Positions 1 to 64,000 of a DNA stretch of 64,000 nt are shown here, piece after piece. Made by a program: the position numbers and the translations under genes. The notes under the pieces are model-generated. The model saw only the letters and a list, made by a program, of their open reading frames with translations. It did not search any database and had not been told where the DNA came from. The stretch is from assembly GCA_017857395.1 (NCBI GenBank), contig JAFMDF010000016.1:1-64000 (forward strand). Direction: 5' to 3'. This DNA comes from Bacteroidota bacterium (GTDB lineage: Bacteria > Bacteroidota > Bacteroidia > Chitinophagales > Saprospiraceae). Each line of letters opens with the position of its first letter. Position 1 is the stretch's first letter.

Positions 1-11
1 ATGTATTTATG

Positions 12-590
12 TCAAAGAACTATGCTTTTTAAAAAGATGTGGGGTGTCGTTAGATGAATAGCTACGTCAAAAGTGGAAGACCATAATTTTAAATAGTTCA
101 TAGCATCCAAATCTCCGAATCCAAAATTAGTAGGATAAACGATGTTATTGATACCTTTAAATTTAGCAGATGATGGAATCGCTAAGACAGGGCATTTTGC
201 TTTGTTCAAAATATCCTTGCTAGTGGTACCAAAAATCGTTTCTAAAGTATTTACCTGACTAGTCATTCCCATAACTATCAAATCTACCTCTTCTTCAGCT
301 GCCACTTCTAAGATAACCTTATTAGGATAGCCAATTTTTGCCACATAATCCATTTCGATTTGTGTTCGGTGTTCTTCTGGAAGATGCGTTTGCACGAATT
401 TTATCATATTCTCCATCACTCTATTCTTTCGGCTCTCCAACAGCTCATCTGAGGTTAAATCATATTCAGGTTTACCATAGGCATGTAATAGAATGATAGA
501 AGCTTTAAAAACGTACGCTAATTCTACCGCATATTTGAAGACTTCTGGAGCATGATTAGCAAATTCCGTAGGAAAAAGTATTTTTTTCAT
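12..590 (-). CDS. Universal stress protein (UspA family), second domain cut short
   Basis: Cytoplasmic universal stress protein. Residues 1-140 form a Usp fold: an N-terminal beta strand (MKKILFPTEF), the acidic strand VDLIVMGMTS and the nucleotide-site tail GTTSKDIL followed by CPVLAIPSS. A second Usp-like domain begins near residue 147 (NNIVYPTNFGFGDLDAMNYL) but the frame stops after about 45 residues. Bacteroidota tandem Usp proteins are usually about 270-290 aa, so this 192-aa copy is short. The last residues (TTPHIFLKSIVL) do not look like a Usp strand, so a frameshift or natural truncation near the window edge is possible. It is transcribed leftwards from the direct-repeat promoter at 644-677, back to back with the small RNA promoter at 720-753. 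Family is sure; role in stress is family knowledge. Confidence 0.85.
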   Translation of the reverse strand: MKKILFPTEFANHAPEVFKYAVELAYVFKASIILLHAYGKPEYDLTSDELLESRKNRVMENMIKFVQTHLPEEHRTQIEMDYVAKIGYPNKVILEVAAEEEVDLIVMGMTSQVNTLETIFGTTSKDILNKAKCPVLAIPSSAKFKGINNIVYPTNFGFGDLDAMNYLKLWSSTFDVAIHLTTPHIFLKSIVL

Positions 591-643
591 AAGTTCTTAT
601 GATTAAATTGGTCATCTATCTTTTGAAGGCTTTTTAAAAATCA

Positions 644-677
644 CAAATTTAAAACCCAATTCTGTACAAATTCTGAA
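644..677 (-). promoter_or_regulatory. Direct-repeat promoter of the Usp gene
   Basis: Reading the minus strand: TTCAGAAT (677-670), 3 bp, TACAGAAT (666-659), 7 bp, then the -7 box TAAATTTG (651-644). The repeat period is 11 bp. It lies 54 bp before the Usp start codon. It is one of 14 sites of the same layout in the window. Confidence 0.8.
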
Positions 678-719
678 CTATTTTATCATTAAAAAATAAA
701 TTTATATATCGTAAATAAA

Positions 720-753
720 TTCAGTTTTTATTCAGAATCTATCACTAGTTTTG
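720..753 (+). promoter_or_regulatory. Direct-repeat promoter of a small RNA
   Basis: TTCAGTTT (720-727), 3 bp, TTCAGAAT (731-738), 7 bp, then the -7 box TAGTTTTG (746-753). No protein gene follows within the next 105 bp, which end in an intrinsic terminator. Confidence 0.8.
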
Positions 754-757
754 CATC

Positions 758-857
758 GTAAAAAAGAAGGATAAAAAATATAAGGAACTAACTTGGTTCC
801 TAAAAATAACTTCCACACCTTGCCGAGCGATGCCCAATTCCGCTCGGCATTTTTTTT
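758..857 (+). ncRNA. Probable ~100-nt small RNA with intrinsic terminator
   Basis: The promoter at 720-753 predicts a start near 758. A small hairpin (AGGAAC 783-788 with GTTCCT 796-801, 7-nt loop) follows, and the stretch ends at a 9-bp GC-rich terminator with eight T. No convincing start codon and reading frame fits between promoter and terminator. The 5' part (ATCGTAA, GGATAA, then the GAAC/GTTC hairpin with a 7-nt loop) resembles the start of the transcript predicted at 12536, so the two may be related RNAs. The transcript itself is inferred. Confidence 0.6.
821..857 (+). terminator. Intrinsic terminator of the small RNA
   Basis: Stem TGCCGAGCG (821-829) pairs perfectly with CGCTCGGCA (841-849) around an 11-nt loop and is followed by eight T (850-857). 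There is no T-run on the minus side, so it acts on plus-strand transcripts only and does not serve the convergent SET gene. Confidence 0.85.
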
Positions 858-871
858 GGTATCTCTCAAAA

Positions 872-1471
872 TTAAACAACTAGCGACTGTTGAAATTTCA
901 AGCGACTCACAGATTCATAAGGTATTTCTCCTAAACCATAAGCTAGCAGTAGCTCTATTATTTCTGGTTCTATCAGAGATAATAAAGGTTGTTCGACTGT
1001 TGAAAATTGCGGTAAGACTGCCTTTAATTTTTTATCCCACAAAGGAACACAAGTATCAAAATCAGTAGGTCTTAATACACCTCGGCAACTGAGCTTACTA
1101 CAATATAAAGGCATTTCATCTGCAGCATTGAGCAAACCATAATCACAAGTAATTTCTTCTCCTAGGTGAATGTCTCTGACGGCAATATCAAAGCCGAAAC
1201 TGGCGCTCAACGTATTGCTATCACAACAATGATTGACATATTTTGCCAAATCCCAACTGATGATACGAATGCCTCGCTCGTCCATGTAGGAATATTTTTC
1301 AATGATTTGTTGCATCGCCAAATCATGTAGTAGATAATCTTCGGTAAGGACTTCAACGTCCAATACATCTTTGGCATAAATAATCGTTCCTGCAGGAATA
1401 AACTGCGTTGCAAAAACACCGTATCCAATGATGTCGCTAATGTGTTGAAGACGAGTGTGCGGATGAATCAT
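872..1471 (-). CDS. SET-domain protein (putative protein-lysine methyltransferase)
   Basis: The 199-aa protein carries a recognisable SET fold: the N-terminal GYGVFATQFIPAGTII strand (residues 16-31), the pseudoknot motif YVNHCCDSNT (78-87, matching the family NHxCxxN) and GEEITCDYG (104-112, matching GEEL(T)xDY). A short Cys-containing tail (YCSKLSCRGVL) resembles a post-SET segment. Family members transfer methyl groups from S-adenosylmethionine to protein lysines; the bacterial target here is unknown. Promoter 1603-1636 lies about 130 bp upstream and gives a long leader. It is divergent from the phosphatase gene at 1768. The family call is firm; activity is inferred. Confidence 0.85.
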   Translation of the reverse strand: MIHPHTRLQHISDIIGYGVFATQFIPAGTIIYAKDVLDVEVLTEDYLLHDLAMQQIIEKYSYMDERGIRIISWDLAKYVNHCCDSNTLSASFGFDIAVRDIHLGEEITCDYGLLNAADEMPLYCSKLSCRGVLRPTDFDTCVPLWDKKLKAVLPQFSTVEQPLLSLIEPEIIELLLAYGLGEIPYESVSRLKFQQSLVV

Positions 1472-1602
1472 GTTTTAATTTTTTAGTCATCAAAAAAAGA
1501 TGGATACCCCTCAATGGAGCATCCAGAATATTTGCTTAGAAATTACATAGGTTTGCCACTTTGATTGCTAGATTATACCTATGCACCTTATAATTAATCA
1601 GA

Positions 1603-1636
1603 CAAAATTGATAACTAATTCTGAATAAATATTGAA
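1603..1636 (-). promoter_or_regulatory. Direct-repeat promoter of the SET gene
   Basis: Minus strand: TTCAATAT (1636-1629), 3 bp, TTCAGAAT (1625-1618), 7 bp, then CAATTTTG (1610-1603), a weak -7 box that keeps TTTG at the standard distance. It is back to back with the site at 1680-1712, 43 bp apart. Confidence 0.65.
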
Positions 1637-1679
1637 TAAAATGACCGTATAAATATTTTTTTTTTCAAAAGCTGCTTTC

Positions 1680-1712
1680 TTCAGAATTTCTTCAGAATAA
1701 TCTTACTATTTG
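1680..1712 (+). promoter_or_regulatory. Direct-repeat promoter of LMW phosphatase copy 1
   Basis: Two perfect copies of TTCAGAAT (1680-1687 and 1691-1698) are followed by TACTATTTG (1704-1712), a -7 box with one extra base between TA and TTTG. It lies 55 bp upstream of the ATG at 1768. Confidence 0.75.
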
Positions 1713-1767
1713 CAGTCTATTTTTTATCAGAGAAGTCGAATATCACTTACATTTAAACTAGTGAATT

Positions 1768-2295
1768 ATGAAAATTTTATTTGTATGCTTGGGAAATATC
1801 TGTCGCTCCCCTTTAGCAATGGGCACTTTAAACCAACAAGCGCAAAAACTAGGATTGAATTGGCAAATAGACGCTGCTGGTTTGGCGAATAAATACATCG
1901 GTTGTCCCGCCGACTCTAGAGTGATTGAAGTCGCTAATAGACATGGAGTTGATTTATCCTATCATATTGCTAGGAAATTTAAAATAGTTGATTTCGACCA
2001 ATATGACATGATTATTACGATGGATGATGAGTTAGAAAAACGGCTACGTGCTAAAGCTTTAACTTTAGCTCAAACTGATAAGTTATTTCTACTAACTGAT
2101 TTTTTAGAGGGCTTAGCAGAAAATATAGATATGCCTGACCCCTATTTTTGGGACATATCCCTTTTTGAGTCATTATTTGTCAAAATGGAGGAGGCGTGTC
2201 GCTTAATCATAGCAACTTATAATACGCCAAATATATTAGAATTATTTGAACATACTGTAAATATCAATGCATTAGAATTGTCAAAGAGGGCATAA
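1768..2295 (+). CDS. Low-molecular-weight protein tyrosine phosphatase, copy 1
   Basis: A cytoplasmic LMW-PTP/arsenate-reductase-fold protein of 175 aa. The P-loop CLGNICR (C7 to R13, CX5R, followed by S14-P15) starts at the N-terminus as usual, and the general-acid loop DP is at residues 124-125 (MPDPYFWD). The family hydrolyses phosphotyrosine through a cysteinyl-phosphate. At 175 aa it is slightly longer than typical 150-160 aa members, with a C-terminal tail ending in ALELSKRA. A close paralogue is at 8257-8784. Each copy sits beside one of two paralogous short proteins (2561-2737 and 7936-8091), so phosphatase and short protein look like a duplicated module. Fold and catalytic residues are seen; the substrate is unknown. 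Confidence 0.92.
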   Translation: MKILFVCLGNICRSPLAMGTLNQQAQKLGLNWQIDAAGLANKYIGCPADSRVIEVANRHGVDLSYHIARKFKIVDFDQYDMIITMDDELEKRLRAKALTLAQTDKLFLLTDFLEGLAENIDMPDPYFWDISLFESLFVKMEEACRLIIATYNTPNILELFEHTVNINALELSKRA

Positions 2296-2425
2296 TTTTT
2301 TTTAGAAAAGCGGGAGGAATTAATTACATCAAGACCATATTTAATACAAAGAGAAAGTTCTCCCATTCTTGTATCCGGAGCCTTCTAAACAAAGGCTTTG
2401 GATAGTTTTTCATTCTTTGAAAAAA

Positions 2426-2459
2426 CTCAGAATTTCTTCATAATCAGGGAGTAATTTTG
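2426..2459 (+). promoter_or_regulatory. Direct-repeat promoter of the short protein at 2561
   Basis: CTCAGAAT (2426-2433), 3 bp, TTCATAAT (2437-2444), 7 bp, TAATTTTG (2452-2459). The repeats are less perfect than elsewhere but all spacings are kept. The rest of the 2296-2560 gap holds a weak hairpin (AGCCTT 2379-2384 with AAGGCT 2392-2397) that may end the phosphatase transcript. Confidence 0.7.
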
Positions 2460-2504
2460 TGTTGTAATACTTAATTTTTTTCATTAAATATAAAATAGAT
2501 TAAG

Positions 2505-2542
2505 CCTGCACTTTCCCTACAAGCGTTATAAGAAAGTGCAGG
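2505..2542 (+). other. Leader hairpin before the short protein gene
   Basis: CCTGCACTTTC (2505-2515) pairs perfectly with GAAAGTGCAGG (2532-2542) around a 16-nt loop. It lies between promoter 2426-2459 and the likely start at 2561, so it would be in the 5' leader of that mRNA and could affect its translation or stability. The function is inferred. Confidence 0.55.
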
Positions 2543-2560
2543 CAGGAAAATTAAAGCACT

Positions 2561-2737
2561 TTGAATAGGAAACGGATACAAGCCTACTATCGGTTAATGA
2601 AGTGGAAATGGAATAAAAATAATCCAAACACCCAATTCATCTATGCTGAATATGATGATGACCAGGAAATTGTGGATTTCGACCTTCAGCCGTATCTTGG
2701 ATGGATGGAAGAAGAATTAATGCACCAAAGCATTTAA
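2561..2737 (+). CDS. Short conserved protein, PYLGWME family, copy 1
   Basis: A 58-residue frame from TTG 2561, or 46 residues from ATG 2597. I prefer the TTG start because the extra residues (RKRIQAYYRL) match the N-terminus of the paralogue at 7936 (IKVKAYFRL). Shared features are YxRLMxWKW near the N-terminus, an acidic centre (EYDDDQEIVDFD) and a C-terminal PYLGWMEEE. It has no signal peptide or membrane segment. It has its own direct-repeat promoter, leader hairpin and terminator, and lies just downstream of the phosphatase at 1768. I do not recognise the family. The gene is supported by paralogy, promoter and terminator; the function is unknown. Confidence 0.65.
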   Translation: MNRKRIQAYYRLMKWKWNKNNPNTQFIYAEYDDDQEIVDFDLQPYLGWMEEELMHQSI

Positions 2738-2750
2738 TGAATGCTTTTTT
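2727..2750 (+). terminator. Intrinsic terminator overlapping the stop codon
   Basis: AAAGCATT (2727-2734) pairs with AATGCTTT (2740-2747) around 5 nt, and the T-run continues to 2750. The stop codon TAA (2735-2737) lies in the loop. Confidence 0.65.
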
Positions 2751-2764
2751 AACAAAAAATAACA

Positions 2765-2956
2765 ATGCCAATAACAAGAGTATCTAAGAGAAGGCATCTA
2801 GAAATTGTGGGCACAAGTACTGCCGCTCGATTTGCTAACAAGCCTCCTAATGAGGCACATGATGAACTAACGAATCAATTAGCACTCAAGGTTGGTTCAA
2901 TCGTTCCTATTTACTTAGTTTTCTGGAAAAAATGCCTAGCATTTTTTAATAAATAA
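2765..2956 (+). CDS. Doubtful 63-aa hypothetical protein
   Basis: An ATG-started frame of 63 residues, basic at the N-terminus (PITRVSKRRHLE) and hydrophobic near the end (VGSIVPIYLVFW). I recognise no family. It follows a terminator, has no direct-repeat promoter of its own and has no counterpart beside the paralogous short protein at 7936. It may be a chance frame in the 3' region before the hairpin at 2968-3015. Confidence 0.3.
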   Translation: MPITRVSKRRHLEIVGTSTAARFANKPPNEAHDELTNQLALKVGSIVPIYLVFWKKCLAFFNK

Positions 2957-2967
2957 TCAGAAGTGGT

Positions 2968-3015
2968 AGTCTTTAAGAGATAGCGTTTCTCATTTTTAGC
3001 TATCTCTCAAAGACT
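2968..3015. terminator. Long hairpin between convergent genes (structure class shared with 8144-8194)
   Basis: AGTCTTT-A-AGAGATAGC (2968-2984) pairs with GCTATCTCT-C-AAAGACT (2999-3015): 9 bp, one A/C mismatch, then 7 bp, 14-nt loop. There is no T-run. It sits between the plus-strand genes and the minus-strand kinase gene ending at 3028. The hairpin at 8144-8194 has the same design with the mismatch in the same place. Confidence 0.6.
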
Positions 3016-3027
3016 AGTGCATCAGCA

Positions 3028-3993
3028 TCAAGGAAAAACTAAGATTAACTGATGCAAACCATGTTGATGAAGGTAAGTAATCTTGATGTCATATAAATCA
3101 CAAATCCGTTGGATAATAGATAGCCCCAATCCTAAACTTTCTTCTACGGTCGATTCCCGTTTAAATCTTTTAAAAAGGCTTTCTGGAGCAACTTCCAAAA
3201 CTTCTCCTGAATTAGAAATAGTGACCGTTCTTTCTTTAATTTGAATCCGAATAAAGCCATCTTCCACATTATACCGAATCGCATTTTGAAACAAGTTAGC
3301 GAATAAAATCTCTGCTAAAGTTTCGCTCATTTCTACCGTTAATTCCTCCCCAAAATCTTCTGTTACTTTGATTTCTTGCAAGTTGATTAAATCTTTAAAA
3401 TTACCAAGCATCTCGCTAATGACCCGTTGTATGATTACAGTTTCGACATCAGAATAGCGATTATTTTCAATTTTTGATAATAAAATTAAAGCATGATTCA
3501 ATTTAGCTAAACGGTTAGTATTTTGTAAAATAACGCCTAAAGAGGTGATTTCTTTTTCTTTTAAATGAGGAGAATTGAGTAATATCTCTACATGTCCTTT
3601 TATGATGGCTAAAGGGGTTTGTAATTCGTGAGAGGCATTTTGAGTAAATTGTCTATTTGCTTGATAATTACTACGAATGCGTTCGATTAATTCTAAGATA
3701 CTTTCGTTTAGTTCATTGAATAGTTGATAGGTAGACTTTTCAAAGATGACCTTCTTTGGTTCATCCACATCAAATTCCTCCAAAGTGCCAATAATTTGTA
3801 TTAATTGATTCTGCACGCCTTGGATACGTCGATTGGTAATGATGCGAAAACCGATGCCTAGAATACTTAAAGGAATTAGACTAATTAGGGCAACGGTAAA
3901 AAATTGTTGCGGAAAGAAATAGCGAGCCATGCCTAGCCCTGCAAATATAGCCGTAGCGGTAATGGCGATATAAAATCCATTTATTTTGTTCAA
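3028..3993 (-). CDS. Sensor histidine kinase with minimal sensor region
   Basis: A membrane histidine kinase of 321 aa. Two membrane helices (about residues 7-23 and 32-50) are joined by only some eight residues (ARYFFPQQ), so there is no periplasmic sensor domain. This resembles intramembrane-sensing kinases. HisKA has the phospho-acceptor in ASHELQTPLA (H122). The HATPase domain shows an N-box (NLFQNAIRYN) and a G-box (LGLGLSIIQRI). The coding sequence overlaps the upstream response regulator gene by 4 bp, so the two are co-translated partners. Its location inside the cluster of direct-repeat promoters makes the pair the obvious candidate controller; that link is inference. No direct-repeat site lies upstream of this operon. 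Confidence 0.92.
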   Translation of the reverse strand: MNKINGFYIAITATAIFAGLGMARYFFPQQFFTVALISLIPLSILGIGFRIITNRRIQGVQNQLIQIIGTLEEFDVDEPKKVIFEKSTYQLFNELNESILELIERIRSNYQANRQFTQNASHELQTPLAIIKGHVEILLNSPHLKEKEITSLGVILQNTNRLAKLNHALILLSKIENNRYSDVETVIIQRVISEMLGNFKDLINLQEIKVTEDFGEELTVEMSETLAEILFANLFQNAIRYNVEDGFIRIQIKERTVTISNSGEVLEVAPESLFKRFKRESTVEESLGLGLSIIQRICDLYDIKITYLHQHGLHQLILVFP

Positions 3994-4667
3994 TTGCTAA
4001 TAAATTTATAGCCTACCCCATAGACGGTTTTTAAGTAATCCCCACAATCGTTTTGCACCAGCTTTTTTCGTAGATTTTTGACATGGGCATAGATGAAATC
4101 ATAGGAAAAGGCATCATCCATATAGTCACCCCAAAGGTATTCAGCAATACTGTCTTTGGTAACAACTCGATTTTTATTTCTAGCCAAATAGACCAAAATA
4201 TCAAATTCCTTTTTAGTGAGTTTTAATGTGGTCTCATTAGCGACTACTGACCGTTTATCTAAATCTATCAGTAAACTTCCAAAGACTAACTCATTGCTCA
4301 TTTGATTGGTCTTCCTCCTCAAAATAGCTTTAATCCGTGCATTTAATTCCGATAGATTAAAAGGCTTGGTTAAATAATCATCTGCTCCTACTTCCAATCC
4401 ATTGATACGGTCATCCAAGGTATTTCTAGCAGAAATAATAATCGTAGCTGTATTGGGCATTTCTTTTCTCAATATATCAATCAATTTCAGTCCATCTCCT
4501 CCAGGTAAATTTAAATCAACAATTGCGCAATCGTATTTATAATTATTGATTTTTTTATAGCCTTCTCTAAAGGTGGTTGCATGTTCACAGACATAGCCCT
4601 CTCGTTTCATGTATCGCAACATTAAATCAAGCAATTCTTGTTCATCTTCTACGATTAATACTTTCAT
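3990..4667 (-). CDS. OmpR/PhoB-family response regulator
   Basis: A DNA-binding response regulator of 225 aa. The receiver domain (1-120) has the acidic pocket VEDE (6-9), phospho-acceptor D51 in IVDLNLPGGDG, and the switch lysine in DDYLTKPF (near residue 100). The C-terminal winged helix (130-225) includes LTKKEFDILVYLARN and the VYGVGYKF wing typical of OmpR/PhoB. Members usually bind as head-to-tail dimers to two direct repeats about 10-11 bp apart, which is the layout of the 14 promoter sites around this gene. It overlaps the kinase gene by ATGA. Binding to those sites is inferred, not shown. Confidence 0.93.
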   Translation of the reverse strand: MKVLIVEDEQELLDLMLRYMKREGYVCEHATTFREGYKKINNYKYDCAIVDLNLPGGDGLKLIDILRKEMPNTATIIISARNTLDDRINGLEVGADDYLTKPFNLSELNARIKAILRRKTNQMSNELVFGSLLIDLDKRSVVANETTLKLTKKEFDILVYLARNKNRVVTKDSIAEYLWGDYMDDAFSYDFIYAHVKNLRKKLVQNDCGDYLKTVYGVGYKFISN

Positions 4668-4714
4668 AAGGTCAAAGATAAAAAATCTCTATTAAGCACT
4701 TTCCTATCTTCCTG

Positions 4715-4754
4715 AAAAAAGATTGCCGAGTAGCTAAAATAGCTAAACTCGGCA
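4715..4754 (-). terminator. Intrinsic terminator downstream of the DksA-like gene
   Basis: On the minus strand, TGCCGAG (4754-4748) and AGCT(A) arms pair with TAGCT/CTCGGCA (down to 4724) with a 2-nt bulge. Six T follow (4720-4715). It separates the DksA-like transcript from the two-component operon, so the latter needs its own promoter in 4668-4714 or reads through. Confidence 0.65.
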
Positions 4755-4904
4755 GAAAAGGTTAAGATATAATTATAGTAAAAAAAATAACGCCAACTCA
4801 TGAAAAGAAAAATATGTCTAATGCATGATGGAGGTGTGGGGCTTAGGTAACTAGTGCCTATTAAGGGCTTACGGAAGTTCCTAAGTCTAATGTTTTATTA
4901 AGTT

Positions 4905-5486
4905 TTAATCTAAATCTTCTTCAGAGAAATTATCTAAATCCAATGCGGTGCCCATACCTAAATCATCCTCCATTTCTATATCTAAGTCGTCTTCGTCTTC
5001 CCAATTTTTAGAGACAGCAGGTTTTATTTCGGGCTTACGGATAATTTTAGAAATGATTTTTGGACCACTAGCAGTAGTCCTGACCTCTGGCTTATAAGCC
5101 TTCTTTATTGGCTTGCGACTATTATCCATTTTTGCCACTAAACTTTTAGTTGTTGTAGGCACCGCCAATAGTCGTCTTTTATCGATTAATTCCCCAGTAA
5201 TGACGCAGATTCCGTAGGATTTGTTATACACACGTTGTAATGCATTTTGTAAATCCATAAGGTGTTTTCTCTGTCTATTAGCCATTACTTCTAACATTTC
5301 AATATCTGAACTATTAGAAGAATCATCCATCCAGTCCCCTTCGTTATCTTTGGATTCGGCTGCATGGGTCAATCGTTCTTCTAAAGAGTTTAGTTGCCTT
5401 TCTGTTTTTTCTATTTTCTTGTCGATATGGGCTTTGAACTCATTCAAATCTACTTCCGAATATCTGTTACTAGTTTGATTGGTCAT
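4905..5486 (-). CDS. TraR/DksA-like regulator with acidic tail
   Basis: A 193-aa protein of the TraR/DksA type. Residues 1-80 form a charged coiled-coil hairpin, with an acidic tip (ESKDNEGDWMDDSSNSSD). Residues 88-118 (YNKSYGICVITGELIDKRRLLAVP) match the globular region of Bacteroidota TraR/DksA proteins. A four-cysteine zinc finger is absent, since only one Cys is visible. Such proteins enter the RNA polymerase secondary channel and alter initiation. The last 60 residues are a basic then very acidic low-complexity tail (ENWEDEDDLDIEMEDD type), longer than in usual members. It is expressed from the direct-repeat promoter 5559-5592. The family call is good; the effect on transcription is inferred. 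Confidence 0.82.
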   Translation of the reverse strand: MTNQTSNRYSEVDLNEFKAHIDKKIEKTERQLNSLEERLTHAAESKDNEGDWMDDSSNSSDIEMLEVMANRQRKHLMDLQNALQRVYNKSYGICVITGELIDKRRLLAVPTTTKSLVAKMDNSRKPIKKAYKPEVRTTASGPKIISKIIRKPEIKPAVSKNWEDEDDLDIEMEDDLGMGTALDLDNFSEEDLD

Positions 5487-5558
5487 TACTTTCTAATTAA
5501 AAAGGTTTTCAAGATTAATAAAAAAACTGTCGATTAAGTTTGATGAGCAATTTTGGTG

Positions 5559-5592
5559 CAAGTTTACTTACCAATTCTGAATAAAATCTGTA
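5559..5592 (-). promoter_or_regulatory. Direct-repeat promoter of the DksA-like gene
   Basis: Minus strand: TACAGATT (5592-5585), 3 bp, TTCAGAAT (5581-5574), 7 bp, TAAACTTG (5566-5559; one mismatch to TAnnTTTG). It is back to back with 5634-5667, 41 bp apart. Confidence 0.72.
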
Positions 5593-5633
5593 AAAAAAGA
5601 TAAATTCAAAAAACTTTTTAAAAATCTTAAAAA

Positions 5634-5667
5634 TTCAGAATTAATTCAGAATTGCCCCTTTTCTTTG
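5634..5667 (+). promoter_or_regulatory. Direct-repeat promoter of the acidic short protein
   Basis: Two perfect TTCAGAAT copies (5634-5641, 5645-5652), 7 bp, then TTTCTTTG (5660-5667; one mismatch in TAnnTTTG). An ATG inside repeat 2 (5652) cannot be the start; the ATG at 5718 fits. Confidence 0.72.
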
Positions 5668-5717
5668 TTCTATTATTTATTTATAACCTCTTAAAAATTT
5701 TAATAATTTTCATTATT

Positions 5718-5915
5718 ATGGAAAGCAAGAAAATCTTCAAAAAGAAAAATGTCAATAATCGAATAGACCAAGAGGAAATTCGAATTCGAGAAAAAAAGAA
5801 ACTAACTAGTAATAAATATGGCAGTAAATATGGTAAAAAATCTATCTACTCTCTGATTGAAGAGGAGGAAGAAGAAGATTTTGATTTATATAAATATACT
5901 GATGAAGAAGAATAG
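5718..5915 (+). CDS. Short, highly charged protein with poly-acidic tail
   Basis: A 65-aa protein from ATG 5718. The upstream in-frame ATG at 5652 lies inside the promoter and would give an artificial hydrophobic leader. The N-terminal half is rich in Lys/Arg (ESKKIFKKKNVNNR, REKKKL), with a tyrosine-rich middle (NKYGSKYGKKSIYSL). The C-terminus is strongly acidic (IEEEEEEDFDLYKYTDEEE). It has no signal peptide or membrane segment. I recognise no family. Promoter and terminator support it as a real single-gene unit, and it shares a divergent promoter region with the DksA-like gene, which also ends in an acidic tail. Confidence 0.6.
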   Translation: MESKKIFKKKNVNNRIDQEEIRIREKKKLTSNKYGSKYGKKSIYSLIEEEEEEDFDLYKYTDEEE

Positions 5916-5937
5916 TAAAAGTTAATGTTGTGAACAG

Positions 5938-5975
5938 AAAATCCCAATTCTTGTAGAAAAGAATTGGGATTTTTC
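5938..5975. terminator. Bidirectional intrinsic terminator
   Basis: ATCCCAATTCTT (5941-5952) pairs perfectly with AAGAATTGGGAT (5959-5970) around a 6-nt loop, flanked by A-rich and T-rich tracts on both sides. It separates the short acidic gene (plus) from the convergent GNAT-nitrilase gene (minus). Confidence 0.85.
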
Positions 5976-6002
5976 AGTTTTATAGGATATTTGCTGTATT
6001 TT

Positions 6003-7532
6003 CTACTTTACCTTCAAAGTTAATTCATAGACATCTTTTCTTCTATCCTTTAGATTCCGAACACTTCCAAAAGAATGTAATTCTAATAATGGATTTAAAT
6101 CTACATCTCCTATCAGCGTCATTTCTGTATTAGGAGTAGCCTCTGCTTTGATACCATTGGTTGGAAAAGCAAAATCACTTGGTGTAAATATGGCAGCTTG
6201 CGCAAATTGAATGTCCATATTATTCACCTTGGGTAAATTACCTACACAACCAGCAATAGCTACATAACACTCATTCTCAATCGCTCTAGCTTGCGCACAG
6301 CTACGTACCCGCATATACCCATTTTGAGTGTCTGTTAAGAATGGAACAAAGAGGATTTGCATCCCTTGGTCCGCCAAAATTCTAGATAACTCAGGGAATT
6401 CGACATCATAGCAAATCAATATGCCAATCTTCCCACAATCCGTATCAAAGACTTTTACTTGATTACCACCAACCATCCCCCAACTACTTTTTTCAGAAGG
6501 GGTAATGTGAATCTTCTCATATTTTTCAGTTGTTCCATCTCTTCGACACAGAAATCCAACATTTAATAAGCTACCATCGGCTTGAATTTCTGGCATCGAC
6601 CCTGTGATGATATTGACATTATAAGCAATGGCAAACTCAGCTAATTTTTCTTTTAACGGTTCTGTAAATTCTGCTAGTTTCCGAATGGCGTCTGCTGCTG
6701 ATAAATGATTGTAAGGTGCCATCAAAGGCGCATTAAAAAATTCTGGAAAAAGGGCAAAATCACTTTGATAATCACTTACTGCATCTATAAAATACTCTGC
6801 TTGTTCACAAAAAGCATTAAAGTCCTTAAAATGCCGCATCTGCCATTGTACCAAACCTAATCTAATTACCGTTTTTTTGGCATTCACCAATAATTCCTTC
6901 TCTTGGTAATAGATATTATTCCATTCCATCAAGGTGGCATAATCCATAGACTCCTTATCCCCTGGCAGGTAATCTGTCAATACTTTTCGAACGTGAAAGT
7001 CATTCGACAATTGAAAGTTAAGTACAGGATCATGAATCTCTCGCTGTCTCACCTTTCCGATATATTCTTTCGGTTTCAATTCGTCCGCATATTTTCTATA
7101 ATTAGGGATTCTTCCCCCAAACATAATGGCTCTTAAATTTAAGCTCTCACAAAGCTCTTTTCTAGCATCATACAATCGTCTACCCAATCTTAACCCTCGG
7201 TGTTCTGGGTGGATAAATACATCTATACCATATAGAATATCCCCATCAGGATTATGTGTTTCAAAGTTGTAATTACCTGTAATTTGAGCATAGGTATGTT
7301 TATCCCCATAGTCCTTATAATCAACGATAAGTGATAAAGCAGTACCTACCATTTTTCCATCATGCAATACGCAAAGTTGTCCCTCTGGAAAAACTTCAAG
7401 CAGTTTTCTAATGTGGTGTTCTTCCCATATAGAATTGAGCCATTGAGGATAAGATTTTTGCATAGAAGTTCTTAAATCCAAATAATCTTCTAATCGCAGA
7501 TTTCGGAGTTCTACAGCCACAACTTCATTCAT
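6003..7532 (-). CDS. GNAT acetyltransferase-nitrilase fusion protein
   Basis: A 509-aa two-domain cytoplasmic enzyme. Residues 1-190 form a GNAT N-acetyltransferase: VFIHPEHRGLRLGRRLYDARKE carries the acetyl-CoA pyrophosphate loop (RxxGxG/R variant). Residues 220-505 form a carbon-nitrogen hydrolase with the Glu-Lys-Cys triad: E in LFPEFF, K in YEKIHITP and C in ILICYDVEFPE. This GNAT-CN hydrolase fusion is a known Bacteroidota/Proteobacteria architecture, but its substrate is not established to my knowledge. The neighbours are ATP-grasp ligases and a desuccinylase-like hydrolase under the same promoter type, which suggests amide or peptide-like small molecules (inference). The leader is about 170 nt from promoter 7710-7743 and contains an AT-rich hairpin near 7629-7649. 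Confidence 0.9.
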   Translation of the reverse strand: MNEVVAVELRNLRLEDYLDLRTSMQKSYPQWLNSIWEEHHIRKLLEVFPEGQLCVLHDGKMVGTALSLIVDYKDYGDKHTYAQITGNYNFETHNPDGDILYGIDVFIHPEHRGLRLGRRLYDARKELCESLNLRAIMFGGRIPNYRKYADELKPKEYIGKVRQREIHDPVLNFQLSNDFHVRKVLTDYLPGDKESMDYATLMEWNNIYYQEKELLVNAKKTVIRLGLVQWQMRHFKDFNAFCEQAEYFIDAVSDYQSDFALFPEFFNAPLMAPYNHLSAADAIRKLAEFTEPLKEKLAEFAIAYNVNIITGSMPEIQADGSLLNVGFLCRRDGTTEKYEKIHITPSEKSSWGMVGGNQVKVFDTDCGKIGILICYDVEFPELSRILADQGMQILFVPFLTDTQNGYMRVRSCAQARAIENECYVAIAGCVGNLPKVNNMDIQFAQAAIFTPSDFAFPTNGIKAEATPNTEMTLIGDVDLNPLLELHSFGSVRNLKDRRKDVYELTLKVK

Positions 7533-7709
7533 TTTTCAGTATTTTTTAAATTAAAAATCAAGTAGAAAACGGGTACTTTAAATTAAGTCATTTAAAATAA
7601 CCTCCCTGCATTTTTTAATATATCAGGTGTTTATTGTCGGACACAATAAAAAGTAGCCTGAAAATAAATTCCCAGACCCTTATCAATCATTATTTTTTCA
7701 GAATAAGCG

Positions 7710-7743
7710 CAATATTACCTGCCAATTCTGAATTAAAACTGAA
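7710..7743 (-). promoter_or_regulatory. Direct-repeat promoter of the GNAT-nitrilase gene
   Basis: Minus strand: TTCAGTTT (7743-7736), 3 bp, TTCAGAAT (7732-7725), 7 bp, TAATATTG (7717-7710; one mismatch). It is divergent from 7820-7853, 76 bp apart. Confidence 0.72.
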
Positions 7744-7819
7744 TAGTTTCTTACTAAAATTTAATCCAATAAATTGAATTCTAGCAAAGTCAAATAATTT
7801 TATTTAGGTCACTCAAAAA

Positions 7820-7853
7820 TTCAAATTTTATTCAGAATCTGCCGCTACTTTTG
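7820..7853 (+). promoter_or_regulatory. Direct-repeat promoter of short protein copy 2
   Basis: TTCAAATT (7820-7827), 3 bp, TTCAGAAT (7831-7838), 7 bp, TACTTTTG (7846-7853). It is 83 bp upstream of the ATG at 7936 and probably also serves the phosphatase at 8257. Confidence 0.8.
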
Positions 7854-7935
7854 CTCCATAAATCTAAATCACAAAATCCCTTTTTCTCTTTTAATAAAAT
7901 TTATGACAAGGAGAAAAGACAAGAACATTTAAAAA

Positions 7936-8091
7936 ATGATTAAAGTAAAAGCATATTTCCGATTAATGAACTGGAAATGGGCGAAATCTAGACAAATAGT
8001 CCTTATGGAGGATATAGCCGACGAAGACGAAATTACAGAATTCGACTCAAGCCCCTATTTAGGATGGATGGAAAAAGAAAGGCAGTATTAG
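7936..8091 (+). CDS. Short conserved protein, PYLGWME family, copy 2
   Basis: A 51-aa protein from ATG 7936 to TAG 8091. It is paralogous to 2561-2737: both have YxRLMxWKW near the N-terminus, an acidic middle (ADEDEITEFD) and PYLGWMEKE near the C-terminus. It has no signal peptide, no membrane span and no Cys. It lies between a direct-repeat promoter and the second LMW phosphatase gene, mirroring copy 1 although in the reverse order. I recognise no described family. The two-copy conservation and the fixed partner suggest a real protein, perhaps an adaptor or inhibitor of the phosphatase (inference). Confidence 0.68.
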   Translation: MIKVKAYFRLMNWKWAKSRQIVLMEDIADEDEITEFDSSPYLGWMEKERQY

Positions 8092-8143
8092 TTAGTACCA
8101 ATGAATTTTGTGGCAAAATTCAAACTCACGCAATAGCAATAGC

Positions 8144-8194
8144 TACTTTAGGGAGATAGCGATATACTTATGCTTTAGCTATCTCCCCAAAGTA
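8144..8194 (+). other. Long hairpin between short protein and phosphatase genes
   Basis: TACTTT-A-GGGAGATAGC (8144-8160) pairs with GCTATCTCCC-C-AAAGTA (8178-8194): 10 bp, one A/C mismatch, 6 bp, 17-nt loop. No T-run follows, so it may be a processing or stability structure rather than a terminator. It matches the hairpin at 2968-3015 in design, with paired base changes in the arms. Confidence 0.6.
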
Positions 8195-8256
8195 AGCACA
8201 TTTGCTTAATGCAATAATTTTAAACTACAATTCTTACCTGATTTATCAATTCAATC

Positions 8257-8784
8257 ATGAAAATACTATTTGTTTGTTTAGGCAATATTTGCCGTTCACC
8301 TCTTGCGGTAGGTGTGCTACAAAAGCAAGTGGATAAGCTAAATTTAACTTGGCAGATAGCCTCAGCTGGTTTAGCTAATAAATATGTAGGCTGCACCGCT
8401 GACCCAAGAGTACTAACCGTTGCTAAAAGACATAGCGTTGATTTATCTCAACACATCGCTCGAAAATTTCAAGTTAGTGATTTTGACCAATATGATAGAA
8501 TTATCACAATGGATGACGAATTGGCGAACCGATTGAGAGCAAAAGCCGTCAATTTAACTCAAGCAGATAAAGTAGGTTTATTGCCTGATTTCTTAATTGG
8601 CTTGGGCGATAATGTGGATATGCCTGACCCCTACTTTTGGGATATTGAACTATTTGAATCTTTATTTATAAAAATAAAAACTGCCTGTCAATTACTTGTA
8701 GAGACGTATAATACACCAGATATTTTAGATTTATTTGAAGATACAATGACGACTAATGCATTGGGATTGGCACAAAGAGCTTAA
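8257..8784 (+). CDS. Low-molecular-weight protein tyrosine phosphatase, copy 2
   Basis: 175 aa, the same length and layout as the copy at 1768. It has P-loop CLGNICRSP (C7, R13) and acid loop MPDPYFWD with D at about 124. The C-terminal tail ALGLAQRA matches ALELSKRA of copy 1. The two proteins look about 70 percent identical by eye, so this is an old rather than recent duplication. No direct-repeat site lies directly upstream. It is most likely co-transcribed with the short protein gene at 7936 through the hairpin 8144-8194. A terminator follows at 8819-8861. The phosphatase call is firm; the target is unknown. Confidence 0.92.
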   Translation: MKILFVCLGNICRSPLAVGVLQKQVDKLNLTWQIASAGLANKYVGCTADPRVLTVAKRHSVDLSQHIARKFQVSDFDQYDRIITMDDELANRLRAKAVNLTQADKVGLLPDFLIGLGDNVDMPDPYFWDIELFESLFIKIKTACQLLVETYNTPDILDLFEDTMTTNALGLAQRA

Positions 8785-8818
8785 TCAATTTCTTGTTTTA
8801 AAGAGGTATTGTTTGCTA

Positions 8819-8861
8819 TTAGCCATCAGCTAGATATTTTCTAACTGATGGCTAATTTTTT
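8819..8861 (+). terminator. Intrinsic terminator after phosphatase copy 2
   Basis: TTAGCCATCAG (8819-8829) pairs perfectly with CTGATGGCTAA (8845-8855) around 15 nt and is followed by six T (8856-8861). Confidence 0.85.
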
Positions 8862-8904
8862 ACAGACTAATTAATTTTAAAAAAGCTGATTTTCTAACCC
8901 AAAA

Positions 8905-8938
8905 TTCAGTTTATCTTCAGAATCATCCCTGTTATTTG
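8905..8938 (+). promoter_or_regulatory. Direct-repeat promoter of the ATP-grasp operon
   Basis: TTCAGTTT (8905-8912), 3 bp, TTCAGAAT (8916-8923), 7 bp, GTTATTTG (8931-8938; TTTG in place). The TTG within this box (8936) is in frame with the gene but cannot be its start. Confidence 0.75.
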
Positions 8939-9028
8939 CGCCGTCTTAAAAAAAGGAGTGACCAAAATATACCTTTTCGGTCTTTCCCTAACTTTAATAA
9001 ATTTCCAAACCTAAAAAACGAAAATTTC

Positions 9029-10483
9029 GTGTCCGTAACTAACTCTTTAAAAACAGCGACTATTATTCAACCAGGGGAATTTGAGGCGCATGAGCATTGG
9101 TATCCCAAAGCGTTGAATGCGACCATTCATCCAATGGTCCATTTCTTTTTAAATCTTAGTAGAGAGCGGATTATTACCCGTTATTGCCACATGCGTCCAA
9201 CGGTAGATTCAGGCAAATTACGAGAAATGTTAAACTATAAAGCTAAATATTTCCTTTGGGCAGGAGCAGATTTGCTGAATGTAACCTCAGCAGGAGGTAA
9301 AAGACAGATGGTGGTTATTGAAAACAATTCTTGTCCATCTGGTCAAAAATCTATGCCTTTAGTTGATGACAATCAGGAACAAGGTAGTTATCGCTTGTTA
9401 ATTGAGCGAACGTTCAAACCGTATCTTAAAAATTTAAGAAATAAGATAAAAGGCGGCTTAGCAGTTATTTATGATAAAAATCCAATGGAAACTTCTGGTT
9501 ATGCCAAGGTTATTTCGGATGTCATGAACGAACCCGTTTATTATGCCACTTTCCATAAAGAGGAAGAAGACCCTGCTGTTCGTTTTGTGGACGGTATTAT
9601 GCAAGTACGTAATGAAGTAGGGGAGTGGATACCCATTCGAGCGGCATTTAGATATGTAACTCAAAAACCATGGAATCGGTTACCCTTACATAGTAAAACA
9701 AAAATTTTAAACCCCACTTTAGCTTGTTTGGCTGGAGGACGTAATAAAATGGTGGCGGCTAAGGCGTACGATATTTTTAATGCCGAATTACAATCCTCTG
9801 GTTTAAAAATAAATATGCCCGAAACTATATGGGATGTCAGTAAAAATGAAGTACCACTTTGGGTTAAAAAAATGGGTGGACAGGCAGTTGTCAAAGTTCC
9901 TTATAGTAATGCTGGTCAAGGCGTTTTTACGATAGTAAATGAGCAAGAATTGGAGAAATTCATGGACATGGAATTTGAGTATGACCGTTTTATCGTACAA
10001 AGTTTGATAGGGAACTTTCATTGGAGTAGTACAACTGCAGCAGGAAAATTATACCATGTAGGCACTATTCCAAACGCCAAAGGGAACACTTATGTCGCAG
10101 ATATTCGGATGATGGTTAGTTCTACTGAAGATGGGATAAAACCACTATGTACCTATGCTCGTCGTTCGGAGAAACCTTTAGTTGACCATATAGAAGATGG
10201 CACCGATAGTTGGAAAATGTTAGGCACAAACCTTTCCTATAAAAACCCAGATGGTAGTTGGAATAGTGATACCAAGCGTTTGGTAATGATGGATAGAAGA
10301 GATTTTAATAAATTAGGTGTTGGATTAGATGATATGATTGAGGCTTATATTCAAACCGTACTTTCAATGGTGGCGATTGATAAAATGGCGCAAACATTAA
10401 TGAGCAAGCAAGGAAAATTCAAAATGCGCTTATTCAAAAGCTTAAATGATGATGCTAGTTTATTAAATGAAATTATGCTTTAA
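9029..10483 (+). CDS. ATP-grasp-like ligase, first gene of a three-gene operon
   Basis: A large protein of about 484 aa if it starts at GTG 9029. The frame is open back to TTG 8936, but that lies in the -7 box, so the start must be downstream. Candidates are GTG 9029 or the ATG at MVHFF near 9131. The ATP-grasp signature is in the middle: VVKVPYSNAGQGV (Lys and Gly-rich loop), then a ligand-strand YDRFIVQSLIG, then VADIRMMVS and a basic ARRSEKPL. ATP-grasp enzymes join a carboxylate to an amine through an acyl phosphate. I cannot name the substrate. The next gene, 4 bp downstream, is a second ATP-grasp protein, and the third is a desuccinylase-type hydrolase. This suggests synthesis and turnover of a small peptide or amide. 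Confidence 0.75.
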   Translation: MSVTNSLKTATIIQPGEFEAHEHWYPKALNATIHPMVHFFLNLSRERIITRYCHMRPTVDSGKLREMLNYKAKYFLWAGADLLNVTSAGGKRQMVVIENNSCPSGQKSMPLVDDNQEQGSYRLLIERTFKPYLKNLRNKIKGGLAVIYDKNPMETSGYAKVISDVMNEPVYYATFHKEEEDPAVRFVDGIMQVRNEVGEWIPIRAAFRYVTQKPWNRLPLHSKTKILNPTLACLAGGRNKMVAAKAYDIFNAELQSSGLKINMPETIWDVSKNEVPLWVKKMGGQAVVKVPYSNAGQGVFTIVNEQELEKFMDMEFEYDRFIVQSLIGNFHWSSTTAAGKLYHVGTIPNAKGNTYVADIRMMVSSTEDGIKPLCTYARRSEKPLVDHIEDGTDSWKMLGTNLSYKNPDGSWNSDTKRLVMMDRRDFNKLGVGLDDMIEAYIQTVLSMVAIDKMAQTLMSKQGKFKMRLFKSLNDDASLLNEIML

Positions 10484-10486
10484 AAC

Positions 10487-11506
10487 ATGAGGAAATTAAA
10501 AATGTTGGTTTTAACCGACCACAGCAATCATAGTTCCGAAAATTCTTTGTACACTTTAGTTCAAGCTATGCGGTTGCATCCAAGCTGCGAACAGGTAGAT
10601 GTAGCAAGTAGAGGAGATAAGTTAAATGGATTTTTTTTTAATAGGCTAGTTCCTAAAAATATATTCGTTACTAAAGTAGCTGAGGATTTCGCTTTTTCTA
10701 CAAATGGCGATGCTTTTAAAAAGAATTTACGAAGGTCATCTGTGCAGGAGTATGATGTGATTTGGTTAAGAATGCCACCTCCTTTATCTAGTGACTTTCT
10801 AGAATTTTTAATTCAAGCTTGTCCTAATCAACTCATCATCAATAATCCTGCGAGAATATATGAGACTGGAAGTAAAGCTTTTTTGCTAACATTCAAAGAT
10901 TCCTGTCCTCCAATGTCCATTTGTACGACTATTGCCGCAATTAAGGATTTCAAAAGTCAATTTCCTATTGTGCTAAAACCCTTTAGAAATTATGGTGGAA
11001 AAGGCATAATCAGAATAGATGGAAATACCGTTTGGGATGGTGGGATACAAAAGACTTTTAAGGAGTTTGCTCAACAGTATAAAGAAAAGTCTATTCCTTA
11101 TTTAGGCGTCAAATTCTTAAAAAATGTGGGACAAGGAGATAAACGAATTATCGTAGTTGATGGGCAAATTATGGGGGCATCTTTGCGCCTACCAGCCAAA
11201 GGTTCATGGATATGTAATGTGTCTCAAGGTGGTAGCTCCAACCTATCTCAAGTCACCGTAGAAGAAATAGAAATTGTCAACCAAATTAATCCAGTATTAT
11301 CCGATATGGGTATCGTGATGTATGGTATTGATACGCTAGTGGATGATAATGGAAAACGAGTTTTATCAGAAATAAATACAACAAGTATTGGAGGTTTGCC
11401 ACAAATCGCCCAAATGGAAGGTAAGCCATTAGTAGAAAAAGCCACTAATTTGATGTGGGATTATATCAACCTAAAAATTAAAGAAAAGAATGCCGTTACA
11501 AATTGA
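10487..11506 (+). CDS. Glutathione-synthase-like ATP-grasp ligase
   Basis: A 339-aa protein. The N-terminal third is a pre-ATP-grasp domain (residues 1-115, with WLRMPPPLSSDFLEFL resembling the GshB region that ends in NNPARI). The ATP-grasp fold follows: IVLKPFRNYGGKGIIRI (Lys and Gly loop, about 160-176), a basic QGDKRIIVVDGQIMGASLR strand, and the Mg-binding VLSEINTTSIGG (about 289-300). The GshB/RimK-like order is clear, but a glutathione product is not assured in Bacteroidota. It starts 4 bp after the previous gene and overlaps the next by 17 bp (11490-11506), so the three are translationally coupled. Confidence 0.85.
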   Translation: MRKLKMLVLTDHSNHSSENSLYTLVQAMRLHPSCEQVDVASRGDKLNGFFFNRLVPKNIFVTKVAEDFAFSTNGDAFKKNLRRSSVQEYDVIWLRMPPPLSSDFLEFLIQACPNQLIINNPARIYETGSKAFLLTFKDSCPPMSICTTIAAIKDFKSQFPIVLKPFRNYGGKGIIRIDGNTVWDGGIQKTFKEFAQQYKEKSIPYLGVKFLKNVGQGDKRIIVVDGQIMGASLRLPAKGSWICNVSQGGSSNLSQVTVEEIEIVNQINPVLSDMGIVMYGIDTLVDDNGKRVLSEINTTSIGGLPQIAQMEGKPLVEKATNLMWDYINLKIKEKNAVTN

Positions 11507-12464
11507 CCAAGAAGTAGAGATTATCAAAGCGTTAGATGTGCAAAAAGTGCCGAAAGGAACAATAAGCCGATTTTGGTTAAACTTAGTAACTGATGGAATG
11601 GGACAACCTGTACAAGTTCCAATTATTGTTGCCAGAGGGCATCAAGATGGGAAAGTGCTAGGGTTAACAGCTGCAGTTCACGGCAATGAATTAAATGGAA
11701 TTCCTGTTATTCAGCGTATTTTTAAGGAAATTAATATTAATGAATTAAAAGGTACAATCGTTGGTGTCCCTGTGGTTAATGTTCCTTCTTTTCAGCGAAA
11801 AAAACGCCGTTTCATTGATGGAACAGATTTGAATCATATTATGCCCGGTAAATCTAATGGCACAGTCAGTCAAATCTATGCCCATCGAGTCGTCACTAGG
11901 ATTATTAGGCAGTTTGATTATTTGATGGATTTGCATACGGCTAGTGTTGGTCGAATTAATTCCTACTATATTCGGGCGGACATGAGCGACCCGATAGTTA
12001 ATAAAATGGCACGCTTACAGTATGCGCAAATCATTGTTCATAATCCTCCGAGTGATGGAACTTTGCGAGGTACCGCCAATGAAATGAATATTCCTGCAAT
12101 TACCTTAGAAGTGGGGAATCCTAATACCTTTCAAAAAGGGATGATTCGAGAGGGTTTGACGGGTATTCACAATGTTTTGGGTTACTTAGGGATGATAGAT
12201 TGTGAGATTGATGAAGGGGACGATGATACGGTTTTATGTAAAAAATCTTATTGGATATATACGGATACTGGCGGAATTTTAACGGTTCATTCTAAAGTAG
12301 CGGAATTAGTCAAAAAGGGCGATGTTATAGCTACCATGCGAAATATTTTTGGCGATTTAATCCAAGAATATTTAGCGCCAGAAGATGGGATTGTGATTGG
12401 AAAAAGTACAAGTCCGATAAATCAGACTGGGGGGCGGATTTTGCACTTTGGAATATTGAAATAA
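11490..12464 (+). CDS. Succinylglutamate desuccinylase/aspartoacylase-family zinc hydrolase
   Basis: A 324-aa cytoplasmic M14-like deacylase. Zinc ligands are visible in AVHGNELNG (HxxE) and LMDLHTASVG (His), with the substrate and catalytic region TLEVGNPNTFQ (Glu). The C-terminal 90 residues form the beta-rich domain seen in AstE/AspA proteins (GGILTVHSKVAELVKKGDVIA). Family members remove succinyl or acetyl groups from amino acids or cleave similar amides. It overlaps the upstream ATP-grasp gene by 17 bp. In this operon it would plausibly trim or recycle the product of the ligases (inference). Only a weak AT-rich hairpin follows the stop codon. Confidence 0.9.
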   Translation: MPLQIDQEVEIIKALDVQKVPKGTISRFWLNLVTDGMGQPVQVPIIVARGHQDGKVLGLTAAVHGNELNGIPVIQRIFKEININELKGTIVGVPVVNVPSFQRKKRRFIDGTDLNHIMPGKSNGTVSQIYAHRVVTRIIRQFDYLMDLHTASVGRINSYYIRADMSDPIVNKMARLQYAQIIVHNPPSDGTLRGTANEMNIPAITLEVGNPNTFQKGMIREGLTGIHNVLGYLGMIDCEIDEGDDDTVLCKKSYWIYTDTGGILTVHSKVAELVKKGDVIATMRNIFGDLIQEYLAPEDGIVIGKSTSPINQTGGRILHFGILK

Positions 12465-12496
12465 TTGTCAAAAATTATTTTATAAATCCTAATTTA

Positions 12497-12531
12497 TTCA
12501 GATTTTATTCAGAATTAGGTGCATATATTTG
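12497..12531 (+). promoter_or_regulatory. Direct-repeat promoter with no protein gene behind it
   Basis: TTCAGATT (12497-12504), 3 bp, TTCAGAAT (12508-12515), 8 bp, TATATTTG (12524-12531). It is 35 bp long, one longer than most. It points into an 800-bp stretch without a credible reading frame. Confidence 0.72.
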
Positions 12532-12535
12532 TATC

Positions 12536-13345
12536 GTAACAAAGTGGATAATTAAAGAACTTTAATGGTTCGATATTCCCATAAAAAATGGGATTAAAAG
12601 ACGTTTTATCAATTTGATTTTAGTTGTTTGAAAAGTAAAATGTAAGTGGGTTTTAGGAAGTGTTTCCTCGGGCGAGCAAAGCTAAATTATTATCGTTTTT
12701 TTTCGATTCAAATTAGCACTTGGACCAGTCACCCTTTTTCTAAAAGGGATTTAAAAATTTAAATGGCTTGGATTAGTTTTTGAGTTTTTATGCAGGGAAG
12801 TGCTTTCTATTGGGAGTTATAAAAGTAATAGGTTTTAATTTATTCTATGCAAATAAATGCTTTAACCTTTATTTGGTTTCTATTACTAATTAAGTGGTTT
12901 GCTAAATTAGAAATAAGCTCACCTTGATACTTTGGCATTAAGCAGAAAATTGTATAATTTCATACGTTACCTATCGCTTTTTGTCCTATTAGTTTTTTGA
13001 AAATAGCATTCAATATTTAACTTACATTTATACTTAAAAAAAGCGGCATAAACAACTATTTAATCAAAATTTGTAAAACGATTGCTTAACTAAATTTTAT
13101 TTTATGAGTCAACCAAATCAGCGGAGCGCAAAGGTAACAAGCTCTCAAACTTTGCGTCAATTCTCATGAGAGCATTAGCTTAGGATGAAAGAAATTCAGT
13201 TCAAAAGGTGTCTTTATTTGAAATAGTAAAACTTATAAGAGATGTGAAAAATTGATTGATTTAGTAACTTTATCTTTTGTATAAGTACCATTTTGATAGG
13301 ACCAATATCTTTATTGACAACTGATATAAAAAGTATAACGAAATT
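12536..13345 (+). ncRNA. Gene-free 0.8-kb stretch, possibly a non-coding transcript
   Basis: No credible protein gene is seen on either strand. The predicted transcript begins like the small RNA at 758: ATCGTAA, GGATAA, then GAAC (12557-12560) pairing with GTTC (12568-12571) around a 7-nt loop. More hairpins follow: TCCCAT (12577-12582) with ATGGGA (12588-12593), and an imperfect one around the eight T near 12696-12703, where a short RNA could end. If not, the next strong stop is the hairpin at 13361-13392. Alternatively the stretch is a decayed insertion. The length of the RNA is unknown. Confidence 0.35.
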
Positions 13346-13555
13346 TCACCGGGCTAATACAAAAGCCGATTGATGGAAGTCAATCGGCTTTTGTTGTTTT
13401 AACGCCCATTTTTCTATTACGGGAAATGGAGATTGTCCAAAACCTAATTTATAAACCTTTTTGCCCGCTGCAACTAAAGCATTACTTCGTTCATTGATAA
13501 CCAAAGTAGCAGACGGGTTTAGATTGGTAATATTTGAATTTATTAAAGATTCCAT
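13346..13555 (-). pseudogene. N-terminal remnant of an aminotransferase gene
   Basis: Residues 1-46 of this frame (ITNLNPSATLVINERSNA to GFGQSPFPV) match the N-terminus of the complete aminotransferase at 22277-23533 closely in both protein and DNA. The match ends at about 13417. The frame then continues through unrelated sequence and straight through a terminator hairpin (KPIDFHQSAF is encoded by the stem). About 370 residues, including the PLP lysine region, are missing. No direct-repeat promoter precedes it, unlike the full gene. It is best explained as a duplicate deleted from residue 46 to its 3' end. Confidence 0.8.
13361..13392. terminator. Strong bidirectional terminator hairpin
   Basis: AAAAGCCGATTGA (13361-13373) pairs perfectly with TCAATCGGCTTTT (13380-13392) around a 6-nt loop. 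T-rich sequence follows on the plus strand. It could end a transcript from 12536 and, on the other strand, the remnant aminotransferase or amidotransferase transcript. Confidence 0.8.
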
Positions 13556-13689
13556 GCGTTAATTTTTATATTTCAAATGTGGCTTTTAGCATCCATTGTC
13601 GCCCTTTTAAGCCAAATTATTGAACTCTTCAGCTATATTGTAATACCGTCATACCTAACCAAAAGGGAGCGTTTTGGTAAACACATCAA

Positions 13690-14379
13690 TTAATCTTTCA
13701 AAAATTCTTCCACCCAATCTCTAAATAGTTCCAAATCTATGGATAGAGTTAAACTAGCAATTCCTTTTTTTACTTTCTCTGCTCCAATACGATTTACTCT
13801 ATCTTTCATCAGGGTTTGAACATAAGCTTTCGAGAATTCAGGATGACCTTGAATACTCATCATTCTTTTACCCACTTGAATAATAGCATTTGGACAAGCT
13901 TTGTTACCACCTAAGCATACTCCATTTTTAGGGAGTACTATAACTTGGTCCTGGCACATCATCAAAAAGCTAACTTTAGTTTTTGCAGGTCGCATCCAAT
14001 CCTTGATATTAAAAATGCTAAATTGATGAATGCCAACACACCAACCATCGGAAGACTTTTCTACTTTTCCTCCCAAAGCCTCAGCCATTAATTGATGTCC
14101 AAAACAAAAGCCTATAAAAAATAGATTCCTAGCATAAATTTCTCTAATAAATGCCTTCGTTTGGTGAATCCAATCTACATCTTCATAAACAGAATGGGAA
14201 GACCCTGTAGCCATATAGATTTCACAATCTAACACACTTATTGGAAACTCGTTTTTATAAACTGCATAAAATTCAAATTCATAATGAGGAAATAATGCCT
14301 GAAATATCTCTGGATAGTCTCCAAAATTCGATTGGTATTCTGCGCTTACTTCATCACAAACTAACAAACCTATTTTCAT
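13690..14379 (-). CDS. Class I glutamine amidotransferase-like protein
   Basis: A 229-aa stand-alone GATase1-fold protein, resembling the amidotransferase part of GMP synthase. The catalytic triad is visible: Cys92 in FIGFCFGHQLMAEALGG, and His/Glu in SIQGHPEFSKAY (about 178 and 180). The YMATGSSHSVYEDVDW segment is the typical substrate-side loop. Such stand-alone proteins hydrolyse gamma-glutamyl compounds or supply ammonia to a partner; no synthetase partner is adjacent. It lies 49 bp downstream of the TauD-like gene on the same strand, so the two form an operon driven from 15419-15452. Given the polyamine operon next door, gamma-glutamyl-polyamine hydrolysis is possible but unproven. Confidence 0.85.
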   Translation of the reverse strand: MKIGLLVCDEVSAEYQSNFGDYPEIFQALFPHYEFEFYAVYKNEFPISVLDCEIYMATGSSHSVYEDVDWIHQTKAFIREIYARNLFFIGFCFGHQLMAEALGGKVEKSSDGWCVGIHQFSIFNIKDWMRPAKTKVSFLMMCQDQVIVLPKNGVCLGGNKACPNAIIQVGKRMMSIQGHPEFSKAYVQTLMKDRVNRIGAEKVKKGIASLTLSIDLELFRDWVEEFLKD

Positions 14380-14428
14380 GATTTTTATTGATGCGTATTA
14401 TATAAAATCAAACCCGAATGTACTTTTT

Positions 14429-15253
14429 TTAAGCAGAAATCTCCCCGTCAATTACAATCCGCTGCATCAAGCGATGTGCTGGATAAAAATCATTAATCGG
14501 TTTATGTTGGGTAGCTCGGTTATCCCAGATAGCAATGGAATTTGCCTCCCAACTAAATCGGCAGGTATATTCGTCTGTTACAATATGCTTATACAGAAAA
14601 TCGAGAATCGCATCACTTTCTTTACTACCGACACCTACTATATGTGTAGTAAATAACCGATTTACATATAGCATTTTTTTTCCTGTTTCTGGATGAGTTC
14701 GTACGATAGGATGTTCCAAGGGAGGATTGTCAACTACTGCTTGCGCTAAGCGTTCTCTACCTCCTGGTTCTGCTAAACTTTCTTTAAAGCCATAAGAAAA
14801 ATCATGTACTGCATTTAAGCCATTTAGATATTGTTTCATATTGTCAGATAAGGCATCATAAGCAGCTGAGAGGCTTGCGAATGAGGTATCTCCTCCTTTT
14901 TCGGGAATGATGACACCATGCAAAACACTTCCTAAAGGTGGATTTTTACGAAAAGTCATATCCGTATGCCAAGTGTCAATTTTATAGGGTTTATCTGCCG
15001 TGGCCTCCAAGATGGTAATTTCAGGAAACCCTTTGACCGTTTGATAAGCAGGATGGGTTTGAAATGGTCCAAAAATAGATGCCAATGCCCTATGATTCGC
15101 AGGTTTAAGATTTTGGTCTCTAAAAAAGATGACCTGATGTTCTAACCATAGACGGCGAATTTCTTTAGCAGCGATTTTAGAGATAGGTCGTGTTAAATCA
15201 ATACCATAAATTTCAGCACCTAATGCTCCAGCGATTAACTTTATGTCAAACAT
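14429..15253 (-). CDS. TauD/TfdA-family Fe(II)/2-oxoglutarate dioxygenase
   Basis: A cytoplasmic dioxygenase of 274 aa from the ATG at 15253. A start 12 codons earlier is open, but family members begin at the strand equivalent to FDIKLIAGALGAEIYGIDL. The iron facial triad is HxD in DTWHTDMTF and the distal His in NRATQHKPIND, with the 2-oxoglutarate-binding Arg in HRLMQRIVIDG. The family hydroxylates taurine, 2,4-D, carnitine precursors and related acids; the substrate here is unknown. The gene is followed closely by the amidotransferase gene and controlled by the perfect direct-repeat promoter at 15419-15452, giving a leader of about 160 nt. Confidence 0.9.
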   Translation of the reverse strand: MFDIKLIAGALGAEIYGIDLTRPISKIAAKEIRRLWLEHQVIFFRDQNLKPANHRALASIFGPFQTHPAYQTVKGFPEITILEATADKPYKIDTWHTDMTFRKNPPLGSVLHGVIIPEKGGDTSFASLSAAYDALSDNMKQYLNGLNAVHDFSYGFKESLAEPGGRERLAQAVVDNPPLEHPIVRTHPETGKKMLYVNRLFTTHIVGVGSKESDAILDFLYKHIVTDEYTCRFSWEANSIAIWDNRATQHKPINDFYPAHRLMQRIVIDGEISA

Positions 15254-15418
15254 GATTTTAATTGTTTGCAAAAAAAGAACTAAGGGCAAGTAAAACCTTC
15301 AGTTTTGTTCCGAAACCTTTCGGGATTTATTTCTAAGTAAAAAACAGGAAAACAGTTTGTTAAAAATATTGAGTGGAATCATTCATCACTCGGCAAGTTT
15401 TAATTAACAATTTTGGTG

Positions 15419-15452
15419 CAAATGTAGCAAGCAATTCTGAATAAATTCTGAA
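15419..15452 (-). promoter_or_regulatory. Direct-repeat promoter of the TauD-amidotransferase operon
   Basis: Minus strand: two perfect TTCAGAAT copies (15452-15445, 15441-15434), 7 bp, then TACATTTG (15426-15419). This is the best match to the consensus in the window. The transcript start (TTGCACCAAAATTG) resembles that of the DksA-like gene. Confidence 0.85.
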
Positions 15453-15610
15453 CAAATAAAGGCATTCAACACTAAAAAAGTCTATCTTCAAAAGGTATGG
15501 GGTTGTTCTTGAATATTTTGCCATACTGTTCCCTTATTATTCTTTTTAAGCTTGACTTTATTCAACCCTATCTGCTGAGTGTTGAGCCTTACTCCACTCG
15601 GCAATTCTTT

Positions 15611-15751
15611 TTATTGCAAGAAAGTTTCCAATAAATAAATAGTCAACATTCCCCAGAAAGTGCCCATTGCCATGCTTAAAATCGCTAAGATAATGGCATG
15701 GGGCATCCATTTTGGTTCATAAGCAGCCGTAAATTCAGTCTTCACCCACAT
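15611..15751 (-). CDS. 46-aa single-span membrane protein, coupled to agmatinase
   Basis: ATG 15751 to TAA 15611 encodes 46 residues with a polar N-terminus (MWVKTEFTAAYEPKW) and one hydrophobic helix (about residues 17-43, MPHAIILAILSMAMG then TFWGMLTIYLLETFL). Its start overlaps the last 10 bases of the agmatinase gene, so it is probably translated by coupling as the last gene of the polyamine operon. I recognise no named family. A small hairpin (CTGAGTG/CACTCGG, about 15578-15605) follows. The frame, helix and overlap are seen; a role in polyamine handling or transport is only a guess. Confidence 0.6.
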   Translation of the reverse strand: MWVKTEFTAAYEPKWMPHAIILAILSMAMGTFWGMLTIYLLETFLQ

Positions 15752-16629
15752 CTTTCCACAATCCCCATCATATTATAAACCAACATCGCCGCCGAAAACT
15801 CATAAGCATGAAACCCCTCAATCGGCGAAAACTCCATCACATCAAAACCAACAATGTTACGCTGTTTAACAACTGATTCAAACAAAGCCAAGGTCTGATA
15901 CCAACCTAAACCACCAGGCACAGGCGTACCCGTAGATGGAAAAATAGCAGGGTCTAAGCCATCAATATCCAACGTGACAAATATATTTTTTGGAAAGTCT
16001 TTTGGTAAATCAATGCTTGTAATATTGGTCGGTATTAATTCCGTTGCATCCATATAATGTACGCCATGTTTTTTTCGAGCGGCTACTTCTTCATGGCATA
16101 AGGCACGAACACCTAATTGGAAAACAGGAATACCTTCATCCACCACACGTTTCATCACCGAGGCATGACTGTACTTATCACCTAAATAAGCCTCTCGTAA
16201 ATCTGCATGTGCATCAATTTGAACGACCCCAATATCTTTTATACCTGCATCCAATAAGCCTTTTACCACCCCGTAAGTAATCGAATGTTCTCCACCTAAA
16301 GCAATCGGGAAACCACCTATTTTGACAATTTTTCGAATGTCTTTGGCGATATTTTTGATGACTTTAGCGCCTTTCCCTTTGACATTTACAGGTGGATGGG
16401 TATAGATACCCTGTTCACATGGTGTACTATAGCCGTCCCAAGTTTCTAATTGCCAAGACGCCTCTAGAATTTTTGCAGGCCCTAAACGGGTACCACCTTG
16501 ATAAGAGACGGTTGCCTCATAAGGTATAGGTAAGATATGAAATCGAGCTTTATCTATTGGTGGGTGTTTAAATTCTGAACCTAAGAAAATAGGGTAGCCC
16601 GGTGCGGCTAACTGGTTAAATTCGTCCAT
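15742..16629 (-). CDS. speB: Agmatinase (arginase/ureohydrolase family)
   Basis: A cytoplasmic Mn-dependent enzyme, agmatine to putrescine plus urea. Ureohydrolase metal motifs are all present: GGEHS, DAHADLR and FVTLDIDGLDP, with SYQGGTRLGP upstream. The ATG at 16629 gives 295 aa and starts 28 bp after the decarboxylase gene. A longer frame from 16692 would overlap that gene by 35 bp, which I consider less likely. In context it converts agmatine made by the decarboxylase at 19251 into putrescine for the two carboxyspermidine enzymes between them. The 46-aa membrane protein gene overlaps its stop codon. Confidence 0.92.
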   Translation of the reverse strand: MDEFNQLAAPGYPIFLGSEFKHPPIDKARFHILPIPYEATVSYQGGTRLGPAKILEASWQLETWDGYSTPCEQGIYTHPPVNVKGKGAKVIKNIAKDIRKIVKIGGFPIALGGEHSITYGVVKGLLDAGIKDIGVVQIDAHADLREAYLGDKYSHASVMKRVVDEGIPVFQLGVRALCHEEVAARKKHGVHYMDATELIPTNITSIDLPKDFPKNIFVTLDIDGLDPAIFPSTGTPVPGGLGWYQTLALFESVVKQRNIVGFDVMEFSPIEGFHAYEFSAAMLVYNMMGIVERCG

Positions 16630-16657
16630 ATATTTTTGGTGTTGTAAGTAACGTAGA

Positions 16658-17884
16658 TTAAGACAAGCGATTCCGAAAATCTTCATAGCCAAACTCTCGA
16701 ACTACTCGAACGGAATTGGTAGTGGAATTCCAAATAGCAATTGAGGGCAATCGAATCCCATTAAAAGTAGTGGTTTTGACCATCGTATAATGCGACATAT
16801 CATCAAACATCAAGCGTTGTCCAATCTGTAAAGGCGTATCAAAACTATAATCGCCAATTACATCACCCGCCAAACAAGTTTGTCCACCCAAACGATAAGT
16901 AAAGGCTTGTTCATTAGCAGTTCCAGCGGCTTTTTGAGTACCAGTAATAATCTCCGCTCGATAAGGCATTTCAATCGTATCAGGCATGTGGCAATTTGCG
17001 GAAGTATCTAAAATGGCAATAGCTAATTGATTGTGCCCAAAATCCAATACTTCGCTCACCAAAACGCCTGTATGAATGGCAATCGCCTCCCCAGGTTCTA
17101 AATAAACCTGTACTTGGTATTTTTCTTGGAATGCTTTGATTCTGTTAATCAATCCATCTACATCATAATCTTGGTGAGTAATGTGGTGTCCACCACCAAA
17201 ATTGACCCATTTTAAATGAGGCAGATAGTCGCTAAATTGTTTTTCTACGGCATCCAAAGTACGGTCTAGTGGTTCAAATCCTTGTTCACAAAGGGTATGA
17301 AAATGCAAACCACTAATACCATTTAAATCAATTGCTTTAGGGGCCTGCTCTTTGAATTTATCAATCGTAATCCCTAATCGAGAACCAGGCGCACAAGGAT
17401 TATAAATAGCCGTTGCGCCTTCCGAATGCATGGGATTGATGCGCAAACCAAAACTTAAGGAAGGTCGTTGCTTTTTGGCTGCTTGAATCATCGGCTGATA
17501 ATGCTGCCATTGATGAAAAGAATTAAATACTACATGGTCAGAAATAGCCAATACTTGTTCTAAATCCTTCTCCTTATAAGCTACGGAATAGGTATGAACT
17601 TCTCGTTTCTCGCCCCCTTTTTTGTTTCCCCAAAATTCTTCGTAACCCAATTGCGCCTCATGTAGTCCACTAGCACAAGTTCCTTGCAAGTATTTACAAA
17701 TCAAGGGGGCTAAACTGAACATTGAAAAAGCTTTCAAGGCGAGTAATACTTTAGCGCCTGATTCATCTTGCACCCTTTTTAGGACTTGTAAATTACGTTC
17801 AATAGCTACTTCATCTACGACAAAGCAGGGAGATGGGACGCTATGCGGATTGAAGTTGAAAAAAGTTTTACTGTTGATATTCAT
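16658..17884 (-). CDS. nspC: Carboxynorspermidine/carboxyspermidine decarboxylase
   Basis: A PLP-dependent alanine-racemase-fold decarboxylase of 408 aa. The PLP lysine is in KVLLALKAFSMF (near residue 52). Gly-rich WVNFGGGHHIT and the C-terminal GxxCLAGD (TCLAGDVIGDYSF) match NspC rather than diaminopimelate decarboxylase. It removes CO2 from carboxyspermidine or carboxynorspermidine, the last step of the spermidine route that does not use decarboxylated S-adenosylmethionine. The upstream gene, 65 bp away, encodes the preceding enzyme, and agmatinase follows. Function is well supported by sequence and context. Confidence 0.93.
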   Translation of the reverse strand: MNINSKTFFNFNPHSVPSPCFVVDEVAIERNLQVLKRVQDESGAKVLLALKAFSMFSLAPLICKYLQGTCASGLHEAQLGYEEFWGNKKGGEKREVHTYSVAYKEKDLEQVLAISDHVVFNSFHQWQHYQPMIQAAKKQRPSLSFGLRINPMHSEGATAIYNPCAPGSRLGITIDKFKEQAPKAIDLNGISGLHFHTLCEQGFEPLDRTLDAVEKQFSDYLPHLKWVNFGGGHHITHQDYDVDGLINRIKAFQEKYQVQVYLEPGEAIAIHTGVLVSEVLDFGHNQLAIAILDTSANCHMPDTIEMPYRAEIITGTQKAAGTANEQAFTYRLGGQTCLAGDVIGDYSFDTPLQIGQRLMFDDMSHYTMVKTTTFNGIRLPSIAIWNSTTNSVRVVREFGYEDFRNRLS

Positions 17885-17949
17885 CTTGCGAGTTACGGAT
17901 TACTAGATTCGTGTGGCGAGTTGCAGGTAATTTAGAAACCTGCAACTAA

Positions 17950-19164
17950 TTATATCTCCAAATCTCCCCAACCATCTTGCTCAATCACTCGAACAGGCAT
18001 CCCATATTTATCCATATCTTTGATAAAAAGGTCTGGGTCTAATTCTTCTAAATTCCAGACACCTGGTTTCATCCAATGTCCTTCTATCATCATTTTAGCA
18101 CCCACCATACAAGGTACACCAGTAGAGTAGGAGATAGCTTGAGATTGGACTTCTTTATAGCAATCTTGGTGGTCTTTTACGGTATAGACAAAGACGGATT
18201 TTTTCTTGCCATCTTTAATCCCTTTGACCAAACACCCGATGCAAATTTCTCCTTTTGTACGTGGTCCTAGAGTAGATGGGTCTGGTAGCAATTTCTTTAA
18301 AAATTGAATCGGAATAATTTGCTGTCCATTAAATTCGACAGGCTCGATACCAATCATGCCTACATTACCCAACACTTCTAAATGCTTTAAATAGGATTCT
18401 CCAAAAGACATCCAAAATTGTGCTTTTATGAGGCTTGGAAAATTCTTAGTCAAAGATTCCAATTCTTCATGGTACATTCTGTAAATATTATAAGTACCCA
18501 CATTATCTGGACAGGTAAAGGACTGACTTAGGGACATGGCAGGAGTTTTTATAAATTTCCCGTCTTCCCAATGCTTACACTCCGCTGTCACCTCTCGAAT
18601 ATTAATCTCTGGATTAAAATTTGTCGCAAAAGGATAGCCGTGGTCACCTCCGTTGACATCTATAATATCTAAAAAGTGAATTTCATCGAAATAGTGTTTA
18701 GCCGCATAAGCTGTAAAAACACTCGTTGCCCCAGGGTCAAATCCAGAACCTAATAAGGCCATTAACCCAGCATCTTTAAACCTATCTTGATATGCCCATT
18801 GCCAGCTATATTCAAACTTTGCCTCATCCTTCGGTTCATAATTCGCCGTATCTAAATAATGTACCCCTGTTTCTAAACAAGCATCCATAATGGTCAAATC
18901 TTGGTAAGGTAAAGCCACATTTATCACCATAAACGGTTCGACTTTATTAATCAATTCTACTAATTCGGGTACATTGTCCGCATCTATTTGTGCAGTTTCA
19001 ATCGTTACCCCATAGTTTTGTTTTACCTGTTCGGCAATCGCAATACACTTTGATTCGGTGCGACTTGCTAGTACAATTTCAGAAAAAACATTCGGCAGTT
19101 TAGCGCATTTGGCAACGACTACGCCACTAACACCTCCTGCACCAATGATTAATACTTTTTTCAT
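17950..19164 (-). CDS. Carboxynorspermidine/carboxyspermidine dehydrogenase (saccharopine dehydrogenase family)
   Basis: A 404-aa NAD(P)-dependent enzyme. The Rossmann loop is KVLIIGAGGVSGVVVAKCA at the N-terminus. INVALPYQDLTIMDACLETGVHYLDTANYE is typical of the LYS1-like family, and the catalytic-domain segment GFDPGATSVFTAYAAK matches carboxynorspermidine synthases. It condenses putrescine (or diaminopropane) with aspartate semialdehyde. It lies 86 bp downstream of the arginine decarboxylase gene and 65 bp upstream of the matching decarboxylase gene, so pathway order supports the call over saccharopine metabolism. Confidence 0.92.
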   Translation of the reverse strand: MKKVLIIGAGGVSGVVVAKCAKLPNVFSEIVLASRTESKCIAIAEQVKQNYGVTIETAQIDADNVPELVELINKVEPFMVINVALPYQDLTIMDACLETGVHYLDTANYEPKDEAKFEYSWQWAYQDRFKDAGLMALLGSGFDPGATSVFTAYAAKHYFDEIHFLDIIDVNGGDHGYPFATNFNPEINIREVTAECKHWEDGKFIKTPAMSLSQSFTCPDNVGTYNIYRMYHEELESLTKNFPSLIKAQFWMSFGESYLKHLEVLGNVGMIGIEPVEFNGQQIIPIQFLKKLLPDPSTLGPRTKGEICIGCLVKGIKDGKKKSVFVYTVKDHQDCYKEVQSQAISYSTGVPCMVGAKMMIEGHWMKPGVWNLEELDPDLFIKDMDKYGMPVRVIEQDGWGDLEI

Positions 19165-19250
19165 TTTTAAATTTTATTTAGATAAGAAATCTGATATCTG
19201 ACATTCAATGAAATTGGTAGCCTGACACCTGACAATACAATGGTCTCTTT

Positions 19251-20648
19251 TTAATAACCTAAAATCGACAGCATTTCATCTACTTTTTGTTCTTCTCGAT
19301 AAACTTTTGTCGTGAAATTTCCTGTTTTATCTCGGTCAATGATGATATGTTGTGGGGCAGGAATCAAGCAATGTTTGATACCACCATACCCACTAATCGC
19401 CTCTTGGTAAGCACCTGTATGGAAAAACCCTACATATAATGGTTCTTTTGCTTTCGGCTCAATGATTGGCAAAAACACCTGCTGATTCATTTCTTCCGAA
19501 TTATAATAATCTGATTGGTCACAACTAATGCCTCCTATGTTGACCCGTCGATATTCCTTATCCCATTTATTAATAGGTAGTAAAATGAATTTTTCCAAAA
19601 TACTCCAGGCATCAGGAATCGTATTCATCAGACTATTATTGATGATGTACCAATCTTCTCGGTCATTCTGCTTTTTATGTTCCAAAACTTCAAAAATTAC
19701 CGCACCACTTTCTCCGACTGTAAACTTTCCAAACTCTGTGAAAAGGTCTGGTTCTTCGATACCTTCGTTATTGCAAGTTTCTTTGATATTTCGGACGATT
19801 TCATCCACCATATATTTATAATCGTATTCAAATCCCAAATTATTTCTAATCGGAAAACCACCGCCTAAGTTCAAAGCCTTCAATTCAGGGCAAATCTTTT
19901 TTAGTGCGACAAATACATCAAGCGCCTTTTTGAATTCTCCCCAATAATGTAGGTTGTCTTTTATGCCCGAATCGACAAAAAAATGGAGCATTTTTAACTT
20001 AACACGCTTTTTAGACGCTACTTTATTTTTGTAGAAATCAATAATTTCAGAAGGACGAATGCCTAAACGAGAAGTATAATAATCGGATTGAGGTTGTAAA
20101 TCAGTAGCTAACCGCAAACCAATTTTTAAAGTCTTGCGAGTCATTGTATTCAAGCGTTCCAACTCTACCATACTATCCAAAACGGTAATAGAATTTTTAA
20201 ACCCCATTTTATTTAACTGAATGATTTTTCGTAAATAATCATCCGTTTTATAGCCATTATGGATTAAAATAGTGTTTTTGGTCAATTTCCCACTTTCAAA
20301 TAACTTAAAAATAAGGTCTATATCGAAACTAGAAGAAGTTTCTAAATGAATGTCATGCGTCAAAGCCTCTGACAACATGTGCTGAAAATGGCAACATTTG
20401 GTACAGTAACAATACTTATATTTTCCCTTGTACCCATTTTTTTTCATGGCTTTATTAAACCAATTCTTCGCTCGTTTAATTTGGTCGCCAATTTTTGGTA
20501 AATAAGTCAATCTAAATGGCGTTCCATATTGCTCAATCAAATGCTCAATGGAAACCCCATGAAAATGCAAATAACCATTCCGCAAATCAAATCCTTCTTG
20601 TGGAAAATAATAAGTCTGGTCAATCAAATCTGCGTAGGTGTTTTTCAT
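19251..20648 (-). CDS. speA: Arginine decarboxylase, short fold-III type
   Basis: A 465-aa PLP enzyme of the alanine-racemase fold, as found in Bacteroidota instead of the long SpeA. The PLP lysine is in YKYCYCTKCCHF (residues 78-89), the phosphate-binding Gly-rich loop is in LNLGGGFPIRN, and the active-site Cys-Asp pair is in GGISCDQSDYY followed by FHTGAYQEAISG. It makes agmatine from arginine, the first step of the operon. Start ATG 20648 lies 48 bp after the -7 box of promoter 20696-20729. It is slightly different from lysine/ornithine decarboxylases in length and CTK motif. Substrate assignment rests largely on the neighbouring agmatinase gene. Confidence 0.88.
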   Translation of the reverse strand: MKNTYADLIDQTYYFPQEGFDLRNGYLHFHGVSIEHLIEQYGTPFRLTYLPKIGDQIKRAKNWFNKAMKKNGYKGKYKYCYCTKCCHFQHMLSEALTHDIHLETSSSFDIDLIFKLFESGKLTKNTILIHNGYKTDDYLRKIIQLNKMGFKNSITVLDSMVELERLNTMTRKTLKIGLRLATDLQPQSDYYTSRLGIRPSEIIDFYKNKVASKKRVKLKMLHFFVDSGIKDNLHYWGEFKKALDVFVALKKICPELKALNLGGGFPIRNNLGFEYDYKYMVDEIVRNIKETCNNEGIEEPDLFTEFGKFTVGESGAVIFEVLEHKKQNDREDWYIINNSLMNTIPDAWSILEKFILLPINKWDKEYRRVNIGGISCDQSDYYNSEEMNQQVFLPIIEPKAKEPLYVGFFHTGAYQEAISGYGGIKHCLIPAPQHIIIDRDKTGNFTTKVYREEQKVDEMLSILGY

Positions 20649-20695
20649 TATTTTTGTTACCTTATTAAATCTAAATGTCTTGGTTTAAAAGGCGG

Positions 20696-20729
20696 CAAAA
20701 GTAGAAGGCAATTCTGAATATATTCTGTA
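20696..20729 (-). promoter_or_regulatory. Direct-repeat promoter of the polyamine operon
   Basis: Minus strand: TACAGAAT (20729-20722), 3 bp, TTCAGAAT (20718-20711), 7 bp, TACTTTTG (20703-20696). The 30 bp upstream (TTTTAGGTTG, then A-rich, then GATTAATT) resemble the region upstream of the aminotransferase promoter. The rest of the gap to the insertion element at 20896 shows nothing else. Confidence 0.82.
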
Positions 20730-20900
20730 ATTTTAGGTTGTTTTGCTAAAAAAAAAAGATTAATTTTTTACTAAAAAAGTAGGTAGTTATGGTTTAAAAA
20801 ATACTTATAGCATTAAAGATTTAATCGCTTTTTGGTACGTTAACTAATTTTGTTAATGAACAAAATACAAGATGGAAATTTTCAAGGCCTAACTAGTACA

Positions 20901-21707
20901 TCATGGCGTAACTTTCAATACCATTCTTTTGACTTTTTGAACTAACTTTTGAATATCCTTTTTTTTGGATATTCGCCAATTGAATTTTTTAGCAAATCTA
21001 CGATTATGATATTCCACGTATGCTGTAATTTTTTTCTCTAAATCTTCTTTTGAAGTAAAATTACCTCTGAGTAAAACTCGTTTACTTAAAATGGAGAACC
21101 AACATTCGATTAGATTTAACCAAGAACAATGCTTTGGTGTATAAACAAAACGTATTTGGTGGGTCGGATTAGATAAATAAGCTTTTCGACTTTCCATATT
21201 CTTTAATATCCCACTTTTCCCCTTTTTGCCTAAATCCTGTTTATCCCCTATCACCTGTGCCACCCATTCAACTAAGCTGGCTGATTTATGAGTATTCAAT
21301 TGGTCTAAAATAAAAAACCATTTAGCTACCGGGTCACTTTGAACGGTTTGTTGAATGTGTTTCAAAAAATCCTCCTCCGTTCGACTTTCTCCTATGGTTG
21401 GACTGATAATTTGTCCTGTAGCTATTTGTAGATTACCAATAAATACTAAAGTACCATGCCGTATATAATTAAATTCTCGCCTTTCCTTATGACCAGGGCT
21501 ACAAGGAAGTGTAGGTGCAGCTCTCTCTAGGGCTTGTATGCCTGTTTTTTCATCTACACTTACTACATGTATTCCTTGCTGCTCTAGCTGCTCTGCATTT
21601 GCATTTAATTCACATATTTGTTCTACTTCAACTGCAAAATCATCCCAACTATCTATATTGGGATGTTCCCAATAACTACTTAAATGAGGCTGTAATTTGT
21701 GCTGATT
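20901..21707 (-). pseudogene. IS630-family transposase, catalytic part (second frame)
   Basis: The frame is open from 21707 to the stop at 20901, with no ATG/GTG/TTG in its first 110 codons; the first such codon is TTG at 21365. It carries the catalytic DDE residues: D in VVSVDEKTGIQ, D in FILDQLNTHKS and E in HCSWLNLIECWFSILS, plus the family ending YVEYHNRRFAKKFNWR. It must be expressed as a fusion with the upstream HTH frame through a +1 (or -2) shift within 21676-21707. A -1 shift there meets a stop. So the gene is probably broken by a one-base indel. The stop codon lies within the terminal repeat. Confidence 0.75.
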
Positions 21708-22194
21708 TTAAAAATCGACCAACTTGTCGGACTGATATATTGGCTACTATTTCTCTTGATATGGCCTCTTCCCTTAGTAATTCCAACGACCAATGAGTAA
21801 AGGGCAAATCTAAATCCTCTGGTTTCGTACTTCCCAAGGCTACTATCTTTTCCCGTTGAGATAAGGTAAATTTAGGAGGACAACCTGTTCTATATTTATC
21901 TGATAACAATTCGACGATTTCTTTTTTGTAGCCATTGTAACTCAGTTTTTTCGATTGATATTGCTCATATAATTCTTCCCTTACCAATTCTTGATTTCCC
22001 CATCTATCAACCCATCTGCTCACTTTCTGTCTATCTAAGTCCATATAACGACCAACTCCTCTTTTACTTCCTATTTTATCATAATTCAGTATTATACCTA
22101 CTCGTTCTCGGTAACGAAACTCTATTTTCTGGCTACGAATTAGTTCTTCTAATAGCTTTTTTTCTTGTGCTTCTATTGTCATTTTTTTTTGCAC
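21676..22194 (-). CDS. IS630-family transposase, N-terminal HTH part (first frame)
   Basis: A 172-aa frame holding the DNA-binding region of an IS630-type transposase. There are two helix-turn-helix-like stretches (about 50-80, MDLDRQKVSRWVDRW; and 100-165, FTLSQREKIVAL to ISVRQVGRFLK). It ends just before the catalytic domain, which continues in the +1 frame. The overlap between frames is only 32 nt and contains a T5A4 run (21715-21706). On its own it would lack the DDE domain and could at most bind the ends. Confidence 0.75.
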   Translation of the reverse strand: MQKKMTIEAQEKKLLEELIRSQKIEFRYRERVGIILNYDKIGSKRGVGRYMDLDRQKVSRWVDRWGNQELVREELYEQYQSKKLSYNGYKKEIVELLSDKYRTGCPPKFTLSQREKIVALGSTKPEDLDLPFTHWSLELLREEAISREIVANISVRQVGRFLKSAQITASFK

Positions 22195-22276
22195 AAAGTT
22201 AAGTATTATTTTTTAAGCCGTTTTGTACTAGATTGTTGTCTGTCCTATTCTTGTATCCTTTTCTTTAGTTTTCATT

Positions 22277-23533
22277 TTATTTAGTTATCCATTCGCCAAT
22301 CAACTGGATTCCTTCTATCACCTGGGGAGCAAGAGATTCAGCTCTAGCATTTGGATTTTCTTTTATCATTTGGAGTGCTTTTTGGCCATCAAAATCTACA
22401 TAGGATAATCTTGCTCCAAGAAATTCTTCTGGCATTCCAAAAGCACTTAATGGAAGTAAGGCAACGCCTGTCTTTTCCAAGAGTCTTTCGCATAATTGAT
22501 GGCTCGTAAATATATTCTTACTGTTTAATCTAGCTTTATAATAATTGAAGTTTGGCATCAAATAAAAACCTCCTTCCGGATTAGGGTGACTTATATTCTT
22601 TTGTAAAAGAATAGCACTAGCAGCTTGTGCGATTTTCTTTAAGATTAATTTGGAATGAGTTAAATAGTCTTCAATTTCTGAACCGCCTTCATAAGCTTTT
22701 ACCGCAGCGTATTGTATTGGAGCAGAAGTAGTAGTAAAAGTTTCACTTGCTACAACCGCCATTTTATCCAATAACCAACGAAGTTCTTTTGGAAAGACAA
22801 AAGTACCTAGTCGCCATCCACCTGCACCACACCATTTACTCAATCCGCTAGAAACAATAGTGCCTTCTGGATAATATTTGGCAATGGATTCGTGTTTGCC
22901 CGTATGGTGAACATCTCCATATATTTCGTCTGATAAAATTAAAATATTATGCTTTCTGGCAACCTGAACAATGTTTTCTAATTGCGTCTTATTCAAACTA
23001 CTACCTGTTGGATTAGAGGGATAATTTAAAATTAAAATACGAGGTGTATTTAATGCTTGTTGGCAATAATTATCTAATGTTTCGCCATCCAATAGATAAC
23101 CATTCTCCACTTTAGTTGTCAACCATTGATGAACTTTATTTGCTAAATGAGCTTGTGGTTCATAAGATACCCAACTTGGTTGAGGCAATAATAACTCTCC
23201 TTGATAAATCATTTGCGTCAAAAACAATAACTCTTTTGAACCAGGACCAATTAATACATCTTCTGCGCTACAATTTATTTCAAATTTCTGTTGGTGATAA
23301 TTCGCTACTGCTGCTCGAAGAGAAAACAACCCCCTAACAGGCAAATAATCTTTTTGATGAGCATTATCTTTTAATGCTTGTACGACCACCTTTGGTACAG
23401 GAAATGGAGATTGTCCAAAACCTAGTTTATAAACCTTTTTACCTGCTTTTACTAAGTCATTACTTCGTTCATTAATAACTAAGGTAGCAGAAGGTTTTAA
23501 ATTCGTAATATTTATATTAATTGGTTGATTCAC
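22277..23533 (-). CDS. Class I/II PLP aminotransferase
   Basis: A 418-aa cytoplasmic fold-I aminotransferase. Motifs in order: YLPVRGLFSLRAAVANYH, the pyridine-ring Asp region ILSDEIYG, LNYPSNPTGS, the Schiff-base Lys in SSGLSKWCGAGGWRLG, and a substrate-carboxylate Arg near the C-terminus (GARLSYVDFDG). It belongs to the aspartate/aromatic aminotransferase group; the exact amino acid is not clear. It has its own direct-repeat promoter and is separated from the polyamine operon by the IS630-like element. A truncated duplicate of its first 46 codons is at 13346-13555. Confidence 0.9.
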   Translation of the reverse strand: MNQPININITNLKPSATLVINERSNDLVKAGKKVYKLGFGQSPFPVPKVVVQALKDNAHQKDYLPVRGLFSLRAAVANYHQQKFEINCSAEDVLIGPGSKELLFLTQMIYQGELLLPQPSWVSYEPQAHLANKVHQWLTTKVENGYLLDGETLDNYCQQALNTPRILILNYPSNPTGSSLNKTQLENIVQVARKHNILILSDEIYGDVHHTGKHESIAKYYPEGTIVSSGLSKWCGAGGWRLGTFVFPKELRWLLDKMAVVASETFTTTSAPIQYAAVKAYEGGSEIEDYLTHSKLILKKIAQAASAILLQKNISHPNPEGGFYLMPNFNYYKARLNSKNIFTSHQLCERLLEKTGVALLPLSAFGMPEEFLGARLSYVDFDGQKALQMIKENPNARAESLAPQVIEGIQLIGEWITK

Positions 23534-23561
23534 TTATCAGCATTTTAGTTCAAAAAATAAC

Positions 23562-23595
23562 TAAAAGTAGTAGGCGATTCTGAATAAATTCTGAA
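23562..23595 (-). promoter_or_regulatory. Direct-repeat promoter of the aminotransferase gene
   Basis: Minus strand: two perfect TTCAGAAT copies (23595-23588, 23584-23577), 7 bp, TACTTTTA (23569-23562; last base differs from TAnnTTTG). It is the last site of this type in the window. Confidence 0.75.
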
Positions 23596-23804
23596 ATTTT
23601 AGGTTGATTTTAAAAAGACCAAGAGATTAATTCTTCAACTAGAGAAACCTTTTAAATATGTTAAGCATTTATCAAACAAGATTTATGGATTTGACAAAAG
23701 TATTTATTGGGCAAGCATCCGTATTTATTTTTATAAAATTCTTCTATTGATTTCATTTTATCCAAAAATTAGGTGTCAACCGAATGGATAAACTTGTCAA
23801 AATA

Positions 23805-25349
23805 TTACCGAGCAGCCTCCTTTTCATACCCTAAAAATTTACTAGCCCAAATAATAAAATGCTTCATATTTGGCGCATCCGTATGCCCGCCGTCATGCTG
23901 CCGCCATGCCAGATGACCATCTAGCATATCCGTACTATGAGGTGGCATAATTTCCTTTAAATAATCATTAGACACCCCAAGGTCTTTTACACCTAAGAGT
24001 TTATAAACTGAACCAGCGGCAATAGTTGCCATATAACTGCCTTTTTGGTCTAACCAATTAGCGTCGCCCTTTTCAGGTATGCCGTAGCTAATAAAAGTAG
24101 GTCGTGGCGCACAAAGCGCAATCAATTCATGGGAATCGACCCGTAAATCACAACCTGTTTTACTACCAAAACTAGATTCAGCCGTACCATATTTTAAATA
24201 ATTCCCTGCCATCCAATGACTTTCTCCAGAACCTGTCAAATTTTCAACTCCTTCTCCAAATACTCGTCTATGCAAAGTCGCCCCTCCTTTGCCTGATGAA
24301 CCAATTAATCCAGTTGCAAAGCGAGGTTCAAATGCAAGCGTTACTAAGGCGGCTTTACCAAAACGAGAAACGCCTTCAATACCAACTCTTTTTGCATCTA
24401 CACTTTCATCCGTTTCTAGATAATCCAATCCTCTTGCTGCACCCCAAGCCCAAGCTCTTAATGTTCCCCAATCATCAGGCTTACGATGTTGCCCTTTGTT
24501 GACTAAACCAATAATTCCTTTGGTCAAACCAGCACCATTATCGGCTTGAATACTAGCTGGTTCAATGGTCGCATAGCCCCAGCCAGCGGCTAATAATTGC
24601 TCGGTCGAAGGCAAATCTCCTTCTGGTAACGGTGCCCAAAAATTGGGTCGGGGCAATCTTGTAATTGGACTATAGGCGGGATATTTATCAAATATTTCCT
24701 TCGTTTTAGGGTCGTGTTTTATCATCATTTCCTTAAAAGAATGGTTCAAAATTTCCAAATCTTTTGAGGAAGGTTGAGCAGGTGCTGGGAACGATGGACG
24801 ACCAAACATCATTAGAACAGGAACTGGCCCTTTTACATTAGTAGGCACCACCAACATCATATTAATGTTCACATTGATGGACGGAAAAGTACTATTATCT
24901 ACATGGCCTATTAGTTTTTTGGCAATAACGGGCGTACGTCGCACAAATTCTCTATCTTCAATGGCTACCGTCCAAGTTACTTTAGGATCATTATTGGGAA
25001 CTCGCCCATACACTTCTTTTTCAAAATCTTCTATTAATTCTGGTCTGCGTACTTTCCACCAAGTAGCGGCATTCGTTACTTTTTTTCCTTTTTTGGTGGT
25101 CAAGGCATCAGGTAATTCGGGACACGGATTCGCCAACGCCTCGTCGTAATTGGCAGCATTAGGAGCGGTTGGATTACCACTTGGGCCTGGTCTTAAAGCG
25201 GTAATACCTAGTTGTTCCATCATCTGGGCTTGGTTTGCTTGATTCCCTTGATGAATTTTTGCTCTTTCTTCTTTCGATAAAAAGAATTGGGCATTTAGTG
25301 TTGAAACTAGGATAATGCAGCCTAATAAAATACAGCTAAATTTGTTCAT
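23805..25349 (-). CDS. Glucuronoyl esterase-like hydrolase (CE15 type)
   Basis: A secreted alpha/beta hydrolase of 514 aa with an N-terminal signal peptide (FSCILLGCIILVSTLNAQ). The nucleophile Ser is in GIEGVSRFGKAAL. The CE15-like block SHWMAGN to DSHELIALCAPRPTF and the catalytic His in WRQHDGGHTDAPN are present. CE15 enzymes cleave esters between glucuronic acid of xylan and lignin alcohols. The gene lies 21 bp downstream of the GH51 arabinofuranosidase on the same strand, fitting debranching of arabinoglucuronoxylan. Product and substrate are inferred from family. Confidence 0.88.
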   Translation of the reverse strand: MNKFSCILLGCIILVSTLNAQFFLSKEERAKIHQGNQANQAQMMEQLGITALRPGPSGNPTAPNAANYDEALANPCPELPDALTTKKGKKVTNAATWWKVRRPELIEDFEKEVYGRVPNNDPKVTWTVAIEDREFVRRTPVIAKKLIGHVDNSTFPSINVNINMMLVVPTNVKGPVPVLMMFGRPSFPAPAQPSSKDLEILNHSFKEMMIKHDPKTKEIFDKYPAYSPITRLPRPNFWAPLPEGDLPSTEQLLAAGWGYATIEPASIQADNGAGLTKGIIGLVNKGQHRKPDDWGTLRAWAWGAARGLDYLETDESVDAKRVGIEGVSRFGKAALVTLAFEPRFATGLIGSSGKGGATLHRRVFGEGVENLTGSGESHWMAGNYLKYGTAESSFGSKTGCDLRVDSHELIALCAPRPTFISYGIPEKGDANWLDQKGSYMATIAAGSVYKLLGVKDLGVSNDYLKEIMPPHSTDMLDGHLAWRQHDGGHTDAPNMKHFIIWASKFLGYEKEAAR

Positions 25350-25370
25350 AATATCGCATCAATTTTTTCC

Positions 25371-26909
25371 TTAATTCAAAGCGAAAACCACCACAGAAAA
25401 AGCAGGAATGGATAACAAAATTTCTTCTCCATCCAATTTAGCACCATCGAAATCACTAGTTTGTACGGTATTTGGTGCGTCAAAAGTATTATGTGCCTGT
25501 AATCTATCAGCGGTTAAAATACGTCCAGAAATGCTATTGACTTCCATACCTCTAACAGCAACTCGAACCTCCTGCGTGGTGGATGCATGAATATTTACCA
25601 AAGAAATATGGACTTTCCCTTCTTCATTAACAGAGGCAGAGGCGGAAATAGCTTTTAACCTTTTATCCCCCAATTGATAATCGGCAGACTTTACATGAAT
25701 TGGAATCATTTTAGCATCTTGATGCACTTTGTATAATTCCAAAACGTGATAGGTAGGGGTTAATAACATTTTCTCCTTATCGGTTAAAATGACAGCTTGT
25801 AACACATTGATGGTTTGTGCCAGATTGGCCATTTTTACCCGTTCGCAATGATTATTGAACGTATTCAAAGTAGTGCCAGCAATCATAGCATCTCGCATCG
25901 TATTTTGTTGATAGAGAAAACCAGGATTAGTTTCGGGTTCTACTTCGTACCAACCGCCCCATTCATCTACTATTAAACCAACTTTTTTTTCAGGGTCGTA
26001 TTTATCCATGATGTTGCTATGCGCCTGAATGTGGTCGTCCATTGCCAAAGCTTTTGTCATCGTTTTAAAATAGATGTCTTCCTCAAATGTGGTAGATGGG
26101 CCTTTTGCACTCCAATCAATAACAGCATAATGATGGAGAGAAATGCCTTCCATCAATTTCAAAGGAATGTTTTTCATTAAAACTTCCGTCCATTTGACAT
26201 CACCAGAAGAACTTCCTGCCGCAATCCGATAAATATCACTTCCTTTGGCAGCAGCGGTTAAGTAAGTGGCATATTGTCGATATAAATCTGCATAATATTC
26301 CGCACGCATATTACCTCCACATCCCCAAGCTTCATTACCTAAACCCCAATATTTCACATTCCAAGGGTCTTTTTGTCCATTTTCGATTCTTAGTTTGGTC
26401 ATAGGGCTTTTGTGGTCAGCATTGGTATATTGCACCCAATCTGCTAATTCCTGCACCGTTCCACTACCGACATTGCCAGAAATAAAGGGTGCTGTTTCGA
26501 GTTGTTGACAGAGTTCTAAAAATTCGTGCGTACCAAAGCTATTATCTTCTGTGATGCCCCCCCACCAAGTATTTACTATTGTTGGGCGTTTTTCTTTTAC
26601 TCCAATGCCATCTTTCCAATGATAGGTATCTGCAAAACATCCACCGGGCCAACGTAGGTTAGGAATATTTAACTTTTTTAAAGCATTTACAACATCGGTT
26701 CGCATGCCTTTATTATTGGGAATCAATTCGTTATTTTCGCCAACATAAAAACCGCCGTAGATGCAACGGCCTAAATGTTCAGAAAAATGACCATAAATAT
26801 GGCGACTAATTTGGTGTTCCGCTAAATCTACATTTAGGGTGATTTGGTTTTGAGCCAATAGGGTAGTGCTTAGACAACTGAAAACAATTAGCGTTTGTAA
26901 AAATTTCAT
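25371..26909 (-). CDS. Alpha-L-arabinofuranosidase, GH51 family
   Basis: A secreted enzyme of 512 aa from ATG 26909, which opens a clean signal peptide (MKFLQTLIVFSCLSTTLLAQ); the frame is open 14 codons further up. The GH51 barrel shows LRWPGGCFADTYHWKDGIG, the acid/base Glu in WGLGNEAWGCGG and the nucleophile Glu in LIVDEWGGWYE. The C-terminal beta domain starts near residue 395. It removes arabinofuranosyl side chains from arabinoxylan or arabinan. It is co-directional with the CE15-like gene. Confidence 0.93.
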   Translation of the reverse strand: MKFLQTLIVFSCLSTTLLAQNQITLNVDLAEHQISRHIYGHFSEHLGRCIYGGFYVGENNELIPNNKGMRTDVVNALKKLNIPNLRWPGGCFADTYHWKDGIGVKEKRPTIVNTWWGGITEDNSFGTHEFLELCQQLETAPFISGNVGSGTVQELADWVQYTNADHKSPMTKLRIENGQKDPWNVKYWGLGNEAWGCGGNMRAEYYADLYRQYATYLTAAAKGSDIYRIAAGSSSGDVKWTEVLMKNIPLKLMEGISLHHYAVIDWSAKGPSTTFEEDIYFKTMTKALAMDDHIQAHSNIMDKYDPEKKVGLIVDEWGGWYEVEPETNPGFLYQQNTMRDAMIAGTTLNTFNNHCERVKMANLAQTINVLQAVILTDKEKMLLTPTYHVLELYKVHQDAKMIPIHVKSADYQLGDKRLKAISASASVNEEGKVHISLVNIHASTTQEVRVAVRGMEVNSISGRILTADRLQAHNTFDAPNTVQTSDFDGAKLDGEEILLSIPAFSVVVFALN

Positions 26910-26937
26910 AATGATAAGTTTATTGTACTTTATTCTG

Positions 26938-26970
26938 AGAGCTGCCAGCACTCCAAGTGCTGGCAGCTCT
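26938..26970. repeat. Perfect 15-bp-arm extragenic palindrome
   Basis: AGAGCTGCCAGCACT (26938-26952), loop CCA, AGTGCTGGCAGCTCT (26956-26970). It is in the 90-bp gap between the dehydrogenase-like gene and the GH51 gene. There is no T-run on either side. Confidence 0.8.
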
Positions 26971-26999
26971 TTCCCAGACGAAAAACTTTAGAATAAAGA

Positions 27000-29849
27000 C
27001 TATTGAATGACCGATTCTTTTGATTTAAATTCTAGTGAATTAATCGTAACCAATATTTGTCCCTCCACAGCATCTGGATTTTTGAAGACCAAATAAACAG
27101 GACGTTTGCCTGAGATAGCATTAAGTGCAATCTGAAATTTTGGTTTAAACATATTCCGAACTCGCCGAAAACTAGGTTCTCGTCCTTTTTTGCCGCCTTT
27201 TTCCCAAGCTGTTCGTAATTTTTTTAATTCTGCTCTAAAATCAACTTCAACAGGTATTACTTTTTCGGTAGCCCCAACTAGTTCTCCATCTGGTGCGTCC
27301 AAACGAACTTCAATGATGGCACCTGCAGCATTTACTCTAGTAGAAGTTTCTGCTCCAATTTCAAGTTCACTAATGCCCGTCAAATCTAAATCATGATAAC
27401 CTAGATAACCATTATGCTCAATAATATTAAAAGACCGTCCTGGCGTAGTGAGTAGCTGTGTGCCTTTTGCTTGGTCATATTTTTCTGGATTGATTACTGG
27501 ATTACGTAAAGCAATGATTTTTTCACCTGTTAATGCCCCCAATTTTTCAGTACCTTTATCTTTATAGGCTACTCTTAGCAAATATCCGCCTTTGCCATTC
27601 GTACCTTTAGGCGACTCCATCGTAAAAGTACCTTGTTGAGGAAGTACTTTTGGCGCCGCTTGTGGATTATTTAAACTCATAATAAATTCCACCATTAGCG
27701 CCGCATCGCTCTTTGATAAATTCGGATGGGCGCTCATACCATGTTCTCCCCAAATACCCACACTTCCATTGATGATTCTATCCGCAATGACCGCTTGCCC
27801 TTTTGGGTCATTTTTATATTTTTTAGCCACTTCGATATAACTAGGTCCAATAGATTTTACATCAATTCGATGGCAGGATAAACAATCGCTTTTGTCGATT
27901 AATGATTTTCCTCTAGAAAAGGTTACCCACTCATCTGCTGCTACATGATTTTGGGCAATTTCAATAGGGTCAAATCCTTCGGGCGCATAATCAAAATTGA
28001 CCGAAACTTCTTCCTGTTGAATATTTCCTGCTGCCATCGAACCATCTTCTTTATCGGCTACTTGAATAGCATAGCTTATCGGATTATTAGGAAAGTAAAA
28101 AGATTGATTCCCTTCTGTGATTTGAATATCTACAACGGGAGGTTCGTTTCCTGCTGCTATTTCAAATATTTGTTCACTACTATTGCCTTTACTATCCGTA
28201 ACGGTTAGGTAAATATTATATAAGCCTTCTTCTTCTAAAGTGACCGTTGGATTTGATTCTTGAATCGTTTTATTCGTGCCATCTTCCGAAACAATCGTCC
28301 ATTCATAATTCAATTTATCCTTGTCATAATCTTCCGTTCCTTCCGAACTTAATTGAATTTTTAGGGGTATTGCGCCCGCTAATCTATCCGCACTTGCCTT
28401 AACCACAGGAGGTCGATTACCTCCATTATATTGAATCCGTTTAACGTAGGCATTATCATTTCCTCTAAACCAAGCAGAACCGTATTCTAACACATATAAA
28501 TCTCCGTCTGGACTGAATTGAATGTCAATCGCACTTTGAAAACTCTCGTTAGGTAGGAATGGCTCCATCGATACATAATCTCCGTTTTCATCCAATGTTA
28601 CCGACATTATCCAACCTCTCATAAAATCAATAATCAACCATTTTCCATCATAATAAAGAGGAAAACGTTTGTCGGATTCAGGAAAATCAGCCTGTCTATA
28701 AAGCGGCCCACCAGTTGCATTTCTACCAGCACTTCCCAATAAAGGAAACTCCTCTGAATTGGCATACGGATACCAAATAAATGCTTTTTGGGGAGCAGGC
28801 AACTCCGTTAAACCCGTATTATTAGCGGAAGTATTAACTGGATTATTAACATCAAATAGGCCATAAATGGAATCGGTGGCATAGTCATAATCGGCGTAAG
28901 GTTGATTGTCTCCAATGAAGTAAGGCCATCCGAAAAATCCAGGACCTTTTGCTTGATTAAATTCATCGTATCCACGAGGGCCTTGTTCGGTATCTTCGGC
29001 AGCATCAGGGCCAACTTCTCCCCAATAGATATAGCCTGTTTTGCTATCAATAGAAATTCTCCATGGGTTTCGGTGTCCCATCGTATAAATTTCAGGTCTT
29101 GCTTTTCCCCTTCCTTCTGGAAAAAGATTTCCTGCTGGAATCGTATAAGTACCATCATCTTCTGGATGAATTCTTAAAATTTTACCTCTTAAATCATTGG
29201 TGTTTCCAGAAGTTCGCTGGTCATCCGCATTTTTGTAACCTGGTCGTTCATCCAAATTAGAAGTTCCCTGAGGTGGATTAATCGTATTATTACCTGTGGT
29301 CAAAAATAGATTGCCATTTTTATCAAAGACCATTCCGCCACCCGTATGACAACAATCTTGTCGTTGGGTAGGATATTCTAAAAGGATTACTTTGGAGGCA
29401 TCATTTAAAGAATCGCCTTTATATTCCCAGCGAGCCAAAACGTGTTTTGTTTCGTCAGGGTCCGCATAAAGCATAAAAATCCAATGATTTTGCGCATAAT
29501 TCGGATGTGCAATGACGCCCATTAAGCCCTCTTCTGCGGTTCTTGACCGTCCTTCTTTATTGGTATAAATGGTATTGACGGGTACATGCCCAATTTGGCG
29601 TATTTCTCTGGATTCGACATTGAAGGTTTTTACGCCTCCTTCTCTTTCTACAATGACCATCTCCTCATTATTCAAAAAGGTAAAGGCCATTGGCTCATTT
29701 AAGGAACCTGGTTGGTTTAAGACGGAAGTCGTAAAACGATTTTCATCGGGTAATTGCTGAACGAGGCTTTCTTTTGTGGTTTGGCAAGCATAGTTTATCA
29801 AGCCTAATAAAAAAAAGATACCTACAAATTTTGTGGAAAATTTTATCAT
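27000..29849 (-). CDS. Sugar dehydrogenase-like propeller/PKD/cytochrome c lipoprotein
   Basis: A 949-aa exported lipoprotein (lipobox LINYAC near residue 21). Residues about 35-470 form a glucose/sorbosone dehydrogenase-like six-bladed propeller (GLMGVIAHPNY, CCHTGGGMVFDKNGNLFLTTG, MGHRNPWRISID). About 478-570 is a PKD domain. About 640-720 is a class I cytochrome c with CLSCH and a distal Met in GEHGMSAHPNLS. The C-terminal 170 residues are a CBM6-like beta domain (YLGYHDLDLTGISELEIG). It would oxidise a sugar or related alcohol, with PQQ as likely cofactor, and pass electrons to its own heme at the cell envelope. The co-factor and substrate are inferred. Confidence 0.85.
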   Translation of the reverse strand: MIKFSTKFVGIFFLLGLINYACQTTKESLVQQLPDENRFTTSVLNQPGSLNEPMAFTFLNNEEMVIVEREGGVKTFNVESREIRQIGHVPVNTIYTNKEGRSRTAEEGLMGVIAHPNYAQNHWIFMLYADPDETKHVLARWEYKGDSLNDASKVILLEYPTQRQDCCHTGGGMVFDKNGNLFLTTGNNTINPPQGTSNLDERPGYKNADDQRTSGNTNDLRGKILRIHPEDDGTYTIPAGNLFPEGRGKARPEIYTMGHRNPWRISIDSKTGYIYWGEVGPDAAEDTEQGPRGYDEFNQAKGPGFFGWPYFIGDNQPYADYDYATDSIYGLFDVNNPVNTSANNTGLTELPAPQKAFIWYPYANSEEFPLLGSAGRNATGGPLYRQADFPESDKRFPLYYDGKWLIIDFMRGWIMSVTLDENGDYVSMEPFLPNESFQSAIDIQFSPDGDLYVLEYGSAWFRGNDNAYVKRIQYNGGNRPPVVKASADRLAGAIPLKIQLSSEGTEDYDKDKLNYEWTIVSEDGTNKTIQESNPTVTLEEEGLYNIYLTVTDSKGNSSEQIFEIAAGNEPPVVDIQITEGNQSFYFPNNPISYAIQVADKEDGSMAAGNIQQEEVSVNFDYAPEGFDPIEIAQNHVAADEWVTFSRGKSLIDKSDCLSCHRIDVKSIGPSYIEVAKKYKNDPKGQAVIADRIINGSVGIWGEHGMSAHPNLSKSDAALMVEFIMSLNNPQAAPKVLPQQGTFTMESPKGTNGKGGYLLRVAYKDKGTEKLGALTGEKIIALRNPVINPEKYDQAKGTQLLTTPGRSFNIIEHNGYLGYHDLDLTGISELEIGAETSTRVNAAGAIIEVRLDAPDGELVGATEKVIPVEVDFRAELKKLRTAWEKGGKKGREPSFRRVRNMFKPKFQIALNAISGKRPVYLVFKNPDAVEGQILVTINSLEFKSKESVIQ

Positions 29850-29917
29850 TTTAGTAAAAATTGGTTTTCGATTTATTTTTGATACGCCAGATTTCTACCG
29901 AAACGCTGACCGCTTTA

Positions 29918-30739
29918 TTAATAATCAGAATATTCGGTAGGATAAAGAAACATAATATCTGCATGAGAGACACTATTTTTATATTTTTCCATCGCTTTTA
30001 ATTTTGTCCATTCGGGAGCGATACGAAATTCATTCCAAAGAGAATCTCTGACGATTTGATTCGGAAAAGTGGTCATGTATATCAAATTGGGCATCTGCGC
30101 TCCAGCAATGACATCTGCATAGAAGACAGCATTAAAGTTGAGTCGTTTAAATAATTTTACTTCTCCACCAGCATTAAACATGTCCACTTTTTTCTTATAA
30201 TAGGTTTCGGTAGGAGATTCATAGCTTCTCAATTCATACACTCGTTCTTTCCGAGCTCCTTTTACTTTTGTAGCTTCCATAAAAGGCATATCAGGAAAAG
30301 CTTTTAAGAGGGTCGTTTCAATCCTTAAGTAGGGTGGTTCTTTATAAGTCGCATTAAGGTATTCACTTCCTGCGGCTAAATACGCTTCATCTTTTGCTAA
30401 GGCATCTTCTATCCCTGCAAATTGATTTAAGGAAGTAAATGGAATCAAAACCATTAGCTTTTTTATAGCCGCCGTATCATTGGATTTAAATTTAAATACC
30501 CCAATATTATTGATGTTTTGTCGCTTTAAACCTGGTAGAAAAGCTTTTTCAAGATAAGTATCGACTGTTTGTACTTGTACTTCTGAATCGAGCGAATAAG
30601 TTTTTAGTTGATAAATTTCTCTTTCTTGAGGCTTTGCTGCTGTTGTTTTGGCATTTTCTTGAGGTGCTACTTTACAATTTGAAAAAATTAGGAGCGCAAA
30701 GAATAGTAGCAAAAATGGTGCAAAATTAAATTTTAACAT
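29918..30739 (-). CDS. NIPSNAP-like lipoprotein
   Basis: About 273 aa from ATG 30739, which opens a lipoprotein signal (FALLIFSNC). The frame is open 12 codons further up. It has two ferredoxin-like NIPSNAP repeats: REIYQLKTYSLDSE (about 40-140) and RVYELRSYESPTE (about 165-270). Bacterial NIPSNAP proteins have no settled enzymatic role. The gene lies 68 bp upstream of the sugar dehydrogenase-like gene on the same strand, so the two may form a transcript. Confidence 0.8.
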   Translation of the reverse strand: MLKFNFAPFLLLFFALLIFSNCKVAPQENAKTTAAKPQEREIYQLKTYSLDSEVQVQTVDTYLEKAFLPGLKRQNINNIGVFKFKSNDTAAIKKLMVLIPFTSLNQFAGIEDALAKDEAYLAAGSEYLNATYKEPPYLRIETTLLKAFPDMPFMEATKVKGARKERVYELRSYESPTETYYKKKVDMFNAGGEVKLFKRLNFNAVFYADVIAGAQMPNLIYMTTFPNQIVRDSLWNEFRIAPEWTKLKAMEKYKNSVSHADIMFLYPTEYSDY

Positions 30740-30981
30740 TGGTCGTCGTTTTGTGAATGAAAATGTTTGAGGCACAAACTAAGCCAATTAGTTGTATTTT
30801 TTTAATCAATAAAGTCTTCTTTTACATTGACTAGTTTTTTTTGGTAGGTCGGGAATAGCCAATCAACAAGCGAAGTGGATGGATTAGGATAGCAATTCCT
30901 ACTTAACCCTACAAACATTTTCAGGAAAATGTAGCCAAAAGAACCAGCTAGAAACTTTTGACTACAAAATTAGGTCAAGGA

Positions 30982-33888
30982 TTACTGAACCCGACTAAGG
31001 GTCATTTCTCCTCTATCGTTACTTAATACAATATTATTTTCATCCACGACCACACCATTCTGAACCATTATAAACCGTCCAAAATTAACTTCAAAAGAAA
31101 ACTCATTTCCATTAACTTCGCCATTGGATAATTCTTGCTTACCACGAGTAGTTTCTATACTTCCAGTTAAAGTAGTTCCCTCAATATTAAAAGTGTAAGT
31201 CTGCTCAATTTCTCCCCTTGGTGTTTGAGCGATGCCTTTCCATTGACCGCTAAAATCAATGGCTTCTCCAGTAGGCATTACTTCTTTAGTTTCCTTAGTG
31301 GTTTTGCCATCTTTTTTTGCTTTTTTATTTTCCTTTCTAGTTTCCTTTCGAGAAGGAGGTCTTCCTCCACCTCGCTGATTTCCTCCTTGTGGTGCACCAC
31401 CACCTTGCATACCGCCACCGCTGCCGCCGTCTCCACCACCCATCAAATCGTCATTTCTAACAGAACGGGTCTTTTTTCGGCTATTTTTGAAATCAACTTT
31501 TCCAAATTGGTAACTGAAATTGATTCGAACACTTCTATTTAACCTAAGGCTATTACTATACTGCGAGAAAGTAGGAGAAATCAACTCTGTTTTGATATTC
31601 CAACCTCGATTGGCAAAATTTTCTAACCCTAAACCAATACTCCCTTTTTTATTTTTAAAATCTTTATTGACCCCAATTGAATACATCCCAAAGCCACCTC
31701 TAGTGCCTTGTAATTCCACTCTTCGACCTCGCCCAAAACTAAAGGCTTGTATCGTCCAACCTTTGTTCATTTTGTATTGTCCCATTAAACGACCGCCATA
31801 ATTCCAGCCTGAGTTGGTAGCCGTTACCGAAGTGCTATTTAGACCTGTTACTTGACCTTCTAATTTAGAAAACCGAATATTCACGCCTCCATTGATGGAT
31901 AATTTATCAGAAATATTGATGTTGGCAAAGACGTTCGCACCAACAGATTTTTCTTTACCAATATTTTCATAAGTGGTCAAAATAGCACCGGGAATAGAAT
32001 CAATCGGGAAACGCACTCGATTGATGGCATTATCCGTACTTCTACCAAAAACAGAGACATTCAGATAAGTTTTTTTAATCAATTTACTAAAACTCAATTC
32101 TAGGTTATCCGCCAATTCTGGTCGCAATAGTGGATTGCCTACTTGAATATCTTGATTGTTTTGGATATTCACATTTGGATTTAATTGTCTTAACCAAGGT
32201 CTTTGAATTCGACGATTATAACCTAATTTAATAGTCGTAAAATCCTTAAATGTTTTAGATACATTGATGCTTGGTACAACATTGCTATAATCAGGAATAT
32301 TAATATTTATATTGTCTTGAGTGGCATCAACGAAAGTTCTTTCCCATCGAACACCCGCCTTAAAGGTATATTTTCCAGCTGTAGAAATGGTATAAGAAGT
32401 ATAAGCCGCTGCTATGTTTTGGTTGTAATCTAAAGCACCTGCTGGTCTGGAAAAATCGGCATTAAAATCATTGCGAGAACTGGCAAATTCATAAGAATAA
32501 TCACTATTGACTCGTCGCAAAATACCTTTTCCACCAATTTCAAAAATTTGTTTATCACCGATTGGTTGGATATAATCCGTTTGTAGGGTGACTTCCTGAT
32601 TTAGATTATCATCTAAATTTTTAATACTATTGATAAAAGATTCATCTGCTGATAAGTTATCAGAAATAAAATTGCTGTTTTCATCAGTTCGACTATATAA
32701 AGAAGACATACTAAACTCATGTCCTGGCTTAAATATTTTTAAATAATCTACATTTACATCTGTACTGCCTGAAAAACGGTCGCTGCTTATATCTCTTAAG
32801 TTAGTACTAGCTAATTGCCCCTCAGAGAAAAGTTCAGAAGTTCGCAATTCATCTCTAGAGAAATTGCGAATGCCATATCGAACACCTCCAGACAAAAACT
32901 GTGTTTTATCAATATCATAATCAAAACCCAAATTATAGCGACCAAAAATGCCATTGTCTTTAGCATTGGAGAACTGATGGGTTCGGTTGGTCCTATTTCC
33001 AAAATTGGTGATTTGTTCTAAATCTGTCTCTGCTTTATTATAAAAAGCACGACCAAATCCACCAAGCGTCATCCCAAATTTTCCTTTCCTTAAACTACCA
33101 TTTAAACCCAAATTAGAGCCTCTTAAACCAACTCCTGTATTCAGGTTCAAATAATAGCCTTGCAAATTATTTTTTTTGGTTATAATATTTATAATTCCCC
33201 CTGAACCTTCGGCATCGTATTTCGCCGATGGAGAAGTAATGACTTCCACCGTTTTTATCATATCCGCAGGCAACATTTTTAAAGCATCAGCAATATTAGC
33301 GGCTATAATGGTGGAAGGTTTATTATTGATTAATACAGTAATATTGGAATTTCCTTTTAAAGATACATTTCCTTCTAAATCAACGGTTAGCAAAGGCACT
33401 TTTCGCAAAACATCTGCTGCATCTCCTCCTTTAGCTAAATTATCTTGGTCGGCATTATAAACCAATCTATCTACTTTTTCTTCTATTAATGACCGTTCGC
33501 CAGTAACCGTTACTTCATCCAAAGTAGCAGCACCTTCTGATAAAAGAATTTCTCCTAAATTGATACTACGTTCTTTTTCAATGACTACATTGTCCACTAC
33601 TTTTTTATCGTAACCCAGATAAGAAATTTCTAGCTTATAATTGCCATCAATTAATTCATTTATTGAAAACTTACCTTTCTCATCGGTAATTGTACCGTCA
33701 ACTAGTTCATCTTCTAAGAAAAGAGAAATGGTTGAAAATTCGACGCCAGCACCGCCTTTATCATCGAGTATCGTTCCCGAAATCTTACCAATCCCTTTTT
33801 TACGAAGGGAAGTCCCTGTGCCAGGTATTTGAGCATAGCTAAGAATTGTACCTAACAAAAAGAATAATAAAAGAAAATAACTTTTCAT
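30982..33888 (-). CDS. TonB-receptor-like outer-membrane protein with C-terminal extension
   Basis: A 968-aa exported protein: signal peptide, a carboxypeptidase-regulatory-like domain (about 30-110), a plug (about 120-240, VDRLVYNADQDNLAKGGDAADVLRKVP and KYDAEGSGGIINIITKKN) and an outer-membrane barrel of the PF14905 type to about 795 (INFSYQFGKVDF). Receptors normally end there. This one continues with a Gly-rich linker (about 810-850), a Lys/Glu-rich stretch (SRKETRKENKKAKKDGK) and a final beta-rich domain of about 95 residues (IDFSGQWKGIAQTPRGEIEQ). The extension would sit on one face of the membrane; its role is unknown. It is divergent from the LytS/LytTR pair, a common arrangement. Confidence 0.85.
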   Translation of the reverse strand: MKSYFLLLFFLLGTILSYAQIPGTGTSLRKKGIGKISGTILDDKGGAGVEFSTISLFLEDELVDGTITDEKGKFSINELIDGNYKLEISYLGYDKKVVDNVVIEKERSINLGEILLSEGAATLDEVTVTGERSLIEEKVDRLVYNADQDNLAKGGDAADVLRKVPLLTVDLEGNVSLKGNSNITVLINNKPSTIIAANIADALKMLPADMIKTVEVITSPSAKYDAEGSGGIINIITKKNNLQGYYLNLNTGVGLRGSNLGLNGSLRKGKFGMTLGGFGRAFYNKAETDLEQITNFGNRTNRTHQFSNAKDNGIFGRYNLGFDYDIDKTQFLSGGVRYGIRNFSRDELRTSELFSEGQLASTNLRDISSDRFSGSTDVNVDYLKIFKPGHEFSMSSLYSRTDENSNFISDNLSADESFINSIKNLDDNLNQEVTLQTDYIQPIGDKQIFEIGGKGILRRVNSDYSYEFASSRNDFNADFSRPAGALDYNQNIAAAYTSYTISTAGKYTFKAGVRWERTFVDATQDNININIPDYSNVVPSINVSKTFKDFTTIKLGYNRRIQRPWLRQLNPNVNIQNNQDIQVGNPLLRPELADNLELSFSKLIKKTYLNVSVFGRSTDNAINRVRFPIDSIPGAILTTYENIGKEKSVGANVFANINISDKLSINGGVNIRFSKLEGQVTGLNSTSVTATNSGWNYGGRLMGQYKMNKGWTIQAFSFGRGRRVELQGTRGGFGMYSIGVNKDFKNKKGSIGLGLENFANRGWNIKTELISPTFSQYSNSLRLNRSVRINFSYQFGKVDFKNSRKKTRSVRNDDLMGGGDGGSGGGMQGGGAPQGGNQRGGGRPPSRKETRKENKKAKKDGKTTKETKEVMPTGEAIDFSGQWKGIAQTPRGEIEQTYTFNIEGTTLTGSIETTRGKQELSNGEVNGNEFSFEVNFGRFIMVQNGVVVDENNIVLSNDRGEMTLSRVQ

Positions 33889-34129
33889 TTTTATAATGTT
33901 TTAGTGGATATAAGCCACATAGACAATTGGGTGATTTTTTGTAATATATTGCAACAGCAAAAATGAGTTATTTTTCTAATTTAAAATTGGAATTCAGCCA
34001 AACGAGCAGGTCTAATCGGCAGTTCGGTAATTATATTCGACCATTCCGAATAGTCGACTTAAAAGGGGGAAGTATCGAATAAAATAACCGAGTTATCTAT
34101 CAGCAGGTATAATATGGCTTAAGGATGGT

Positions 34130-34137
34130 ATTTTTGT
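34130..34137 (+). promoter_or_regulatory. Probable -7 box of the LytS/LytTR operon
   Basis: TATTTTTG matches TAnnTTTG and is followed by a predicted start near 34142, right at the foot of the hairpin 34145-34208. The rest of the 323-bp gap 33889-34211 shows no other clear element. Confidence 0.4.
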
Positions 34138-34144
34138 GGTATTG

Positions 34145-34208
34145 TAACGCGGATTATTAATCCGTATATAAGTTTTAAAATTTAAAGGCAGATTAACAAT
34201 CCGCGTTA
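34145..34208. repeat. Extragenic palindrome in the leader of the kinase gene
   Basis: TAACGCGGATTATTAATC (34145-34162) pairs with GATTAACAATCCGCGTTA (34191-34208) with one mismatch. It ends 3 bp before the ATG at 34212. The core GATTAACAATCC recurs in the palindrome at 39441-39488. Confidence 0.7.
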
Positions 34209-34211
34209 TTT

Positions 34212-35252
34212 ATGGCATCATTTCCAGAAAAAAATAAAAAACTACTGATTCACATCGCTTTTTGGTGTGTCTATGCCTCTTTTTTCTTTTATCAAATTAG
34301 TTTTTCTAGAGGAGATGGCCCAGATTGGGAACGCATACTAAAGGATTTTTCTTCCCATATTATTGCCATGCTTTTTATTAGCTACCTCAATTATTTTTTC
34401 TTTTTACCTCGGTTTTTTAAACATAAAAACATAGGCAGGTACTTTTTAGAATTTCTGCCTGTCTTTATCCTCTTGGGCTACTTAGTGGTTTTAGGAAAGC
34501 AATTTATTTTAGGAGGTTATCCCTATACGGAACGATGGTTGTATTCCACTAGATTTGCCGTCAATGTAATACTAAGTACCCTTTTTCTAGTCTTTTTTGT
34601 CGGTTTACTAAAATTTGTGGAAGATTGGTTTGAATTAGAAGCTCGGAAAACAGCATTAGAAAACGAAAAACTGACCTCTGAATTACGCTTTTTAAAAGCC
34701 CAGATTAATCCTCATTTTTTATTTAATACGCTGAATAATTTGTATTATCTAGCTTTTAATAATTCTCCTAATACGACAGAAGTCATTGCCAAACTATCCC
34801 AGATGATGCGCTATATGTTATATGATAGCAATCATCCAAAAGTATCCTTAAACAAAGAAATTGAGTATATCCAAAATTACATCAGTTTAGAAAAATTGCG
34901 ATTTGAGAAGGACGTACCTATTGAGTTTGAAGTAGAAGGGAATACGGCAGGAGTGACGATTGTACCGCTAGTTTTAATTACTTTTTTAGAAAATGCTTTT
35001 AAACATGGCGTGAGCAATACCGCTAAAAATTCATGGATTAAGGCGAAGATTAATGTTGCAAAAGGCGTTTGTCATTATGAAGTTGCTAATAGTAAAATAG
35101 CCGAATCAGGCAAAACGGTAAAAGAAAAATCGGGTATTGGTTTGCAGAATGTAAAAAGGCGATTAGATTTGAGCTATCCAGATAATTATGAAATAGAAGT
35201 AGCCGATAAAGAAGATAGTTATACGGTTGGCTTAAAATTAAATCTCGTATGA
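34212..35252 (+). CDS. LytS-type sensor histidine kinase
   Basis: A 346-aa membrane protein with four predicted helices in residues 10-140 (for example HIAFWCVYASFFFYQISF and FLPVFILLGYLVVLG), a short coiled linker, and a His_kinase domain (PF06580 type) with FLKAQINPHFLFNTLNNLYYLAF carrying the phospho-acceptor His. A degenerate HATPase domain follows (FLENAFKHGVSN, GIGLQNVKRRL). It overlaps the next gene by 4 bp, so kinase and LytTR regulator are coupled. Signal unknown. It probably controls the divergent receptor operon (inference). Confidence 0.92.
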   Translation: MASFPEKNKKLLIHIAFWCVYASFFFYQISFSRGDGPDWERILKDFSSHIIAMLFISYLNYFFFLPRFFKHKNIGRYFLEFLPVFILLGYLVVLGKQFILGGYPYTERWLYSTRFAVNVILSTLFLVFFVGLLKFVEDWFELEARKTALENEKLTSELRFLKAQINPHFLFNTLNNLYYLAFNNSPNTTEVIAKLSQMMRYMLYDSNHPKVSLNKEIEYIQNYISLEKLRFEKDVPIEFEVEGNTAGVTIVPLVLITFLENAFKHGVSNTAKNSWIKAKINVAKGVCHYEVANSKIAESGKTVKEKSGIGLQNVKRRLDLSYPDNYEIEVADKEDSYTVGLKLNLV

Positions 35253-35992
35253 ATCTAAGCTGTATCATAGTCGAAGATGAGCCGATGGCTCGAAATTTAT
35301 TGGAACAATATATTGCTAAGATTTCCTCCTTGACCTTATTAGCGGCTTTCTCCAATCCTTTAAAAGCCTTAGATTTTTTAAGGGAAACAACACCTGATAT
35401 TTTATTTCTGGATGTGCAAATGCCAGAAATTACAGGTATCTCTCTATTAAAAATTTTGAAAAAGAAACCGCTTGTTATTCTAACGACTGCCTACTCCGAA
35501 TATGCGATTGAAGGCTATGAATTGGATGTGACGGATTATTTATTAAAGCCTATCACCTTCGAGCGTTTTTTGAAGACTGTAGAAAAAGTAACTCAACGTA
35601 AAGGACTTTTAACAAGTGGACAAGCTTTAGTAGAAACCCCTAAAGAAATACAAGCTACCCCTCAAAACCCTTTCATTTTTGTAAAAGATGGAACAACGCT
35701 AGTTAAGATAAAATTAGCCGATATCTTATATATAGAAGGCTTAAAAGATTATGTAAAAATCCATACACCTAAAGGAAAAATCACCACTTTACAACGACTG
35801 AAAACCTTAGAGAAAGAATTGCCAAGTCATCAGTTTATTCGAGTGCATCATTCTTTTATCATTGCGGTAGAATGGATTGAAGTGATTCATCGAGATAGAA
35901 TAGAAATTAATACTGATTTAATTCCGATTAGTGATACTTATCGAAAGGCCTTCAAAGAGTTTATTGACAATCGACATATAGGTAAAATATAA
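35249..35992 (+). CDS. LytTR-family response regulator
   Basis: A 247-aa regulator. The receiver domain is residues 1-120, with acidic VEDE near the N-terminus, phospho-acceptor D in ILFLDVQMPEITG (about residue 53) and Lys in DYLLKPITF. The LytTR DNA-binding domain is at about 145-245 (FIFVKDGTTLVKIKLADILYIEG, RVHHSFIIAVEWI). It is the partner of the upstream LytS-type kinase. Typical targets are direct repeats upstream of neighbouring genes; none was identified. Confidence 0.93.
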   Translation: MNLSCIIVEDEPMARNLLEQYIAKISSLTLLAAFSNPLKALDFLRETTPDILFLDVQMPEITGISLLKILKKKPLVILTTAYSEYAIEGYELDVTDYLLKPITFERFLKTVEKVTQRKGLLTSGQALVETPKEIQATPQNPFIFVKDGTTLVKIKLADILYIEGLKDYVKIHTPKGKITTLQRLKTLEKELPSHQFIRVHHSFIIAVEWIEVIHRDRIEINTDLIPISDTYRKAFKEFIDNRHIGKI

Positions 35993-36222
35993 GGTTATGC
36001 ATTTAAAGTTGGCCAAAAAAACGGTTGTTCACCGAATAATTGAGACCATATTACCTATATTGAAGGATGTTTGTTTTATGGATTATATTTTAAATAACAC
36101 AGAAACCACCATTCTTTAATCTAACTAAATTCTAGTTTTACTAACAGGAATTTTAAATATAGAAATAGGACTATTATAACCTATGATATATTCCAAAATT
36201 CAGTATTAAAATTTAATCTATT

Positions 36223-36795
36223 ATGAAAAAAGCATTGTTTTTTATCGCCACTTTTATGGTTGCTACTTTAACCATTACCGCTCAATCTGTATATAAATTA
36301 GACAAGGCACACGCTAGTATGAGCTTTACGGTAACTCATTTAGGTATGTCTGAGATTGATGGTGTTTTTAAAGACTATGAGGCAACGATTACAACTAGTA
36401 AAGAAGATTTTTCTGATGCAGTTATTGAGGCAAGTGCGGACTTAACCACCATGTCAACTAATAATGGTGGACGAGATGGGCATCTGCAAAAAGAAGATAT
36501 GTTCGATACGGCAAATCATCCAAAATTGACTTTTAAGAGCACAGCTATTGAAAAAATAGATGATAAAAATTTCAAGGTAACTGGCGATTTGACCATTAAA
36601 GGAACGACAAAATCGGTAACGCTTGATTTAAAACTATTGGGCACAGGGGAACATCGTCGCTCAAAGAAACCAATGGCTGGTTTTAAATTAACTGGAACAG
36701 TCAATAGAACAGATTTTGGTGTTGGTGCAATGCCCGCTATGATGGTTGGCGAAGCAGTAGAATTGAGAGCAAGTGGAGAATTTGTACAGGAATAG
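36223..36795 (+). CDS. YceI-family periplasmic lipocalin-like protein
   Basis: 190 aa with an N-terminal signal peptide (ALFFIATFMVATLTITAQ). The family pattern is clear: YKLDKAHASMSFTVTHLGMSEIDGVFKDYEATI at the start, DGHLQKEDMFDTANHPKLTFKST in the middle and VNRTDFGVG near the end. YceI proteins bind isoprenoid-type lipids in a beta barrel and are often stress-induced. It is monocistronic here; the 230-bp gap upstream holds no recognised site. Confidence 0.93.
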   Translation: MKKALFFIATFMVATLTITAQSVYKLDKAHASMSFTVTHLGMSEIDGVFKDYEATITTSKEDFSDAVIEASADLTTMSTNNGGRDGHLQKEDMFDTANHPKLTFKSTAIEKIDDKNFKVTGDLTIKGTTKSVTLDLKLLGTGEHRRSKKPMAGFKLTGTVNRTDFGVGAMPAMMVGEAVELRASGEFVQE

Positions 36796-36954
36796 AAGCT
36801 TAAAATTTATCTTATTCATTAAGTCGCAAGGTGGGGTTGACCTACCTTGCGAAATTTTATAAGTAAGTACTGTTACTTATTTCGTTACTTAGAATGGCAT
36901 TTTTGTTAAAACAGATGACTTACTTGTTCCTTCAATAATAAATATTTTTGCTTT

Positions 36955-38034
36955 ATGAAATGGCTAAACCTTTTCGCTCTCCTTTTTCTAATAATTGGCG
37001 CGGTAGCTTATCAGTTGCCTTTGACACCTAATTCTTCCGAACCTGTCCATTCTATAAAAACAGAGAAAATAAAAGGCGTTTGTTGGGAGGCGAGAGACAG
37101 CATTGGGATGTCTGCCATTGAAAGTTTGGATGCCTATCATGTAAACTGGATTTCTCAAACGCCTTTTGGCTGGCAACAGCAACATAATAGCCCAGAAATT
37201 GCCTTTCATAGTAACCGAGGTTTGTGGGGGGAAAGAGATATAGGCTTAAGTCATACCGCCCAATTAGCTAAACAAAAAGGCATAAAAACGCTATTGAAAC
37301 CACATATTTGGCTTAGACAAGGAAATGGTAAATGGCGGTCGGATATTGAAATGGATAGCCCAAAAGATTGGCAGGAATGGTTTTACCAATACAAAAAATT
37401 TATTTTGCATCATGCTCAATTAGCAGAAACACATGGCTTTGAGGGCTTGTGTATTGGTACTGAATTATATATTACCTCTGCAAAACACGAAAAAGAATGG
37501 CGTAATATAATTGCTGAAATCCGAAAAGTCTATTCTGGACAACTCACCTATGCTGCCAATTTTTATAAAGAATATAATGAAATTCAATTTTGGGATGCAC
37601 TCGATTTTATTGGCTTACAAGCCTATTTTCCGTTGACAGATAAAGAATCCCCTTCTCTTAAGGACTTAGAAAAAGGATGGGGAATGCATCATAAGGAACT
37701 TGAAAAACTTTACAAAAAATGGCAAAAACCAATTGTTTTTACAGAAATAGGCTATCGAAGTAGTCAAGACGCAGCCATTCGACCTTGGGAATGGGAAGAT
37801 AAAGGGCCCGTAGAAACAGAAAAAATTTCCGCCGAAACGCAAGCATTATGCTACAAAGCGATGTTTAAGACCTTTTGGAAAGAGGAGTGGATGGCAGGTG
37901 TTTTTCTTTGGAAATGGACTTCTGAAAATCATGGTCAGCAAATGGAGAATAGGCGAAAAAGGCAGCCTTCGCCTTTGAGTTTTACGCCAAAGGAAGAGGG
38001 GCTAAAAGTATTACAAGAATGGTTTAAAAAATAA
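36955..38034 (+). CDS. GH113-like TIM-barrel glycoside hydrolase
   Basis: A 359-aa protein with an N-terminal signal or anchor (WLNLFALLFLIIGAVAYQLP). The barrel starts with IKGVCWEARDSIGM. The likely acid/base Glu is in FEGLCIGTELYI and the nucleophile Glu in PIVFTEIGYRS, with FIGLQAYFPL between them. This fits the GH113 (beta-mannanase) clan A layout, though glycosidase family numbers for such proteins are uncertain. The gene is followed at once by a dioxygenase remnant with no gap. Confidence 0.78.
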   Translation: MKWLNLFALLFLIIGAVAYQLPLTPNSSEPVHSIKTEKIKGVCWEARDSIGMSAIESLDAYHVNWISQTPFGWQQQHNSPEIAFHSNRGLWGERDIGLSHTAQLAKQKGIKTLLKPHIWLRQGNGKWRSDIEMDSPKDWQEWFYQYKKFILHHAQLAETHGFEGLCIGTELYITSAKHEKEWRNIIAEIRKVYSGQLTYAANFYKEYNEIQFWDALDFIGLQAYFPLTDKESPSLKDLEKGWGMHHKELEKLYKKWQKPIVFTEIGYRSSQDAAIRPWEWEDKGPVETEKISAETQALCYKAMFKTFWKEEWMAGVFLWKWTSENHGQQMENRRKRQPSPLSFTPKEEGLKVLQEWFKK

Positions 38035-38035
38035 A

Positions 38036-38344
38036 GGAAATTATCATCCAAATGGCAATGGTGATATTGAGGATTACGACAAAGCAGAAATTGCTTTAAG
38101 AGGTCATGTTTTCACCAATGAAAAAGGGGAATTTGCTTTTCATAGCGTAAAACCTGGTTTATATTACGGTCATAGGCGACAAATTCATTATCAAATAACT
38201 GCTCCCAATCAAGCACCTCTGACTACTCAAACTTATTGGATGACTGAAAAAGGAGATGCTAGAGACCAAGCGGATAGAACAGATAACCATACAGAAGATT
38301 GCCGATTTTTGGATTTTAAAGCGGATGGCAATGGGGGAGAATAA
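38036..38344 (+). pseudogene. C-terminal remnant of an intradiol-dioxygenase-like gene
   Basis: There is no start codon; the frame runs directly from the stop region of the hydrolase gene to TAA 38344. The protein reads DYDKAEIALRGHVFTNEKGEF, SVKPGLYYGHRRQIHYQIT and so on, matching the C-terminal half of intradiol ring-cleavage dioxygenase-like proteins (metal-site RxxxIH region). The N-terminal half is missing. About 100 codons remain, so this is debris, probably from the same rearrangement that left the receptor fragment just downstream. Confidence 0.7.
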
Positions 38345-38366
38345 TACGGTATCAATTTTTTAAATT

Positions 38367-38513
38367 TATGGCAGACCAAGTCGCCCAATCGGGTGGGTCA
38401 ATTTTGGATGCCATGAAAGCTTTACCAGGGGTTACTGTTGACCAAGAAGGCAATGTGCTATTAAGAGGAAGTAGTCAAGTGGCTGTTTTGGTAGATGGTA
38501 AGCAATCAGGAAT
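38367..38513 (+). repeat. 147-bp exact copy of part of a TonB-type receptor gene
   Basis: Identical over its full length to 47551-47697 inside the receptor gene at 47144, same orientation, 9184 bp apart. It encodes the plug start (MADQVAQSGGSILDAMKALP...). The frame then runs nine unrelated codons to a stop at 38541. It has no gene of its own and is a fragment. Confidence 0.95.
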
Positions 38514-38566
38514 TCTCTTACACTCACTCATTGGCGACTAAAGTCACCAGTAAATTTATATAAATT

Positions 38567-39433
38567 ATGAAAAATTTCTTGTTATTGGTTATTGCATTAA
38601 CCTTAATTTTCCCTTCCTGTTCTACCTCTTCAAAAATAGGAAAAGTAGGAACGCCCATTTTTGTAGCCCCTGTAGGTGTACAAGCCTACTCCTTCCGGAA
38701 TTATTTCCCAAAAGATGTGCCAGGCACGCTTGACCGCATCCAAGCGATGGGTATCAAGGAAATAGAAGGCGGAGCAGGCAAAATTGCGCCTGAAGATTAT
38801 AAAAAAATGTGTGCGGATAGAGGTATTAGTATTCCTTCTACAGGTGCTAATTTTAAACAATTGGCTGAAGACCCAATGTCCATTGCAAAAACTGCCAAAG
38901 CCTTAGGGTCAAAATATGTAATGTGTGCTTGGGTGCCTCATGAAAGAGGTGAATTTAGCCTAGAAGACGCCAATAAAACCATTGAAGTCTTTAATGCTGC
39001 AGGAAAGGTATTGAAAGAAAATGGCTTGACTTTCTGCTACCATGCGCATGGTTACGAATTTCAACCTTACCAGGATGGCACTTTACTCGATTACATTATT
39101 CAAAATACCAATCCAGAATATGTGTCTTTCGAAATGGATATTTTTTGGGTGCAATTTGGCGGCGGTGACCCTGTTGCACTATTAAAAAAATATGGCAATC
39201 GTTGGAAATTATTGCACTTAAAAGATATGAAAAAAGGAATTGAAAAAGACCTGACAGGTGGGACTGATGTAGAGTATAATGTGCCATTAGGTACAGGAGA
39301 ATTGGATATGCCAGGCATTTTAAAAGAAGCCCGAAAAATAGGGATTGCTCATTATTTTATTGAAGATGAAAGTAGTGCAGTTGTAAACCAAGTTCCCCAA
39401 AGTATTGCCTATTTGAGAAGTTTAAAATATTAA
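38567..39433 (+). CDS. Xylose isomerase-like TIM-barrel lipoprotein
   Basis: 288 aa with a lipoprotein signal (ALTLIFPSCSTSS). The TIM barrel of the sugar phosphate isomerase/epimerase type (AP endonuclease 2-like) has VQAYSFRNYFPKDVPGTLDRIQAMG, YHAHGYEFQP, FEMDIFWVQFGGGDP, LLHLKDMKKG and the final metal Glu in HYFIEDESS. It would interconvert or dehydrate keto-sugars or inositols in the envelope. A TIM barrel of the same superfamily follows 73 bp downstream. Confidence 0.85.
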   Translation: MKNFLLLVIALTLIFPSCSTSSKIGKVGTPIFVAPVGVQAYSFRNYFPKDVPGTLDRIQAMGIKEIEGGAGKIAPEDYKKMCADRGISIPSTGANFKQLAEDPMSIAKTAKALGSKYVMCAWVPHERGEFSLEDANKTIEVFNAAGKVLKENGLTFCYHAHGYEFQPYQDGTLLDYIIQNTNPEYVSFEMDIFWVQFGGGDPVALLKKYGNRWKLLHLKDMKKGIEKDLTGGTDVEYNVPLGTGELDMPGILKEARKIGIAHYFIEDESSAVVNQVPQSIAYLRSLKY

Positions 39434-39440
39434 ATAAAGT

Positions 39441-39488
39441 GGATTGTTAATTCGCAGGCTAACATTTCTTATAGCGGATTAACAATCC
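39441..39488. repeat. Extragenic palindrome related to 34145-34208
   Basis: GGATTGTTAAT (39441-39451) pairs with ATTAACAATCC (39478-39488), extended by three pairs including one wobble. It lies between the two TIM-barrel genes. The core GATTAACAATCC is shared with the palindrome before the LytS gene. Confidence 0.65.
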
Positions 39489-39506
39489 TCAGGACAAAAC
39501 ATCATC

Positions 39507-40463
39507 ATGAAACGAAGAAATTTTATAAAGAACACTACTGCTTTTAGCATTGCTGCCACTACAGTAGGCTGTGCAAATACTTCTGCTACTGAAGTGAAGC
39601 AAGGAATTAAAGAAAAAAGATACCAAAACGGTCGTAGCCCTTGGCCAATTTGTCTGGATACAGCCACTATCAGAACCGCAGGTACTTTAGGCAAAAAAGT
39701 AGACATTGCTATTGAAGCAGGTTTTGATGCTATTGAGCCTTGGGATATGGAGTTAGCTGCTTTTGAAAAAGAAGGCGGCAATTTAAAAGAATTAGGCAAA
39801 AAAATTAGGGATAATGGTTTGTTTGTGCCGAGTATGATTGGATTGTGGAACTGTCTTCCTGAAAATGAAGCAGCATTCCAAGCATCGCTTCCCGAAACTA
39901 AAAATCGCTTGCGGATGGCATCGGAGATTGGTAGTCAATTTGCCCAAGCTATTCCCAATAAAGTAGGAGCGAATTATGACACCAAGTTTGTCGCTTCCTG
40001 TTATTGGCGCTTAATAGATATTGGTATCAAAGAATATAATATCACTCCTGCATTGGTCTTTGTAAAAATGTTCCCTTTAAAGACGATGGGACAAGCAGTT
40101 GCGGTAGCCTTAGACAGCAATCATCCAAAGGCTAAAATTATCCCTGATGTTTATCACATGTATATAAGTGAAGGTGGTTTTGAAGGTTTAAAGATGATGA
40201 ACGGAGATTTATTTGCTATTTTTCAATTCAATGATGCACCTAAAGGCATGAAATTAGAAGAAATGGAAGATAAACATCGAGTTTTTCCTGGTGATGGAAT
40301 GCTACCACTTCCGAAAATCCTAAAAGATTTAAAACAAACAGGATTTAAAGGCTGTGTGTCTTTAGAATTATATAACCCAGATTATCATGCACAAGACCCC
40401 TTATTTATCGCAAAAACTGGGCTAGAGAAAACCTTAAAAGTGATTGAAGAAGCTGGAGTATAA
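39507..40463 (+). CDS. Xylose isomerase-like TIM-barrel protein with twin-arginine-like signal
   Basis: 318 aa. The N-terminus MKRRNFIKNTTAFSIAATTVGC has a double Arg followed by a hydrophobic stretch and a possible lipobox Cys, as in many Bacteroidota Tat-exported isomerase-like proteins. The barrel matches hydroxypyruvate isomerase-like members: GFDAIEPWDMEL, VPSMIGLWN, IPDVYHMYISEGG, FQFNDAP and CVSLELYNPDYHAQDP. Reaction unknown. It pairs with the upstream TIM barrel, likely as one sugar-converting unit. Confidence 0.85.
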   Translation: MKRRNFIKNTTAFSIAATTVGCANTSATEVKQGIKEKRYQNGRSPWPICLDTATIRTAGTLGKKVDIAIEAGFDAIEPWDMELAAFEKEGGNLKELGKKIRDNGLFVPSMIGLWNCLPENEAAFQASLPETKNRLRMASEIGSQFAQAIPNKVGANYDTKFVASCYWRLIDIGIKEYNITPALVFVKMFPLKTMGQAVAVALDSNHPKAKIIPDVYHMYISEGGFEGLKMMNGDLFAIFQFNDAPKGMKLEEMEDKHRVFPGDGMLPLPKILKDLKQTGFKGCVSLELYNPDYHAQDPLFIAKTGLEKTLKVIEEAGV

Positions 40464-40629
40464 TTTGTTCAGGAATGATAGCTATTTTGGGCAATTAACC
40501 CATTCTAGAAAAATCAGAAAGAAATCAAAATCATTTGCACACTCCAAGCTAAACTAAAAGCGATATTTGTTATATAAATAAGGAAATGGTTGTCAAACGA
40601 TTACATCATTTTATTGCAAAACTTACCCT

Positions 40630-41700
40630 ATGCGCCCGCTAATCATAATTATTGTTTTCATTTTAGGTCTTTTTCTTTTCAAAACCTACTATTTAGATGC
40701 GGATAAACCAAAGGCATCGAATGCTAATAACCGTTCTGCTGCTGCAAAACGCCCTGCATCTAAGTTGTCGGTGGATGTCTATATTACCAAAATTGTCGAT
40801 AAAAATAATGTGATTTATGCCTCTGGAACGATTGTCCCTAATGAAGAGGTAGAAATAAAAAGTGAGGTTTCTGGTCGTTTAATCCAATTAAATATCCAAG
40901 AAGGGGCTTATGTCCAAAAAGGGCAATTAATTGCTAAATTGAATGATGAGGATTTGGTGGCGCAATTGAAAAAATTGGATTACGAAGAACAATTGGCTGC
41001 ACAAACAAAAGCGAGGCAAGGTAAGTTACTAGAAATTAACGCTATCAGCAAGGAAGAATATGATATGGCGGTTAATCGGGTGAATACGCTGAGTGCAGAT
41101 AAAGAATTTTTGCAAGTACAATTAGCCAAAACTTCGATTAAAGCGCCTTTTAGTGGTAGAATGGGCTTTAAAAACATTAGTGAAGGAGCTTATATTACGC
41201 CAAATGTTATCATTGCCAATTTGGTACAAAGCAACCCTGTAAAATTAGATTTTAGTATCCCTGAAAAATATGCCAATAAGATTAAGTCAAGGCAAACGAT
41301 TTCTTTTACCATTGATGGCGATGAAGAAAAAATGGCAGCAACAGTCATTGCCCTAGACCCTAAAATTGACGAAGATTTACGAACGTTAAAAGTTCGGGCG
41401 AAAGCCACTAACAAAGCAGGAAAATTATTACCCGGGATGTTCATTAGGGTAGAAGCTCCTTTGGGAAGTGAAAAATCAATTATGATTCCAACCCAATCCA
41501 TTATACCCATTTTGAAAGGCAAAAAAGTTTTTGTCATGAAAAATGGAAAAGCTAAAGAAATGCTCATTAAAACAGGGTTACGAACAGATACAGAAATCCA
41601 AGTAATAGAAGGTTTAGAAATAGGAGATTCTGTCATTGTGAGTGCTTTAATGTCTGTAAAGGCAGGGTCAGGCGTAGCTTTAAGAAATGTAGTGGAGTAG
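40630..41700 (+). CDS. RND efflux membrane-fusion (adaptor) protein
   Basis: A 356-aa HlyD/AcrA-type adaptor. It has an N-terminal membrane anchor (PLIIIIVFILGLFLFKTYYL), a lipoyl-like half (VEIKSEVSGRLIQLNIQEGAYVQKGQLIAKL, about 75-105), a coiled-coil hairpin (105-165) and the second lipoyl half (TSIKAPFSGRMGFKNISEGAYI), then a beta barrel (VKLDFSIPEKYANKIK). It links the inner-membrane pump at 41804 to the outer-membrane channel at 44994. Substrate unknown. Confidence 0.93.
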   Translation: MRPLIIIIVFILGLFLFKTYYLDADKPKASNANNRSAAAKRPASKLSVDVYITKIVDKNNVIYASGTIVPNEEVEIKSEVSGRLIQLNIQEGAYVQKGQLIAKLNDEDLVAQLKKLDYEEQLAAQTKARQGKLLEINAISKEEYDMAVNRVNTLSADKEFLQVQLAKTSIKAPFSGRMGFKNISEGAYITPNVIIANLVQSNPVKLDFSIPEKYANKIKSRQTISFTIDGDEEKMAATVIALDPKIDEDLRTLKVRAKATNKAGKLLPGMFIRVEAPLGSEKSIMIPTQSIIPILKGKKVFVMKNGKAKEMLIKTGLRTDTEIQVIEGLEIGDSVIVSALMSVKAGSGVALRNVVE

Positions 41701-41803
41701 AATACGTGCCTACCTTGAAGATATCCAACAGGTATTCTACCAATTTTCAAGCTGATTATCTAAAGTTTTTTTAACGACCTTACTCCTATTAAAACTAAAA
41801 ACA

Positions 41804-44800
41804 ATGGCATCTTTATCAACCATTTCCATTAAAAGACCAGTTTTAGCGATAGTGATGAATATCCTAATTCTCCTATTTGGCATCATTAGTTTTTTCTATT
41901 TAGGGGTTAGAGAATTCCCATCTATTGACCCACCTATTGTATCGGTAAGAACCAATTATCCTGGCGCCAATGCGGACATTGTGGAATCACAGATTACCGA
42001 ACCATTAGAAAAGGCGATTAATAGTGTGCCCGGTATTAGAACCATTAGTTCTTCCAGCAATCAAGGGTCTAGCTCCATTACCATTGAATTTAATTTGGAT
42101 ATTGATATGGAACAGGCGGCTAATGATGTTAGAGACAAAGTGTCTCGAGCTACTCGTTCTTTGCCAAAGGATATTAATGGAAATCCGACTGTTAGCAAAG
42201 CAGATGCAGATTCTGAAACGATAATGGTGATGCGCTTAAGAAGTTCCGAAAGGAATTTATTAGAATTGAGTGATTTTGCCGAAAATGTAATTGTTCCTCG
42301 TTTTGAAACGGTCAATCAAGTAAGTGGCGTTCGAATTTGGGGACAAAAAAGATATGCCATGCGGATTTGGATGCTACCTGATAGAATGGCAGCCCAAGGT
42401 ATTACGACCGCAGAAATTAAAACCGCATTGGATAGAGAGAATGTAGAATTACCAAGTGGAAAACTGCAAGGAAATAGTACCGAATTAACCGTAAAAACCG
42501 TTGGTCGTTTTGTTACGGAAGAAGATTTTAATCAATTGATAATCAAAACGGTCGGAGAAAAAACGATTCGACTGCAAGATGTAGCTTATGCTGTTTTGGG
42601 GCCTCAAAAAGAAGAAGGTATCTTACGGATAAATGGGGTACCACAAGTAGGTATTGCTATTAGCCCTCAACCTGGTGCCAATTATTTGGAAATTGCAACC
42701 GAAGTCAAAAAACGTTTAACAATTGTCAAACAAGATTTGCCAGAAGATTTGAGGCTAGAAATGTTTATGGATAATACCATTTTTGTCGAAAAATCTATTG
42801 AAGAAGTTAAAGAGACGCTTTTGATTGCGGTGGTATTAGTCGTCTTAATTATCTTTTTCTTCTTTAGAGATTGGATTTTAGCCATTCGGCCCTTAATTGA
42901 TATTCCCGTTTCTTTAATTGGTACTTTTTTTGTCATGTACCTTTTTGGATTTTCTATCAATGTCTTAACCCTCTTGGCTATTGTATTGGCTACGGGATTA
43001 GTGGTGGATGATGGCATTGTGGTCACCGAAAATATTTTCAAAAAACTGGAAGAAGGATACCCCCCAGTTGAGGCCGCTATCAGAGGGTCTAATGAAATCT
43101 TTTTTGCCATTATTTCTACCTCTGTTACCCTTGCAGCCGTATTCCTACCCGTTATTTTTATGGAAGGCTTTGTTGGGAAATTATTTAGAGAATTTGGAAT
43201 TGTTTTGGCCTCTGCTGTGCTTATCTCTGCTTTTGTCTCCCTAACTTTAACACCCGTTCTAAATGCTTTTTTAATTCGTAAAAAAGAAAAAGGCAATCGC
43301 TTTTATGAATGGTCAGAACCTTTTTTCAAGGGAATGGAAAACAGCTATCGGGACGGTTTAGCTAAGTTTATGGACAAACGCTGGTTGGCCTTTCCAATTT
43401 TCGGAGTGGTGGTTTTTATGATTTATTTCTTTGGCAACCAATTAAAATCAGAGTTAGCGCCTTTAGATGACCGAAATGTATTGCGAGCGATGATGCTCAC
43501 CCCTGAAGGGTCTTCTTACGAGGTGATGGACGATTATGTGCTGAAATCTTATGAAATGATGGCAGATTCCCTTCCTGAAGCGAATGGTATTTTGACCTAT
43601 ACAGCGCCTGGGTTTTCTGGTTCAGGTGCCTCTAATTCCGCTTTTGCTCGAATCATGTTAATAGATAGCCCCGAAAGAGCGCGCAGCCAAGCGGAATTGA
43701 AAAATTATTTAAATAAACAATTTCGAGCCATGCCAGATGCTCGTGCTTTTGCCAGCGAACGACAAACTATAGCTTTGAGCCGCAGGGGTAGTGGTTTGCC
43801 TATTTCCTATGTATTGCAAGCACCAGATTTAGACCGCCTGCGGGAATACATTCCAAAATTTATGGCAGAAGTAGAAAATGACCCTACCTTTTCAATTACG
43901 GACTTGAATTTAAAATTTAATAAACCCGAATTGAATATCACCATTGACCGTTCCAAAGCTAAAAGCATGGGTATTTCTGTAGCGGATGTAGCTACGACTA
44001 TGCAACTAGCTTTTGCAGGGCAGCGATTTGCTTATTTTATAAAAGATGGTCGGCAATACGAAGTCATCGGTCAATTTGATAGAAAAAATAGAGATGAACC
44101 CATTGATTTAAAAACCTTGTACGTTAAAAACAATCAAGGTAAATTGGTACAATTAGACAATATTGTAAAAGCAGAAGAAGAAAGTAGCCCACCCCAATTA
44201 TATCATTATAATCGATTTTTATCTGCTACGGTCAATGCTGGATTAGCGCCGGGTAAATCCATTGAAGATGGCATTGCTGCTATGGATGCAGCGAGAGACC
44301 GCTTAAACGACCCTGCTATGCGTAGCGATTTGGCAGGCAGTTCAAGAGATTATCTAGAAAGTTCTAATAGTACCTTTTTCTCTTTTATGTTGGCTCTTTT
44401 ATTGGTTTATTTAATTTTAGCGGCTCAATTTGAAAGCTTTGTAGACCCGTTTATCATTATGCTAACCGTTCCTTTAGCGGTGGCAGGTGCTGTATTTTTC
44501 CTTTGGTTTTTCGACCAAACGCTTAATATTTTCAGCCAAATTGGTATTATTATGTTAATAGGCTTGGTGACTAAAAATGGTATTTTAATCGTAGAATTTG
44601 CCAATCAATTAAGAGCAAAAGGAATGGATATAAAAGGTGCGGCCTTAAAGGCAGCAACTATGCGGATGCGTCCAATTATCATGACGACCTTAGCTACTGT
44701 TTTTGGTGCAGCTCCCATTGCTTTGGCTTTGGGCTCTGCTGGACAAAGTAGAATGTCTATGGGGATTGTTGTTATGGGTGGTTTGTTATTTTCTTTAGCT

Positions 44801-44929
44801 TTAACACTTTATGTAATTCCTGTGATGTACACTTATTTAACTCGAAAAAAGGATTACGCCAGAATGAGAAGAATTGACGAAATTGCCAGAGATACGGAGA
44901 TGCCGCATGTAGAAAAGATTGGAGCTTAA
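41804..44929 (+). CDS. RND efflux pump inner-membrane transporter
   Basis: A 1041-aa AcrB/MexF-type (HAE) proton-driven pump with 12 helices in the usual 1+5 / 1+5 pattern around two large periplasmic loops. Seen directly: SIKRPVLAIVMNILILLFG (TM1), PSIDPPIVSVRTNYPGA, TM4 LAIVLATGLVVDDGIVVTEN with the proton-relay Asp pair, and IGLVTKNGILIVEFAN in TM10. The length is normal. It is downstream of the adaptor gene and 64 bp upstream of the outer-membrane channel gene. Confidence 0.96.
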   Translation: MASLSTISIKRPVLAIVMNILILLFGIISFFYLGVREFPSIDPPIVSVRTNYPGANADIVESQITEPLEKAINSVPGIRTISSSSNQGSSSITIEFNLDIDMEQAANDVRDKVSRATRSLPKDINGNPTVSKADADSETIMVMRLRSSERNLLELSDFAENVIVPRFETVNQVSGVRIWGQKRYAMRIWMLPDRMAAQGITTAEIKTALDRENVELPSGKLQGNSTELTVKTVGRFVTEEDFNQLIIKTVGEKTIRLQDVAYAVLGPQKEEGILRINGVPQVGIAISPQPGANYLEIATEVKKRLTIVKQDLPEDLRLEMFMDNTIFVEKSIEEVKETLLIAVVLVVLIIFFFFRDWILAIRPLIDIPVSLIGTFFVMYLFGFSINVLTLLAIVLATGLVVDDGIVVTENIFKKLEEGYPPVEAAIRGSNEIFFAIISTSVTLAAVFLPVIFMEGFVGKLFREFGIVLASAVLISAFVSLTLTPVLNAFLIRKKEKGNRFYEWSEPFFKGMENSYRDGLAKFMDKRWLAFPIFGVVVFMIYFFGNQLKSELAPLDDRNVLRAMMLTPEGSSYEVMDDYVLKSYEMMADSLPEANGILTYTAPGFSGSGASNSAFARIMLIDSPERARSQAELKNYLNKQFRAMPDARAFASERQTIALSRRGSGLPISYVLQAPDLDRLREYIPKFMAEVENDPTFSITDLNLKFNKPELNITIDRSKAKSMGISVADVATTMQLAFAGQRFAYFIKDGRQYEVIGQFDRKNRDEPIDLKTLYVKNNQGKLVQLDNIVKAEEESSPPQLYHYNRFLSATVNAGLAPGKSIEDGIAAMDAARDRLNDPAMRSDLAGSSRDYLESSNSTFFSFMLALLLVYLILAAQFESFVDPFIIMLTVPLAVAGAVFFLWFFDQTLNIFSQIGIIMLIGLVTKNGILIVEFANQLRAKGMDIKGAALKAATMRMRPIIMTTLATVFGAAPIALALGSAGQSRMSMGIVVMGGLLFSLALTLYVIPVMYTYLTRKKDYARMRRIDEIARDTEMPHVEKIGA

Positions 44930-44993
44930 AATAGAAGTCAAAAGTCAAACAACTTTCACAAATTTATCCGACTAGTAGTATAAATTACTCAAT

Positions 44994-46289
44994 ATGCATA
45001 AATGGATTTTTATTATTTCATTATTATTTCCCATTTCTCTTTTTAGCCAGCAGGTATTGCCTTTGCCCGAAGCGATTAAGATTGCCTTAGAAGAAAATTA
45101 TGGTATCCAGATTGCCATTTTGGAGCAAACTGCGGCAAATATGGAAATCTATAAAGCCAATGCAGGAATGGGCCCAACGGTGGACTTGAATGGCAATTAT
45201 CGGACAACTGGGAATTATGCCAATCAGCGTTTTCTTGATGGTAGAGTGGTGGACCGTTTTGGTAGAGCTTTTAATCCTAGTATCAACATTTCCGCAAATT
45301 GGACCCTTTTTGATGGTGGACAAATGCAGGCAACTTATGACCGTTTAGGTTTGATGGGGCAATATTCAGAACTGCAAGGAAAAGTATTAATTCAAAATAC
45401 TATTGCCAATGTAATGCAAGCCTATTATAATATCATTCGACACAAAGAGACTGTTGAGTATTTGAATACGATTTTAAAATATTATGAAGAACGACTAAAA
45501 ATAACGGAAGAACGATGGCAGGTTGGGCAAGGGTCAAAGTTGAATTTTTTACAGTCGAAAACAGATATGAACGCTCAGTTATCTCAAATGGCAAGTGCTA
45601 AAAATAACCTAAGAAATGCCAAGGTTATTTTGAATGGATTGCTCAATAGAACTCCTTCCCAAGATTTTGAGGTAGCAAACAGCGAAAATGTTCCATCAAA
45701 TTACGAATTTAATCAGTTAGCAGAACAAGTAAAAACCAAAAATCAGGAGATTTTATTATTACAAAAATCGATGGATATAAGTTTAAAACAGGAAGAAGAA
45801 ATTGCTGCCACTCGAAAACCGCAAGTCTTCGTTAATGGAAGTGCAGGGTATAGCTACAATAACTCGAATACTGGATTTCTAACGTCTAGCCAAAATACTT
45901 CTATTGTTGTAGGTATTGGTGCTAGGTGGAATTTATATGATGGCAACCATCGACAAAATCAGATGGCCATTTCTCAAATTAATACTCGTATTATTGAACA
46001 ACAACAAGAAAATTTAGCCGCTCAAATTCTAAATGACCTCACTTTTGCTTATAATCAGTATAATTCAGACCGAGAATTATTGGAATTTGAAGAACAAAAT
46101 AAAACCATTGCAGAAGAAAATTTGTCGATTTCACTAGAGAAATTTCGTTTAGGCGGTTCTTCTATATTGGAACTAAATGAGGCGCAGCGAGCTTATGATA
46201 CCGCTTTAAATCGCTTAGTGAATGCTCAATATAATATCAAAATTTCGGAATTAGATTTGCTACGTTTGAGTGGGACTTTATTGGATTAG
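44994..46289 (+). CDS. TolC-like outer-membrane efflux channel
   Basis: A 431-aa outer-membrane factor with a signal peptide (WIFIISLLFPISLFSQ). It has two TolC repeats, each with long alpha hairpins: YKANAGMGPTVDLNGNY and LNFLQSKTDMNAQLSQM in the first half, TRKPQVFVNGSAGYSYN and ILELNEAQRAYDTALNRLVNAQYN in the second. It is the third part of the RND efflux system. Confidence 0.94.
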   Translation: MHKWIFIISLLFPISLFSQQVLPLPEAIKIALEENYGIQIAILEQTAANMEIYKANAGMGPTVDLNGNYRTTGNYANQRFLDGRVVDRFGRAFNPSINISANWTLFDGGQMQATYDRLGLMGQYSELQGKVLIQNTIANVMQAYYNIIRHKETVEYLNTILKYYEERLKITEERWQVGQGSKLNFLQSKTDMNAQLSQMASAKNNLRNAKVILNGLLNRTPSQDFEVANSENVPSNYEFNQLAEQVKTKNQEILLLQKSMDISLKQEEEIAATRKPQVFVNGSAGYSYNNSNTGFLTSSQNTSIVVGIGARWNLYDGNHRQNQMAISQINTRIIEQQQENLAAQILNDLTFAYNQYNSDRELLEFEEQNKTIAEENLSISLEKFRLGGSSILELNEAQRAYDTALNRLVNAQYNIKISELDLLRLSGTLLD

Positions 46290-46318
46290 TGTTATTTCTA
46301 ATTAGCAGAAACATAAGT

Positions 46319-47092
46319 ATGCAACAATTCCAATTCATTTCCTTACTGCTGTTGTTTCCCTTCTTTCTGATGGCACAACCAGAACCTTGTATCGACCCAC
46401 CAACGATGACTTCCTTCTGTGCGGATGCTTGTATTATTTGTGATATTGATGGTTTTACTGGGCGACATGATGCCAATATCGTAGGAGAAGCGCCTCCTCG
46501 ATTTGATGGAGAATGCACTCGAACAGCACATAATATGCAATGGATAGCTTTTATTGCAGGTAGTGAAGATTTGGAGTTTAGGATGTCCGTTTCCAATTGT
46601 AGGGATGGAAGAGGGTTAGAGTTTGGCTTATATCGAGGCATTAATTGTGATAATTTTAAAAGAATTTCTAACTGTTTTGGCGCAGGAAATCAGATGGTTA
46701 TCCCTCCAGGAAGTAGTGGGGTTATCCGAAATAATGAACCTTTGGAAATTGGTCAATATTATTATATCGTCATGGATGGTGCTTTGGAGGATAATTGTGA
46801 TTGGACTTTTGATGTATTATTAGGAACGACTCAGGTAGCTCCCTTAGAAACATCAGGAACAATAGAAGGGGCGTTTACTACTTGTAGGAATCTTGAACAG
46901 ATTTATCATGCTAACCCGCCTATTGGAGCAACTGAATTTAAGTGGCAATTAGATGGTCAAGAATTAGCTACCAATGCACCCGAATTGCCACTTATCTTTG
47001 ACCAAGTTGGTATTTTTATATGGCTGGCTGAAATTGATTTTATTGATGGGGAAAGTTTGGTTTATTTTGGAGATGTGGCTTTGATAAGGTAG
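46319..47092 (+). CDS. Secreted Cys-rich surface-type protein, no sorting domain
   Basis: 257 aa from ATG 46319, which opens a signal peptide (FISLLLLFPFFLMAQ); the frame is open to 46289. The N-terminal domain with six or more Cys (CIDPPTMTSFCADACIICDIDGFTG and VSNCRDGRGLEFGLY) resembles the opening domain of large adhesin-like proteins of Saprospiraceae. A PKD-like region follows (ATEFKWQLDGQELA). Those large proteins usually continue for hundreds of residues to a T9SS sorting domain; none is seen here. I cannot assign a function. Confidence 0.65.
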   Translation: MQQFQFISLLLLFPFFLMAQPEPCIDPPTMTSFCADACIICDIDGFTGRHDANIVGEAPPRFDGECTRTAHNMQWIAFIAGSEDLEFRMSVSNCRDGRGLEFGLYRGINCDNFKRISNCFGAGNQMVIPPGSSGVIRNNEPLEIGQYYYIVMDGALEDNCDWTFDVLLGTTQVAPLETSGTIEGAFTTCRNLEQIYHANPPIGATEFKWQLDGQELATNAPELPLIFDQVGIFIWLAEIDFIDGESLVYFGDVALIR

Positions 47093-47143
47093 TTTATTAG
47101 TACTAATTTTGAAAATTCATGTTGTTTAAAAGCAAAAAAATAA

Positions 47144-49561
47144 ATGAAAATCAGGCTTATTATTGCGTTTTCAACAATCGCTTTTAGTAATTTATTGGCT
47201 CAGAATGATGCCACTATTTCAGGGAAAATCTTTGAAAAAGACTCAGGGGAATCACTCTCTTATGCCACTATTGTTCTCCATGCAGCTGATAATCAAACTA
47301 TGATTACAGGAGCATTATCTGATGAAACAGGTCGATTTACTTTGGAAGGTATCAAAAAAGGAAGGTATCAAGTGGTCTGTTCTTTTGTGGGCTATGAAAC
47401 CATCAATACCCCTATCTTAATAGGCGAAAAAAATAGCAATTATGACCTCGGTAAAATCGAATTACCCCTTGAATCTACGCAATTAGATGAAGTAGTGGTG
47501 AATGCTCAAAAAGCAGTAGTGGGCGCTAATCTGGATAAGAAATCTTTTAGTATGGCAGACCAAGTCGCCCAATCGGGTGGGTCAATTTTGGATGCCATGA
47601 AAGCTTTACCAGGGGTTACTGTTGACCAAGAAGGCAATGTGCTATTAAGAGGAAGTAGTCAAGTGGCTGTTTTGGTAGATGGTAAGCAATCAGGAATGAC
47701 AGGTTTTGGCAATCAACAAGGTTTAGGAAATATTCCTGCTGCCAATATTGAGCGCATCGAAATCATCAATAATCCTTCAGCTAAATATGATGCCAACGGC
47801 ATGGCAGGAATTATCAATATCATTTACAAAAAAGAGAAAGAAAAGGGTTTTAATGGAAGGGTTGGTTTTACGCTTGGAATGGGAGAGATAACGACTCGAA
47901 AAGCAGACTTACCGTCTTCGTTGGGCAGTTATAAACAAAATCTAAAGTACAATCCAAATTTCAGTTTGAACTATAGAGGGGCAAAAACCAATACTTTTTT
48001 ACAAGGAGAAATCCTTCAACAACAGAAATTACCCAATAATGAATTTACCACTCGTAATTATAAAGATGGTGCTAGAACGATTTCTGAAGTACCCGAAAAT
48101 AGAACGCAAACACATTATATTATAAAAGGAGGGATTGATTGGGAAATGAGCGAGAATAATACACTCAGTTTTTCTTCCATTTTTGATTACGAACACCATA
48201 TTGATACTTCCCAAATACCATTTATCAATCTGTTGACCAATGAACGCTATCGTTATTGGCATTGGAAAGAGGATGAGATTACAGGTTACCTAAACTTTAC
48301 CTTAAACTATAAGCATGACTTTCAAGAGGCTGGGCATACCTTAAGTGTCGCCGCTCAATATGTTAGAGGTTGGGAGGATGAATCGTATTTTTTAAATGAT
48401 AGTTCGGCTGTTCGAGTTGGTACGGATATGACCAATATTTTGGCAACAGAAAATACGACTTCCCTAACTGTCGATTATGTGAAACCTCTAAAAAGCGGAC
48501 GCATTGAATTGGGGTCAAAAGTACAGATTAGAACCATTCCTGTTACTTATGATATCAATAGAGGACAACAATCTATTATTCATCAAGGTCTCGGCAGTTG
48601 GTCAGATTGGGGCGAAAATATTTATGCTGTCTATTTAAATTACGTTTTAGAAAAAGAGAAATTTGATATTGAAGGTGGATTAAGATTAGAACAGACTAAT
48701 ATATTTTATGATATTTCACGGGAGAACATCTACTATCCCGAAAATGATGCTTACGATTATTTTAAGCTATACCCGAATGTTCGATTGACTTTCAAACTCA
48801 ATGAGACTAATAATTTATCGCTGTTCTATAATGAAAGAGTAGATAGACCGGGCGAACCAAATTTAAGAATCTTTCCAAAATATGATGACCCAGAATTATT
48901 AAAAGTAGGTAATCCCTATGTGCGCCCACAATTTACGCAGACATACGAGGCAGCCTATAAACGAATATGGGAAACAGGTTCTGTTTTCTTTTCTACCTAC
49001 TATCGTCAATTAGACGCTCCATTTTTGCGGATTTTTAGCATTGATAATTCTAATCCAGCTTACTCTGTTATCAACAAAATATATCAAAATGTGGGAAGTG
49101 GGACTAATTTGGGAATAGAGATACTATTAGCACAAAGCATTAAAGATTATTGGAAAATTTCTGGTAGTTTTAATTGGTATAATAATACCATTGATGCTTA
49201 TACAGGAACTTTATTATTTCCATTTGAGCGACCTTTTAACATCCAAAACACCACCGACCAAACGTGGGACATAAAAATCAATAACCAAATTGATTTGCCT
49301 AAAAAAACGCAAATTCAATTGACGGCTATTTATCTAGCGCCGAAAAATATTCCACAGGGTAGGGCATTAGCTCGTTCTTCTATAGACCTAGGTATCAAAA
49401 AAAGCATTTTACAGGATAGAGGAGAATTGACTTTTTCGTTTAGTGATATTTTTAACGACTTTGGGATTCGAGAAGAAATTACGACCGCTGATTTTACGGC
49501 TTTATACGAGAATTATTTTGAGACACAGGTGGCTCGGATTGGATTTAAATATAAGTGGTAA
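47144..49561 (+). CDS. TonB-receptor-like outer-membrane barrel protein (PF14905 type)
   Basis: An 805-aa exported protein: signal peptide (LIIAFSTIAFSNLLAQ), carboxypeptidase-regulatory-like domain (about 20-100, SYATIVLHAADNQTMITGALSDETGRF), plug (about 130-235, DAMKALPGVTVDQEGNVLLRG, KYDANGMAGIINIIYKK) and a large barrel that ends normally in an aromatic strand (ARIGFKYKW). There is no N-terminal TonB box that I can point to. Positions 47551-47697 are duplicated exactly at 38367. Substrate unknown; it lies after the efflux and secreted-protein genes. Confidence 0.88.
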   Translation: MKIRLIIAFSTIAFSNLLAQNDATISGKIFEKDSGESLSYATIVLHAADNQTMITGALSDETGRFTLEGIKKGRYQVVCSFVGYETINTPILIGEKNSNYDLGKIELPLESTQLDEVVVNAQKAVVGANLDKKSFSMADQVAQSGGSILDAMKALPGVTVDQEGNVLLRGSSQVAVLVDGKQSGMTGFGNQQGLGNIPAANIERIEIINNPSAKYDANGMAGIINIIYKKEKEKGFNGRVGFTLGMGEITTRKADLPSSLGSYKQNLKYNPNFSLNYRGAKTNTFLQGEILQQQKLPNNEFTTRNYKDGARTISEVPENRTQTHYIIKGGIDWEMSENNTLSFSSIFDYEHHIDTSQIPFINLLTNERYRYWHWKEDEITGYLNFTLNYKHDFQEAGHTLSVAAQYVRGWEDESYFLNDSSAVRVGTDMTNILATENTTSLTVDYVKPLKSGRIELGSKVQIRTIPVTYDINRGQQSIIHQGLGSWSDWGENIYAVYLNYVLEKEKFDIEGGLRLEQTNIFYDISRENIYYPENDAYDYFKLYPNVRLTFKLNETNNLSLFYNERVDRPGEPNLRIFPKYDDPELLKVGNPYVRPQFTQTYEAAYKRIWETGSVFFSTYYRQLDAPFLRIFSIDNSNPAYSVINKIYQNVGSGTNLGIEILLAQSIKDYWKISGSFNWYNNTIDAYTGTLLFPFERPFNIQNTTDQTWDIKINNQIDLPKKTQIQLTAIYLAPKNIPQGRALARSSIDLGIKKSILQDRGELTFSFSDIFNDFGIREEITTADFTALYENYFETQVARIGFKYKW
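47551..47697 (+). repeat. 147-bp repeat, parent copy inside the receptor gene
   Basis: Encodes the plug region of the receptor at 47144 and is identical to 38367-38513. It is in frame and intact here, so this is the source copy. Confidence 0.95.
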
Positions 49562-49762
49562 TTGGTGTACTATTTATCTATTGAAATTTCATTTATAGTT
49601 TATTTCAACGTTTCCATAAAATGAACAGCAATGAATCCTATCGTTGAAGAATATTGGCTATTATGGATTTTAGGTCTGATTCTGTCGTGATTTTAATTTC
49701 GTAGTTTCTTTTTGAGGTACGAAATGGCAAGCCTTTTAAGGTCAAAAGGAAATGATTTACAG

Positions 49763-49800
49763 TGTCACTTTACATGATAAATTTATCATGTAAAGTGACA
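49763..49800. terminator. Perfect 38-bp palindrome between convergent genes
   Basis: TGTCACTTTACATGATAAA (49763-49781) and its exact reverse complement (49782-49800) with no loop. It lies between the receptor gene ending at 49561 and the SusD gene ending at 49811, so a shared terminator is the simplest reading. Confidence 0.6.
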
Positions 49801-49810
49801 TCTTCGTTTA

Positions 49811-51292
49811 TTAATATCCAGCATTCTGCTCCAACAGACCACCACTCAAATCAATCTCTGTTTGTGGCAAGGGCAATAATTCATGTTTTCCAATTTCAAA
49901 ATTCTTACCAACTGCTTGCATGACAGAAGCTGCTTTTCCCTGCCTAACCAAATCGAACCACCGTTGTTGTTCCAGCGCAAATTCTACTCGGCGTTCGTGC
50001 CAAATAATAGTTCTTAATTCTTCTTTATTCGTAACGGTGATGTCAGGTAAAATGGAAGTGCTCTGTCCTCTCGCTCTTGCACGAACTAGGTTTAAATACA
50101 GTAGCGCATCGGTTGTTTCTCCCAATTCATTCAGGGCTTCCGCAGCGATTAATAATACATCTGCATATCGCAATAATCGAATATTACCTGGCCCATTTCC
50201 ATTGCCCCCCTCATGAGTAGGCACCCAAGCTTTTTGATTATATCGTTCATTAAAAATATTTGGATTGTCTGCCACAAGTGCGGAACCATCGGGCAACACT
50301 TCTCCAACATAAAGAATGGTCGCTTCCCGTCTTGGGTCACCTCGTTCATAATCCCCAACTAAGTCATCACTTGGGCGATTAAATCCCCAACCTAAATTGG
50401 GGTTTCCTCGAACGCCTTGCACTTCATTATATTGGGTGCCACCTCCGCCAGTTTCAAAGGCAGCCGTTTGTACTTCAAATAAACTTTCGGAAGAATTTTC
50501 TCCAGCAGCAGTAAAAATTTGGGCATAACTTGGGAGCAAAGCATATTTTTGAGCCGCAATCACCGCCAATGCTTGTTCGCTACTATTGGTGAAATCGCCA
50601 AGCGTTAAATATACTTTTGACAACAATCCTTGCGCTGCACCTTTGGTGGCTCTGCCTTTATCCACACCCGAAAATTGAGTAGGTAATACGTCAATTGCAT
50701 TTTCTAAATCTTGAATGATTTGGGCATACACTTCAGTCTTGGAAGTACGAGGTTGAGAAAAGTCTGCTCTGTCCAATGTTTTGGTAATCAAAGGAATATC
50801 GCCAAACCAACGAACCAAATTAAAATAATAATAGGCTCGTAAAAAACGACATTCACTCAAGAGTCTGGTTTGGAGTGCTTCGCCCATTTCAATAGTTGGA
50901 ATATTTTCTAAAGCAATATTGGCCCGGTAAATTCCTTGATAATAGCCTGTCCAAACCGCACCAACCGAAATATTTCCTGCATCAAAAGTGAAGTTGTCTA
51001 ACTCCGTTAAAAAATTTGCATCAGATGGCGTACTGCCTTTATCGGTATCATCTGAAATAATATCGGTCAATCCAATAAAAGAAAAAACATGTACATCCCA
51101 ATTTCTCAATTGTTCGTAAGCGGCATTGGTCGCCCATACGGCATGGTCTGCTGTTTCAAAAAAATTGTCAGAAGTCAATTGCCCTAGAGGTTTCTTTTCT
51201 AAAAAATCTTTTTTACAGCTGATGGAAAATAGACAAATCAGCATAACGATATGACTGACTTTAAAGATATTATAAAAAAATGAATTTTTCAT
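49811..51292 (-). CDS. SusD/RagB-family glycan-binding lipoprotein
   Basis: A 493-aa outer-surface lipoprotein (lipobox CLFSISC near residue 26). SusD features: KKDFLEKKPLGQLTSDNFFETADHAVWATNAAYEQL at the N-terminus, the TPR-like SECRFLRAYYYFNLVRWFGDIPLITKTLDR, and the C-terminal ADVLLIAAEALNELG and WHERRVEFALEQQRWFDLVRQ. It works as the lid of the SusC transporter encoded directly upstream. It is part of the polysaccharide utilisation locus 49.8-63.4 kb. Confidence 0.95.
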   Translation of the reverse strand: MKNSFFYNIFKVSHIVMLICLFSISCKKDFLEKKPLGQLTSDNFFETADHAVWATNAAYEQLRNWDVHVFSFIGLTDIISDDTDKGSTPSDANFLTELDNFTFDAGNISVGAVWTGYYQGIYRANIALENIPTIEMGEALQTRLLSECRFLRAYYYFNLVRWFGDIPLITKTLDRADFSQPRTSKTEVYAQIIQDLENAIDVLPTQFSGVDKGRATKGAAQGLLSKVYLTLGDFTNSSEQALAVIAAQKYALLPSYAQIFTAAGENSSESLFEVQTAAFETGGGGTQYNEVQGVRGNPNLGWGFNRPSDDLVGDYERGDPRREATILYVGEVLPDGSALVADNPNIFNERYNQKAWVPTHEGGNGNGPGNIRLLRYADVLLIAAEALNELGETTDALLYLNLVRARARGQSTSILPDITVTNKEELRTIIWHERRVEFALEQQRWFDLVRQGKAASVMQAVGKNFEIGKHELLPLPQTEIDLSGGLLEQNAGY

Positions 51293-51360
51293 GGCTATTA
51301 AGTTGTTAATTTTTTAGGTTCTATGGGGAAAACTATGAGTGAATTAAAATTAAAGCTTTT

Positions 51361-51422
51361 ACGACTCAGGAGCGTCATGTTACTTTGCAACGATAACGGG
51401 TAACACGACGCTCCTGAGTCGT
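51361..51422. repeat. Long hairpin between the SusC and SusD genes
   Basis: ACGACTCAGGAGCGTC (51361-51376) pairs perfectly with GACGCTCCTGAGTCGT (51407-51422). An inner GTTAC/GTAAC pair extends the stem. Placed in the susC-susD gap, it could shift the expression ratio of the two. Confidence 0.75.
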
Positions 51423-51460
51423 CACACATTTTTAGCTACCTACACTTTTACCGTAGTGCC

Positions 51461-54451
51461 TTAAAAAGTAATATTTATCCCGCCCAAAATAGTTTTAGCA
51501 ATAGGAAAAATGCCTCGGTCAATTCCAACAGAAAGCACCGAGTTACTCGAAATTTCAGGAGTGTAACCGCTATAACTTGCCCAAGTTTTTAGGTTAGTCG
51601 CACTTACATAAATTCGGAATTTTTCCAAATGAACTTGCTCCAATAATCGTTGTGGTAAGGAATAACCTAACTGTACATTTCGCAAACGAAAGAAAGCACC
51701 CTCTTCGATAAAATGGTCAGAGACATTATAATTATGCCCACCATTGGTCACTCTTGGTTGCGTATCAGCAGTTCCTTCGGCTGTCCAACGGTCTAGAAAA
51801 TCAGTTTCAAAATTATAAGTGCCAAAGCGAGCCATCTTTTTGGCGTTAATTAATTTATTTCCTCTTTGACCATTGAATTCTATCGAAAAATCAAAACCAG
51901 CTAATTCACCGCCCAAATTAAATCCATAAATAAAATTAGGAATTGGGCTACCTAAATTCGTTCTATCGGCAGTCGTGATTGTTCCATCCTTATTGACATC
52001 GACAAATCTAAGGTCGCCAGGTTGCTCATCACCGATGGTTGGATTCGCTTGAATTTCTTCCTCATTTTGAAAAACGCCTTCGGTCAAATAACCATAATAA
52101 GCACCGATGGGCGCACCGACAACTGTTCGAGTTCCCAACTTTCCACCGACTCCCAAGTCGCCTCCAAAAATCTCTGACCGTCCTTCTCCTAATTCTAAAA
52201 CTTCATTATTCACGGTGGAAGCAACTAATCCAAATTGGTAAGCGAGCTTACCTCTTGTTTCTCGCCAAGTCAAATTAAAATCAAGACCACTGTTCTTTAC
52301 TTTTGCTGCATTGACAACTGGATTATTGGCAGAACCCACATAATCAGGAATGGGCACATCAATTAAAATACCATCCGTCACTCGATTATAATAATCTATT
52401 TCTGCGGATAATTTATTTTTAAACAATCCGACTTCAATGCCAATATCGGTTTGCGTGGTTTCTTCCCACCTGATTTCAGAATTGGCGAGGGTGATAATGG
52501 AGGCGCCAAAATTCAATGCTTCTTGTGTGCCAAAGACCGCATTGAGATTAGAAGTGACAACGGCACGACCAGCGTAAGCTCCAATTTTTTCATTACCAAT
52601 CATCCCCCAACTTGCTCGGATTTTTAACCTATCCAAAAAAGAAACCGCTTTCATGAAATCCTCTTGCATGACATTCCAACCTACGGCGGCGGAAGGAAAA
52701 TATCCATAGCGATTATTTGTTCCAAACTTGGAAGAGCCGTCTGCACGAAAACTTGCTGTAAAAAGATATCGGTCTTTTAATACATAATTGGTTCGAAATA
52801 AATAGGAGAGCAAGCTCCATTCAAAACCACCGTTGAAATTAGTTTGCCCATCAATTTCACCAGCACTTAGAAAAAATAATTCTTCTGACTCACCTGGTAT
52901 GCCTGTTCGAGAACCACCAAAATTTTCAAATTGAAATTCTTGTGCCGTCATTCCTGCTAAAATATTTAGCCGATGGTCTGTCCATTCTTTTTGGTAATTG
53001 ATGGTGTTTTCCCATAACCAACTTTGGGTACGGTCGCTAAAGAAGGACAATCTAGTTTCTTCATTTTGTTGGATAGGCGAAACAAAAAAGGTCGGCGTAA
53101 AAGTCTTCCCTTGTTGTTGCGCTAAATCGACTCCAAAATTAGTTCGGAAGGTGAAATTTTTCAAAAAACTCAACTCCAGATAAAGGTTTCCAACGGTACG
53201 ATTACCGCTCCTTGCATTATTATTGTATTTTATTTGTGCCGCAGGATTAGCGACCGAAGCACGAATGGAAGTATTCCCAAAATTACCTGCTGTATCTACG
53301 GCTGGAACGGTTGGATCAGCTCGATAAGCATTGGCAATTACGTTCGCAGCATTCTCAGGAGCTGTTCTTATAAAAGAAATATTATGCCCCATTTTTGCCC
53401 AAGGCTTTAAGTTGTACTGATTGTTTATTCTAAGAGTAAGTCTTTGAAAATCAGAACCTTGAACGATTCCTTCTTGCTTAAAATAATTGGCGCTGACATT
53501 ATAGGTCATTTTTTCTGAACCGCCACGTACTGCCAATTGATAATTCATAATCGGTGCCGATTGGAAAATCTCTTCCTGCCAATCTGTTCCTGCTCCAAAA
53601 ATGGAAGGGTCAGAAAAGGGTAAACCTGTTCCTTCATTTTCTGCTACTTCATTGGCGAGGGTAGCAAATTGTTGCGCATTCACCAAGTCGATTTTTTTTA
53701 CCAAAGTTTGATTGCCGAGGTAACTCGAAAATTCAAAAACAGCCTCTTTCCCTATCACTCCTTTTTTGGTAGAAACGATGATTACCCCATTTGCACCACG
53801 AGAACCATAAATGGCAGTTGCCGATGCATCTTTTAAAATTTCAACAGATGCCACATCGTTTGGATTTAGAAAATTAATATCATCTAAAAGCATCCCATCC
53901 ACCACAAATAGGGGAGAGGCATCATTCAGCGTCCCGACTCCTCTAATCCGAATTATCGCACCTGCGCCTGGTTCTCCTGAAGTAGGGGTAATTTGTACGC
54001 CTGCCACTTTTCCTTGTAGTGCCTGCGCTACCGATGCCGTTGGAATTCTACTAATTTCTGCTGCCTTAACGGTAGAGACGGCCCCTGTCAAGTCACTTTT
54101 TCTTTGTACCCCATACCCCACAACGACGACTTCATCAAGTGTTTCGGTATCACTACCCATTTGCACATCAATAGTGGTTCGTCCGTCGATAGGAATTTCT
54201 ACTAATTTATATCCGATGTAAGAAAATTGTAAAACGTCTGTTGCAGCTGCTTGGATAGTATAGTTTCCATCAATATCGGTCACTCCTCCATTAGTAGTAT
54301 TTTTCACCAAAACATTAACACCAATGAGGGAATTGCCATCGATAGCATCGGTTATCATTCCTTTAATGGAAATCTGTTGCGCTATCCCGACGGTAGCAAT
54401 AGACAAAAGACAGCCAAGCACAAATAGTTTATATAGCTTTATTTTTATCAT
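51461..54451 (-). CDS. SusC/RagA-family TonB-linked outer-membrane transporter
   Basis: A 996-aa receptor: signal peptide (LFVLGCLLSIATVGIAQQ), carboxypeptidase-like domain (about 27-100), the family signature TLDEVVVVGYGVQRKSDLTGAVS (about 105-128), plug with GVGTLNDASPLFVVDGM and ATAIYGSRGANGVIIVSTKKG, and a 22-strand barrel ending in ILGGINITF. It imports oligosaccharides together with the SusD protein downstream. The gene order SusC, SusD is standard. Confidence 0.96.
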   Translation of the reverse strand: MIKIKLYKLFVLGCLLSIATVGIAQQISIKGMITDAIDGNSLIGVNVLVKNTTNGGVTDIDGNYTIQAAATDVLQFSYIGYKLVEIPIDGRTTIDVQMGSDTETLDEVVVVGYGVQRKSDLTGAVSTVKAAEISRIPTASVAQALQGKVAGVQITPTSGEPGAGAIIRIRGVGTLNDASPLFVVDGMLLDDINFLNPNDVASVEILKDASATAIYGSRGANGVIIVSTKKGVIGKEAVFEFSSYLGNQTLVKKIDLVNAQQFATLANEVAENEGTGLPFSDPSIFGAGTDWQEEIFQSAPIMNYQLAVRGGSEKMTYNVSANYFKQEGIVQGSDFQRLTLRINNQYNLKPWAKMGHNISFIRTAPENAANVIANAYRADPTVPAVDTAGNFGNTSIRASVANPAAQIKYNNNARSGNRTVGNLYLELSFLKNFTFRTNFGVDLAQQQGKTFTPTFFVSPIQQNEETRLSFFSDRTQSWLWENTINYQKEWTDHRLNILAGMTAQEFQFENFGGSRTGIPGESEELFFLSAGEIDGQTNFNGGFEWSLLSYLFRTNYVLKDRYLFTASFRADGSSKFGTNNRYGYFPSAAVGWNVMQEDFMKAVSFLDRLKIRASWGMIGNEKIGAYAGRAVVTSNLNAVFGTQEALNFGASIITLANSEIRWEETTQTDIGIEVGLFKNKLSAEIDYYNRVTDGILIDVPIPDYVGSANNPVVNAAKVKNSGLDFNLTWRETRGKLAYQFGLVASTVNNEVLELGEGRSEIFGGDLGVGGKLGTRTVVGAPIGAYYGYLTEGVFQNEEEIQANPTIGDEQPGDLRFVDVNKDGTITTADRTNLGSPIPNFIYGFNLGGELAGFDFSIEFNGQRGNKLINAKKMARFGTYNFETDFLDRWTAEGTADTQPRVTNGGHNYNVSDHFIEEGAFFRLRNVQLGYSLPQRLLEQVHLEKFRIYVSATNLKTWASYSGYTPEISSNSVLSVGIDRGIFPIAKTILGGINITF

Positions 54452-54499
54452 GGTATTTACAATTTAAAATGCTGACCAACAAGGGTGCATATCCAATTT

Positions 54500-55939
54500 C
54501 TAATTCAACGACTCCATCCATCCGCCGCTAAATTTTGCTTTTTTTAATCCTTCAAGGAGGTAAGGGTTTTTTTTCATCAACTCCCAAACAAATTCATTTT
54601 GATGATTTTCGATTTGTAGTAAGATAGGCCCTTGGTCAATGCCGAGATAATCTTTGTCAAACCAACCATTTTTATTTTTTTCTCCAAAAGTATAACTCAA
54701 ATTAAAAGCATCTTTAAATCCATATTCTCCCACGAGGGTTTCATAATGATTTTCCCACATGTTTTCCAAAGTAGGAATACAAATTTCGGGCGCAAAAGGA
54801 ACGGAGCCTCCAGCCGCAGTTGGCGCAATCGTGCCGTCATCAAACCCATGATTTACGCCTGCTCCTCGGGCAGAATACCCTCGAAATTGGATACCTTGTT
54901 TTCCTTTTTTAGGTTCGCCGCTGGCAGGCCCGTCACAAGCCGTTAAGCCCCATTGATATTTCCCATAACCTTCCCAAGCATTTTTATTTTCCATACAAAA
55001 AGCTTGATTGGAAAGAGTAGCACGCCGAGCATTTTCAAAATAGTCAATTCCTTTTTTTGTCATATATTCATCTTTAATTCCTCTAAAGTCAATGTAAATA
55101 TGACTGTATTGATGTCCAAATAAGGGCGCGAAATTAACGAACTCTGCTCCTTGAAACGTCCGCCATTCATAAGTTTCGCACCATTTATCCCAACATTCCG
55201 CAGGGATAGGATGCGTTGGGGAACCCATTGCCAGCACTAGTAAAATCATCGCTTCATTATACCCATTCCAGTCGTGTGGAATAAAACCTTTTTCGGGATG
55301 CCAACCCATCGACAATTTCATTTCTTCATTGAGCATCCAATCCCATTCAACACGTCGATATAGAAAATCAGCGAGTGATCGAATCTCTTTTTCAGTTGTA
55401 TTATTTTTATCAAAAAAAGATTGCGCAGCTAGAATACCTGCCATCAATAATCCTGTATCTATAGAGGAAAGTTCTACGTTTTTGAAGCGGGTAGCATCGT
55501 CGTTTTTTAAAAAATGATAATAAAAACCATGATAACCACTCACCCCACTTGGAGCTTCTCCTTGTGGCATATTTTTTAAAAACTGCAACGTTTGCAAAAC
55601 TCTGTTTGCGCCCTCTTTTCGAGTGATATATTGCTTATTGACTCCTACCAAATAACTTGTCAAGCCAAAACCTGTAGCAGCAATACTAGAGAAGTTTTGA
55701 GTAGGAAATCTATCTGGAATTTGAAAATTGTCCGTATCCCCCAATTCCCAGAAATACAAAAAAGTTCGGCGTTGTAATTCTTCCACGCTAAAGGAAGTTT
55801 CCATCGAAGGCTTTTTTATAGCAGTATCTTTTCCCGTTTTTGAAGCAGAAGCGCAATTCAAAAAAAAGATTGGTAGCACTACAAGTAGTGCCACCAAAAT
55901 CAAGACGGTATTATAATTAATCTTTAATAAATTTTGCAT
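54500..55939 (-). CDS. Glycoamylase-like lipoprotein (possible GH144 beta-1,2-glucanase)
   Basis: A 479-aa exported lipoprotein (lipobox FFLNCAS). The catalytic (alpha/alpha) barrel of the glycoamylase-like family (PF10091) fills residues about 50-470: RRTFLYFWELGD, SSIAATGFGLTSYLVGV, WDWMLNEEMKLSMGWHPEKGF, NEAMILLVLAMGSPTHPIP, GLTACDGP and YLGIDQGPILLQIENH. Known active members of this fold include GH144 endo-beta-1,2-glucanases of Chitinophaga. The assignment to GH144 is inferred from memory of the family, not tested. It lies downstream of the repeat protein and shares its locus. Confidence 0.8.
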   Translation of the reverse strand: MQNLLKINYNTVLILVALLVVLPIFFLNCASASKTGKDTAIKKPSMETSFSVEELQRRTFLYFWELGDTDNFQIPDRFPTQNFSSIAATGFGLTSYLVGVNKQYITRKEGANRVLQTLQFLKNMPQGEAPSGVSGYHGFYYHFLKNDDATRFKNVELSSIDTGLLMAGILAAQSFFDKNNTTEKEIRSLADFLYRRVEWDWMLNEEMKLSMGWHPEKGFIPHDWNGYNEAMILLVLAMGSPTHPIPAECWDKWCETYEWRTFQGAEFVNFAPLFGHQYSHIYIDFRGIKDEYMTKKGIDYFENARRATLSNQAFCMENKNAWEGYGKYQWGLTACDGPASGEPKKGKQGIQFRGYSARGAGVNHGFDDGTIAPTAAGGSVPFAPEICIPTLENMWENHYETLVGEYGFKDAFNLSYTFGEKNKNGWFDKDYLGIDQGPILLQIENHQNEFVWELMKKNPYLLEGLKKAKFSGGWMESLN

Positions 55940-58613
55940 TAGCTATAAGTTGTCCGTTTTTATCATATCCTGCAAGCAGGTAAATTCCATTTTCCAATTC
56001 ATTAACTGGCAGGTCAAAATTTTCTGTTCTCGCAATTGTTCTTGCACTCACTTTTTTCCCTAATAAGTTAAATACTTCGATGGTTTCTACCTCTATCGTA
56101 TTTTCAATTCTTAGCACCTCTCTTACAGGATTTGGAGAGATTTTAAAGGACGCTATTGTTACTGTATTAAAAATACTGGTGGTAATACAAGCAGCATCTC
56201 CAATAATAATATCATCAAAATAGGAAGTAACATCTGTCCCTGTTGCATCAATTGGCAAATCAAAGAAAAGCGTCAAACGGGTATATTGGGCATCATCCGC
56301 TACTGCCGAAAAATCAAAAGTTAATTCCTCCCATTCCCCAGTTAAAGTATTATCTACAGGGAGTTCAACGGGGGCAGCTCCAGTAGTAGAGCCTTCTAAT
56401 TTAATGGCAAAATTTCCAATGTGGTCCATTAATACTTTTGCTTTTGCCGTTTTATTACCTGCAAAATCAATAGGCGCATCCAGTTGGGCAAACATTCCAG
56501 CGAAAGGTAAGGCATCACCTGCTTTGACAAATTCACCTACTTTAGCACTTACATTAATTCCACTTCGGTTTGGATTATCAACGATTTCAAATTGTTTACC
56601 TTCTGTTTCTAAATAACCATTGGCGAAATAGGCAAAATTGGCAATCGTATTATCACTATCCTCATGCGTATCAATACATCCCGTATAAGAAGCTCTTGTC
56701 CAAGAGGCATCATCAATGTAATAAAGGTCTTCTTGTGTAGGCAATACGCCTGCATTAAAAAAGACAACTAATCTAGCATGATCTGCTGCTGCTTGATCAC
56801 TAAAATCAACTACATATTCTACCCATTGATTCGTCTGCGTCACATCCATAAAAATTTCTTTGGCGGGAGAAGCACCTCCTTCTAATTTGAAAAGAAGTGG
56901 TACTGCAATGCCCGACCATACTTTTAGATGGAATTGATTTTTGATTGATAAGTCCCAAGAACCACCACTTTCAAATCCTAAAGCTGACCATTCATCTGTT
57001 GGGTCTTTGTATTCTCCAACTAGGGTACTCGCATTTTCAGAAGAAACCTCAGGATTATTAATTACCGTTAATCGGTCTATGCCCACTCCATAAGCAACAT
57101 TACGTTGGCATTCGTAATTATCCAAAATAGTAAGGTTGGCGACTACATTTTCGCAGGGGTCAACGGTACTTACTCCTTGGGTTAAATTATCAAAATAATA
57201 GGTCGTTCCCCCAGCAGCAGTTCCCCCATCGAAGAGTAAATTGATTCGTTCAAAATCAGTAATCATATTAAACTCTTCAAAATTAAGCGACATGTCCACC
57301 CATGTTTCCGTCGCAGAAAATGCTCTTGTTACCTCTTTATTGCCTTCCGTTGGGCTTACCAATTGTATCGTCATATTGACTGCACCCGCTGGTGCCCAAA
57401 CGTGTAAATTCAATTGAGGACTAATGGATAAATCCATTCCATTTGCTAAAAATGCAGTTAGCGTGCTAAATGCTGCACTACCTTTATCGTATTTTCCAAC
57501 ATTAGCACTTGTATTACCAGTAGCATCAGGGTTTGCTACTACACTAAAAGTTCCGTGATTGGGCATATCCATATTGAGTGGTTCCCAAGGTAAACTAGCT
57601 CCGTTTTCAAAATCTTCTAAAGCGGCGGCAGCAGGAGCTTCTGCAAAAGAAATATCATCAATATAGTAAATATCGCCTGCTACCGCATCAACACCTGCAT
57701 TGAAGAAAATAGCAATTTTTTTGTGGTCAGCGGCTGATTGGTCACTAAAATCTGCAGTGTATTCTACCCAAGTATTCGCTACTGTAACATCTATAAATTT
57801 TTCACTTGGGCTAGAAACACCCCCTTCCAATTTGAATAAAAGTTGCCCAGTTTTAGGTGCCCATATTTTTGCTTTGATATTATTATTGGTAGAAAGGTCT
57901 ATTGAATTTTGGTAATCAACCACCAATGCTGACCAAGAATCCAAAGGGTCTACATATTCTCCAACCGTCGAAGAAGTATTGATACCAGAAGCATCAGGGT
58001 TGGCAACAGCAGTCAAAATATCCCAACCACCTCCGTAGGTAGCATTTCGCTGACATTCGTAATCGTCAATAATCGTTGCATCCGAAACCGTACCTGCACA
58101 TGCACCAGCAGGGTTGGCTATAATGTTGTCAAATAAATAAGTATCGTCACTCATTTCTACTCCTGGGTCGAAGAAAATAATGATTTTAGTAATGGTCGTA
58201 AAATTGGCAGCAGCACTCATATCAAAAGTATAAGTTTGCCAAACATTGGTATTTGCAATGTTTTTTACGACTTCAATTGCTTCTCCATCTCCTTCTAGTT
58301 TGAACAAAACTTGGCTTGCAACAGGCGTATAAATATCAATACTAAATTGATTGTTGACCGTCAAATCCATAGTGTCTGGAAGAATCGCAATTAACAAACT
58401 AAATGCGTGCATACCAGATTTGGTGTAAGACCCTACTTTTGTTGACATATTGATGGCATTAGGGTCGGGATTATCAATTGCTCCATTGTAAATTCCATCG
58501 CCAAAAGGATTCCAAGTCAAAGGAGTTCCTTCAAAATCTTCGTAGGTGGTTTGTGAAAAAACTACACTAAGCATAACTACAGGTAGTAGTAAAGTAAGTA
58601 AAATTTTTTTCAT
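55917..58613 (-). CDS. Secreted multi-repeat carbohydrate-binding-like protein with T9SS sorting domain
   Basis: 898 aa: a signal peptide, then about five repeats of 150-165 residues. Each carries a jelly-roll-like core with VGEY, SALxxx and LLFKLEGG-type strands ending in YYIDDISF or YYFDNL (for example about 20-170, 175-330, 335-485, 490-640 and 645-810). Linkers read IIDDYECQRNATYGG. The C-terminal 80 residues are a T9SS type A sorting domain (ISPNPVREVLRIEN to IYLLAGYDKNGQLIANAKFIKD). No catalytic motif is seen. It is probably a surface binding protein for the glycan attacked by the neighbours. Confidence 0.8.
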   Translation of the reverse strand: MKKILLTLLLPVVMLSVVFSQTTYEDFEGTPLTWNPFGDGIYNGAIDNPDPNAINMSTKVGSYTKSGMHAFSLLIAILPDTMDLTVNNQFSIDIYTPVASQVLFKLEGDGEAIEVVKNIANTNVWQTYTFDMSAAANFTTITKIIIFFDPGVEMSDDTYLFDNIIANPAGACAGTVSDATIIDDYECQRNATYGGGWDILTAVANPDASGINTSSTVGEYVDPLDSWSALVVDYQNSIDLSTNNNIKAKIWAPKTGQLLFKLEGGVSSPSEKFIDVTVANTWVEYTADFSDQSAADHKKIAIFFNAGVDAVAGDIYYIDDISFAEAPAAAALEDFENGASLPWEPLNMDMPNHGTFSVVANPDATGNTSANVGKYDKGSAAFSTLTAFLANGMDLSISPQLNLHVWAPAGAVNMTIQLVSPTEGNKEVTRAFSATETWVDMSLNFEEFNMITDFERINLLFDGGTAAGGTTYYFDNLTQGVSTVDPCENVVANLTILDNYECQRNVAYGVGIDRLTVINNPEVSSENASTLVGEYKDPTDEWSALGFESGGSWDLSIKNQFHLKVWSGIAVPLLFKLEGGASPAKEIFMDVTQTNQWVEYVVDFSDQAAADHARLVVFFNAGVLPTQEDLYYIDDASWTRASYTGCIDTHEDSDNTIANFAYFANGYLETEGKQFEIVDNPNRSGINVSAKVGEFVKAGDALPFAGMFAQLDAPIDFAGNKTAKAKVLMDHIGNFAIKLEGSTTGAAPVELPVDNTLTGEWEELTFDFSAVADDAQYTRLTLFFDLPIDATGTDVTSYFDDIIIGDAACITTSIFNTVTIASFKISPNPVREVLRIENTIEVETIEVFNLLGKKVSARTIARTENFDLPVNELENGIYLLAGYDKNGQLIANAKFIKD

Positions 58614-58655
58614 AATAGTGATGTTGTTGTTTGGAAAAGCCTAGTATGGTTACGT

Positions 58656-60530
58656 TTAGCGAACAATAATTAGCTTTTTCGTTAATGAATATAGTTTAGT
58701 ATTTAAGTGTAAAAAATAAATTCCAGCAGGAATATTAGCTACTGAAATGGTCATTTTTTTGGCTTCAAAAGCCCATTTTTTTTCTTTGGGAAAATTTAAG
58801 ACTTGTTGCCCATTAATTTCAAATAAGGAAATTTCTATTTTTTCATTCGATGGAATGGTATTATTTTTTATAAAAATGTCCACTTGGTCATTGGCTGGAT
58901 TTGGAAAAACGCCCCATTCCTTATCGTCTAATTCAACTTGTTTTAAATCAGTTACGAAAACAGTATCTGGTATAAAACCAATGGCATCCAATGCTGTTTG
59001 AATTTCAGGATTTTTCATAAAACCATTCCACAATAATTGAGTTCGATAATTTTCAATCATTCCAATAATCGGCCCTTGGTCAATCGCCAAATAAGAAGTG
59101 GCGAACCAATTTTCTGTCAAATTAAAAGCATCATAAAAACCATATTTTCCCCAAAGTTGACTTCCATGTGCTCGATAAAAATGCTTTAAAGCGGCCAAGG
59201 CAAGTTCAGGCGTGTAAGGCATGGACGATAGGGCAGCGGTGGGCGTAATTGTACCATTATCTCTTGCTGCGGTAGGTTCATGTGCGGAGTAACCAAATGG
59301 GTCGTCGCTGGCAGTTAATCCCCAACAATCCTCCCCGTAGCCTTCGTGATTTTGTGGATTTTCAATACAATAGGCTCGATTGATTAAAGTGTGGTAAACA
59401 TTTCGATTGAAATAATTGGTGTACCCATCCTTTTTGTAACGAGGGTCAAAACCTAAGTAAGAATAATGAGAAAAAAATAAAGGGCCTCCTCGGTAAGTTC
59501 CTACTTCCAAGGGGAAACCAAAAAATTCACCTCCATTGGTATAACTATTTCCCGCCCAGCCATTATCGTATAAATTTGCAGGAATCGGAAAAGTGGGAGA
59601 AGCAATTGCTAAAAGATAGACGATGTGTGTTTCGTTAAATCCTCGAAGTTCAAGATTAATATCCCAACCAAAATTAGGAGACCAATGCCAAAATAAAACT
59701 TTCTGAACAGACTTGCGATACCAGTTCCAATCTACTGCTTCCCATATCTGAGTGATTTTATTGCTCAACAAAATCTCTTCCTCGGTATTTCCATCCAGAC
59801 ATTGTTTCGCAGTCAAAAGACCTTGAATCAAAAAAGCAGTTTCCACGATGTCGCCACCATTATCTAAATTTGAAAAAGGAATAACTTTGCCCGTCGAGCC
59901 ATTCATCCAATGAGGAAAGGCACCGTGAAAGCGGTCGGCAGTTTCTAAAAAATTAACGATTTTCAAGAGCCTTGCCACTCCTTCTTCTTTGGTGATAAAT
60001 CCTCTTTCGATGCCCACTAAAATCGCCATAATCCCAAATCCACTTCCGCCTGAAGTAACCGTACTGGTTGTATTTCGCTCTCTCGCCATGCCTGAAACAG
60101 GATGGGCAAAATCCCAGAAATATCGAAAAGTATATTCCTGAACCATCGTCAATAACTCCTCATCTGTCATGGAAAAAGTAGTTCCTTCCACTTCATTGGA
60201 AAAATTACTTTCTTCGCTTGCCGTATTAATTGCGGTTATTTTATACTCAAAAGATTGGTTTTGCGCACCGATAAAATCAATATATTCGGTATTAATGGGA
60301 TTGACGGAAGTTAAAAACTCAAAAGTAGCATTAGGTGTTGCCCGATAAATTCGATAGGCGGCGAGGTTAGGTTCTGCATTAGAATTCCAACGCAATTCTA
60401 CATGACTATCATAATTAAAAACGGCTAAACCTGTAGGTGCATCAGGATTAGCGACTACTCCACTTGGGAAAAGTAGCATAAAACACACAAAAGACAGAAT
60501 ATTGGCTATAATTGTTGGAATATTTGGCAT
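58656..60530 (-). CDS. Glycoamylase-like enzyme with FN3 and T9SS sorting domain
   Basis: A 624-aa secreted protein: signal peptide, FN3 domain (about 30-115, PDAPTGLAVFNYDSHVELRWNS to SNFSNEVEG), a PF10091 glycoamylase-like barrel (about 125-530) with VQEYTFRYFWDFAHPVSGMARER, WNWYRKSVQKVLFWHWSPNFGW, GLTASDDPFGY and YLAIDQGPIIGMIENYR, and a T9SS sorting domain (about 550-624, WGVFPNPANDQVDIFI to TKKLIIVR). It is homologous to the enzyme at 54500 but carries extra modules, so one enzyme is probably released or surface-bound and the other periplasmic or lipid-anchored. GH144-type activity is possible. Confidence 0.82.
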   Translation of the reverse strand: MPNIPTIIANILSFVCFMLLFPSGVVANPDAPTGLAVFNYDSHVELRWNSNAEPNLAAYRIYRATPNATFEFLTSVNPINTEYIDFIGAQNQSFEYKITAINTASEESNFSNEVEGTTFSMTDEELLTMVQEYTFRYFWDFAHPVSGMARERNTTSTVTSGGSGFGIMAILVGIERGFITKEEGVARLLKIVNFLETADRFHGAFPHWMNGSTGKVIPFSNLDNGGDIVETAFLIQGLLTAKQCLDGNTEEEILLSNKITQIWEAVDWNWYRKSVQKVLFWHWSPNFGWDINLELRGFNETHIVYLLAIASPTFPIPANLYDNGWAGNSYTNGGEFFGFPLEVGTYRGGPLFFSHYSYLGFDPRYKKDGYTNYFNRNVYHTLINRAYCIENPQNHEGYGEDCWGLTASDDPFGYSAHEPTAARDNGTITPTAALSSMPYTPELALAALKHFYRAHGSQLWGKYGFYDAFNLTENWFATSYLAIDQGPIIGMIENYRTQLLWNGFMKNPEIQTALDAIGFIPDTVFVTDLKQVELDDKEWGVFPNPANDQVDIFIKNNTIPSNEKIEISLFEINGQQVLNFPKEKKWAFEAKKMTISVANIPAGIYFLHLNTKLYSLTKKLIIVR

Positions 60531-60649
60531 GTACAGTTGTTAACAAAATTTAATTTTTTACAAATATATTTTTGCTAACTCAAATATGGAATATATTTCA
60601 TGTAATAAAGAAAAAAACACCTCACTATGACTACGCCATTTGAAAAAAA

Positions 60650-63433
60650 CTAATACTTCATTAAGAACTCTGTCAGATTCCCGTCTTTTGCTAAGCCTAA
60701 TTTTTTTCGAAGCCGATATCGCTTATTTTCAATTCCCCGAATAGAGATGTGAAGTAAAGGAGCAATTTCTTTGGAGGTCAAATTCATCTTTAGGTAGGCC
60801 GCTAATTGCAAATCCCCAGGAGTCAATTGTGGAAAATCTACTTTTAATTTTTTTAGAAAAAGCTCATGCACCTGGTTGAAGTTTTTTTCGAATAATTCCC
60901 AATCCTGTTTGGAAGTCAGGTGCGTATCAATGAGGTGTAACAGTTGCTGGTAATCTTTGCTTTTAATAGACCCATCTGATTTTTTCTTATGTAGCAGGAG
61001 TTCATTTTTAATTTGCAGCAGGATTTCATTTTTCTGCACTAAATTCATCGTCGAATTGGCGAGTTGTTTACTTTTATTGACGATATCTAAATGCAATTTT
61101 TCGTTATCGGCTTGCATCTGTTGTTCCGCAAGAAAGCGTTTTTGGTCAGCTTGCATCTGTTGTTTGGTCGCTTCAAATTCTTTTTTCTGATAGCGCTGCA
61201 ATAGCCAAAGGAGCGCAATAAATCCTAAAAAATAAAATAAATAAGCGAGCCAAGTTTGAGACCAATGCGGTAGTATTTCAAATTTGACGGAAGTAGATTG
61301 ATGCCCAAATTTTGATTCTACTATAAAAGTATATTTTCCTGAGTGCAGATTGAAATATTCTTTTTCCGATTTTTCTGTCCACGGGGACCAGTTATTTTCT
61401 AAACCTAAAAGCCGATAACGGAAAAGGGGCATGTTAGTATAATGCGGTTGATAAAAATGAAACCGAAGTCGATTTTGATAACTTTTTAAACGCAAAGACG
61501 CCTCTTGAAGGACTACTTTTTGGATGGAATCTTCTTCCAAAAACTCTAGTCGATTTATCGTTACCTTGGGATAGTTTTCGATAGTATCTTGCATTAAATT
61601 TGCTGCATGGAGCATTGCATAACCATCATCCAGACAAAACAGGTATTTTCCATCAGAGAGCGTAATAATATTTTCATAATCACCCACTAGAGGAAGGGAA
61701 AGTGTATTTTTTTTATCGTTGATAAAACAATTAACCTGATGTGGCAATACTTCAAACCAATCCCCCTCCTTTCCTTGACAAATTTTTCCCTGTATTTTTT
61801 CTAATGGAAAATGATTAAAATCACGAGAACGTTCAAATTGCTTGGTTTTTTCGTTGAACCAAAGCCATTTTTTTTCTGATTGCACAAATACTTGTCCTTC
61901 CTCATAAATCAAAGCCATTTTTTTATCTGAAGGCAGTCCATCTTTTTCAGAAAACTTATGAATCAAAGCCACTTCTTTTTTTGTATTATCTAAAAAAACT
62001 CGGTACAAACCTTCCAAAGGATGCGCCAACCAAATAGCCCCTTTCTTGTCAATGACCATTTCCTTTACAGGTTCTGAAAATCCATTTATTCGATGGGCAA
62101 GTGACCATTTACCTATTTTATTTTTTTTAAAAACAACCATTCCCGAATAAGTACCTTGAATTAACAAGTCTTTATTTTCGGTAAGATATTGGGTCGTCCA
62201 TCCACCACTATTCGAAGATATTTTATTGATTTTATGATTTTTAGAGATGGAAAACGTCCCTTCATTATGACCACCTAATAATTCATCTCCAAAAACTTTT
62301 AACTCCCATACCTGACCTTGAGTGCCAGAAATAAATTGAAACTTATTTGAGGAAAATGTATTTTTGGTACTTTTTTTCTTAAAAAACACCCCTCTGTTGG
62401 TACCTACATATAAATGATTATCAAATTCTGCTGCGGTATATACTGTTCCAAGTGTTCCATTTACATCTTTAAAAAACAACAAAGTATTCTTCACATTGAC
62501 TATGGCAACCCCTTTGTCTAATCCCAACCACAGGTTACCACTAGTATCTTCTAAAAGCGATAATACTGTATTATCTGGTAAACCTTGCTCCCGATTCAAA
62601 TGAATTTTTTTATTCCCATTTTTATCTAAAATATAGACCCCTTTAAGAATGGTTCCAAAGGCATAGCTGCCATTCGACAATTGAATCCCTTTGTTGAGTT
62701 GATTGGTCTTAAATTCTTTTTGCAAGGGAATATTCCAAATATTGATTTCCTCGTTATCCCATACATATACGCCATGATGTTCGGTGCCAATTAGCAACCC
62801 ACTTTCTTTATAAGGTAAAATAAATACGACTTTTTTATCGGAAAAGAATAGGGTAGAGGGTAATAATTTAAATTGGTTGGACGAGTTCATTTCGTAGATA
62901 CCGCCACCAATTTGCTGGAACAAAATACGCCCTCGAACAGCCTGTAAAAACATGATATTCCCTTCAGGCTTTATGCTTTCAACTTTGCCATTCGCATATT
63001 TATAAATGGCAGAAAAAGATTGAAAATAGATAAGTTCGCCGACCCTTAGGATGTTCCAAATTTCTTCTTTGGTTTCAATACTTATTTTTTTTGACAAGGA
63101 AAAATATTGCAACTGGTCGAGCGTATCTTTTTCCCAATACCCAAATTCATCATAATTTCCTTTGTAAATTCTACCTTTTTCATCAGCCGACACCACTCTA
63201 ATAATATCTTGATAACTGGGTTCAAAACTATTCCATTGACTTCCATCAAAAAAGATTAAGCCATCAGATGTTCCAAAACACATCCGATTATCCTCCATTT
63301 GCGTGATAGACCAAACTTGCTCGTTTAAAATATTAGGGTCAGTAAAGGCTATAACTTCTGGAACTTCTTGTGCTGTAGCAGCACTCAGAAATAGGTAAAA
63401 AAGCAGGAATAGTATGTTTTTTTTATTCTTCAA
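60650..63433 (-). CDS. One-piece membrane sensor: beta-propeller, Y_Y_Y domain and LuxR-type HTH
   Basis: 927 aa. There is a signal peptide, then about 630 residues of two-component-regulator propeller repeats (GTSDGLIFFDGSQWNSF, LLEDTSGNLWLGLDKGVAIVN, GAIWLAHPLEGLYRV). A Y_Y_Y-like domain (about 655-735, FRYRLLGLENNWSPWTEKSEKEYFNLHSGKYTF) follows, then one membrane helix (WLAYLFYFLGFIALLWLL), a coiled coil and a LuxR-type HTH at the C-terminus (DLQLAAYLKMNLTSKEIAPLLHISIRGIENKRYRLRKKLG). There is no histidine kinase or receiver domain, so glycan sensing outside would act directly on DNA binding inside. It is the likely regulator of the adjacent locus. Confidence 0.87.
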   Translation of the reverse strand: MKNKKNILFLLFYLFLSAATAQEVPEVIAFTDPNILNEQVWSITQMEDNRMCFGTSDGLIFFDGSQWNSFEPSYQDIIRVVSADEKGRIYKGNYDEFGYWEKDTLDQLQYFSLSKKISIETKEEIWNILRVGELIYFQSFSAIYKYANGKVESIKPEGNIMFLQAVRGRILFQQIGGGIYEMNSSNQFKLLPSTLFFSDKKVVFILPYKESGLLIGTEHHGVYVWDNEEINIWNIPLQKEFKTNQLNKGIQLSNGSYAFGTILKGVYILDKNGNKKIHLNREQGLPDNTVLSLLEDTSGNLWLGLDKGVAIVNVKNTLLFFKDVNGTLGTVYTAAEFDNHLYVGTNRGVFFKKKSTKNTFSSNKFQFISGTQGQVWELKVFGDELLGGHNEGTFSISKNHKINKISSNSGGWTTQYLTENKDLLIQGTYSGMVVFKKNKIGKWSLAHRINGFSEPVKEMVIDKKGAIWLAHPLEGLYRVFLDNTKKEVALIHKFSEKDGLPSDKKMALIYEEGQVFVQSEKKWLWFNEKTKQFERSRDFNHFPLEKIQGKICQGKEGDWFEVLPHQVNCFINDKKNTLSLPLVGDYENIITLSDGKYLFCLDDGYAMLHAANLMQDTIENYPKVTINRLEFLEEDSIQKVVLQEASLRLKSYQNRLRFHFYQPHYTNMPLFRYRLLGLENNWSPWTEKSEKEYFNLHSGKYTFIVESKFGHQSTSVKFEILPHWSQTWLAYLFYFLGFIALLWLLQRYQKKEFEATKQQMQADQKRFLAEQQMQADNEKLHLDIVNKSKQLANSTMNLVQKNEILLQIKNELLLHKKKSDGSIKSKDYQQLLHLIDTHLTSKQDWELFEKNFNQVHELFLKKLKVDFPQLTPGDLQLAAYLKMNLTSKEIAPLLHISIRGIENKRYRLRKKLGLAKDGNLTEFLMKY

Positions 63434-63694
63434 TATTTAGCCTATAAACAGATAAGTACAAGGATTGAAGGAAACGCTCATTATCAGCTATTTACATATA
63501 AACCCATTGCCCGAATAATTAACAGGCATTACTTAAAAGTGGTTTGTAATAAGATTTTTACATCAATATTACAGAAAAGAAATGGAAACCTGGCGAAGTT
63601 AGTGCTTATTCTAAATTTCTTAAATAAAGGACCGCTTAGGCTCTTACACAAATTTTAAGACCAACAAATTGTCGATATTTTAAAATGTCGATAA

Positions 63695-63967
63695 TTATGC
63701 GGCTTTTGATTGAATACCGTAAATAGTATTTAGAGCGGCGATTTCTTTATTGATATTAAAGTGATGTTGTTCTAATTGCGAAAGTTCTTTGGCATCTAGG
63801 GATTTACTATTTTTTATGATTGCAAGAGTGTGGGGGATTTGCTGTTGAGTCAAAGCTAATAAAGCAGTAATATTCTGAATACCCATTGGCGTATTTTTAT
63901 ATTTTCTGGCACTAGCTTTAGTTACAAATTCTTTAGCTCTTAATTTTTTTAAGTCATATGCAGCCAT
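63695..63967 (-). CDS. Unknown 90-aa helical protein
   Basis: A 90-residue protein, basic N-terminal half (DLKKLRAKEFVTKASARKYKNT) and mainly helical (ITALLALTQQQIPHTLAIIKNSKSLDAKELSQLEQHHFNINKEIAALN). There is no signal peptide or membrane segment. I recognise no family. It is separated from the sensor-regulator gene by 260 bp that hold nothing I can identify. Confidence 0.5.
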   Translation of the reverse strand: MAAYDLKKLRAKEFVTKASARKYKNTPMGIQNITALLALTQQQIPHTLAIIKNSKSLDAKELSQLEQHHFNINKEIAALNTIYGIQSKAA

Positions 63968-64000
63968 TCGAGGGGAATAATCTTCCCAACCAATCTGCTG

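Follow-up and report, generated by a model that had tools for sequence, protein, structure and literature searches.

A predicted two-component-controlled small RNA in Saprospiraceae with a covarying terminator hairpin

Small RNAs whose expression is controlled by two-component systems are well known as a kind. Titrating RNAs of the CsrB/RsmZ type carry several hairpins with GGA in the loop, and transcription attenuators are hairpin terminators placed in mRNA leaders. CsrB and CsrC are reported to be small RNAs activated by the two-component system BarA-UvrY (PMC4682653). In Bacteroides, FopS and GibS are presented as small RNAs associated with the RRM protein RbpB; they share a conserved segment (R1) in a single-stranded 5' end, their structure was deposited in Rfam, and RRM-1 proteins are treated as a family with known small-RNA partners in this genus (PMC11697453). 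For Rfp18 of Flavobacterium, the published work describes a third stem-loop that pairs and protease mRNAs that are targeted (PMC9723704). We found no paper on small RNAs of the bacterial family Saprospiraceae in the accessible open-access literature, and they seem hardly described.

We analysed a stretch of 64,000 nt from a member of this family (hereafter the window; contig JAFMDF010000016.1) and concentrated on the unit at positions 720-857. The accessible open-access literature yielded no description of this RNA or of the box that precedes it. Our main reading, to which we give a probability of about 0.6, is that 720-857 is a gene for a two-component-controlled small RNA of about 99 nt, that its family usually heads a cluster of dksA-like and response-regulator genes, and that the working part of the RNA, which would act in trans, is the loop of the terminator hairpin. 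Like CsrB and CsrC, it would be a small RNA under a response regulator, for which feedback and titration of a partner are possible. Unlike them, it has one conserved hairpin with an 11-nt AnGnnnnAUWC loop, a candidate regulator of the OmpR type and no Rfam match; GGA occurs in the loop of this hairpin in none of 16 copies, which sets it apart from the CsrB/RsmZ type. It resembles FopS and GibS in being a Bacteroidota small RNA with a promoter, a 5' stretch and an intrinsic terminator, and RRM-1 domains are present in 12 of the 13 genomes that carry it. It differs from them, as they are described, in its conserved part, which is the terminator hairpin with its loop and not a 5' R1, and in the lack of an Rfam match. 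With Rfp18, compared by its published description only, it shares being a conserved Bacteroidota small RNA with strong secondary structure. The likeness to attenuators is confined to six copies in which the hairpin, partly with a T-tract, lies between a box promoter and a dksA-like gene; in six other copies a second box follows the hairpin, and neither the window unit nor a second copy of it in the same assembly (on contig C55) has a tested sense gene behind it. Judged from these comparisons of sequence, this is a new family of putative two-component-controlled small RNAs, less usual in that what is conserved is a terminator hairpin and its loop, which mRNA leaders also carry.

The unit at 720-857 and its surroundings

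All parts of the unit lie on the plus strand. It opens with a regulon box, TTCAGTTTTTATTCAGAAT (720-738), which has no mismatch to the box pattern and consists of a direct repeat, TTCAG-n6-TTCAGAAT, with an 11-bp period. Because of this period and of the linkage described below, the box is a probable binding site of an OmpR-type response regulator. The -7 element TAGTTTTG (746-753) follows, which we take to fit the Bacteroidota consensus TAnnTTTG, and the 5' end of the RNA was placed from this element at 759 (±3 nt). The predicted RNA of about 99 nt (759-857), delimited by promoter and terminator placement, fold and family conservation, contains a 5' hairpin of 8 bp with a 3-nt loop (783-801, from the fold), a C-rich single-stranded linker, CCACACC (813-819, from the alignment), and the terminator hairpin TGCCGAGCG / CGCTCGGCA (821-829 / 841-849), with a covarying, G+C-rich stem of 9 bp. 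The stem encloses the 11-nt loop AUGCCCAAUUC (830-840; AnGnnnnAUWC in the family) and is followed by the T8 tract of the intrinsic terminator (850-857). Read directly from the letters, the GC-rich 9-bp stem and eight T at about 105 bp from the promoter are as the original prediction gave them. By its sequence features, the unit thus has a promoter and an intrinsic terminator of its own around a short non-coding stretch. The fold of 755-857 has an energy of -27.3 kcal/mol (z = -4.4 relative to shuffled sequences).

This arrangement had been called one of the cleanest promoter-terminator pairs in the window, and it is in fact the only one under a strict definition (box with at most one mismatch and, no more than 140 nt behind it, a perfect stem of 8 bp or longer that contains five or more G-C pairs and precedes T6). 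This definition was chosen after the unit had been seen; under it, the site at 720 is the sole pair among the window's 13 box sites with at most one mismatch, and no pair arose in 200 shuffles. A generic scan for sigma-70 promoters and terminators neither found nor refuted the unit, its loops being limited to 3-8 nt and its sigma-70 pattern misfitting the promoter type. The sole plus-strand frame of at least 25 aa over the RNA (793-1068) has a TTG start and extends across the terminator into the antisense strand of a SET-domain gene, in agreement with the earlier view that no credible reading frame lies between promoter and terminator. This SET-domain gene (872-1471, minus strand) is the antisense neighbour of the unit, and there is no sense gene behind the RNA.

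The box is strongly enriched in the window. With at most three mismatches we counted 22 matches (2.2 in shuffles), and with at most one mismatch 13 sites (shuffle mean 0.085); eight of the 12 sites without mismatch in the 10-Mb assembly lie in the window. Boxes are found upstream of genes for a universal stress protein, an LMW phosphatase and a DksA/TraR-like protein, while others precede genes for a TauD-family dioxygenase and a pyridoxal-dependent decarboxylase, and a cluster with an ATP-grasp protein.

The DksA/TraR-like protein (4905-5486, minus strand; just below the Pfam cut-off) is the first member of a dksA-regulator-kinase cluster spanning 5486-3028. It is followed by an OmpR-type response regulator (3990-4667, minus strand; Pfam Response_reg and Trans_reg_C) and a sensor histidine kinase (3028-3993, minus strand), whose nearest NCBIfam model is PorY with 290.9 bits, below the cut-off of 350. 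The name of that model, T9SS_HK_PorY, refers to type IX secretion. Orthologues of the dksA-like gene are headed by the RNA in relatives, and orthologues of the regulator stand after the RNA/dksA unit in 11 loci and directly after the RNA in genome G001. In the window, the dksA leader has lost the hairpin, and the free unit is found past the opposite end of the cluster. Based on this linkage, the regulator at 3990-4667 is the most likely candidate activator of the box.

Relatives of the hairpin

Rfam release 15 gave no match at gathering score anywhere in the window, and when the threshold was made permissive the family closest to 700-900 by E-value was SorX (0.55, with 14 bits vs the 46.6 needed). 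When the whole unit was compared with 40 genomes by DNA similarity, the one full-length match besides the window was the C55 copy, the other listed matches being short. The letters of the window terminator, searched in 150 family genomes, had two matches with three mismatches outside the window's assembly (G000), in G081 and G154. We therefore used a looser pattern and then covariance models. Matches to the looser pattern such as those in G203, G169 and G143 were dropped, as they appeared by eye to be chance matches in coding sequence, and the SET gene was abandoned as a marker since the RNA is not linked to SET in general. A first covariance model (model R1), built from eight hairpins with no promoter sequence included, picked out eight further copies in 398 family genomes. 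A second (model R2), built from all 16 copies, was run on the same 398 genomes. Model R2 separates the 16 copies on which it was trained (at least 44.8 bits) from the next match (at most 34.1 bits), while in model R1 the copy of G197 (33.2 bits) scores below two box-less matches, L210 (34.5) and L211 (33.3).

These 16 high-scoring copies occur in 13 of the 398 family-level genomes and in six of 112 genera. The window's assembly has four, and one each is found in G001, G005, G007, G100, G117, G119, G132, G193, G197, G254, G318 and G347. The carriers are patchy, even in the window's own genus (4/9 genomes), and the genomes are partly fragmentary. At E ≤ 0.001 model R2 has matches in 27 of the 398 genomes, those beyond the carriers being low-scoring. 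Among the low scores, L214 (G122) fits the loose loop pattern, has no box and is coding-like in appearance. At the order level, high-scoring copies were found among 396 genomes only in G000 and G193, both members of the family. Fourteen loci of this search, inspected by eye, resemble ordinary terminators or coding sequence; one of the fourteen, L236 (G569), has the loop letters but neither box nor T-tract. The hairpin thus belongs to an RNA family without an Rfam match at gathering score, undescribed as far as Rfam shows.

The stem is conserved as a structure. Over 15 distinct sequences, 98.5% of its cells are paired and six of the nine pairs are doubly changed (23 cells). In 500 shuffles, which do not keep the relatedness of the sequences, none reaches the count of double-change cells or the covariation score and two reach the number of pairs; the further pair types (seven) are fewer than in the shuffles (10.7). 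When the stem is slid along the alignment as a control, 21.5-47.4% of cells are paired and at most one pair is doubly changed. Compensatory changes therefore back a conserved RNA structure at six of nine pairs. The stem of G347, with GGG/CCC, is intermediate between GAG/CTC in the window's genus and GGA/TCC in others. In the loop, five of 11 positions (A12, G14, A19, T20 and C22) are invariant in the 16 copies and a sixth is only T or A; the closing pair G11-C23 is likewise unchanged in all 16, and the loop of G117 has one base fewer. For an ordinary terminator one would expect the opposite, a free loop and no matched changes in the stem.

Upstream of the hairpin, six of the ten copies in the full-length alignment have a linker CACACC or CCCACC. 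The 5' part is better folded than shuffles in the window (z = -3.0), in G100 and in G347, no better in C55 (z = -0.8), and G318, G197 and G193 have no stable 5' fold. The 783-801 hairpin was rejected as a conserved element. Its sequence recurs only in C55, where one pair of the 5' hairpin has a compensatory change, another has become G-U and a third is broken, and the 5' hairpins of other relatives are unrelated or absent. A search for covariation had been proposed for both hairpins of the unit; covariation is found in the one at 821-849, by the doubly changed pairs given above, and that at 783-801 is not conserved.

A box with at most two mismatches lies 36-103 nt upstream of each of the 16 copies, including the eight outside the training of model R1, these strong copies having been selected by score and loop with their context in view. 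None of the 29 weaker matches compared (one of which, L220, has only 131 nt upstream) stands behind a box, the nearest having three mismatches, and in a rough look at 11 further weak loci, of which L237 and L249 are off-centre, the best box match had four. A TTG at constant distance follows the box in 15 of the 16 copies, the exception being G318. The order of box, short non-coding stretch, hairpin and T-rich stretch is thus kept in 13 genomes of six genera, which lends support to the original prediction of an RNA of about 100 nt under the regulon's control; on such sequence evidence we regard this RNA as likely at most.

The next gene on the same strand is dksA/traR-like in 12 of the 16 copies and a response regulator in G001; in that genome, a weak dksA-like match (42% over ~50 aa) precedes the RNA and shares its strand. 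Behind dksA comes a response regulator of the same orientation at 11 of the 12 dksA loci; the exception is the 2-kb locus of G007, in which we found no regulator and in which the gene behind dksA is kinase-like and oppositely oriented. The dksA-linked copies were checked for second promoters in the form of boxes, and this divides them evenly. Six copies (G100, G117, G132, G197, G254 and G318) have a further box 20-30 nt past the hairpin, so that the RNA would be a transcription unit of its own there. In the six without one (C107, G005, G007, G119, G193 and G347), dksA begins 26-137 nt downstream, and the T-tract is poor in C107, G005 and G119.

The window itself has a second copy of the hairpin (15361-15397, minus strand; 49.3 bits with model R1 and 44.8 with model R2), in the leader of a TauD-family gene (14429-15289, minus strand; TauD Pfam match) and downstream of a perfect box (15434-15452, minus strand). 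Its lower stem is broken and its fold is no better than that of shuffles (z = -0.7).

Rival readings and proposed working

Several other explanations can account for parts of these observations. The hairpin may be a cis attenuator, i.e. a terminator under regulation within the dksA-like cluster's leader, which stops transcripts from the box promoter unless a factor binds the loop, and the window copy would then be a displaced leader, a relic or a by-product. The six loci where the hairpin stands between box and dksA with no second box fit this explanation equally well, the TauD leader shares their layout and the window unit does not adjoin dksA. However, the second box would restart transcription behind the hairpin in six genomes, making read-through needless there; some of the leaders have a poor T-tract; and the window and C55 copies keep hairpin and T8 with no sense gene behind them. 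An attenuator or its relic explains the leader forms well and the second boxes not; we consider it unlikely, if still to be reckoned with. It is improbable that the unit simply joins an ordinary promoter to an ordinary terminator around a functionless RNA, any likeness to relatives being due to shared descent only. Such an origin would suit the fast divergence of the 5' part of the RNA and the presence elsewhere in these genomes of G+C-rich GCCGAG-type terminators with other loops, but not the paired stem changes over six genera around a partly fixed loop, nor the position behind a box of 16/16 copies vs 0/29 weaker hairpins.

A coding function is very improbable. A short peptide could be encoded by the frame through the hairpin (LPSDAQFRSAFF in the window, MSDDAKFHPTFF in the g93 genomes), which is open in 12 of 16 copies and starts with ATG in four g93 genomes. 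Yet it is interrupted by in-frame stops in four of 16 copies and shifted in G117, third codon positions are not favoured among the variable loop columns (13, 15, 16, 17, 18 and 21), the third-position columns 19 and 22 are invariant, and the frames either stop at the T-tract or extend past it. A conserved short frame in relatives would have spoken against an RNA gene; across the 16 family copies none was found. Least credible of all is that the hairpins serve to terminate transcription of the antisense SET gene and the plus-strand promoter is unrelated to them: the 783-801 hairpin with a T-rich stretch on the minus strand does score as a terminator, but the T8 of the 821-849 hairpin is on the plus strand, and in 13 of 16 copies the hairpin precedes dksA or the regulator on the same strand.

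We thus return to the small RNA as the preferred explanation, and the best reading of its history is that it arose as, or doubles as, the leader of the dksA-like/response-regulator cluster. A response regulator, most likely that at 3990-4667, would activate the unit through the tandem TTCAG box and the Bacteroidota-type promoter. RNA polymerase would halt at the 821-849 hairpin, freeing an RNA of about 99 nt; in relatives, the RNA would be made as a separate terminated unit before a second box, or the hairpin would be transcribed inside the dksA leader. The AnGnnnnAUWC loop, kept on a stem that covaries freely, may be the site where a protein or a complementary RNA binds as a partner. Because no sense gene lies behind it, the window RNA would act in trans, and its simplest role would be to give the two-component system feedback control over its cluster or regulon. 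A cis role probably exists beside that of a small RNA, the hairpin being part of the dksA-like leader in some relatives. If one common partner recognises the hairpin, its occurrence both in dksA leaders, in cis, and as part of a free RNA, in trans, is as expected. RRM-1 proteins, given their presence in most carriers, are available as partners, although this is not evidence of binding. A search for pairing of linker or loop with the start regions of dksA and of the regulator in nine genomes gave no consistent partner; low shuffle fractions were limited to isolated combinations (linker and dksA in G100 and G132, loop and dksA in G117, and loop and regulator in G254).

A more speculative extension, which we think quite unlikely, is that one loop-hairpin site serves twice: within the leader of the DksA-family gene it would act in cis, and in the freed small RNA it would be a trans decoy for the same protein partner, with an RRM protein or the DksA-like protein and its basic tail as candidates. 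If true, this would be a two-component-driven circuit of RNA titration around a secondary-channel factor of RNA polymerase, in a phylum where the partners of small RNAs are hardly known. The RNA offers a regulatory hypothesis (box, two-component system and dksA-like gene), a structure supported by covariance and a loop that can be mutated, and hence a concrete route to an RNA-binding partner in this part of the Bacteroidota.

Rearranged copies and other boxes

The C55 copy (locus L009) has 85% identity over the 141-base query. Compared with the window, its hairpin and T-tract are identical (39/39), while the 5' part of the RNA has 37/53 and the SET fragment 256/271 identical positions; the difference between 39/39 and 256/271 is not by itself proof of selection. 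The surrounding stretch of L009 (4806-6252) is a mosaic of truncated pieces of the regulon in which the box, hairpin and T-tract of the RNA unit are intact. Its dksA lacks the N-terminus and the match to it ends at 5192, where the match to the window RNA unit begins. The 3' end of SET is fused to sequence like window 13229-13399, and there is a fragment of an arginase-family gene. Lying in such a rearranged stretch, the C55 copy could be a relic. The assembly G000 consists of 631 contigs with a contamination of 4.8% and contains divergent versions of pieces of the gene island (C71, C107, C63 and C55), for which paralogy and a mixture of strains cannot be told apart.

Some minor observations concern other leaders and boxes. 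The TauD leader (15361-15452, minus strand) closely resembles the dksA leader of G007, suggesting that a promoter-leader cassette may have been copied. In G193 (L207), a second inverted repeat, AAGGTGCATC...GATGCACCTT, with a T-run lies just before the dksA start, like another leader terminator. Two similar small frames of 58 and 51 aa with ...YLGWME... (2561-2737 and 7936-8091, plus strand) stand behind boxes at 2426 and 7820; they have no Pfam match above cut-off, and a relative is present in G005. The window stretch at 12497-13400 (plus strand) has a perfect box, after which more than 1 kb is without a plus-strand frame of 100 aa. Its first 55 nt are 77% like the start of the 720-857 unit and it has a GAACTTTAATGGTTC hairpin; from its sequence, this stretch is a possible second non-coding transcript.
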